This document shows positions 1-34,806 of a DNA stretch of 34,806 nucleotides, in pieces (the first letter of the stretch is position 1; every line of letters starts with the position of its first letter). Below the pieces are notes generated by a model. That model worked only from the letters and a program-made list of their open reading frames with translations, was not told where the DNA came from and did no database searches. Source of the DNA: Gammaproteobacteria bacterium (GTDB lineage Bacteria > Pseudomonadota > Gammaproteobacteria > Xanthomonadales > Wenzhouxiangellaceae); the NCBI GenBank assembly GCA_003560975.1, contig PWJA01000002.1, positions 1 through 34,806 on the forward strand. The letters are read 5' to 3'. The position numbers were made by a program, and so were the translations under genes.

Positions 1-1
1 G

Positions 2-412
2 ATCGGAATGCGCATTACCCTGACCGGCCGCTGCCGCTTCGAGCGCGAGCTGCCGGCAGCGGCGACACAACTGCTCAACGAGTCCAGGCCCTGGAAGGAG
101 CGCGGCATCGTTCTGTTCGTGCAGAAATTCAGCATCGAAACCGAAATGAATCTCGACCTCGAGGAACTGGCCAACCAGTCCGACCCGTGCGGCCTGCTGG
201 CGCGCCGGCTGCTCTTGCTGCGCGACCGCGCCGGGCCGGACTACCGGCGCCTGCTCGATCAGGCGCGCCTGAAGCTCGGGCGGATTTCGGGGCTGAGAGA
301 GTTTCAGGCTCTTGACGCCGAGCTCGATGATGCGGAGGTTCACGACTGGCTGCAGCGGGCCGGTCAGCGCGCGCTCATCGAACTGGTTGCCCAGCGCCGG
401 GGCAAGCGATGA
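2..412 (+). CDS. C-terminal part of a YhaO/SbcD-like DNA repair exonuclease (5' truncated)
   Basis: The reading frame is open from the first bases, so the start and the metallophosphoesterase core lie left of the window. The visible 136 or so residues are the C-terminal accessory region, with the segment VLFVQKFSIETEMNLDLEEL followed by charged helices. The stop overlaps the start of the next gene in an ATGA arrangement (409-412), so the two are translationally coupled. The partner is a large YhaN-like ATPase with an SMC/Rad50 architecture. YhaO/YhaN pairs are SbcD/SbcC relatives thought to act on DNA ends. The assignment rests on this partnership and the tail alone, because no catalytic motif is visible here. 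It could also be another calcineurin-like phosphoesterase subunit. Confidence 0.6.
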   Translation: MGMRITLTGRCRFERELPAAATQLLNESRPWKERGIVLFVQKFSIETEMNLDLEELANQSDPCGLLARRLLLLRDRAGPDYRRLLDQARLKLGRISGLREFQALDAELDDAEVHDWLQRAGQRALIELVAQRRGKR

Positions 413-3400
413 AACTGACCCGACTGGAGATTCGCCGCCTGCCCGGAATCGAGCGCCCGTTTGCGGTCGAATTCGTCGCCGATACGGTCAATCTGATCAC
501 CGGTCCCAACGGATCGGGGAAATCCAGCCTGATTCGGGCGACTCGCGCTCTGCTCCATCCGCAGGCCGACGAGCCGTATCTGGAGCTGGCCGCGCAATGG
601 CTCGACGAGGAAGGCAGTCTGCGCTGCGAACGCAACGGCCAGCGGGTCCAGTGGCAACGCAACGGACAGATCGTCGACCCTCCCAGACTGCCGGGACCCG
701 AGGCCATGGGTGCCTACCTGGTCAGCTCTGAAGACCTGGCCGTTCCTGGTCAGACCGAAGACCATATCGCCGCCGAACTCAACACGATCCTGGCCGGCGG
801 ATACGATCTCGGTGCGGTTCTGTCTTCGCCGCCTTTCACCACGCCGGCCCGACCGCAGAAACTGGCTCGCGAGGTCGAGGCGCTGCAGCGGGCAATCAGC
901 GAAAAGGAAGCCGAATACTCTGCGCTCTACGAAGAGCTGCAGAAGCTGGGCCGCCTGGAATCCGAACTTCATCAGGCCACTCGATCGGCCGGGCTGCTGA
1001 GCGCGATCGATGATGCGCTGGCCCTGACGGACGGCATCGCCCGCCGCGCCGCGCTGGAAGCAACGCTGATCGACGAGTTTCCGGGCGGCATGGACCGGAT
1101 GCGCGGCGATGAACGGGAACGACTGGAGCAGGCGCAGGAACGGCTCGAGAAGAAACGCCAGGCGCTTTCGCTGGAGCAGGCCGAGCTGGACGAGGATTCA
1201 AGCCGGCTGGAGCGAACCGGCATGTCCGATCCCGCCGACCTGGAGGCCCTGCAGTCGCAGCTGGCCGACGCGCGCAACGCGCTCGCCCAGACCGAGCAGG
1301 ACGTCAGCGCTGCGACCGATCAGGTCGCGGTGGCCGAGCAAGCCTTGGCCCAGGCGGCACACCGCCTCGGCAGTGAACAGCCCGAGCAGGTCGAGCGGCT
1401 CGACCAGAAAACCCTGGAATCGCTGGAACGGCAGGTCGAGCGAGTGCTCGGACTGCGAGAGAAAATCCGCGCCCTGAGCGGGCAGCTGATGCTCGCCCAG
1501 GGCTCGCGCAATCCCAGCGGCCGCCCCCAGGAGGACCTGCGCACGGCCCGGAGCGCCCTTCAGGAATGGCTGCAGCTGGCCCGGCTCAACCCGCTGGAAG
1601 GCGTTCTCTGGGGCAGCCTGGGCCTCGCCGCGCTGCTCGGTAGCCTGCGATTGCTGTCCGGCGAGCGCATTGCCTCCAATCCCGAGTTACTGTTGCTGGT
1701 GGGTCTGGCGGTGGGTCTGCCGCTGGCCCTGCTGGGACGCTTCATCTTGCGCATGCGCGATCGCGAGCGCGCTCGATCACGCTACCTGGGCACCGACATT
1801 GAGCCTCCCCTGGGATGGAGCGAAAGCGAAGCGGTCAACCGCCTTGAGCGGCTGGAGACCGAGGTGGAAGCGGCCAGGCAACATGAAGTGAGCCTGTCGC
1901 GAGCCGGCGACCTGCGCGAGCAACTCAACGTCCAGCGCAACAGCCTGGAGCGGGCTCGGGCTAAGTTTCGCGGCATGGCCGAGGACCTGGGCATTTCCGC
2001 CGACCCGCGCCTGGAGACCGGCTTTCTGCTGTGGTGCCACCACCTGCAGGACTGGCAGCAAGCCGCGCAGCGCCTCAATGAACAGCGCCTGCGCCTGGAA
2101 AGGCTCGAGATACGGCATCAGCGGCAGCGCGAGCAAGCGGCTCGATTAGTCAAAGCGCAAGGACTCGAACCCGACGATATCTCTTCACGAGAACTGGCCA
2201 GACTGATCCATCAGCTAGCCCCGCGCGTGCGCCGTCATACCGAGCTCCACCAGTCCGTTCAGGCCCGCCGCAGACGGGTGGCCGAACTGCAGTCGGATAT
2301 CGATCTGGCCCAGCAGCAGATCAGCGAGATTTTCGACAACGCGGGCATCCGCGACAACGATCTGTCCACGCTGCGGCAGAAATCCGAACAGTTCTCCGCC
2401 TGGCAGCAGCTGGAGCAGGAACTGCGCGAGCTGAGACGGGAGATCACCCGCCTGGAGAAACGCCTGGCCGAGCAGCCGGACCTGCTGGAGCGGGCGCAAA
2501 AACAGCATCGCCAGGCGCTCGAAGCCCTGCGCCAGACGACCGAGCAGCGCGCCGAGCGCCGCGATCAGCTCAATCGCCGCATCGCCGAAATTCACACCCG
2601 CCATGCCGATACGCTCAAGCGCAGGGAGCTCGAGCAACTCGGTATCGAACTCGATCTTCTGCGCGATCGCTTGGCCGGCGAACTTGATGACCAGATGATT
2701 TCGGCGGCCGGGCGCTACCTGATCGAAGAGGTCGGGGCAGCGCACCGAGCCGAACACGAGCCGGCGATGCTGGTCGCTGCGGACCAGTGGCTGGACACCT
2801 TCACCGGTCATCGGTACCGGCTGATCTTCGAGGCCGGCCAGTTCGCGGCGCTGGATGCACGAAACCATCGCCAGCAGGCCCTCGCTGAACTGTCCACCGG
2901 TACGAGAGTCCAGCTGATGCTGGCGGTTCGACTTGCCTGGATCGAACAGCAAGAGCGTCACACCAGCCCCCTGCCGGTCTTCCTCGACGAGGTGCTGACG
3001 ACTACCGATGCCGACCGCTATCGGGCCGTGGTTGGCGCGGTCGGTGCCCTGGTCGCCGCCGGCCGCCAGATGTTCTACCTGACCGCGCAGAACGATGACG
3101 CCAGGGCCTGGTGGGAATGGCTGGGTGACGGGCTTGAACCGCACGCCATCGACATGGCCGAAGTTCGTCGCGGCGAGGTTCTGGCGCTGAGTTCCCAGAT
3201 GCCCGAAACCGGCGCCAAGATGGAGTCCTTGCCCGATCCCGGCTCGGTGGATCGCGACGAGTGGGCGCGGGCGGCCGGAGTTGATCCCATCGATCCCTGG
3301 CAGGCATGGGGCCAGATTCACGTCGTTCATGTACTTCGCGACGATCTTGCGCTCGCGGACCGACTGCTGCGTCTGGGCATCGAGCGGCTGGGAGAACTCG

Positions 3401-3855
3401 ACCGGCTGCTGCAGCGCCTGGACAGCGCACCGCTCGGGGATCGGCCGCTGGATCCGGAACAGGCCGTCAACCTGCGGCGGCGGGTTCAGGCAACCGCGCT
3501 GATTCTGGATGACTGGCGTGCCCGAAACGCCCGTCCGGTGGATGCCGAAGCCCTTCACCGCTGCGGTCTTTTAAGCGAACGCTTTCTGCCCCAGGTCAGC
3601 GAGCTGGCCGAGAAGGTCGGCGGTCATCCGGACCGTCTGATCGAACGCCTGGAAGACGGCGCCGTGCCGCGCTTCCGCTCCGACGTTACCGAGCAGCTAC
3701 GCCTGTGGTTGGCCGACGAAGGTCATGCGCCAACCCGAGCGGGCGAGCCACCGCTGACGGCCGGCGAAATCGCCCTCGAGACCGGCTTGCCGGTCGACCA
3801 GGCCGGGAACGTTCGCGCCTCGCTGGAAGCCGCCATCCGCGATCCGTTCTCCTGA
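409..3855 (+). CDS. YhaN-like SMC/Rad50-type ATPase with internal membrane hairpin and long C-terminal extension
   Basis: This is a 1148-residue ABC-type ATPase. The Walker A motif GPNGSGKSS is at residues 32-40. The ABC signature region LSTGTRVQL starts near 828, and Walker B LPVFLDEV covers 855-862 with D860 and E861. Between the half-sites lie Glu/Arg/Leu/Gln-rich coiled coils (about 160-390 and 470-770), interrupted by two hydrophobic helices near 398-417 and 424-446. YhaN-family proteins are known to carry such a membrane hairpin, so it probably tethers the complex to the membrane. After the ATPase head, about 225 further residues (about 920-1148) are mostly helical and end in a winged-helix-like stretch. 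I do not recognise this extension. The upstream nuclease overlaps by 4 bp, suggesting an SbcCD-like DNA-end processing complex. The start ATG is fixed by that overlap. Confidence 0.8.
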   Translation: MKLTRLEIRRLPGIERPFAVEFVADTVNLITGPNGSGKSSLIRATRALLHPQADEPYLELAAQWLDEEGSLRCERNGQRVQWQRNGQIVDPPRLPGPEAMGAYLVSSEDLAVPGQTEDHIAAELNTILAGGYDLGAVLSSPPFTTPARPQKLAREVEALQRAISEKEAEYSALYEELQKLGRLESELHQATRSAGLLSAIDDALALTDGIARRAALEATLIDEFPGGMDRMRGDERERLEQAQERLEKKRQALSLEQAELDEDSSRLERTGMSDPADLEALQSQLADARNALAQTEQDVSAATDQVAVAEQALAQAAHRLGSEQPEQVERLDQKTLESLERQVERVLGLREKIRALSGQLMLAQGSRNPSGRPQEDLRTARSALQEWLQLARLNPLEGVLWGSLGLAALLGSLRLLSGERIASNPELLLLVGLAVGLPLALLGRFILRMRDRERARSRYLGTDIEPPLGWSESEAVNRLERLETEVEAARQHEVSLSRAGDLREQLNVQRNSLERARAKFRGMAEDLGISADPRLETGFLLWCHHLQDWQQAAQRLNEQRLRLERLEIRHQRQREQAARLVKAQGLEPDDISSRELARLIHQLAPRVRRHTELHQSVQARRRRVAELQSDIDLAQQQISEIFDNAGIRDNDLSTLRQKSEQFSAWQQLEQELRELRREITRLEKRLAEQPDLLERAQKQHRQALEALRQTTEQRAERRDQLNRRIAEIHTRHADTLKRRELEQLGIELDLLRDRLAGELDDQMISAAGRYLIEEVGAAHRAEHEPAMLVAADQWLDTFTGHRYRLIFEAGQFAALDARNHRQQALAELSTGTRVQLMLAVRLAWIEQQERHTSPLPVFLDEVLTTTDADRYRAVVGAVGALVAAGRQMFYLTAQNDDARAWWEWLGDGLEPHAIDMAEVRRGEVLALSSQMPETGAKMESLPDPGSVDRDEWARAAGVDPIDPWQAWGQIHVVHVLRDDLALADRLLRLGIERLGELDRLLQRLDSAPLGDRPLDPEQAVNLRRRVQATALILDDWRARNARPVDAEALHRCGLLSERFLPQVSELAEKVGGHPDRLIERLEDGAVPRFRSDVTEQLRLWLADEGHAPTRAGEPPLTAGEIALETGLPVDQAGNVRASLEAAIRDPFS

Positions 3856-3862
3856 AGGCGCG

Positions 3863-3876
3863 GCCCGGCGCCGGGC
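3863..3876. terminator. Perfect GC palindrome between convergent genes
   Basis: GCCCGGCGCCGGGC is a perfect 14-nt palindrome in the 33-bp gap between the convergent yhaN-like gene and speD. It could fold on either strand, with about 5 bp of stem and a tight loop. No T-run follows in either direction, so it is not a textbook intrinsic terminator. It may only be a bidirectional pause site. Confidence 0.25.
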
Positions 3877-3888
3877 ATTGACCCTGCT

Positions 3889-4689
3889 TTACAGATTGCG
3901 CCCGTAGAACAACTCCTGGATTTCCTGCTTGAGGCGCCGCTCGATGCGCTGACGCTCGCGGCGCTCGATCTGTTCGGCATCAATGCCGAACAGATAATTG
4001 TCCAGATCGAAGTTCTTCAGACGCATCTTGGTGTGAAACAGGTTTTCCTGGTACACGTTGACGTCGATCATGTCGTAGGCATTCTTGGTGTCGCGGCTGA
4101 AGAAATTCTGGATCGAGTTGATCTTGTGATCGATGTAGTGCTTGCGTCCGCGCACATCCCGGGTAAAGCCGCGCACGCGATAGTCCACGGTCACGATATC
4201 GGACTCGAAACTGTGAATGAGGTAGTTCAGGGCCTTGAGCGGCGATATCACCCCGCAGGTCGCCACGTCGATGTCCGCTCGAAAGGTACAAATGCCCTCG
4301 TGCGGATGACTTTCCGGATAGGTATGCACCGTGATGTGGCTTTTGTCGAGATGACCGACAACGGCTTCCGGCAGCGGGCCCGGAGCGGCACTGCTGATGT
4401 CTTCACTGCTTGCGACCGGCTCCTCGGCGATGAGCATCGTGACGCTGGCCCCCTGCGGCTCATAGTCCTGACGGGCCACGTTGAGAACGTTTGCGCCGAT
4501 GATGTTGGAAACATCGGTCAGGATCTGGGTCAGCCGTTCGGCGTTATAGGCCTCGTCGATGTAGGCGATGTACTGCTGGCGCTGATCTTCGCGGGTCGCG
4601 TAGCACAAGTCATAGATGTTGAAGCTCAGGGCCTTGGTCAGGTTATTGAAGCCGTGTAGCTTGATTCGGCGCGAGGACATGGATGACAT
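3889..4689 (-). CDS. speD: S-adenosylmethionine decarboxylase proenzyme (E. coli type)
   Basis: The enzyme decarboxylates S-adenosylmethionine to supply aminopropyl groups for spermidine synthesis. The 266-residue protein matches the long proteobacterial SpeD form (about 264 residues in E. coli) end to end. The self-cleavage site that makes the pyruvoyl cofactor is [12 protein letters not shown], with Ser117 as the processed residue. It is followed by the family blocks [33 protein letters not shown] and YRVRGFTRD, and it ends in ELFYGRN. Two Met codons lie three residues apart (4689 and 4680), and either could be the start. No good ribosome site precedes them; the nearest purine block, GGGAGG, is about 29 bp upstream. 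The gene is divergent from clp, a pairing I recall from xanthomonads. No spermidine synthase gene is in the window. Confidence 0.95.
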
Positions 4690-4724
4690 TCGCTTCCGCA
4701 GGTAGACGTGAACGATAACCTCCC

Positions 4725-4730
4725 ATTATC
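4725..4730 (-). promoter_or_regulatory. Candidate -10 element for speD
   Basis: On the minus strand this reads GATAAT (5 of 6 matches to the sigma-70 -10 box). It lies about 36 bp upstream of the speD start in an A/T-richer patch. No convincing -35 hexamer lies 16-18 bp further upstream, so the call is tentative. Confidence 0.25.
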
Positions 4731-4805
4731 GGACATTGCGATTCATATTTCCCGACAAAACGCGATGCTGGCCGGCAGGCGCGCGGCGCCAGAATGCACC
4801 TGGAA

Positions 4806-4834
4806 TTGACGGGTGTAGTTCCTGCGGGCACAAT
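4806..4834 (+). promoter_or_regulatory. Sigma-70-like promoter upstream of clp
   Basis: TTGACG (4806-4811) and CACAAT (4829-4834) are separated by 17 bp, the ideal sigma-70 spacing. They match the consensus at 5 of 6 and 4 of 6 positions. Transcription would begin near 4841, leaving a leader of about 50 nt before the GTG start of clp. The 204-bp speD-clp gap has no other strong candidate on this strand. I found no clear TGTGA-N6-TCACA operator. Confidence 0.5.
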
Positions 4835-4893
4835 CGTATCGGCGTGGCGGCCATGCTGGCCTTTCGCAACGAATCAGAAAACAGAGACCGAAC

Positions 4894-5565
4894 GTGACCG
4901 AACCGCAATTCTACCCGGTAGACCGGGAAGCAATGGATCGCCTGCTTGCGATCTGCCAGAGACACTACTTCGATGCCAAGCGTGTCGTGATGCGGCCGGG
5001 CGACCAGGGCCAGAGTCTGCTGTACATCGTCGACGGCTCCCTGTCGGTGTCGACCGAAGGCGAGGACGGTCGAGAGTTGATCCTGAGCTACCTCAACCCG
5101 GGCGACTTCCTGGGCGAAATGGGTTTGTTCATGAGAGCCAGGGAGCGCGAAGTCCTGGTGCGCACCCGAACCAGTTGCGAATTGGCGGCCGTCGACTACG
5201 ATCGACTACGAGAAGCGCTCGACGGCGAACTCAGGGATCATGCCGTCGAGATCATGACGGCGATCGGCTCCAAGCTGGCTCAACGTCTTCTTCAGACCCG
5301 CCGCAAGGCCTTGCATCTGGCTTTTCTCGATACCCAGGGCCGCGTGGCCAAGGCCTTGATCGATCTGTGCAACGAGCCCGGTGCGGTGTCCCACCCGGAC
5401 GGTACCCAGATCAAGGTCACCCGGCAGGAATTGAGCCGATTCGTCGGCTGCTCCCGGGAAATGGCCGGCCGGGTCATGAAAACGCTGGAAGAGGATGGCA
5501 TGTTGCGCGCGTCCGGCAAGACCGTGATCGTGCTCGGGAAACACAAGGGGCCGGCAGCCGGCTGA
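4894..5565 (+). CDS. clp: Clp/Vfr-type CRP-family transcription regulator
   Basis: This is a 223-residue CRP-family regulator. The N-terminal cyclic-nucleotide fold carries the phosphate-binding cassette GDFLGEMGLF (70-79). The C-terminal helix-turn-helix is TRQELSRFVGCSREMAGRVM, almost identical to CRP's DNA-reading helix. Aligned without gaps to E. coli CRP, Arg82 is kept (R85), but the cAMP contacts Ser83 and Ser128 become Glu86 and Arg. In Xanthomonas Clp a Glu at the Ser83 position has been linked to cyclic-di-GMP rather than cAMP sensing, as I recall, so this protein is likely Clp-like in ligand choice. The start is GTG at 4894, because no ATG lies in frame upstream. A promoter lies about 60 bp upstream. 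The stop codon directly abuts the stop of the convergent phosphatase gene. Confidence 0.9.
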   Translation: MTEPQFYPVDREAMDRLLAICQRHYFDAKRVVMRPGDQGQSLLYIVDGSLSVSTEGEDGRELILSYLNPGDFLGEMGLFMRAREREVLVRTRTSCELAAVDYDRLREALDGELRDHAVEIMTAIGSKLAQRLLQTRRKALHLAFLDTQGRVAKALIDLCNEPGAVSHPDGTQIKVTRQELSRFVGCSREMAGRVMKTLEEDGMLRASGKTVIVLGKHKGPAAG

Positions 5566-6363
5566 TCAGGTTTTCCTGCCGATCCGCCCCAGCCAGCGCC
5601 GCCAGCCCGGATCCTGGCCCGGGTTCTGCGATTCCAGGGGAGATCGAATCAGAATGAGCGAAATATTGTCGCGCGCGCCCGCGGCCATTGCGCCCGACAT
5701 GAGCTGATCGGCCAACTCCCCAAGATCGGAGTGGGAACTCAGGATCCTGCTGATTTGATCGTCCCCGAGTTCTCCGCTCAGACCGTCCGAGCACAACAGC
5801 AACAGCTGGCCAGGCTGCCACTGCGCCGAGATTCGGTCAATCCGCGGTTCATTCTCGCCTTGCCGTCCCAGGCAATCGGTAAGCACGTGGCGCTTCGGGT
5901 GCGAGGCCGCTTCGGCCTGGCTCAAGGCGCCGGATTCCATCATCAGACCGGCCAGGTTGTGATCTCGGGTGAGCTGGCGAAGCTGGCCGCTCTCGCCGTC
6001 GAAGAGGTAGGCGCGACTGTCGCCGACCCATTCAATTTCGTAGCCGTCGACGAGTTCGCGAAGAGCCACCACGGTCGTGCCCATGTCGGAGAGATCCGGA
6101 TTGGCCGACTGCTCGGCCCGGATGGCGTAATGGGCGGCCAGGATCGCCGAACGCATCGATGCCCCGGCCGCAACCGATGCCTGTATCGTGCCACGGGCCA
6201 GGCTGCTGGCTTCTGCACCGCCGGCGTGCCCGCCCATGCCATCGGCAACCAGCCACAGACGGGCAGCCTCGTCGACCAGAATGGCGTCCTGGTTGCTGGC
6301 GCGAACGCGTCCGGTTTCGGACTGGCCGACAGAGCGGTGATTGAGGACGGGATCCGGGGTCAT
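5566..6363 (-). CDS. PP2C-family serine/threonine protein phosphatase
   Basis: This is a 265-residue metal-dependent phosphatase of the bacterial PrpC/Stp type. The PP2C motifs appear in order: RASNQDAIL (D26), LVADGMGGHAGG (D41, G42), MGTTVV, EWVGDSRAYL, LTRDHN, LLLCSDGLSGEL (D193) and RDNIS (D232). All metal-binding aspartates are present, so it should be active, removing phosphate from Ser/Thr. It is cytoplasmic, with no signal peptide. The last 13 residues, GWRRWLGRIGRKT, form a basic amphipathic tail outside the catalytic fold. No kinase is adjacent; the only kinase-fold gene in the window is 26 kb away. Its stop codon immediately abuts that of clp (TGATCA). The start ATG at 6363 has only a weak ribosome site. 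Confidence 0.9.
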   Translation of the reverse strand: MTPDPVLNHRSVGQSETGRVRASNQDAILVDEAARLWLVADGMGGHAGGAEASSLARGTIQASVAAGASMRSAILAAHYAIRAEQSANPDLSDMGTTVVALRELVDGYEIEWVGDSRAYLFDGESGQLRQLTRDHNLAGLMMESGALSQAEAASHPKRHVLTDCLGRQGENEPRIDRISAQWQPGQLLLLCSDGLSGELGDDQISRILSSHSDLGELADQLMSGAMAAGARDNISLILIRSPLESQNPGQDPGWRRWLGRIGRKT

Positions 6364-6365
6364 TA

Positions 6366-6393
6366 TTGATTAGAGCGTAAACTGTGCTACTTT
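6366..6393 (+). promoter_or_regulatory. Weak candidate promoter for the lysA fusion gene
   Basis: TTGATT (6366-6371) and TACTTT (6388-6393) are 16 bp apart, in the 128-bp gap between the divergent phosphatase gene and lysA. The -10 match is only 3 of 6, so this is a weak call. Nothing better was seen in the gap. Confidence 0.2.
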
Positions 6394-6491
6394 TGCGCCA
6401 TTTCAGGCAGACTCGCGCCCAGGCTCACAGGTTTGCCGGGGTTGGCTGCCTGCTCACACACTCGAATCGAAGCCTACGCATTTAATCTACC

Positions 6492-9107
6492 ATGCCTACT
6501 GCCGACCGTTCCGACCTGGATTGCTGGCGCGTCATCAAGTTCGGCGGCAGCTCCGTCGCCAACGCGGCGCATTGGTCGCACATTGCCCAAACCGTGCAGG
6601 CCGCGCTGGACGAGGGTGCGCGACTCCTGGTCGTGGTCTCCGCGCTGCGCGGCATCACCGACCTGCTCGCCGCCCAAACTCGTGCCGAAACGGCCCAGGC
6701 GGCCGGCATGGTCATGGAGGAAGTCCGGCGCCGCCATCTGGATCTGGCCGCACAACTCGGCCTGGCCGATGCCGGCCTCGACGATGCCCTGGCCGGATTG
6801 AGACACTGCCTGGAAAGAAAGGGGCTGTGGGAAAACCCGGCCGCCCAGGCCGAGCTGATGGCCCAGGGAGAACTCCTCAGCAGCCGCCTGACCGTCACCA
6901 TCCTTCAACATTTCGGGATCCGGAGCCGCTGGCTGGACGCCCGCGAGGTATTGCGCTGCCCCGAGGACCCGAACCGATCGCCGGCCAGCGAATACTTGTC
7001 CGCGCACTGCCCGGCGGCTCCCAATCGGCCCCTTCAGGCGGAACTGGCCGACGCGGGTCCCTGCCACGTCATGCCCGGTTTTCTGGCGGCCAACTCCCGG
7101 GCCGAAACGGTGCTGCTGGGGCGCGGCGGCTCGGACACTTCGGCCAGCTGCGCGGCGGCGGTCCTGGAAGCCGAGCGCGTCGAAATCCATTCCGACGTCC
7201 CCGGCCTGTTCAGCGCCGATCCGCGCCGGATCCCCGGCGCCCGCCTGCTCAAGATGGTCAGCTATCGCGAGGCCCAGGAACTGGCCGCCATGGGCGCAAA
7301 AGCCCTGCACCCGCGCTCGCTGATCCCCGTCACCGAATTCCGGATACCGCTGTGGCTGCGCCAGGTCGACCGGCCCGAGATCGAGGGCACCCGGATCAGC
7401 CCCCAGGCCCGCGACCACGGTGCCCAGGTCAAGGCCATCGTCCAGCGCAAAGGCATGACCCTGGTGGCCCTGGAAGGCATCGGCATGTGGCAGCAGGTCG
7501 GCTTCCTGGCCGACATCTTTTCCGAATTCAAGTCGCTGGGGCTGTCCGTCGATCAGGTGTCCACGTCCGAATCGAACGTCACCGTGACCCTGGACCCGGG
7601 CGCCAACATCACCGACCAGGCCACGCTGCGTGAACTGCGCCGCCGCCTGGAACGACACTGCCGGGTCGACATTCTGACCGACTGCGCCACCATCAGCCTA
7701 GTCGGACTGGGCATCCGGACCATCCTGCATCGGCTGGGACCGGCGCTGGAAGTATTCGAGCAACGCCGGATCTTTCAGGTCAGCCAGGCGGCCAACGATC
7801 TCAACCTGACCTTCGTGGTCGAGTCGCGTCACGCCGACCGCCTGGTCCAGCAGCTGCACCAGCAGGTCATTCCCGGAGGCGTGGGAGGCGATTCGGTCTT
7901 TGGCCCGACCTGGGAGCAGCTGTTCCGCGATGCCGATCCGATCCGGGTGCAGCCGTCCTGGTGGCGTCGCCGGGCCGCCGCGCTGGAAGCCCGGCTGGAA
8001 GACCGCGACTGCGCCTACGTCTACAACCTGGCCGAGGTGCGTTCCGCCGCCGCGCGCCTGCTGGACCTGGATTCGGTCGACCGGGTGCTGTACTCGATGA
8101 AGGCCAATCCGCACCCTGCGATCCTGGCCGCGCTGACCGAACAGGGTCTGGGCATCGAATGCGTTTCGGTCAACGAGGCGCGCCACGCGCTCGCCAGCGC
8201 GCCGAACCTGACGACCGAACAGATCCTGCTGACGACCAACTTTGCCGGCCGCCAGGAGCTCCGCGAAGCGCTCGCCATGGGTCTGAAAATCACGGTCGAC
8301 AACGTCTACATCCTCGAACACTGGGGCCACGAGCTGGCCGGTCGCGAGATTTTCCTGCGCCTGGACCCCGGCTCCGGTCTCGGCCACCACAAGATGGTTC
8401 GCACCGCCGGCAGCCACGCCAAGTTCGGGATTCCGCTGACCGAGCTCGAGCGCGCCCGACGCCTGGCAGAAGCCCACGGCATCCGCATCACCGGCCTGCA
8501 TGCTCATACCGGCTCCGGAATCCTGCACCCCGACAACTGGCACCGAACCCTTGAGACGCTGGGCGAGGCCGCGCGGGAACTCACCGACGTGGCCGTGATC
8601 AACCTCGGCGGGGGTCTGGGCGTGCCCGATCGGGCCGATGAGCTGCCGCTGGACCTGGCCGCGCTGGACGTCGGTCTCCAGAAGCTCAAGCACGACCTGC
8701 CGGGACCGGTACAGGTCTGGCTGGAGCCCGGTCGTTACCTGGTCAGCCAGGCCGGCGTCCTGCTGGCCCGCGTCAACCAGACCAAAGGCAAGGGCGAGGT
8801 CCGCTACGTCGGCCTGGCCACCGGCATGAATTCGCTGATCCGCCCGGCGCTGTATGGCGCCTGGCATGAAATCGTCAACCTGAGCCGGCTCGATCAGCCC
8901 GGCGATCACGTCTACAACGTGGTCGGGCCGATCTGCGAGACCGGCGACATCCTCGGACTCGACCGCCTGCTGCCCGAGTGCCGCGAGGGCGACGTCATCC
9001 TGATCGCCAACACCGGCGCCTACGGCGCGGCCATGGCGTCCCGCTACAACCTGCGCGAACCGGCCGAAGAACTGATCCTGGACGCTTCGTCCGCAGCCAC
9101 TCCGTAG
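6492..9107 (+). CDS. lysA: Bifunctional aspartate kinase / diaminopimelate decarboxylase
   Basis: This 871-residue fusion joins the first and last enzymes of lysine synthesis. Residues 1 to about 460 are aspartokinase: VIKFGGSSVAN (nucleotide loop), LLGRGGSDTSA and SDVPGLFSADPR, then two ACT-like regulatory segments, including GFLADIFSEFKSLGLSVD. Residues from about 485 to the end are PLP-dependent diaminopimelate decarboxylase: LYSMKANPHP with the PLP lysine K537, LHAHTGSGI, NLGGGLGVPD, WLEPGRYLV and GPICETGDILG. Both halves keep their catalytic motifs. The same fusion is known from Xanthomonas and relatives, with similar length (about 870 residues). The lysine-sensing ACT domains suggest end-product feedback. 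The 3' end overlaps the convergent acyltransferase gene by 64 nt. No clear ribosome site precedes the ATG. Confidence 0.95.
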   Translation: MPTADRSDLDCWRVIKFGGSSVANAAHWSHIAQTVQAALDEGARLLVVVSALRGITDLLAAQTRAETAQAAGMVMEEVRRRHLDLAAQLGLADAGLDDALAGLRHCLERKGLWENPAAQAELMAQGELLSSRLTVTILQHFGIRSRWLDAREVLRCPEDPNRSPASEYLSAHCPAAPNRPLQAELADAGPCHVMPGFLAANSRAETVLLGRGGSDTSASCAAAVLEAERVEIHSDVPGLFSADPRRIPGARLLKMVSYREAQELAAMGAKALHPRSLIPVTEFRIPLWLRQVDRPEIEGTRISPQARDHGAQVKAIVQRKGMTLVALEGIGMWQQVGFLADIFSEFKSLGLSVDQVSTSESNVTVTLDPGANITDQATLRELRRRLERHCRVDILTDCATISLVGLGIRTILHRLGPALEVFEQRRIFQVSQAANDLNLTFVVESRHADRLVQQLHQQVIPGGVGGDSVFGPTWEQLFRDADPIRVQPSWWRRRAAALEARLEDRDCAYVYNLAEVRSAAARLLDLDSVDRVLYSMKANPHPAILAALTEQGLGIECVSVNEARHALASAPNLTTEQILLTTNFAGRQELREALAMGLKITVDNVYILEHWGHELAGREIFLRLDPGSGLGHHKMVRTAGSHAKFGIPLTELERARRLAEAHGIRITGLHAHTGSGILHPDNWHRTLETLGEAARELTDVAVINLGGGLGVPDRADELPLDLAALDVGLQKLKHDLPGPVQVWLEPGRYLVSQAGVLLARVNQTKGKGEVRYVGLATGMNSLIRPALYGAWHEIVNLSRLDQPGDHVYNVVGPICETGDILGLDRLLPECREGDVILIANTGAYGAAMASRYNLREPAEELILDASSAATP

Positions 9108-10528
9108 CGGTCGGCAAGAACGACGAACTGATCCTGGATGCGAGCCCGCTCGCTGCGCAGCAATTCCACCAGCTCGCGCTGATCCCAGAACAGCGTGCGA
9201 ACCAGAATGCGGTCGCGATACCGCAGCACGTTGCGGCGGTAGCGCAGGGCGACGAAACCGGTCGGCGGCAGGGCAGCGAGGTAGATCAGGGTTCCGGCCA
9301 GGCCCAGATCACTCTCCTGCCACAGCCACCAGCCGATCAGCGCATACCAGGCGCCGAACCCGATCACGCCCAGGCCGAAATAGGAAAACAGACGAATCGC
9401 TTCGTCCCGGATCAAGAGCGCTCCCAGGCGGGCAAACAGGTACGGCAGGAGATTGTGAACCAGGCCGAACAGGGCGATCGGCGCCATCAGGATCGCGTAG
9501 GCGGTCATCTTCAGGCGCAGCAGGCGACCGGTAACCGGTTGACCGACCGATTCGGCCAGCGCTTGCCGGACCTCGGTCTGGCGCAGGTGGTCGATGTAGC
9601 GCTCCACGTTCAAACGCAGCTCCGAAACCCGCTCCGGATCCGCGCGCCAGGCCCGGTCGATGACTTCGCTGAGGAACTGGCGGGTGTAGACACGCCGGCG
9701 GAACTCGGCAGCCGTGGCCGCCGAACTGCGACTGTACAGGCCGGCGAGTCGTCCCAGCCAGCGCTTGATGAAGCGCTTCCGCTGCGGCGGCTCCGGCGGC
9801 GGCAGATCGGCCAGCTCACCCAGCGAACCCTGCAGCGAATCGCCCAGCTCCTCGACCAGCCGGGCCAGCCGGTCGTCTTCCAGGTGCAGTGTCTGGCGCC
9901 GAAGCGCCTGCTGGACCGTGTCGGTCAGGCGTGCGACGGCACCCTCCGGGTCCAGGCGATGCAAATCGGCGTAGTCGGCCACACGAATCGGCTTGCCGAA
10001 GCGAAGCAACGCCGCCGAGCCGAGGAATTCGCGGTGTTCGAGATTGACGCCGGCCGGGACGATCACCAGCCCGAGGCCGTAGTCGTTGCGCGCCTCGGCG
10101 CCCAGGGCGATGCGGGCGATGCCCTTGCGCAGCTGGCCGACCTGCAGGCGCGGCGAATTGCGTCCTTCCGGAAAAACACCAACGCAACCGCCGCCTTCGA
10201 GCAGTTCGAACACATGCCCGAATACCTCCCGGTTGCGGTCGGCGTGATCCCCGACCTCGTCGCGCCGATACACCGGAATGGCGCCCAGCGTTCGAAACAG
10301 CGCCGCCAGCGCTGGAATGCGGAACAAGCCGGACCTGGCCAGATAGTGGATGGGCCTGCGAATCTGGGTCGAGAGGATGACCCCGTCGAGAATCGAGCTG
10401 GGATGATTGGCGGCCACGATCACCGGGCCTTCGTTCGGCATCCGTTCGCTCATCGCCGAGCGGATGTCGACGAAATACAGGCGGTTGACCAGCCGCAGGA
10501 ACCAGACCAGGAGCGCATACAGCTTCAT
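9044..10528 (-). CDS. PlsC-family phospholipid/glycerolipid acyltransferase with C-terminal membrane domain
   Basis: This 494-residue protein transfers acyl groups to a glycerolipid-like acceptor. The acyltransferase motifs are NHPSSILD (NHX4D; H42, D48) and VFPEGRNS (119-125). A hydrophobic N-terminus (about 1-20) suggests membrane association. After the catalytic domain comes a basic linker (PEPPQRKRFIKRWLGRL) and then four or so hydrophobic helices between about 330 and 440, with a charged cytoplasmic tail. It is twice the length of an ordinary PlsC (about 240-260), so the acceptor may differ; I would not call it plsC. The stop codon lies inside the 3' end of lysA on the opposite strand. 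The ATG at 10528 is divergent from parE, leaving a 124-bp shared upstream region. Confidence 0.8.
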   Translation of the reverse strand: MKLYALLVWFLRLVNRLYFVDIRSAMSERMPNEGPVIVAANHPSSILDGVILSTQIRRPIHYLARSGLFRIPALAALFRTLGAIPVYRRDEVGDHADRNREVFGHVFELLEGGGCVGVFPEGRNSPRLQVGQLRKGIARIALGAEARNDYGLGLVIVPAGVNLEHREFLGSAALLRFGKPIRVADYADLHRLDPEGAVARLTDTVQQALRRQTLHLEDDRLARLVEELGDSLQGSLGELADLPPPEPPQRKRFIKRWLGRLAGLYSRSSAATAAEFRRRVYTRQFLSEVIDRAWRADPERVSELRLNVERYIDHLRQTEVRQALAESVGQPVTGRLLRLKMTAYAILMAPIALFGLVHNLLPYLFARLGALLIRDEAIRLFSYFGLGVIGFGAWYALIGWWLWQESDLGLAGTLIYLAALPPTGFVALRYRRNVLRYRDRILVRTLFWDQRELVELLRSERARIQDQFVVLADRYGVAADEASRISSSAGSRRL

Positions 10529-10652
10529 GGTTTTGCATCATGCCCGAAAGCGGGTCGCCGATGGGCTGAACCGGGCCTTGCGTGAACCAGGATGCGCGGG
10601 CGAATCTGGGCTATGCTCTGGACTGTTGTGCCATCCCATCACGCATTCGCGC

Positions 10653-12542
10653 ATGAGCACCACCTACCAAGCCTCCGACATTGAAGTTCTGCAGGGCCTG
10701 GAGCCGGTCAAGCGCCGTCCGGGTATGTACACCGACACGACCCGGCCCAACCACCTCATCGCCGAGGTCGTCGACAACGCCGTCGACGAGGCCCTGGCCG
10801 GATACGCCGGATCCATCGAGGTCACGCTGCATGAAGACGGGTCGGTTGAAGTGATCGACGACGGTCGCGGCATGCCGGTCGATCCGCATCCGGAACACAA
10901 ACTGCCCGGCGCGGAACTGATCCTGACCCGCCTGCATGCCGGCGGCAAGTTCTCCGGCAACAACTACAAGTTCTCTGGTGGTCTGCACGGCGTCGGTGTT
11001 TCGGTGGTCAACGCGCTATCGCGCCAACTGATCTGCCGGATCAAGCGCGACGGCAAGCTGCACGAAATCGGCTTTGCCCACGGCGAGACCACGCAATCAC
11101 TGACCGTCATCGACGAAGTCGGCAAGCGCAATACCGGGACCACGGTCCAGTTCTGGCCGGAAGCGGAATACTTCGATTCGGTCAACGTCTCGCGCCCGCG
11201 CCTGAAGCATTTGCTCAAGGCCAAGGCGATCCTGTGCCCGGGCCTGCGCGTAACCCTGAAAGATCGCATCAATGACGAGACCGAGTGCTGGCAGTTCGAA
11301 GACGGACTGACCGACTACCTGAATGAAAGCCTGGCCGAGCTGGAGCGCCTGCCGGAAGCCCCGTTCACCGGCGACTTCTCCGGCGCCGACCAGGAGGCCG
11401 CCTGGGCCCTGGCCTGGGTGCCCGAAGGCGAGCTGCTGCAGGAATCCTACGTCAACCTGATTCCAACCCCGGCCGGCGGCACCCACACCAACGGCCTGCG
11501 GACCGGGCTGATCGAGGGCTTGAGAGAGTTCTGCGACATCCGGAACCTGCTGCCGCGCGGGGTCAAGCTGGCCCCTGAAGATGTCTGGGAGCGGTTGAGC
11601 TTCGTGCTCTCGATCAAACTCGCCGACCCGCAGTTCTCCGGCCAGACCAAGGAGCGGCTGAGCTCGCGCGCGGCCGCCAGCTTCGTGTCCGGCGTGGTCA
11701 AGGACGCCTTCGCGCTGTGGCTCAACAAGCACGTCGCCGACGGCGAGGCGATCGCTCGCCTGGCCATCGATAACGCCCTCAGGCGCCAGAAATCGCGCAA
11801 ACAGGTGGCCCGGCGCAAGGTCACCGCGGGCCCTGCCCTGCCCGGCAAACTGGCCGACTGCGCCTCCACCGACCTGGAAGAAACCGAGCTGTTCCTGGTC
11901 GAGGGCGATTCGGCCGGGGGCAGCGCCAAGCAGGCCAGAAACCGCGAGTACCAGGCCATCATGCCGCTGCGAGGAAAGATCCTCAACACCTGGGAGACCG
12001 CGCCCGATCAGGTTCTTCGCTCCCAGGAGGTACACGATCTGGCCGTCGCCATTGGCGTCGATCCGGGTTCGTCAGACCTGGCCAAGCTTCGATACGGCAA
12101 GGTCATCGTGCTCGCCGACGCCGATTCCGACGGCCTCCACATCGCCACCCTGCTCTCGGCCCTGTTCCTGAAACACTTCCGACCGCTGGTCGAGGCGGGG
12201 CGGATTTTCGTCGCCATGCCGCCGCTGTATCGCATCGATGTCGGCAAGCAGACCTTCTACGCCCTGGATGGCGAAGAGCGCAGGGGCCTGCTGGCCCGCA
12301 TCGAGGCCGAACAGATCAAGGGCAAGGTCTCCGAGACCCGCTTCAAGGGCCTGGGCGAGATGAATCCGCTGCAGCTCAGGGAGTCGACCATCGACCCCGA
12401 TACGCGCCGGCTGGTCCAGCTGACCATCGACGACGAAACCCGAACGGACGCCCTGATGGACATGTTGCTGGGCAAGAAGCGGGCTTCGGATCGCAAGGCC
12501 TGGCTGGAGGAGAAAGGGAATCTGGCGGAGATCGAGGTTTGA
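10653..12542 (+). CDS. parE: DNA topoisomerase IV subunit B (ParE)
   Basis: This is the ATPase subunit of topoisomerase IV, which unlinks daughter chromosomes. The 629-residue length is almost exactly that of E. coli ParE (630). The GHKL ATPase motifs are EVVDNAVDEALAG (N box), DDGRGMPVD and GGLHGVGVSVVNALS. The TOPRIM metal site is EGDSAGGSAKQ and DADSDGLH. The C-terminal KGLGEMNPLQL block follows. A longer open frame runs upstream to about 10407, but the family N-terminus (YQASDIEVLQGLEPVKRRPG) fixes the ATG at 10653. The parC partner is not in the window. A degenerate 7-bp repeat begins right after the stop codon. Confidence 0.96.
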   Translation: MSTTYQASDIEVLQGLEPVKRRPGMYTDTTRPNHLIAEVVDNAVDEALAGYAGSIEVTLHEDGSVEVIDDGRGMPVDPHPEHKLPGAELILTRLHAGGKFSGNNYKFSGGLHGVGVSVVNALSRQLICRIKRDGKLHEIGFAHGETTQSLTVIDEVGKRNTGTTVQFWPEAEYFDSVNVSRPRLKHLLKAKAILCPGLRVTLKDRINDETECWQFEDGLTDYLNESLAELERLPEAPFTGDFSGADQEAAWALAWVPEGELLQESYVNLIPTPAGGTHTNGLRTGLIEGLREFCDIRNLLPRGVKLAPEDVWERLSFVLSIKLADPQFSGQTKERLSSRAAASFVSGVVKDAFALWLNKHVADGEAIARLAIDNALRRQKSRKQVARRKVTAGPALPGKLADCASTDLEETELFLVEGDSAGGSAKQARNREYQAIMPLRGKILNTWETAPDQVLRSQEVHDLAVAIGVDPGSSDLAKLRYGKVIVLADADSDGLHIATLLSALFLKHFRPLVEAGRIFVAMPPLYRIDVGKQTFYALDGEERRGLLARIEAEQIKGKVSETRFKGLGEMNPLQLRESTIDPDTRRLVQLTIDDETRTDALMDMLLGKKRASDRKAWLEEKGNLAEIEV

Positions 12543-12565
12543 TTCGGGACTCGCGACTCGGGGGG
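12541..12565 (+). repeat. Degenerate 7-bp-period G-run array after parE
   Basis: Starting inside the parE stop codon, the units GGGACTC, GCGACTC and GGGGGGA keep a 7-bp register (run starts 12546, 12553, 12560). The G-rich strand is the sense strand of parE. This is one of several such arrays in the window. Confidence 0.5.
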
Positions 12566-12616
12566 AGTTTTGCAGGATTCACGGTGTAGTGGCGGCAGGT
12601 CTGGTTTGATAGGAGC

Positions 12617-13171
12617 ATGCGAAACGATTCTGAGCGAAAACTGCGTCGACGCCTTCTGGCCGGGATCGGACTGGCGCTGCCGGCGTTCTGGCTGAAAGGC
12701 TGCGGCGGTGATACGGCGGGGGCGGTCAATGCCCTGCCCTTCGAGCCGCTGGAGCTGACCGAACAACAGTGGCGGGACATTCTCACGGACGAAGAGTTTC
12801 GGGTTCTGCGCCGCGAGGGTACCGAGCACGCGTTTTCCAGTCCGCTGGACGCCGAGTACGGCGACGGCACCTACATCTGCGCCGGCTGCCACCTGGCCCT
12901 GTTTTCCAGCGCGCACAAGTACGACTCGGGTACCGGCTGGCCCAGTTTCTGGCAGGCCATCGACCCGGACCATGTCGGCACCAAGCGCGATTTCAAGCTG
13001 ATCATCCCGCGCACCGAATATCACTGCGCGCGCTGCGGCGGGCACCAGGGGCACGTATTCAACGACGGCCCGGAACCCACCGGCCAGCGCTGGTGCAACA
13101 ACGGCGTGGCCCTGCGCTTTGTCCCGGCAGGCGAGGCCTTGCCGGCCTTGCGGACGGGGCTTGAGGCGTGA
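12617..13171 (+). CDS. msrB: Peptide-methionine (R)-S-oxide reductase, exported form
   Basis: The enzyme reduces methionine-R-sulfoxide in proteins. The 184-residue protein has an MsrB domain: the zinc site CAGC (C88, C91) and CARCGGH (C137, C140), the motif SGTGWPSFW, and the catalytic C160 in RWCNNGVALRF. It is longer than cytoplasmic MsrB because of an N-terminal segment with consecutive arginines and a hydrophobic stretch ending at Cys29 (LRRRLLAGIGLALPAFWLKGC). This looks like a twin-arginine-like or lipoprotein signal, although Lys at the -2 position is unusual for a lipobox. I infer that it works outside the cytoplasm. AGGAG lies only 1 nt from the ATG, which is closer than usual. The stop overlaps the msrA start (GTGA), so the two are coupled. 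Confidence 0.92.
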   Translation: MRNDSERKLRRRLLAGIGLALPAFWLKGCGGDTAGAVNALPFEPLELTEQQWRDILTDEEFRVLRREGTEHAFSSPLDAEYGDGTYICAGCHLALFSSAHKYDSGTGWPSFWQAIDPDHVGTKRDFKLIIPRTEYHCARCGGHQGHVFNDGPEPTGQRWCNNGVALRFVPAGEALPALRTGLEA

Positions 13172-13896
13172 CCGGGGCGGTGCCGCGCAATCACCCTGCC
13201 CAGTCACCAGGCTGGGTTGGCTGCCTGGTTTCAGGCCGGTGGCGTCGTTGGCTTCGGTACGTCGGGGACGCAGCCCCGATCTGCGCGCTGGTTCTGGCAG
13301 GCGTGTCTGCCTGGGCAACGTCTGGGGTGGTGTTGGCATCTACTGCCGATGATCGCGCCCCGGCCCGGGCGACGTTTGCCGGCGGCTGTTTCTGGTGCAT
13401 GGAGCCGCCCTATGACAAGCTCGACGGGGTGATCGAGACCATCTCGGGCTTCAGCGGCGGACACGTATCGGATCCCGGTTACGACGCGGTCGTGCGCGGC
13501 GGCACCGGCCACCTGGAGGTGGTCCAGGTCGTTTACGATCCCGCCGTGGTCAGCTACGAGCAGCTGCTGCACGTGTTCTGGCGCAACATCGACCCGTTTC
13601 AGGCGGACGGTCAGTTCTGCGATCGGGGCCCGATGTACCGCTCCGCGATCTTCGTTCACGACGAGGATCAGCGCCGGGCTGCGCTGGCCTCTCTGGATGA
13701 AGTGGCCCTGCTCGGCCTGTCGGAACGCCCGATCGACACCCGCATTCTGGATTTCGACGCCTTCTACCCGGCCGAGGAATACCACCAGGGGTACTACCGG
13801 AAAAATCCCGTACGCTACCGCTTCTACCGCTTTCGCTGCGGTCGGGATCAGCGCCTGGAAGCACTTTGGGGAGACCAGGCCGGCGGCCATCCATGA
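13168..13896 (+). CDS. msrA: Peptide-methionine (S)-S-oxide reductase with N-terminal membrane anchor or signal
   Basis: The enzyme reduces methionine-S-sulfoxide, complementing the R-specific enzyme encoded just upstream. The catalytic motif is AGGCFWCMEP with C74 as the nucleophile. Other family blocks are GFSGGH, GTGHLEVVQVVYDP, FWRNIDPFQADGQFCD and YRSAIF; C-terminal YRFRCGRDQR supplies a possible resolving Cys. The 242-residue protein has about 65 extra N-terminal residues with a hydrophobic helix (about 36-57), so it is probably periplasmic, anchored or secreted. The GTG start is inside the msrB stop (GTGA). No later ATG, GTG or TTG would keep the hydrophobic segment intact. The pair probably handles both sulfoxide isomers in the envelope. 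Confidence 0.92.
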   Translation: MTGAVPRNHPAQSPGWVGCLVSGRWRRWLRYVGDAAPICALVLAGVSAWATSGVVLASTADDRAPARATFAGGCFWCMEPPYDKLDGVIETISGFSGGHVSDPGYDAVVRGGTGHLEVVQVVYDPAVVSYEQLLHVFWRNIDPFQADGQFCDRGPMYRSAIFVHDEDQRRAALASLDEVALLGLSERPIDTRILDFDAFYPAEEYHQGYYRKNPVRYRFYRFRCGRDQRLEALWGDQAGGHP

Positions 13897-13905
13897 CCTT
13901 TGACC

Positions 13906-13933
13906 CATGCCCCGGGGTAGCGGCGCGGGCATG
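13906..13933 (+). terminator. Stem-loop downstream of msrA
   Basis: CATGCCC (13906-13912) and GGGCATG (13927-13933) are inverted repeats around a 14-nt loop, 9 bp after the msrA stop. No T-run follows, so it may protect the mRNA end or be a weak terminator. Confidence 0.3.
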
Positions 13934-14003
13934 ATGAATGCAACCGATCGGCCGCCGGCCGGTCGTATAGTGTGATTTCCCAAAACTCTGGAGCCTCAAA
14001 CTC

Positions 14004-16754
14004 ATGCCGCGAGCCCTCTTTTGGCGCTGCCTGCTTGTGGTCGTCCTCGGCGCGATCCTGTCCACCGCCAGCCTGGCCGAAACCAGCCGCAGCCACCATG
14101 TCACCACGGTCGAAGGCATCAGCGAGTATCGCCTCGACAACGGTCTGCGCGTCCTCCTGATGCCGGATGAGAGTCGGCCGACGGCGACCATCAACATCAC
14201 GTATTTCGTCGGCTCCAAGCACGAGAGTTACGGCGAGACCGGCATGGCGCATCTGCTCGAGCACATGCTGTTCTACGGCACGCCCGATCACCAGGACATC
14301 AAGGCCGAGATCTCCGAGCGCGGGGGATTCGCCAACGGCACGACCTGGTACGAGCGCACCAACTACTTCCAGACCTTGCCGGCCGGCGAGGAGAACCTGG
14401 AGTGGGCGATCCGCATGGAAGCCGACCGCATGGTCAATTCGATCATCGATGCCGACGATCTGGCCTCGGAAATGACCGTGGTGCGCAACGAGTTCGAGAT
14501 GGGCGAGACCAATCCGGTCAGCGTTCTGATGCAGCGAACCATGGCCACGGCCTATCTCTGGCACGGATACGGGCGCTCGACCATCGGCGCGCGCTCCGAT
14601 ATCGAAAACGTGCCGATCGAGCGGCTGCACTCGTTCTACCGCCGCTATTACCAGCCCGACAATGCCGTCCTGATTCTGTCCGGCAATGTCGATCCCGAGC
14701 GATCACTGGCCCTGGTCGAGCGCTACTTCGGCGCCATTCCAGCGCCCGAGCGGAGCGGCGATATGCTGCTCTGGCCGACCTATACCCGCGACCCCGTCCA
14801 GGACGGCGAACGAAGCATCACCGTGCGCCGCTCCGGCACGGTGCGGGCGCTGCTGGCGGCCTTCCACGTCCCGGCCGCCGCCCATGAGGACTTCGCCGCA
14901 GTCGAAGTCCTGGCCCATTTGCTCGGCGACATGCCCTCCGGGAGGCTGTATGACAGCCTGGTCGACACCGAACTGGCCACTCAGGTTGCCGCCTTCAGCC
15001 TGCGCCTGCCCGAGCCTTCCCTGCTGATGCTGTTTGCCCAGACCCGCGACGGGCAGGATCTCGATGAGCTCGAAGCCGCCCTGCTCGACACGCTGGCAGA
15101 ACTGGCCGAACGCCCGCCCAGCGAGCAAGAAGTACAGCGGGCCGTCAATGCCCTGACCCGCAACATGGAGCAAACGCTCAACGACAGCGGCCGGGTCGGC
15201 ATCCAGCTGAGCGAGTGGGCAGCAGCCGGCGACTGGCGGCTGTTGTTCCTGCATCGCGACCGGCTCGAACAGGTCACGGTCGATGACGTCATCCGCGTGG
15301 CCGATCACTACCTGCGCAGCAACAACCGCACCGTCGGTCGATTCATTCCCGAAAGCCGGCCGCGGCGCGCGGAAATTCCCGAAGCGCCTGAACTGGCGAC
15401 CCTGCTGGCCGATTACACCGGCCGCGAGGATCGGGCTGCCGGCGAAGCCTTCGATCCCAGTCCCGAAAACATCGAGCAGCGCCTGATCCGCTTCGAACTG
15501 GCCAACGGCACGCGCGTGGCGCTGCTGCCCAAGCAGACCCGCGGCGAGCGCGTGTTCGGCCAGATCAACATGCGCACCGGCTCGCTGGACTCCCTGCGCG
15601 GTTTGGGCAACGTCCCGTCAACCACCGGCAGCATGCTGACCCGGGGGAGCGAAAAGTACACCCGCCAGGAAATTCGCGATCGCATCGACGAACTGCGTTC
15701 TTCGCTGAGCATCGGCGGATCGAGCCAGGTCAACGCGCGCCTGGAGACCCAGCGCGACCAGCTGCTGGCGCTGCTGGAACTGACCGAGGAGATACTCCGG
15801 CGCCCGACGTTCCCCGAACGCGAGCTGCTCGAACTGAAGCGTCAGTCCCTGACCGGCCTGGATCAGCAGCGCGATGACCCGGGCAGCGTCGCCAGCCAGC
15901 TGCTGGGGCGCCATTTCAACGTGGTCGAGCCCGACCACCCGGACTACGTGCCTGACTGGGACGAGCGCGCCGCGCGCATCGAAGCCGTCGAGCGCGAGCA
16001 GCTGATCGCCTTCCACGCCAGCCACTACGGCTTCGGGCCGGCCGCAACGATCAGCCTGATCGGCGACTTCGACCCCGACGAACTACGTGCCGCGCTGGAA
16101 CGTCATTTTGGCGAATGGGAAGCGGAAGCGCCGTTCGAGCGCATCGCGCGCCGAATCGAACCGATCGAGCCCGGCCAGCTCAGCGCCCAGCTCGACGACA
16201 AGGCCAACGCCGTTCTGATCGGCCGCTTCCCGTTTCCGATGCGCGACAGCCACCCCGACTACCCGGCGCTCAACCTCGCCGGCCATCTCATTGGCGGCGG
16301 CTTCCTGAGCTCGCGCCTGGCCAGCCGGATTCGCGATGACGAGGGCTTGAGCTACGGCGTCGGCGGCAATTTCAGCGCCCACCCGATTGATGAAATCGGC
16401 GGTTTCCAGGCCTTCGCCATGTTCGCCCCTGAAAACCGCGAACGCCTGGTCGAAGTGCTGTTCGAGGAACTGAACCGGGTCATCGACGAAGGTTTCGATC
16501 CCGACGAAGTCGACGTCGGCCGACGCGGCCTGCTGCAGCAACGCGAACTGCAGCGCAGCAACGACGCCAGCCTGGTCGGCACGCTCAACTCCAACCTCTA
16601 TCTCGAGCGCGACATGTTCCACCAGCAGCGCTTCGAGGAAGCGCTTCAGGCCTTGAGCAGCGACGAGATCAATGCCGCGGTTCGCCGCCACTTCGATCCC
16701 GCGCGCATCAGCTATGGCGTGGCGGGCGACTTCGAGCAGAATGAAAAGGACTGA
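14004..16754 (+). CDS. Exported M16-family zinc metallopeptidase (pitrilysin-like)
   Basis: This 916-residue protein begins with a signal peptide (hydrophobic [21 protein letters not shown], cleaved near residue 25). It is made of two tandem M16 halves. The N-terminal half carries the inverted zinc motif HLLEH (H83, E86, H87), and the third ligand is E163 in [10 protein letters not shown], about 80 residues on as in pitrilysin. The second half (about 490-916) lacks HXXEH and has the substrate-binding R/Y region [20 protein letters not shown]. This active/inactive arrangement is typical of bacterial M16 peptidases that degrade peptides in the periplasm. GGAG lies about 11 nt before the ATG. 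It stands alone after the msr pair. The substrate is unknown. Confidence 0.92.
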
Positions 16755-16781
16755 CCTCGTACCCCCGCGCGGACGCAGGCG

Positions 16782-16796
16782 GGCCCCGGCGGGGCC
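16782..16796. terminator. GC hairpin after the M16 peptidase gene
   Basis: GGCCCC (16782-16787), loop GGC and GGGGCC (16791-16796) form a tight 6-bp stem 28 bp after the peptidase stop. There is no T-run, so terminator function is uncertain. Confidence 0.25.
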
Positions 16797-16834
16797 GCGC
16801 TTCCGGCCGGGTGACGGGCAGGCATGATCCGGGC

Positions 16835-17140
16835 ATGATCAACCGCGCACCGTTCTGGCGCCGGCCCGGGTGGGTCGTGCTGCTGGTGTTGCTGGCCATC
16901 GCTGGCGGCGCCTGGCTTGCCCTGGATCGTCCCCTGCCCGAGTCCTGGCAAAGCCCGGGCGGGCGCCCCGAAATTCGTCTGCCGGAGTCGCTGCGGCGCA
17001 GCGACCCGGACCGGCTGTTCTGCGCGGAATCGCCCGAAACCGGCGTCTGCCGCTGCATTACATCGGCAGGGGAACGTCCCGAAGTGAGCGACGAAGAATG
17101 TCGCCGCCGCGCACGCGGTGCAGAAACCCGGGTCGAGTAG
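16835..17140 (+). CDS. Small single-pass membrane protein with cysteine-containing C-terminus, function unknown
   Basis: This 101-residue product is not recognised. An N-terminal basic stretch (NRAPFWRRPG) precedes one hydrophobic helix (VVLLVLLAIAGGAWLAL, about residues 13-30), so it is probably an inner-membrane protein with an exported tail. The tail has four cysteines in RLFCAESPETGVCRCIT and DEECRRRA, which could form disulfides or bind metal. I chose ATG 16835 over an in-frame GTG at 16811 because it begins just before the membrane segment. A minus-strand frame covers the same DNA but looks less like a protein. The gene follows the peptidase gene by 80 bp and may be a separate unit. Confidence 0.55.
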   Translation: MINRAPFWRRPGWVVLLVLLAIAGGAWLALDRPLPESWQSPGGRPEIRLPESLRRSDPDRLFCAESPETGVCRCITSAGERPEVSDEECRRRARGAETRVE

Positions 17141-17227
17141 CACGACCATTTCTTTCCCGATTACGCATCTGGCTCAGCCATTGTTGGGAATATGGGAGTC
17201 GGCCAGAGGGCTGCGTTTGCTGCGTGA

Positions 17228-18034
17228 TCAGGATTTCTTTTCGAACCAGGCCGGGTCGGGCCGAGCGCAGACTATGAAGTGCGGGTTGAGTACGGATTCG
17301 CGCGCGTTGTAGCGCAGGGGCTCGCCGGTTTCGGCGTCGAGCACCTGACCGCCGGCCTCTTCCACGACCGCCTGAGCGGCGCAGGTGTCCCACTCGCTGG
17401 TCGGCCCCAGGCGGGGATAGACGTCGGCGCTGCCGTCTGCCACCAGGCAGAGTTTCAGCGACGACCCCATCGCGACCATTTCCGCCTCACCCAGCCTGGC
17501 CACGAAAGCGTCGACTTCCGGGGTGCCGTGGGAGCGGCTGCCGACGACCTTCCAGGGCCGATCGGCCGGCTTTTCGGCCACGTGCAGCCGATCCATGACC
17601 CCACCACCGATCTGGCGCCAGGCCCCTTCGTGGCGGGCAGCGAAGTACCATTTCTGCAGGGCCGGGGCGAAAACCACGCCCAGAATGGGCTTGTGATCGC
17701 GCACCAGGGCCACGTTGACGGTGAACTCGTCGTTGCGCTTGAGAAACTCCTTGGTCCCGTCCAGCGGATCGACCACCCAGCACTGCTCCCAGTGCTTGCG
17801 ATCATGCCACGGCGCCTGTTTCGACTCCTCGGAAAGAATGGGTATGGCCGGGGTCAACTCACGCAAACGCGCCACCAGCAGCTTGTTGGCCGCCACGTCC
17901 GCGGCGGTCAGGGGGCTGTGGTCCTCCTTGTGCCGCGTATCGAAGCGATCCGGATCGCTGTAAATGCGCAGAATTTCCGCGCCGGCTTCGGCGACGGCGC
18001 CACGGACTTTCTCGAGTGTCTTTCTGAGATCCAT
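17228..18034 (-). CDS. cysQ: 3'(2'),5'-bisphosphate nucleotidase (CysQ)
   Basis: The enzyme removes the 3'-phosphate from 3'-phosphoadenosine 5'-phosphate, a by-product of sulfate assimilation, and belongs to the lithium-sensitive inositol monophosphatase fold. The metal-binding motifs are ILSEES (E69, E70), WVVDPLDGTKEF (D89, D92) and SEWDTCAAQAVVEEAGG. The length of 268 residues is close to CysQ (246 in E. coli). The start at 18034 is set by AAGGAG 8 nt upstream and by family alignment, although the frame stays open further upstream. A close alternative is a general inositol-phosphatase, but the DGTKEFLKRNDEFTVNVAL block favours CysQ. It lies 64 bp downstream of the hemerythrin genes on the same strand. 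Confidence 0.92.
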   Translation of the reverse strand: MDLRKTLEKVRGAVAEAGAEILRIYSDPDRFDTRHKEDHSPLTAADVAANKLLVARLRELTPAIPILSEESKQAPWHDRKHWEQCWVVDPLDGTKEFLKRNDEFTVNVALVRDHKPILGVVFAPALQKWYFAARHEGAWRQIGGGVMDRLHVAEKPADRPWKVVGSRSHGTPEVDAFVARLGEAEMVAMGSSLKLCLVADGSADVYPRLGPTSEWDTCAAQAVVEEAGGQVLDAETGEPLRYNARESVLNPHFIVCARPDPAWFEKKS

Positions 18035-18054
18035 TGTTCTGACTCCTTCGTTCT

Positions 18055-18068
18055 GGCAGTCGGCAGTC
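18055..18068 (-). repeat. Two-copy 7-bp repeat upstream of cysQ
   Basis: GGCAGTC occurs twice in tandem on the plus strand, which is GACTGCC twice in the cysQ sense strand, about 20 bp upstream of the start codon. It may be a short member of the 7-bp-period arrays, or chance. Confidence 0.3.
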
Positions 18069-18098
18069 GCCGGCTCATCCTGCGGCGAGCGCCAAATA

Positions 18099-18551
18099 CT
18101 ACTGGCTTTCTCCGAATTTCCGCCGCAGCCGCCCCAACCAGGTGGCGTGCGCTTCCGGTTCATTGAGCTGTTGATCACGGATGTAGGGGGCATAGCTGCC
18201 ATCGTCTTCGGCAATGTGCTCATACAGCCAGCTGGTGAGCAGCACGAGTACTTCATCGGCAATGTCTTCGCCATGCGCGTGGCGCTCGCCGAAGGCTTCG
18301 ATCCGGGCCCGGAACGCATCATGGGTTCGCTTGTGCTCTTCCAGCCCGGAATAACCGGCTTCTTCCATCATCGCCTCTTCGAATTCGAAATGCGAGAGCG
18401 TGTAGTCCAGCAATTCGCCCAGGGTCTCGGCAACGCCTTGCTGGGTGCGGGCCTGGTGCAGGTCGTTGATGTAGCCGATGATGCGCCGATGCTGCCCATC
18501 AATGACCGGAATGCCGGTGCTCAACTTGTCGGTCCAGTCGATCCGGGGCAT
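18099..18551 (-). CDS. Bacteriohemerythrin (copy 1)
   Basis: This is a 150-residue single-domain hemerythrin that binds O2 at a di-iron site. The iron ligands can be read directly: H21 (IDGQH), H54 and E58 (SHFEFEE), H73 and H77 (EEHKRTHDAF), H112 and D117 (EHIAEDD). All are present, so it should bind iron. After the four-helix bundle the protein ends in a Trp- and Arg-rich tail (ATWLGRLRRKFGESQ). GAGGTG is 5 nt from the ATG. A second hemerythrin gene lies 9 bp upstream on the same strand, so the two form a tandem, probably co-transcribed pair. Likely roles are oxygen storage, delivery to oxygenases or respiration, or sensing; none can be chosen from sequence. Confidence 0.93.
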   Translation of the reverse strand: MPRIDWTDKLSTGIPVIDGQHRRIIGYINDLHQARTQQGVAETLGELLDYTLSHFEFEEAMMEEAGYSGLEEHKRTHDAFRARIEAFGERHAHGEDIADEVLVLLTSWLYEHIAEDDGSYAPYIRDQQLNEPEAHATWLGRLRRKFGESQ

Positions 18552-18560
18552 GGCTACACC

Positions 18561-19025
18561 TCAGCGTGAACGGAAGAATCGGCTCAAACGACGTGTCAAC
18601 CAGCCGGACTCCGGTTTGCGTTCGGCCCCACCCATGTTGGCCCGAACGGTCTCCGCGTAATCGTTGTCGTCGTTTTGAATGTGGTTGATCAACCAGGTCT
18701 GCAGGGTCTTCTGCAGTTCCGGAGCGATATCCTCGCCGTCGGCGAATCGCTGCTGATAGTCGGCCACGCGCTTGGTAAAGACCTCGTGGACGCGGCGGTG
18801 CGCGTTGAGAAAACGATAGCCGGCATCTTCCATCAGGCTCTCTTCAAAGGCGAAGTGCGACAGCGTGTAATCGACCAGTTGATCGAGCACCTGACGCACC
18901 CGAGCCCGATCCCCGCCTGCGATTGCATCGTCGAGGGCATTGATGTAGTCGACGATCCGACGATGCTGCTTGTCGATGACCTCGATATTGGTGTCGAGCT
19001 CGCGTGTCCAGACGATATGAGCCAT
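18561..19025 (-). CDS. Bacteriohemerythrin (copy 2)
   Basis: This is a 154-residue hemerythrin, a paralogue of its neighbour. The ligands are H21 (IDKQH), H57 and E61 (SHFAFEE), H76 and H80 (NAHRRVHEVF), H115 and D120 (NHIQNDD), all conserved. The two copies share the same layout but clearly differ in sequence, so the duplication is not recent. The tail (ESGWLTRRLSRFFRSR) is longer and more basic than in copy 1 and could form an amphipathic helix. GGGA lies 6 nt from the ATG at 19025. This gene is first in the pair; 98 bp separate it from the stop of queE on the same strand, with no obvious terminator. Confidence 0.93.
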   Translation of the reverse strand: MAHIVWTRELDTNIEVIDKQHRRIVDYINALDDAIAGGDRARVRQVLDQLVDYTLSHFAFEESLMEDAGYRFLNAHRRVHEVFTKRVADYQQRFADGEDIAPELQKTLQTWLINHIQNDDNDYAETVRANMGGAERKPESGWLTRRLSRFFRSR

Positions 19026-19123
19026 GTTCGTTCCCTGTCCCGCCGGGGCGCTGACGGCTCACGCCCGCCTCATCGAATACCGTCATTCAAAGGATACCAG
19101 AGCCCCGGCGACAAGACCGGAAT

Positions 19124-19771
19124 TCAGTGTCCCGGTCGGTCTCCCCACAGGTACTTGTGAAGCTGTAGCTGAAGCCGCGCCGAGGCGCCAGACTCCAGCA
19201 GCCACTCGGCCAGGATCCGCGGCTCCAGTTCACCCCAGACCGGCGAGAGCAGCACCGGCCAGCGCTGGAGTTCGTGTTGCTCGATCCGGGCCAGGGCCCA
19301 GTCGAAATCGGCGCGGTCGGCCAACACGAGCTTGATCTGGTCGCGCGGCCCCAGGTGGTCCAGGTTGCTCCACTGGTTGCGCCCGACTTCGCCCGATCCC
19401 GGTGCCTTGAAATCGACCACCTTGATCACGCGCGAGTCCACCGCCGACACATCCAGGGCGCCGCTGGTTTCCAGGGAAACGATCAGGTCCTGATCACACA
19501 GAAAGCAAAGCAGATCCAGACAGCGTTTCTGGGCCAGGGGCTCGCCGCCGGTGACGCACACGCGCCGGTGACCGATTGTCTGGATGGCGGCGTGGATTTC
19601 GTCGAAGGACTGCCACTGCCCTCCGTGGAACGAATACGGGGTGTCACACCAGCGGCAGCGCAGCGGGCAGCCGGTCAGCCGAACGAAGACGGTCGGCCAG
19701 CCGACCAGGTCGGATTCACCCTGAATGGAACCGAAGATCTCGGTGATTTTCAGGCGGGTTTCCGTAGTCAG
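19124..19771 (-). CDS. queE: 7-carboxy-7-deazaguanine synthase, probable CTG start
   Basis: This radical-SAM enzyme makes the deazapurine core for queuosine. The N-terminus KITEIFGSIQGES matches QueE families. The cluster motif is GCPLRCRWCD (CX3CX2C, with C35, C39 and C42), followed by CVTGGEPLAQ. From a CTG at 19771 the product is 215 residues, the usual QueE length, and would begin Met-Thr-Thr-Glu-Thr-Arg-Leu-Lys. No ATG, GTG or TTG lies in frame between the ybgF stop and the conserved core. The next one upstream (19894) would add 41 unrelated residues and overlap ybgF by 115 nt. A modest AGG block is about 10 nt before the CTG. The gene closes the tol-pal cluster, 8 bp after ybgF; queC is absent. 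Confidence 0.9.
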   Translation of the reverse strand: MTTETRLKITEIFGSIQGESDLVGWPTVFVRLTGCPLRCRWCDTPYSFHGGQWQSFDEIHAAIQTIGHRRVCVTGGEPLAQKRCLDLLCFLCDQDLIVSLETSGALDVSAVDSRVIKVVDFKAPGSGEVGRNQWSNLDHLGPRDQIKLVLADRADFDWALARIEQHELQRWPVLLSPVWGELEPRILAEWLLESGASARLQLQLHKYLWGDRPGH

Positions 19772-19779
19772 ATTCTTGC

Positions 19780-20625
19780 CTAAAAGTGACCGGCCAGGCG
19801 CATGTCGCGCAAGCGGCTCTCGGCCAGACGCGCCAGGGTGGTGCCCGGGTGCTGGCTGCGAACCTGTTCCAGGGCGGCGCGCGCCTCGTTCCATTGCCTC
19901 AACTCGAAGTGGCTGAAGCCAACTTTCAACAGGGCATCGCCTTCCTTGTTGCTGCCAGGATAACGATCGCGAAGCTGGTTGAAAAACGCCAGCGCCGTCT
20001 CGAAATCGCGCGTCACGTAGTAGGTCTCGGCCAGCCAGTACAGCGCGTTGGGCGCATAGCCGGACTCGGGATACCGGTCGAGAAACTCCGAAAAGCCTTC
20101 GGCGGCATCGGCGAAGCGCTGCTCGCGCAGCGCGCGAAAGGCCCGGTCGTAGGCGGCCTGTTCGTCCTCCGTCGGGGTGCCGAGATCGCGCGGTGCGGTA
20201 GTAACGCTCGAGGCCAACGGGGTGATCTCGGCCTCTACATCCACCGGGGGGCTGACTTCCGGGACATCCACTGCCGGCACGCCGGCCAGTTCCGGAGGGG
20301 TGGCCACCTGCCCGGAGTCATCGACGCCTCGTGCCGGAGCAGGACCGGTCCCGGCATCCTCGACCGACGCGTCCGGCCTGGCGCCGGTCAGGCGCTGCAG
20401 GCGCTGGTCGAGATCGAGGTATTGATCGCGCTGGCGCCGCCTGAGGTTTTCGATCTCGCGCTGCTGCGATTCAACCTGCCCGCGCAGCTCGCGCACTTCT
20501 TCCAGCAATTCCTGCAGCTGGTAGATCGTCTGACTCGGGTCCTGCGCCTGTACGGGTAGAGCGACGGCAGCAGCCAGCGCCGCTGCCGTCATCCAGCTTC
20601 GCAATTGATCGAACTCGACCCGCAT
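19780..20625 (-). CDS. ybgF: Tol-Pal system protein YbgF / cell division coordinator CpoB
   Basis: This periplasmic protein links Tol-Pal energy to peptidoglycan synthesis during constriction. It has 281 residues: a signal peptide (WMTAAALAAAVALPVQA, cleaved near 28), a trimerising coiled coil (about 33-80), a Pro/Asp/Val-rich low-complexity linker (about 85-145), then TPR repeats. The repeats read AYDRAFRALREQRFADAAEG, YWLAETYYVTRDFETALAFF and KVGFSHFELRQWNEARAALE. The ATG overlaps the pal stop by one base (TGATG), showing coupling. The linker is longer than in E. coli. The product would act with TolA in the periplasm. Confidence 0.95.
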   Translation of the reverse strand: MRVEFDQLRSWMTAAALAAAVALPVQAQDPSQTIYQLQELLEEVRELRGQVESQQREIENLRRRQRDQYLDLDQRLQRLTGARPDASVEDAGTGPAPARGVDDSGQVATPPELAGVPAVDVPEVSPPVDVEAEITPLASSVTTAPRDLGTPTEDEQAAYDRAFRALREQRFADAAEGFSEFLDRYPESGYAPNALYWLAETYYVTRDFETALAFFNQLRDRYPGSNKEGDALLKVGFSHFELRQWNEARAALEQVRSQHPGTTLARLAESRLRDMRLAGHF

Positions 20626-21149
20626 CAGCGCGCCGTGTAGACGATTTCCGTGCGTCGGTTGCGCTGCCAGCAGTCTTCGTTGCTCTCGCGGCAGACCGGA
20701 CGTTCTTCGCCGAAGCTGACGACCTCGATCTGGCGCGCCGATACGCCGGCGGCCACCAGCAGTTCCTGGACCGAGTTTCCGCGACGCTCGCCAAGACCGA
20801 GGTTGTACTCGCGCGAACCGCGTTCGTCGGTATGTCCTTCCAGGATGACCCGGGCGCTGGGGTTGGCCTGGATGTAGGTGGCGTGCGCATCGATGATCGG
20901 CCGGAACTGGGCACGAACATTGGAGCGGTCAAACTCGAAGTAAATGGTCCGCTGGCTCAGCAAGCTGTCCGGATTGTCGAGGTTGCGCGGATCGGAGAAG
21001 TCGCGCGCGTCCAGACGCTCCACTTCCACCGGAGGCGGCGGTGGCGGCGGCGGTTCGGGAGCCGGCGGCTCTTCACGGACATCCCGGGCGCAGGCGGCAA
21101 GGAGGGCAGCCAGCAGCACGAGGGCGGCAAAACGCAGTGCAGTTTTCAT
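20625..21149 (-). CDS. pal: Peptidoglycan-associated lipoprotein Pal
   Basis: This outer-membrane lipoprotein binds peptidoglycan and TolB. It has 174 residues. The lipobox LLAAC places the lipidated Cys at 20. An unusual proline run (EPPPPPPPPVEVE) follows, then the OmpA-like domain with the peptidoglycan-binding block ILEGHTDERGSREYNLGLGE and the closing NRRTEIVY. Two cysteines in RPVCRESNEDCWQ probably form a disulfide. The start at 21149 is well supported by GGGAGGT 4 nt upstream; the frame continues 12 codons further up without merit. The 39-bp gap from tolB and the one-base overlap with ybgF place it in the same transcript. Confidence 0.97.
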   Translation of the reverse strand: MKTALRFAALVLLAALLAACARDVREEPPAPEPPPPPPPPVEVERLDARDFSDPRNLDNPDSLLSQRTIYFEFDRSNVRAQFRPIIDAHATYIQANPSARVILEGHTDERGSREYNLGLGERRGNSVQELLVAAGVSARQIEVVSFGEERPVCRESNEDCWQRNRRTEIVYTAR

Positions 21150-21188
21150 GAAACCTCCCGATTCGATCGGATGATGTTGGGGCAAAGG

Positions 21189-22544
21189 TTAACGAATCAT
21201 TGGCGACCAGGCCGGTTCCCGGACATCGCCCTCACTGGCAACGAGTCTTTGCCGGATTCTGCCGTCGGCCGAGACAGCTGCAAGCACGCCCCGCCCGTTT
21301 TCCCGGGCCGCGTACAAAAGCATGCTGCCGTTCGGCGCGAAGCTCGGAGACTCGTCCAACCGGCCATCAGATAATACACGCATCCGCTCGTTTTCGCGAT
21401 CAAAAATTGCGATGCGGAAATCATTGTCACCCTCGCTGTGAACGACGGCAAGAAATCGTTCCTCAAGCCCGATCGAAACGCCGGCGTTATAGCGCCCATC
21501 GAAGGTCACCCGCTGCAAATTGCCGCCGTCGGCGTCCATCACGTGAACCTGCGGACGTCCGGCACGATCAGAGGTGAAATAGATTCGCTCACCGTCCGGC
21601 GACCACGCGGGTTCGGTGTTGATGGACCAGTGGTGCGTCAGCTGCTGCCGACGACCGTTGCTCAAGTCAATCAACCAGACATCGGGGCTGCCGCCCTGCG
21701 ACAAACTGACCGCCAGGCGCTGCCCGTCCGGCGAGAAGGCGGGGGCGCCGTTGATGCCGCGGCTGGAACTGACGATCTCGGTCTGGCCCGTGAACAGATC
21801 CTGGACGATGACGTTGGAACGCCCGGTGGCAAAGGAAACATAGGCCAGGCGGCGGCCGTCGGGCGACCAGGCCGGCGAGAGAATGGGCTGGGTGTTGCGG
21901 ACCACGGTCTGCGGGTTGAAGCCGTCGGCATCGGCAACCACGAGTTCGAACAACTCATCGTCTCCGCCGATATCGCTGACGACCACGTAGGCCATGCGCG
22001 TGGCAAAGGCCCCGGGTACGCCGATCAGCGATTCGTAGACGGCATCGGAGACCCGGTGGGCGCCGAAGCGCAGGTCGCCGGGAGAAACGGACAGCGCCTG
22101 CGACAGCAGGATTCGACCACTGTGCACATCCAGCAAGTGGTACTCGATTTCCTGGCCGATCCCGTCGGGCGAGTCAACGACGCGTCCGATCACCAGGTGA
22201 TCGACCCGGAGCAGGCGCCAGGTGCCGAAACGAACTTCCGGCGGGCGCACGGGCTGCTCGATCATCTGGGCCTCGGCCATGGGCTCGAACAGGCCCGAGC
22301 GGGCCAGGTTGGCGCTGATGATCTCGGCGACACCCGTCGCCGGCTCGGGCAGATCGGAGTCCCAGGCAAAGGGAACCACGGCAATCGGCATGGCCCCCTC
22401 GACCCCGTCGACGATCTCGATTCTGAGCTGGGCCGAGGCCAGCAGCGGGAAGGCCAGCAGGACCAGCAAGATCAGGCCGGGCAAGCCCGCCCTAACCGTC
22501 GAAGCGGAACAGGAATTCGATTTCTCGGTTGAATACACTCTCAT
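21189..22544 (-). CDS. tolB: Tol-Pal system beta-propeller protein TolB
   Basis: This periplasmic protein connects Pal to the inner-membrane Tol complex. It has 451 residues from ATG 22544: a long n-region, then the hydrophobic signal core LPGLILLVLLAFPLLASAQ (cleaved near residue 39), an N-terminal alpha/beta domain (VVPFAWDSDLP) and a six-bladed propeller. Propeller blades show as ILSPAWSPDGRRLAYVS, APAFSPDGQRLAVSLS, EPAWSPDGERIYFTSDRAG and SPSFAPNGSMLLYAA. The start lies inside the end of tolA (53-nt overlap). GAGG sits 2 nt before the ATG but 8 nt before a GTG two codons later (22538), so either may be used. The frame runs further upstream but only antisense-like through tolA. Confidence 0.95.
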   Translation of the reverse strand: MRVYSTEKSNSCSASTVRAGLPGLILLVLLAFPLLASAQLRIEIVDGVEGAMPIAVVPFAWDSDLPEPATGVAEIISANLARSGLFEPMAEAQMIEQPVRPPEVRFGTWRLLRVDHLVIGRVVDSPDGIGQEIEYHLLDVHSGRILLSQALSVSPGDLRFGAHRVSDAVYESLIGVPGAFATRMAYVVVSDIGGDDELFELVVADADGFNPQTVVRNTQPILSPAWSPDGRRLAYVSFATGRSNVIVQDLFTGQTEIVSSSRGINGAPAFSPDGQRLAVSLSQGGSPDVWLIDLSNGRRQQLTHHWSINTEPAWSPDGERIYFTSDRAGRPQVHVMDADGGNLQRVTFDGRYNAGVSIGLEERFLAVVHSEGDNDFRIAIFDRENERMRVLSDGRLDESPSFAPNGSMLLYAARENGRGVLAAVSADGRIRQRLVASEGDVREPAWSPMIR

Positions 22545-23445
22545 ATCCTCGGTAGGGTAACTCTCCGACTCGGTTGACCGCAGCGATGATCGAACGGCGG
22601 GTGGCTTCGTCGGCATTGCAGGGTCGGACAATTTCGGCGGCAATGATTTCCCCGCCCGGAATCTGAAACACGCGAACCGTGCAGGCCACGCCCGCACGGG
22701 TGGTCGGCGGCCGATTCCAGTTGCGCGTGACCAGCGTCCGAATGGTGATGATGTATTCCTCCTGCAGCGTTGCGCGCCGAGCATCCGCCTGGGCCTGCTC
22801 ATCGGCCAGGCGCAGGCGCTCGGCTTCCTCGCGGGCGCGCTGTTCGGCTTCGGCGGCCTCTCGCCGCTGAGCGATCTCGGCCAGGCGGCGCTCTTGTTCC
22901 TCGCGCCGCTGCTGCGCCTCCTCGCGCTGGGCGCGCAGCTCGGCCAGCTCCTGCATCCGCTCTTGTTCCTCGCGCCGGCGTTCCTCTTCGGCCGCCCGGC
23001 GCTGCTCTTCCCGGCGCGCCCGATCTTCGGCCCGGCGCTGCTCCTCGAGTTCACGCTGCCGACGCTCGACCTCCTGCTGGCGCCGCGCTTCTTCCCGGGC
23101 GCGCCGCTCGGCCTCCTGGCGGGCCTGTTCCTCGGCCTCGCGCTGGCGCTCTTCGTCCCGGCGTGCCTGCTCTTGCGCCTGTCGTTCGCGTTCGGCCTGC
23201 GCTCGACGCTGCTGCTCCAGTGCCTGCTGCTCGGCCTGGCGCTCGGTCTCCTCGGCCCTGCGCTGCTCGACAACCGGCCCCATGTCGACCAGGGTGACCT
23301 GCACCGGCGGCATCTCGGACTCGAAAGGCTGCCAGTTCCAGCTCCCCAGCACCAGCACGCCCACCATGAGCAAATGCACCCCCAGGGCCAGCCCCAGCGC
23401 CTGGGCCTGCTCCTTGAGTGCCCGCTTGCGCGCTTGTGAAATCAT
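22492..23445 (-). CDS. tolA: Tol-Pal system protein TolA
   Basis: This inner-membrane protein spans the periplasm and transmits the proton-motive-force-driven pull to TolB and Pal. It has 317 residues. The N-terminal helix LALGVHLLMVGVLVLGSW anchors it. A long Arg/Glu/Gln-rich helix follows (about 60-228), and the C-terminal globular domain has two cysteines (VACTVRVF and VRPCNADE) that pair in TolA proteins. The helix is richer in Arg and Glu than the Ala/Lys form of E. coli. ATG 23445 is preferred; a TTG two codons upstream is possible, and neither has a good ribosome site. A 209-bp gap with a tandem repeat and a hairpin separates it from tolR, which is unusual in this operon. Confidence 0.94.
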   Translation of the reverse strand: MISQARKRALKEQAQALGLALGVHLLMVGVLVLGSWNWQPFESEMPPVQVTLVDMGPVVEQRRAEETERQAEQQALEQQRRAQAERERQAQEQARRDEERQREAEEQARQEAERRAREEARRQQEVERRQRELEEQRRAEDRARREEQRRAAEEERRREEQERMQELAELRAQREEAQQRREEQERRLAEIAQRREAAEAEQRAREEAERLRLADEQAQADARRATLQEEYIITIRTLVTRNWNRPPTTRAGVACTVRVFQIPGGEIIAAEIVRPCNADEATRRSIIAAVNRVGELPYRGYESVFNREIEFLFRFDG

Positions 23446-23578
23446 CGCCAAAGCGCAATCAAACCGCGGGCGAGCGGGGAGGAACGCGGATTGAACACGA
23501 ACAGACCTGCGGTCGCACGGCGAACGACGGCGCTGCTTTCAGGCCTACCGCCAATGCCATCAGAAACACCTGCCTTTT

Positions 23579-23604
23579 TCTGCGTTCATCTGCGTTCATC
23601 TGCG
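23579..23604 (-). repeat. 10-bp tandem repeat between tolR and tolA
   Basis: TCTGCGTTCA is repeated twice and then partly (TCTGCG), a 26-bp array with a 10-bp period. On the sense strand of tol it reads GCAGATGAAC in tandem. From memory, near-identical arrays recur in spacers of many environmental bacteria and give rise to spurious short frames with residues like NADERR. A frame of that kind is present here (23459-23674) and is not a gene. No terminal inverted repeats or target duplications were seen. Confidence 0.6.
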
Positions 23605-23619
23605 CTTTCACTTGGATTT

Positions 23620-23642
23620 CCCGGAACCGGGCAGGTTCCCGG
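23620..23642 (-). terminator. Hairpin just downstream of tolR
   Basis: On the minus strand CCGGGAACC and GGTTCCGGG flank a 5-nt loop, pairing at 8 of 9 positions, 12 bp after the tolR stop. No U-run follows. It could reduce read-through into tolA or protect the tolQR mRNA end. Confidence 0.4.
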
Positions 23643-23654
23643 TCTGGCAGCGGA

Positions 23655-24080
23655 TCAGTCGGGCTCGGGATCACCCATCAACCCGACCGAGGCCACCCCG
23701 GCGCGCTGCAGGTAGACCATCGCGCTGTAGATGAACTGATAGGGCACGTCGCGATCACCGCTGACGGTGACCTGGACGTCCGGGTTGCGTTCGGCGATGG
23801 CGCCCACCGTCAGGGTCAGGGTTTCGCCATCGAGCAGCTGCGGTGCATCACCGGTGTCGAGGTAGAAATCGCCGTCGCGGGTGACCGTGACCAGGAGCGG
23901 ATCCCCGCGGTCGGTGATCGGCTCGGCCGCGCCGGTGGGCAAATCGACCTCCACGCCCAGGTTCAGCATCGGCGCGGTCACCATGAAGATGATCAGCAGC
24001 ACCAGCATCACGTCGATGTAGGGCACGACGTTCATTTCCGACATGCGCTTGCGGCGGCGCCGGACATGGGTCTCGGACAT
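23655..24080 (-). CDS. tolR: Tol-Pal proton-channel protein TolR
   Basis: This is the inner-membrane stator partner of TolQ. It has 141 residues: a basic N-terminus, one membrane helix with the proton-carrying Asp (VVPYIDVMLVLLIIFMV, D23, the same number as in E. coli) and a periplasmic peptidoglycan-binding domain (about 45-135). The family ending GVASVGLM is present. The start at 24080 has GAAGGTG upstream and lies 5 bp after tolQ, so the two are co-transcribed. Everything fits a functional TolR. The stop is followed by a hairpin and a 209-bp gap before tolA. Confidence 0.96.
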   Translation of the reverse strand: MSETHVRRRRKRMSEMNVVPYIDVMLVLLIIFMVTAPMLNLGVEVDLPTGAAEPITDRGDPLLVTVTRDGDFYLDTGDAPQLLDGETLTLTVGAIAERNPDVQVTVSGDRDVPYQFIYSAMVYLQRAGVASVGLMGDPEPD

Positions 24081-24085
24081 ACCGC

Positions 24086-24781
24086 TTACACCTTCTCCTG
24101 GAGCCGGCGCGCCTGCCGGTTCAGGATCGCGGCGAACTCTTCCTTGAAATTGTCGAAGCGCATTTCCAGACGATCGACCTGAGACGAGAACTTGTTGAAC
24201 GCGACCACGGCCGGAATGGCCGCAAACAGGCCCATGGCGGTGGCGATCAGCGCTTCGGAAATCCCGGGAGCGACCATGGCAATGGTCGCGGTGTGGGCGC
24301 CGGCCAGTCCGCGAAAGGAGTTCATGATCCCCCAGACGGTTCCGAAAAGGCCCACGTACGGGCTGACCGAGCCGACCGTGGCCAGGAAGCTCAAATGGTT
24401 TTCCAGGCGCTCCAGTTCGCGGGTCAGGGCCACGCGCATCGCGCGCTGAGCGCCGTTGGTGAGGGTGTCGGGGTTGAGATGCCGGTCTTCGCGCAGGCGG
24501 GTGAATTCGCGAAAGCCGGACTCGAAAATCGATTCCAGCCCCTCGCGGCCGGCGCTGTTGCCGGCAACCTTGTCGTAGAGCTGGTTCAGATCGGCGCCCG
24601 ACCAGAATTTCTCTTCGAAATCACGCGCGCGTTTTTCTGCTCGATTGAGCATCTGGCGCTTCTGGAAAATCACCATCCACGAGGCGATCGAGGCCAGCAC
24701 CAGCACCAGCATCACCCCCTGCACCAGCAGGGTGGCCTCCATGATCAGTTCCCAGACCTGCAGCTGTTCGGTTGATTGCAT
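24086..24781 (-). CDS. tolQ: Tol-Pal proton-channel protein TolQ
   Basis: This three-helix inner-membrane protein is homologous to ExbB and MotA and forms the proton channel with TolR. It has 231 residues, as in E. coli (230). Helix 1 is LLVQGVMLVLVLASIASWMV. Helices 2 and 3 carry the conserved Thr/Gly faces in LATVGSVSPYVGLFGTVWGI and SEALIATAMGLFAAIPAVVA. A longer frame starts at 24820 but would overlap ybgC by 32 bp; ATG 24781, 7 bp after the ybgC stop, gives the family N-terminus (STEQLQVWELIMEA). It is followed by tolR after 5 bp. Confidence 0.96.
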   Translation of the reverse strand: MQSTEQLQVWELIMEATLLVQGVMLVLVLASIASWMVIFQKRQMLNRAEKRARDFEEKFWSGADLNQLYDKVAGNSAGREGLESIFESGFREFTRLREDRHLNPDTLTNGAQRAMRVALTRELERLENHLSFLATVGSVSPYVGLFGTVWGIMNSFRGLAGAHTATIAMVAPGISEALIATAMGLFAAIPAVVAFNKFSSQVDRLEMRFDNFKEEFAAILNRQARRLQEKV

Positions 24782-24788
24782 TGAGACG

Positions 24789-25226
24789 TCAGTTTCCTTG
24801 AAATTCAACGATGGCCGCACGCAGGGCCGGCGGCATCCGGACGGGTCGAAAGCGGTCGGCGCTCAGGCAGGCAATCGCGATACCGCCTTCGGCCAGCACC
24901 AGGCCGTCCTGCCGCCGGATGCGCTGGCCGATGCGCATGGAGGCGGCCCGAAGCTCTTCGACGGCGACATCGACGGCAAGTTCATCCTCCAGGCGCGCCG
25001 GTGCGGAAAAATCGATCCGGGCCGAGGTCACGACGAACAGGCGCTGTTGCCGCTCGCGCAACTCGACCTGGGGGAAGCCCAGCGACAACAGCCAGTCCGA
25101 GCGCGCTCGTTCCATGAAGTTGAGATAGCGCGAGTGGTACATCACGCCGCCGGCGTCGGTGTCTTCCCAGTAGACGCGATAGCGCCAGCTTGCCTGGCCG
25201 ACCGGCCGGGGAGCGCGCCCGCTCAC
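24789..25226 (-). CDS. ybgC: Tol-Pal-associated acyl-CoA thioesterase YbgC
   Basis: This hotdog-fold thioesterase of the 4-hydroxybenzoyl-CoA type has 145 residues. The active-site block is [20 protein letters not shown] (D24, Y30, H31), followed by [10 protein letters not shown]. It hydrolyses acyl-CoA or acyl-carrier-protein thioesters, and its link to Tol-Pal is by gene order and reported lipid-enzyme contacts. The GTG start is inside the ruvB stop (GTGA), so it is coupled to the ruv genes; tolQ follows after 7 bp. The start gives about ten extra N-terminal residues compared with E. coli, but there is no later ATG before the conserved core. Confidence 0.95.
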
Positions 25227-26275
25227 GATTCGCGCCCTTCGGGTGTCGACCCGAACAGATCCCGGCCGGGCTGGTCGGGCGGTTCCAGACCGAAATGACG
25301 CCAGGAGGCGGCCGTCGCCATGCGCCCGCGAGCGGTGCGCACGAGATAGCCCTCCTGGATCAGGAACGGCTCGATCACGTCCTCGATCGTGCCGCGCTCC
25401 TCCGACAGCGAAGCGGCCAGGCTTTCGACCCCCACCGGCCCGCCGCCGAAATGCTCGATCAGCACCTTCAAAAGGCGTCGGTCCATGATGTCGAATCCGC
25501 GCTGATCGACCTGCATCATCTCCAGCGCCCGCATGGACACCTCACCGGAGATATGTCCGTCGGCCCGTACCTGGGCATAATCGCGCACCCGCCGGAGCAG
25601 ACGATTGGCGATGCGCGGTGTTCCGCGCGCCCGCCGGGCGATCTCCTCGGCACCGGCCGCATCGGTTGCGATGTCGAGAATGCCGGCCGAACGGGTCACG
25701 ATGCGGGCCAGGTCCGCGGTGGCGTAGAACTCGAGACGCTCGACAATCCCGAAACGGTCGCGCAACGGAGAGGTGAGCAGCCCGGCCCGCGTCGTCGCTC
25801 CGACCAGGGTGAAGCGCGGCAGGTCGAGCTGGATGGAGCGGGCCGCGGGTCCCTCGCCGATGATGATGTCGATCCGGTAATCTTCCATGGCCGGATACAG
25901 GACCTCTTCGACCACCGGGCTCAAGCGGTGAATCTCGTCGATGAACAGGACATCGCCGGGTTCGAGGTTGGTCAGCAGCGCGGCCAGGTCCCCGGCTCTT
26001 TCCAGCACCGGACCGGAGGTCTGGCGCAGGTTGGTTCCCATCTCGGCGGCAATGACGTGGGCCAGCGTGGTCTTGCCCAGGCCGGGCGGGCCGAAGATCA
26101 GCACATGATCGAGCGCCTCGTGCCGCTTGCGCGCCGATTCCAGGTAAATGGACAGGCGCTCCTTCATCGCCGTCTGGCCGGTGTATTCGGCCAGGCGCCG
26201 CGGCCGCAGGCTTTCTTCGATCCGGGTTTCTTCCGGTTCGGCCGTGGCCTTGATCAGGCGGGTCTCCTCGGTCAT
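25223..26275 (-). CDS. ruvB: Holliday junction branch-migration helicase RuvB
   Basis: This is the AAA+ motor that drives branch migration with RuvA. It has 350 residues (336 in E. coli). Walker A is GPPGLGKTT (62-70, K68), Walker [10 protein letters not shown] (D113, E114) and sensor 1 VGATTRAG. The arginine finger lies in SPLRDRFG, and the C-terminal winged-helix region is [20 protein letters not shown]. The start overlaps the ruvA stop by one base (TGATG), and the stop overlaps the ybgC GTG. The extra length is a variable C-terminal tail ([20 protein letters not shown]). Confidence 0.98.
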
Positions 26276-26859
26276 CAGGCCCCCATCTTCCTTTTCAGCG
26301 CGGCCCGGATCAGGGCCTCGGCCGGCTGATCGGCCGCTTCCACAGCGCGCACCATCTTCAGCGCCTCGGCCGCCGAATAGCCCAGCGCGGTCAACGCGGC
26401 GCGCGCTTCAGCGGCGGGCTCCGCCGGACCGCTCGAAGTGCTCACCGCTCCGGGCAGGTCGCTCAGGCGGCCGCGCATTTCCAGCACCAGGCGCTCGGCG
26501 GTCTTCTTGCCGATGCCGGGCAGACGGGTCAGGGCCTGGGCATCGCCGGCCTCGACCATCAGGGCAAAGTCGTCGCTGCTGACCCCGGACAGAATCGCCA
26601 GGGCCAGGCGCGGACCCACACCCGAGACCTTGAGCAACTCACGAAACAAGGCGCGATCGGGCGCGCGCAGAAACCCGTACAGGATATGAGCGTCCTCGCG
26701 CACGATCAGCTGGGTCAGCAGCGTGACCGGCTCGCCGATCGCCGGCAGCCGATCGAATACCGACAGCGGCGCTTCCACTTCGTAGCCGACCCCGCCGACG
26801 TCGACCAGCAGTCCGGGCGGCTGGCGCTCCAGCAGGATGCCGTGCAGACGCCCGATCAT
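26275..26859 (-). CDS. ruvA: Holliday junction-binding protein RuvA
   Basis: RuvA forms the tetramer that holds the four-way junction for RuvB. It has 194 residues (203 in E. coli). The N-terminal OB fold begins [20 protein letters not shown]. Two helix-hairpin-helix motifs follow ([16 protein letters not shown] and [19 protein letters not shown]). The C-terminal domain that contacts RuvB is [19 protein letters not shown]. The start is fixed by the family N-terminus and overlaps the ruvC stop (ATGA); an in-frame extension to 26916 lies inside ruvC and was not used. Confidence 0.97.
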
Positions 26860-27344
26860 CGCAAGACCACGCCGGCCGGCAGGCGGGCCAGGGTCTGGGC
26901 CATGTGCAGATGGCACAAGGCAACGGCCAGGGCATCGGCGGCGTCCTCGGCCGGCGTCTCGGCGAGCTTGAGCAGAATTCGGGTCATGTGCTGGACCTGT
27001 TCCTTGGCCGCCCCGCCGCGGCCGACGATGGCCTGCTTGATTGCGCGCGGGGCGTATTCATGCACTTCCAGTCCGGCCGCGACCAGCGCACAGATCGCCG
27101 CTCCGCGGGCCTGGCCGAGCTTGATCGCCGCCTGCGGGTTGCGGCTCATGAACACCGACTCCACCGCGGCGATCTCGGGCTCGAAGCGTTCGATCAGAAC
27201 CCCGAGCCGGGCAAAAATCCGCCCCAGTCGCTCGGGCATCGGGCCATCGCCCAGGCGCACGGATTCGGCATGCACCAGGCGCTCACCGTCAATGATGCCG
27301 ACACCGGTGATCCGCGAGCCGGGATCGAGGCCGATGATCCTCAT
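26856..27344 (-). CDS. ruvC: Holliday junction endonuclease RuvC
   Basis: RuvC cuts Holliday junctions symmetrically. It has 162 residues. The catalytic acids are D7 (IIGLDPGSRITG), E62 (AAVESVF) and D134 and D137 (EDAADALAVALCH), all present. The C-terminus is slightly shorter than in E. coli (173). The sense-strand leader directly before the ATG is not a ribosome site but a C-run array with 7-bp period (27345-27373). The stop overlaps ruvA (ATGA), so ruvC, ruvA, ruvB and ybgC are chained by overlaps and probably translated together. Where transcription starts is unclear; it may read through from yebC. Confidence 0.97.
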   Translation of the reverse strand: MRIIGLDPGSRITGVGIIDGERLVHAESVRLGDGPMPERLGRIFARLGVLIERFEPEIAAVESVFMSRNPQAAIKLGQARGAAICALVAAGLEVHEYAPRAIKQAIVGRGGAAKEQVQHMTRILLKLAETPAEDAADALAVALCHLHMAQTLARLPAGVVLR

Positions 27345-27373
27345 CCGACCAGGGACCAGGGACCAGGGACCAG
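27345..27373 (+). repeat. 7-bp-period array abutting the ruvC start (GGGACCA x3)
   Basis: G-runs start at 27352, 27359 and 27366, exactly 7 bp apart, with spacer ACCA each time. The G-rich strand is the plus strand, so in the ruvC mRNA this is a C-rich leader ending at the start codon. It is inverted relative to the array at 27466-27503, so the two could pair into a long stem around a 92-bp core. Confidence 0.8.
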
Positions 27374-27465
27374 AAATCGGATTCGATGGAACAAAGGGCG
27401 CTTTTTCCGGTACTCGGTTCGTGGCAGGGATCTCCAGTCAGAACAGGCCGTCGGGAAATTGAGCG

Positions 27466-27503
27466 CCCTGGTCCCTGGTCCCTGAGCCCTGGTCCCTACT
27501 CCC
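27466..27503 (-). repeat. 7-bp-period array abutting the yebC stop (six C/G runs)
   Basis: CCC runs start at 27466, 27473, 27480, 27487, 27494 and 27501, a perfect 7-bp register. The spacers are TGGT, TGGT, TGAG, TGGT and TACT. On the minus strand, which is the yebC sense strand, this is six GGG runs with four-base loops starting immediately after the stop codon. That is a textbook G-quadruplex pattern. Confidence 0.85.
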
Positions 27504-28244
27504 TTATTCGTCATACGCTTCCGCCGGAATGTCCGCGTTCGACCAGACGTCCTGGGTGTCGTCAAGGTCTTCGAGCAGGTCGAGGAACTTGAGCACTTTC
27601 TGGCCGGTTTCCACGTCCAGGTCGACCAGGACCGCGGCACGCTGGGTGACTTCGGCTTCGTCGACCGGCAGGTCGGCGCCGCGCAGGGCCTCGCGAACCG
27701 CCTCGAAGTCGTCCGGTGCCGTCAGCACCTCGATGCTGCCGTCCTCATCGCTAAGGACGTCTTCGGCTCCGGCCTCCAGCGCCACCTCCATGACCTGCTC
27801 TTCGCTGGTCCCGGGGGCAAAGCTGAGCACGCCCTTTTTTTCGAACAGGTAGGCCACCGACCCGTCCGTCCCCAGATTGCCGCCGTACTTGGAGAAGGCG
27901 TGCCGTACCGCGGCGACCGTGCGGTTGCGGTTGTCGGTGAGGCAATCGACCATGACCGCCACGCCACCGGGGGCATAGCCCTCGTAGCGAAGCTCTTCGT
28001 AGGCCGCGCCTTCCAGATCACCGGTGGCTTTCTTGATCGCCCGCTCGATGTTGTCCTTGGGCACATTGGCGGCGTTGGCCTTGTCGATGGCCAGGCGCAG
28101 GCGCGGATTGGCTTCCGGATCACCGCCACCTTCGCGCGCGGCAACGCTGATTTCGCGGATCAGGCGGGTGAAAATCTTGCCGCGCTTGGCGTCCTGGGCC
28201 TTCTTGCGATGCTGGATGTTGGCCCATTTGCTGTGGCCGGCCAT
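27504..28244 (-). CDS. yebC: YebC/PmpR-family protein
   Basis: This conserved 246-residue protein has been described in different bacteria as a transcription regulator (PmpR) and, more recently, as a factor relieving ribosome stalling. The N-terminal hallmark is [20 protein letters not shown]. It is followed by [11 protein letters not shown], the central block [20 protein letters not shown] and GPGGVA-like [20 protein letters not shown]. The full length is intact, so it should be functional. GAGG lies 7 nt before the ATG at 28244. It precedes ruvC on the same strand across a 159-bp gap filled with repeat arrays. Upstream, the conserved link to aspS is broken by the plus-strand gene at 28384. 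Confidence 0.96.
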
Positions 28245-28383
28245 GTCGATGCCTCTGTTCGTGGGTCAATGCGGCATTTTACCCCAGCGCTCCCGTTCAC
28301 CGAAATCGGTCCCAGGCCGTTCAGCCACGGCTCAGCCACAGGCGCTACACTACGCCTACCCATACATACGGAGCCTGGGAACG

Positions 28384-29430
28384 ATGCGCCCGATTGCCAT
28401 TCTCTTTTCACTCGTACTTGCCGGCAAGGCCTGGGGCACCGGCGAGATCAACGTCCTGACCGACCTGCTTTCGCCGTTCCCGCCGGGCTGCGTGGCCCTG
28501 AGCTTGCCGAACGCGCCGGCCTCGGGGGACAACGAACTCTGGGACGATACCGTTTTCGCGCCCGGAATCGGAAGCGGTGCCCTGGACCACGAGGTGCGCA
28601 TTCGAATCTGGCGCATGGGCTGCGCCGACGAGGGGTTCTCGATCGTCCTGGTGCGTCTGGAGAAAGTCAGCGGCAGCCGACCGGTGCTGATTCCGCAGAT
28701 TTTCGTCGATGCCGGCGAAGCGGAAGTTCCGTTCCATGAGGGACAGCTGATCCCCACGCCGGCGGTGGGCAATATCGGCGCTTCGGGCAACGTGCTGGTC
28801 GAAACCGGCCAGACCTTCATGGTGGCCGCCAGCCCCCTGGCCATCGATGAGGCCACGGAATTCACCACCGCCGACTACAACGACCTGTTCACCCTGGAAT
28901 TCTTCTGGGGCGGATACGCGCCGGGCATCGCCGACCAGGGCGAGCTGTTTCCGATCGCCGCCTACGAACCTGCGCTGGACCCGCCGCAGTTCGACATTCC
29001 GCTGCTGCACGGCCGCATGAACGGTGCCTACGTGTTCGAAGGCAAGCCCTCGACCGGCCTGTTTCTCAACATCGGCGAAAACTTCGACGGACTGGGCCTG
29101 GACGACAACTTCGTTTTCGCCGCGTTTTTCACCTATCTGAACGGCGAACCGTTCTGGACGGTGGGCAGCCCGGGGACCCAGGATCCGGGAGTCGGGGTGA
29201 TCACGATCCCCATGGTCGCCTTGAGCGGCGGTGACTTCTTCACCAACCCGCCAAGCTACACCGACGCCGACCTGACCGAGCAGAACGTGGGCACGCTGAC
29301 CATCGAAGTGCTGGACTGCAACACGCTTCGACTCGATTACGACTTCAGGCCGATTGGCCAGGGCACGGGCAGTCTGCAGGCCCAGCGCCTGATCCGTATC
29401 GCCGGCTACGATTGCAATCCCTGGCGTTAG
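28384..29430 (+). CDS. Exported protein of unknown function (beta-rich, possibly related to WF/TY-type secreted modules)
   Basis: The 348-residue product begins with a signal peptide (RPIAILFSLVLAGKAWG). The mature part is acidic, rich in Gly, Pro, Phe and Asp, poor in Lys, and likely all-beta. The stretch GLFLNIGENF through NFVFAAFFTYLNGEPFWTVG resembles a short module I have seen in secreted proteins of related gammaproteobacteria (pattern aromatic-TY-x-G-x-P-x-W). This is recollection, not a search. Cysteines are few and could pair. ATG 28384 is chosen because the signal peptide starts there; the frame stays open upstream, but through yebC antisense DNA. It is the only plus-strand gene within the conserved minus-strand block. 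It converges tail-to-tail with the hydrolase gene after 7 bp. Confidence 0.7.
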   Translation: MRPIAILFSLVLAGKAWGTGEINVLTDLLSPFPPGCVALSLPNAPASGDNELWDDTVFAPGIGSGALDHEVRIRIWRMGCADEGFSIVLVRLEKVSGSRPVLIPQIFVDAGEAEVPFHEGQLIPTPAVGNIGASGNVLVETGQTFMVAASPLAIDEATEFTTADYNDLFTLEFFWGGYAPGIADQGELFPIAAYEPALDPPQFDIPLLHGRMNGAYVFEGKPSTGLFLNIGENFDGLGLDDNFVFAAFFTYLNGEPFWTVGSPGTQDPGVGVITIPMVALSGGDFFTNPPSYTDADLTEQNVGTLTIEVLDCNTLRLDYDFRPIGQGTGSLQAQRLIRIAGYDCNPWR

Positions 29431-29437
29431 TGAGCCG

Positions 29438-30121
29438 CTACATCCCTGCGCCGCGGTCAAACCGGCCGCGGTGCAGGAATCGGGCGACCTGACTCGCGAC
29501 CTCGGCCGACAGCACCAGCCCGGTATGCGAGACATCCAGCTCCAGGCGGTCGGCCGCATCCGGCAACTCCGTTTCGGCCACGGCGATGGTGCCGTCATGG
29601 GGCAGTTCCAGGCGCTTGAACACCCGGCCCAGCCCAAGTCCTTTCGTGCCGGCGATGACGCCAGTCTCGCGGCCGGCCGGCGCGTGACCAAAGCCATAGG
29701 CCAGCGCCGTGCGCGCCTTGCCCACGAACGGGCGGGTCAGCGGCATCTGGGCAATCTTGCTTGCGGTCGAAGAACCGCGTACCGGCGAACCCATCAGGAC
29801 CACGCGGCCTTCGGGCAGGCGCCGCCATCCATCGAACATCCGCAAAATGACCAGGCCACCCAGGCTATGGCCGACGAAATCCAGCGGCTTGGCGTCGATC
29901 CGGCGAGCGAACTCGTACAGGGCGCGGGCGTTTTCGGCCAGCGTGCGCCCGAGGGTCGGATAACTGAACGCATGGGTCCGGAATCCGCGCGCCTCGAGCC
30001 GACGGGCCAGCAGCGCCAGGCTGACCGTACCGTACCAGAGGCCGTGGACCAGAACCACCGTTCGTCCGCCCGGGCGGTCCGGCTTCGAGCCCCCTGCATC
30101 GGGCGGCTCGCGCTCGGTCAC
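29438..30121 (-). CDS. Alpha/beta-hydrolase, lipase/esterase-like
   Basis: This 227-residue serine hydrolase has an oxyanion-hole motif [10 protein letters not shown] (H26-G27) and nucleophile elbow [10 protein letters not shown] (S86). The likely acid is D176 in HDGTIAV and the histidine H199 in DVSHTGLVL, completing the triad. The closest shape is the PGAP1/lipase-like group acting on lipid esters. No signal peptide is visible, so it is probably cytoplasmic. The GTG start overlaps the aspS stop (GTGA), so its translation is coupled to aspartyl-tRNA synthetase. I know of no functional link between the two; the hydrolase may simply share the promoter. The substrate is unknown. Confidence 0.85.
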
Positions 30122-31884
30122 TGCTGCGGCTTGAGCTGAATGTGCAGCTCGTCGAGCTGCTGAGAATCCACGACAGACGGTGCACCGGTCAGCGGGCAGC
30201 CGGCGGTGGTGGTCTTGGGGAAGGCGATCACTTCCCGGATCGAGTCCTCACCGCACATCAGTGCGGCGATGCGGTCGATGCCAAAGGCGATGCCGCCGTG
30301 CGGCGGGCAGCCGTAGCGCAGTGCTTCGAGCAGGAAGCCGAAGCGCGTCCGGGCTTCGGTCTCGTCGATGCCGAGCAGGTCGAACACCGCCTGCTGCAGG
30401 GCCGGATCGTGGATTCGGATCGACCCACCGCCGATCTCGGCGCCGTTGAGGACCATGTCGTAGGCCCGCGAAACCGCCCCGGCCGGGCTCGCCCTGAGGC
30501 TCTCCGGATCGGGTTGCGCTGGCGCGGTGAACGGATGATGCAGCGCGTAGTAGCGCTGCTCGTCCGGGTCGAATTCGAACATCGGGAAGTCCACCACCCA
30601 CAGCGGTCGCCAGCCGGGCTCGACCAGATCCAGATCCCGGCCGACTTTCAGGCGCAGCGCGCCCATGAAGGCATTGACCACCGGCCTGGTGTCGGCGCCA
30701 AAGAACAGCAGGTCGCCGGCAGCGGCCCCGGTGGCGTCCAGAATGCCGTGAACCGCCGCTTCATCCAGGAACTTGGCGATCGGCGACTGCACGCCCTTCA
30801 GCCCGGCCGCCGGATCGTTGACCTTCATCCAGGCCAGGCCCCGGGCGCCGTAGCGAGCCGCGTAGGCCGCGTACTCGTCGATCTGCTTGCGCGACAGGCT
30901 CGCCGCGCCCGGCGCGCGCAGCGCCGCCACCCGGCTGCCCGGATCATTGGCCGGGCCGGAGAAGACCTTGAACTCCACCGAGCGCACCGCATCGCAGACC
31001 GTGACCAGCTCCAGCCCGATGCGCAGGTCCGGCTTGTCCGAGCCGAAGCGCTGCATGGCCTCGCTCCAGCTCATGCGCGGGAACGGGCCCGGCAGCTCCA
31101 CGCCGAGCACATCGCGGAACGTGGCCCGCAGCATGCCCTCGGCAATCGCCTGGACATCGGCTTCATCGACAAAGGCCATTTCCAGATCCAGCTGGGTGAA
31201 TTCCGGCTGGCGGTCGGCGCGCAGGTCTTCGTCGCGGAAACAGCGCGCGATCTGGTAGTAGCGATCCATGCCGCCCATCATCAATAGCTGCTTGAACAGC
31301 TGCGGCGACTGGGGCAGAGCGAAGAAAGAGCGCGGCTGGGCCCGGCTGGGCACCAGGTAATCGCGCGCGCCCTCCGGCGTGGCCCGGGTCAGGATCGGCG
31401 TTTCGATGTCGAGAAAGTCGTGCCCGTCCAGATAGCGGCGAATCGAACGAGTCAGGCGCGCGCGTCGGCGCAGATTGTCCTGCAGACGATTCCGGCGCAG
31501 GTCCAGGTAGCGATACTTCAGCCGCACTTCCTCGCCGTCTTCCTCGCTCATCAACAGCGGAAGCGGCGCGCTGACAGTGAGAATTTCCACGGTCTCGGCG
31601 AGCAACTCGACCTTGCCGGTCGCCATGTCCGGGTTCCACTGGCTTTCCGGCCGCAGGCGCACCTGCCCGGTCACGCGCACGCAGAACTCGTTGCGCAGTT
31701 TCTCGGCGACTGCGAAAGCCGCCGAATTCTCCGGCTCGACCACCACCTGCAAAACACCGGAGTGATCTCTGAGACCGACGAAGATCAAGCCCCCGAGATC
31801 ACGGGCCCGGGCGACCCAGCCGCACAGAACCACGGACTGACCGGCGATGTTTTCGTTGACGTTGCCGCAAAGATGAGTACGCAT
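30118..31884 (-). CDS. aspS: Aspartyl-tRNA synthetase
   Basis: This class II synthetase charges tRNA-Asp. It has 588 residues (590 in E. coli). The N-terminal OB-fold anticodon domain includes [19 protein letters not shown]. Motif 2 is [20 protein letters not shown], and motif 3 lies in [16 protein letters not shown]. The bacterial insertion domain is present (about 290-420). Residue 30 is Leu, as in the discriminating E. coli enzyme; non-discriminating enzymes such as that of Pseudomonas have His at this site. This suggests it charges only tRNA-Asp. The gene follows fmdB by 12 bp, and its stop overlaps the hydrolase start. Confidence 0.98.
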
Positions 31885-31896
31885 GGGGTTCGGGTT

Positions 31897-32259
31897 TCAG
31901 GCGGCCTTGTCGGAGGTCGGTTTCGAAGACGTGGGTTTCGAAGACGTCGGTTTCGAAGGCGTGCTTTCCGACGGGCCCTGCGCCTTGGAATCGGCCGGTT
32001 TCGAGTCGGTCCTGGACCCATCGGAGGCGCCGTCCTTCCTGGCGCCGTCGGTATCACCGGCCAGGTTGCGCTTGCCGTTTTTCTTGAAATCGGTTTCGTA
32101 CCAGCCGGAACCTTTCAAACGGAAACCGGCGGCGGAGACCAACTTGACCAGAGCGGCCTTGCCGCAGGCCGGGCAATCGACCAGAGGCGAATCCGACAGT
32201 TTCTGCAGTTTTTCCATTTCATGGCCACAGGCCTGGCATCGGTATTCGTAGATCGGCAT
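31897..32259 (-). CDS. FmdB-family zinc-ribbon protein with repeat-rich tail
   Basis: This 120-residue protein belongs to the FmdB family of putative regulators. The single zinc ribbon has CQAC (C8, C11) and CPAC (C29, C32), followed by the conserved FRLKGSGWYETDFK. The rest (about 65-120) is a hydrophilic, disordered tail rich in Ser, Lys, Asp and Pro. It ends in repeats of the pentapeptide SKPTS, encoded by three 15-bp DNA repeats. The family is often found just before aspS, and the 12-bp gap here indicates one operon with aspS and the hydrolase. Its molecular function is not established. Confidence 0.9.
   Translation of the reverse strand: MPIYEYRCQACGHEMEKLQKLSDSPLVDCPACGKAALVKLVSAAGFRLKGSGWYETDFKKNGKRNLAGDTDGARKDGASDGSRTDSKPADSKAQGPSESTPSKPTSSKPTSSKPTSDKAA
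31919..31963. repeat. Three 15-bp tandem repeats in the fmdB tail
   Basis: GGTTTCGAAGACGT plus one base is repeated at 31919, 31934 and 31949, with few mismatches. Because 15 is a multiple of three, copy-number change would lengthen or shorten the SKPTS tail without a frameshift. Confidence 0.85.
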
Positions 32260-32393
32260 GGAAACTATCCCCGTCTTGAGAGATGGACACGATCGCGGTG
32301 TGCCCGCGTGACCTGGATAATGGGGACCGACGACTGCGAATTCGAGCCCCTGAACTCCGCTATTCTGCCAGAATCCGTTCTCGATCCCTTGAC

Positions 32394-32399
32394 TATCAT
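32394..32399 (+). promoter_or_regulatory. Possible -10 box for a leaderless kinase-like mRNA
   Basis: TATCAT lies 6 nt before the ATG at 32406, so transcription could start at the ATG itself. There is no ribosome site. TTGACT just upstream overlaps the same area and is too close to serve as its -35. The evidence is weak. Confidence 0.2.
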
Positions 32400-32405
32400 C
32401 CCGTA

Positions 32406-33062
32406 ATGGCCTCTCCGCCCCCGCTGCCGGACCCGGATCCCCGACTTGCCGAATGGCTGGAAGGAATGGATTTTCGCTCCGGCGCGCCGCTGGGCCGCAG
32501 CAACCAGGGCGAAGTGCGCCGCTTCCGCCACGCCGGCAGGGACCTGGCGATCAAGGCGCCCAGCGGCCGCGGCCTGCTGCGCTGGCTGAGAGGGCTGTCG
32601 CTCAAGCGCGAGCACCGCGCCTATCGCCGGCTGGTCGGCCTGGCCGGCTTTGCGCATTGCCATGGCCTGTTCGCGGATCGCTATCTCGTTCTGGACTACA
32701 TCGAAGGCGAGGACTTTCGCCAGGCTCGCCTTCCCGACCGCAACGCGTTTTTCGATCAACTGCTCGAGACCATTCTGGCCATGCATCGACACGGCGTGGC
32801 TCACGGCGACCTCAAGCGCAAGGATAATCTTCGCGTCGCGCGCAGCGGCCGCCCGATCATCCTGGATCTGGGTGCCGCCGTGCGCAAAAAACCCCGCGGC
32901 GGCATCCTGAACCGGAAACTGTTCGAGTTCATGCGCCAGACCGACCTCAACGCCTGGATCAAGCTCAAGTACGGCAGCTACCAGCAGATTGCGCCGGAAG
33001 ACCTGGTCTATCTCCGGCGGTCACGCCTGGAGCGCTGGCTGAGCCGGCTGCGCGGCCCCTGA
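32406..33062 (+). CDS. Small protein-kinase-fold protein
   Basis: This 218-residue single-domain kinase-like protein has a Gly-loop-like LGRSNQGEV (29-37), lysine K50 (LAIKAPSG), helix-C-type E69 (LKREHRA), catalytic loop HGDLKRKDN (D135, N141) and metal site LDLG (D154). All core residues are present, so it may be active. It is much smaller than Hanks-type kinases, lacks membrane segments and resembles RIO or lipopolysaccharide-core sugar kinases, so the substrate could be a protein, a sugar or an antibiotic. The start ATG has no ribosome site. The C-terminus ERWLSRLRGP is a basic Trp-Leu tail. It converges with oleD and leaves a 23-bp gap. Confidence 0.75.
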   Translation: MASPPPLPDPDPRLAEWLEGMDFRSGAPLGRSNQGEVRRFRHAGRDLAIKAPSGRGLLRWLRGLSLKREHRAYRRLVGLAGFAHCHGLFADRYLVLDYIEGEDFRQARLPDRNAFFDQLLETILAMHRHGVAHGDLKRKDNLRVARSGRPIILDLGAAVRKKPRGGILNRKLFEFMRQTDLNAWIKLKYGSYQQIAPEDLVYLRRSRLERWLSRLRGP

Positions 33063-33085
33063 GGCGTTTCGGGAAGGCCAGCGCT

Positions 33086-34066
33086 TCAATTCCAGGCTTC
33101 CGCCAGCCGGACCAGACCCTCGGAGATCGAGACCTCGGGCCGATACCCCAGGTCCTGCCGGGCCGCGCTCAGGTCGTACCAGTGGGCCGTGGCCAGATGT
33201 TCGACCACGAAGCGCGACAGCGGCGGATCGCTGTGGCGGCCGGTCAGGCGCCACAGGCCCTCGACCATGCCGGCGGCCGCATTGGCCAATCCCGGCGCCA
33301 CGCGGCGTACGTCGGGATGCTCGCCGGCCGCTTCGAGCAGGCGGGAAATGATCTCGCCGTTGGGCAGCGGCTCGCCGTTGCTGATGAAGTAGGCCTTGCC
33401 GGCAGCCGCCGCCGACCCGGCCAGGCTCTCCACGGCCAGGATGTGGGCCCGGGCGGCGTTGTCGATGTAGACCGTGTCGATTTTTTTCTCCGGCGCCGGC
33501 AGGCGCAGGCGTCCGGCCCGGTTTTTCTCGATCAGGCGCGGCAGCAGCTGGTTGTCGCCGGGCCCCCAGATCAGGTGTGGTCGCAGCGCACAGGTTTTCA
33601 GGACCGGCCCGTTGGCCGCCAGCACCAGGCGCTCGGCGCGGGCCTTGGTTTCCGGGTACGGGGCGTGGAAACGGACCGGATACGGCAGCGACTCGTCCCC
33701 GTTTTCGATATCTCCGCCGCCGTGCACCACGCTCGGCGAGGAGGTGTAGACCAGGATGCCGATCCCGTGCCGGGCGCACGCAGCCAGCACGTTTTCGGTG
33801 CCCACGACGTTGGGCCGCTCGAAATCCGGGGCGTGCAGGCCGGGACCGGCCTTTGCGGCCACGTGAACGATCGCCTGGCAGCCCTCCGCGGCCGCCAGGA
33901 CGGCCTCGGTATCGGCGATGTCGCCGCGCCGGCAGGCCACGCCCAGCGCCTCCAGCTCGGGATAGGCCGAGCGGTTCAGGGTAACGACGGAATCGCCGCG
34001 TTCGATCAGTTGCCGGACGATGGCCCGGCCGAGAAAGCCGCCGCCGCCGGTGACGAGGATTTTCAT
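33086..34066 (-). CDS. oleD: OleD-type NAD(P)H-dependent 2-alkyl-3-oxoalkanoate reductase
   Basis: This extended short-chain dehydrogenase has 326 residues. The Rossmann motif is VTGGGGFLGRAI. The catalytic region is VYTSSPSVVHGG (Ser) and YPETK (Y137, K141). The segment TCALRPHLIWGPGDNQLLPR and later KAYFISNGEPLPNGEIISRL match OleD of Xanthomonas and Stenotrophomonas. OleD reduces the beta-keto acid made by OleA, on the way to long-chain olefins. oleA, oleB and oleC are not next to it on either side, so it is detached here, or it serves as a 3-beta-hydroxysteroid dehydrogenase relative. ATG 34066 is fixed by the family N-terminus. It has no ribosome site; a C-rich 7-bp array abuts it in the sense strand. 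Confidence 0.82.
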   Translation of the reverse strand: MKILVTGGGGFLGRAIVRQLIERGDSVVTLNRSAYPELEALGVACRRGDIADTEAVLAAAEGCQAIVHVAAKAGPGLHAPDFERPNVVGTENVLAACARHGIGILVYTSSPSVVHGGGDIENGDESLPYPVRFHAPYPETKARAERLVLAANGPVLKTCALRPHLIWGPGDNQLLPRLIEKNRAGRLRLPAPEKKIDTVYIDNAARAHILAVESLAGSAAAAGKAYFISNGEPLPNGEIISRLLEAAGEHPDVRRVAPGLANAAAGMVEGLWRLTGRHSDPPLSRFVVEHLATAHWYDLSAARQDLGYRPEVSISEGLVRLAEAWN

Positions 34067-34092
34067 GGGGTTGATGGGTTCAGGGTTCAGGG
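34067..34092 (+). repeat. 7-bp-period G-run array abutting the oleD start
   Basis: G-runs start at 34068, 34076, 34083 and 34090 (spacings 8, 7 and 7) with spacers TTGAT, TTCA and TTCA. On the oleD sense strand it is a C-rich leader ending at the ATG. Four GGG tracts with short loops could form a G-quadruplex on the plus strand. Confidence 0.8.
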
Positions 34093-34160
34093 ATTTGCAT
34101 CCTACCGTAGCTACGCGATCAACGGCCAAGCCAGGCGCAATCAACCAGACTCACCCGAAC

Positions 34161-34197
<37 letters not shown>

Positions 34198-34235
34198 CCA
34201 GGATAAGGGTTTGATCCGGCTCTGCCCGTCGGCCG

Positions 34236-34252
34236 CGTAGGGCCGCCCTACG
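34236..34252. repeat. Perfect short hairpin in the oleD-ettA spacer
   Basis: CGTAGGG, loop CCG and CCCTACG form a 7-bp stem with a 3-base loop. No T-run follows. It resembles a REP-type palindrome more than a terminator. Confidence 0.45.
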
Positions 34253-34360
34253 GTACGGGCCCTTGCACGCTTTTCCGGAAACCGAAAACCGATTCCTCTG
34301 GCATTCACACATCCCAGCCCCCACCATATACGCCAGTCCAACGCACCCGCATTTCCGACC

Positions 34361-34806
34361 ATGAGTCAATACGTTTACACCATGCACCGCGTCTCGAAGA
34401 TCGTGCCGCCCAATCGGACGCTGATCAAAGACGTTTCCCTGTCGTTCTTTCCCGGCGCGAAGATCGGGGTGCTGGGCCTGAACGGGGCCGGCAAATCCAC
34501 GGTCCTGCGCATCATGGCCGGCCAGGACAAGGAATTCGACGGCGAAGCGCGGCCGCAGCCGGGGATCGAGATCGGCTACCTGCCCCAGGAACCGGAGCTG
34601 CCGGAAGACGCGACCGTGCGCGAAGCGGTGATGCTGGGGCTGGGCGAGATCAAGTCCCAGCTGGAACGCTTCGACGAAATCTCCGAGCGCTTCGCCGAAC
34701 CGATGAGCGACGAGGAAATGACCGACCTGCTGGCCGAGCAGGCCGAGCTGCAGGACAAGATCGACGCCGCCGGCGGCTGGGAGCTGGACCGGACCCTGGA
34801 AGTGGC
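34361..34806 (+). CDS. ettA: Energy-dependent translational throttle protein EttA (3' truncated)
   Basis: This ABC-F ATPase binds the ribosomal E site and throttles translation elongation according to energy state. The window holds the first 148 residues. The N-terminus QYVYTMHRVSKIVPPNRTLI is characteristic of EttA. Walker A of the first ABC domain is GLNGAGKST (39-47). The Q-loop region is GYLPQEPELPEDATVREAVM, followed by the start of the helical arm (DEISERFAEPMSDEEM). The Walker B motif, the inter-domain linker and the second ABC domain lie beyond the right edge. ATG 34361 is clear from the family start; no ribosome site is visible upstream (TTTCCGACC). Confidence 0.92.
   Translation, partial: MSQYVYTMHRVSKIVPPNRTLIKDVSLSFFPGAKIGVLGLNGAGKSTVLRIMAGQDKEFDGEARPQPGIEIGYLPQEPELPEDATVREAVMLGLGEIKSQLERFDEISERFAEPMSDEEMTDLLAEQAELQDKIDAAGGWELDRTLEV

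Follow-up and report, generated by a model that had tools for sequence, protein, structure and literature searches.

REPINs/BIMEs and MITEs are intergenic elements in which inverted arms surround a variable loop. Rehm et al. (2015; PMC4692102) have reported heptamer-armed intergenic repeats from Xanthomonas, with convergent GGGAATC arrays (70 convergent pairs in one genome and 75 in another), the heptamers lying at the same place in two species in 83% of cases and usually being of the same type (single or pair), and quadruplex formation in vitro, seen by CD of (GGGAATC)3GGG with four units preferred. Direct repeats of the heptamer TAACTGA are reported from Beggiatoaceae in PMC4679880, and in a survey of such long repeats of simple sequence (Mrazek 2007, as cited in PMC4679880 and PMC4692102) heptamers outnumbered the other longer units in most genomes; according to PMC4679880, slippage was proposed for such repeats by Mrazek and colleagues. 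Heptamer-armed repeats have so far been read as quadruplex elements. Our literature searches returned nothing on Wenzhouxiangella tandem repeats or on invertible intergenic heptamer-armed repeats, and for later work on the Xanthomonas heptamers only Rehm et al. itself was found.

We analysed a window of 34,806 nucleotides, the whole stretch of DNA presented above, from a draft assembly (G000) of 3.08 Mb in 286 contigs, 99% complete, whose YebC protein is 83-92% identical to those of the ten best congeners and 86% identical to that of the nearest named relative, a Wenzhouxiangella metagenome bin. The spacer between yebC and ruvC measures 159 bp and consists of a heptamer array, a 92-bp core and a complementary array (Table 1). 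An earlier note on this DNA had described three GGGACCA units facing six CCC runs in 7-bp register around the core, which we confirm, the CCC tracts starting at 27466, 27473, 27480, 27487, 27494 and 27501. It had also placed GGG tracts right after the yebC stop codon, where the first G of the second arm indeed follows directly on the TAA (27504-27506), and a C-rich copy, in the ruvC sense strand, right before the ATG, a fair description given that 2 bases separate the end of this array, and 7 bases the end of its last CCC tract, from the start codon. The complementarity of the arms is real, and the figure of about 20 bp given for it is too short, the fold pairing most of both arms. The arms are not unit-for-unit mirrors, GGGAGTA and GGGCTCA being present in one of them only. 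A CRISPR was rejected, as there is no spacer-repeat layout and the arms are inverted; a coding repeat was likewise considered and rejected.

Table 1. Positions of the features discussed, numbered from the first letter of the window.
Feature	Position	Strand	Remarks
yebC-ruvC spacer	27345-27503		159 bp
G-rich heptamer array, GACCAGG x3.9	27347-27373	+	TRF period 7, 100% matches
Three full GGGACCA units	27352-27372	+	direct reading of the sequence
Core/loop, 92 bp	27374-27465		unique in own genome
Second arm; six GGG tracts in the yebC sense strand, 7-nt period	27466-27503	-	
yebC, 246 aa, YebC/PmpR family	27504-28244	-	name per NCBIfam
ruvC, 162 aa	26856-27344	-	name per NCBIfam
ruvA	26275-26859	-	next downstream of ruvC; NCBIfam
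ruvB	25223-26275	-	downstream of ruvA; NCBIfam
Second heptamer element: GGGTTCA array 34076-34092, core, CCGGAAA array about 34157-34194	about 34076-34197		divergent spacer
OleD-like oxidoreductase gene	33086-34066		best NCBIfam match below cut-off
aspS	30118-31884		
12-bp spacer beside aspS	31885-31896		
Tandem repeat	23579-23604		2.6 copies

With the Xanthomonas repeats, as reported in PMC4692102, the arrays studied here share 7-nt G-rich tandem units that are intergenic and nearer the 5' ORF on either strand, a location near stop codons in sense and start codons in antisense, and many convergent inverted pairs with few between divergent ORFs; with the Beggiatoaceae TAACTGA repeats, as reported in PMC4679880, they share intergenic heptamer arrays near start codons. 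At least two G-tract heptamer units per array, an intergenic and genome-wide distribution, the placement and the convergent pairs are thus all found here, but the unit is GGGACCA or GGGTTCA, not GGGAATC or GGGANTN, hence a variant and not a GGGAATC member. The heptamer-armed class itself is already described (Xanthomonas, PMC4692102), and the present data add another unit and genus. Long simple sequence repeats, as treated in the sources above, differ in being a survey class. Unlike the Xanthomonas repeats, congener arrays include units without GGG, and locus-specific units are common to both arms; further differences, which are also new relative to the literature found, are that two sister species have different units and cores in the same spacer and that one whole element is inverted. 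Equally new in that sense are repeated gain or loss, a polarity independent of the unit, the count of 35 G-first against 0 C-first pairs, and the matching of arms in the congener G018. On balance we favour the reading that the yebC-ruvC spacer is a slippage-grown, heptamer-armed palindromic element whose arms probably stay matched through template switching or recombination with each other.

Chance does not account for the spacer array, because the pattern GGG(N4GGG)3 gives 241 overlapping matches (149+92) in its own genome and the period-8 pattern GGG(N5GGG)3 none; across 61 genomes (own plus 60 relatives), at least one period-7 match was found in 50 and at least one period-8 match in 43. Several own-genome arrays stand at contig ends (e.g. 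C30:2, C118:4 and C43:11949 of 11991), so that the assembly probably under-counts them. The geometry of the class was studied using a purpose-written simple gene caller and array finder, short or degraded arrays falling below the detection limit of the latter, in 243 kb of G000 (stretches chosen because array-bearing), 1.2 Mb of one contig of G018 (same genus) and 400 kb each of G049 and G053 (other families of the order). Period 7 accounted for 29/32, 100/117, 23/28 and 15/18 of the intergenic arrays in G000, G018, G049 and G053, respectively, with many different units, and 29 of the 39 period-7 arrays in the array-bearing stretches of the own genome were less than 30% coding. The most frequent copy number, taken from a previous and smaller dataset (800 kb of G018 and the other genomes), was four in all unit classes: 17/51 arrays with GGG, 14/47 with GG only and 8/30 with a single G. 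G049 holds by far the most GGG(N4GGG)3 matches of the 61 genomes (1,930), in arrays of up to about 300 bp. On several contigs of G055, arrays of the octamer GGGCACGA have inverted partners at a distance of 114-173 bp, which indicates that a 7-nt unit is not obligatory for the class.

The earlier note had named a random spread of arrays with respect to gene ends as counting against its proposal; placement proved to be non-random. From 190 period-7 arrays we kept 152, after dropping 21 that lay half or more in called genes, 13 with a called gene on only one side and 4 with a GC skew below 0.15, and in 126 of them, over the four genomes, the G-skewed strand leads away from the nearer gene and into the spacer (p 6e-17; 13 of 17 in the own genome). 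This outward polarity prevails at both start edges (49 to 3) and stop edges (77 to 23). Where two arrays were neighbours no more than 400 bp apart, 35 pairs were G-first, none C-first and 17 same-direction (5, 0 and 2 in the own genome). Arrays were nearer to a gene edge than under uniform placement in G000, G018 and G053, the proximity not being significant in G049 (p 0.17). Array spacers were co-directional in 64, convergent in 26 and divergent in 16 of 106 cases, compared with 371, 99 and 196 of all 666 spacers of at least 100 bp, divergent spacers being under-represented among them (16/106 vs 196/666).

These counts bear directly on the view, considered by Rehm et al., that the arrays act as G-quadruplexes at the DNA or RNA level. 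The outward polarity is observed for 50/58 arrays with GGG units, 45/56 with GG only and 31/38 with a single G only, that is for 76/94 arrays without GGG and 31/38 without GG, so three-tetrad quadruplexes cannot be its general reason; the four-copy mode is also seen in arrays unable to form a three-tetrad quadruplex, and in the yebC-ruvC spacer the complementary arm competes. We therefore regard a quadruplex element as very improbable, despite the six GGG tracts with 4-nt loops that follow the yebC stop codon and the CD data and four-unit preference reported for (GGGAATC)3GGG (PMC4692102). The alternative of a long stem or a quadruplex, proposed in the earlier note, is fair for this copy, but the same geometry in arrays without GGG or even GG means that the quadruplex is not the common denominator of the class. 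That polarity and copy number persist where three-tetrad capacity is lacking shifts the question to the palindrome and to the joint change of its arms. The G-first polarity is the least explained fact of this study, and slippage does not explain so strict a polarity. As a lead only, the enrichment of 5'-G pairs that Monttinen and Loytynoja (PMC8794818) propose for intrastrand switching, which in their argument repairs to the 5' base, could contribute to it.

Folded as RNA, the spacer reaches -83.6 kcal/mol, compared to a shuffle mean of -64.6 (z -4.2; equalled by 0 of 200 dinucleotide shuffles). The 92-bp core alone displays no unusual structure (z +0.47), nor are cores structured as a class (23 cores, mean z -0.35, vs -0.84 for 60 array-free spacers, p 0.24), and no Rfam family matched in the window at the gathering threshold. 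The spacer heads the packed gene run yebC-ruvC-ruvA-ruvB-ybgC-tolQ-tolR (names from NCBIfam, tolR just below its cut-off), in which the other junctions from ruvC to tolR range from -4 to +7 bp in the window and the ruvC, ruvA and ruvB neighbours overlap by 1-4 bases. A transcription terminator at the yebC end would suit a strong stem placed directly after the stop codon, but ruvC and the packed genes downstream would then lose readthrough, no sigma-70 type promoter, the only type scanned for, being matched in 27300-27560. The terminator pattern, scanned with loops of 3-8 bases only, likewise gave no match in 27300-27560, and no T-run follows either spacer arm in the sequence; on these grounds an intrinsic terminator was rejected, and we hold termination at this site to be highly improbable. 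The transcription boundary suggested in the earlier note thus goes unsupported, with no terminator-like match and the spacer at the head of a packed gene run; the mRNA 3'-end protector that it also suggested is a putative role.

A YebC match was found in 56 of the 61 genomes, and 30 yebC loci were examined (own genome, 23 congeners, three of the same family and three of the order). The yebC-ruvC spacer carries an array in 10 of the 24 genus genomes and in none of the six loci outside the genus. Inverted array pairs occur in G000, G005 and G014, the pairing in G014 running past the arrays (TGACGC...GCGTCA, read by eye), and a single array follows the yebC stop in G002, G003, G008, G009, G016 and G018, in each case G-skewed in the sense strand except for the balanced GGTTTCC of G002; the spacer of G013 contains GTCCCGA units, and a GTCCCGA array was found at one of ten named relatives' loci (L018). 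Among the 14 array-free genus genomes, the yebC stop overlaps the start of ruvC (TGATG) in 12, and the spacer is short and plain in two. On a YebC+RuvC tree, 11 of whose 27 inner branches are weakly supported, the array state requires five changes, gains or losses. Arrays have been gained or lost repeatedly in this spacer, and those in the other spacers of the window come and go across 13 congener or family genomes. Absence from close relatives combined with a single occurrence in the genome, which according to the earlier note would have told against its proposal, is not what we observed, given these ten genus genomes and the many own-genome copies. The sisters G000 and G005 (support 100/98) carry GGGACCA and GGGACTC, respectively, each in both arms, and their yebC-ruvC cores do not align, either directly or inverted. 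As a separate observation, a G027 spacer contains repeated GTCGGTCGGGGATGCGACCCCGACCTACA units.

In G018, the arm units of 23 G-first pairs differ at 0.96 of 7 positions, against 2.36 for permuted partners (0/2000 permutations). Arm matching is not significant in G000 alone (5 pairs; 209/2000 permutations) or in G053 alone (5 pairs; 411/2000), and the two pairs of G049 have 1 and 0 mismatches between arm units. Matching stems are normally taken as proof of a selected RNA structure, and if selection on one RNA maintained the stem, G-U mismatches should outnumber A-C mismatches in co-directional pairs. One of the 35 pairs was dropped because it had no gene on a side; the 17 co-directional pairs, a small sample with 444 aligned positions, gave G-U 11 and A-C 11 and hence no wobble excess, and the other 17 pairs gave G-U 8 and A-C 18. 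The equality of G-U and A-C fits copying rather than selection on one RNA, and a mutational route, namely template switching or arm recombination with the flip of a whole element as its footprint, is here at least as good an explanation. A selected RNA hairpin could set mRNA processing or stability, or bring the yebC stop near the ruvC start for translational coupling, the latter in keeping with the tight coupling implied by overlapping TGATG genes in 12 of the 14 array-free genus genomes; yet the same elements occupy convergent (26/106) and divergent (16/106) spacers, where coupling is inapplicable, G-U is not in excess (11 vs 11), and the element comes and goes between congeners. Although the stem is stable (z -4.2), the arms abut both gene ends, and arms resemble each other in spite of units that differ between loci and species, we consider such a hairpin unlikely. 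As divergent spacers are under-represented, some selected RNA or DNA function may still be involved.

In the slippage-grown palindromic element that we favour, replication slippage favouring 7-nt steps would lengthen and shorten the arrays, a reading suggested by a period that is nearly constant while the unit varies freely. Template switching or arm-arm recombination would copy one arm onto the other, whereby a unit would be replaced in both arms and the element could flip; template switching with arm repair and loop inversion has been described by Monttinen and Loytynoja (PMC8794818). At the RNA level, a long stem-loop would form between the yebC and ruvC cistrons, with changed ruvC expression or mRNA processing as a plausible, putative by-product. 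The non-mirror arms of the spacer and the differing arms of the second element speak against this reading, as do the non-significant arm matching in G000 and G053 taken alone and the finding of no more than one clear inversion.

The single clear inversion among the few ortholog pairs compared was found in a spacer other than yebC-ruvC. In this element 2, 150 columns comprising the core and most of both arms align between G018 and G009 in inverted orientation at 96.0% identity (core alone 93/95 inverted, chance level direct), with collinear flanks of 81.4% identity over 1,888 columns (running through the spacer) and 87.6% over 388. An inverted 150-bp alignment between collinear flanks implies that the whole element was flipped, and its identity, higher than that of the flanks, hints at a recent exchange. 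With regard to a recombinase-driven invertible element (inverton), the inversion is seen between two congeners, and at another spacer. In G008, the element 2 spacer contains a different core, akin to that of element 1. At element 1, direct alignment of the G018 core with that of G009 scores 96, against 41 for the best of 2000 shuffles, with arms that read by eye AGGTGAC in G018 and, in G009, AGGTGAA on the left and a degenerate AAAGGTA-like sequence on the right; both arms are AAAACGG-like in G008 (by eye). The G008 core scores 44 inverted and 33 direct against that of G018, a difference not counted as an inversion in view of the quasi-palindromic nature of the G018 core, which scores 58 when aligned to its own complement. 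No further inversion appeared among seven array-bearing ortholog spacer pairs, in which conserved flanks confound the scores, and two further spacers had no match in G008 or G009. A tentative reading, to which we give limited credence, is that the arms, as inverted copies of a lineage-wide unit, are interchangeable cassette ends: through recombination or template switching, elements could flip in place and cores be swapped between spacers or strains, a continual rewriting of intergenic space that would need no recombinase, with the unit free to drift if both arms follow.

Sharing of cores between different places would also speak for a palindromic element of MITE or REPIN type, dispersed and once mobile, whose heptamer arms evolve fast. 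Three groups of GTGTTAA-armed elements in G018 share cores at different places with 74-85% identity, no similarity being seen by eye beyond the arms. At 6/6 intergenic G018 sites of the central palindrome TGGCCAATGGC...GCCATTGGCCA, heptamer-like arrays lie to both sides at no more than 110 bp; one of these sites is weak, and three served to build the model (six copies, three in G018). The remaining matches of the palindrome are weak and fall within called genes or, in G053, at places lacking arrays. A recent exchange is again suggested by the inverted element, with its 96% identity between flanks of 81-88%. At the locus itself, however, the 92-bp core finds only itself above chance in its genome (next matches E 0.86, 15-25 bp), and the nine own-genome cores compared have no core in common; 4/72 core-against-core comparisons passed 3 of 200 shuffles, the best being the window core with the C58 core (18/21 columns). 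An 84% match of the window core over 38 bp in G005 was taken as chance, as it falls in a stretch reading as part of an ATPase gene. In the sampled sequence, 5 of the 30 cores of at least 25 bp have non-self relatives, all in G018, and one of these matches much-repeated intergenic sequence. In G018, recurring cores are no more frequent in array spacers than in array-free ones (16/68 vs 74/402, p 0.32); the corresponding figures are 2/12 vs 3/63 in G000 and 0/9 vs 8/135 in G053, and the enrichment in G049 (8/14 vs 19/148) arises from repeats present in array-free spacers too. No match to Y1_Tnp (PF01797, RAYT-type) was found in G000, the search having covered 21 genomes other than G018. The window core had no match in phage records, nor the inverted congener core of element 2 in plasmid records. 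No clear target-site duplication was seen by eye; empty TGATG sites were, and both codons must survive in any case. In comparison with REPINs/BIMEs and MITEs, the locus thus has tandem-heptamer arms, no shared core and no RAYT-type transposase in G000. The mobile-element trace suggested in the earlier note is accordingly not supported for this copy, with its unique core, and retains some ground in the congener elements that share cores; as an explanation of the spacer we judge a dispersed element quite unlikely. Separately, the palindrome TGGCCAATGGC...GCCATTGGCCA lies nested inside heptamer arms in G018 600001-1800000 (L127-L146, L193-L212, L262-L281) and recurs at the G008 loci L286 and L297, as a distinct element family.

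The window contains a second heptamer element, absent from the earlier note's entry and lying upstream of the OleD-like oxidoreductase gene (Table 1), whose arms differ (GGGTTCA vs GGTTTCC) and whose spacer carries other heptamers in several congeners. The 12-bp spacer beside aspS, GGGGTTCGGGTT, looks like the stub of a heptamer array, and the aspS-side spacer has arrays in G017 and G005. Finally, the tandem TCTGCGTTCA resembles GCAGATTAACGCAGATGAAC in a G017 spacer, and from their sequences the two are possibly a dispersed repeat of their own.
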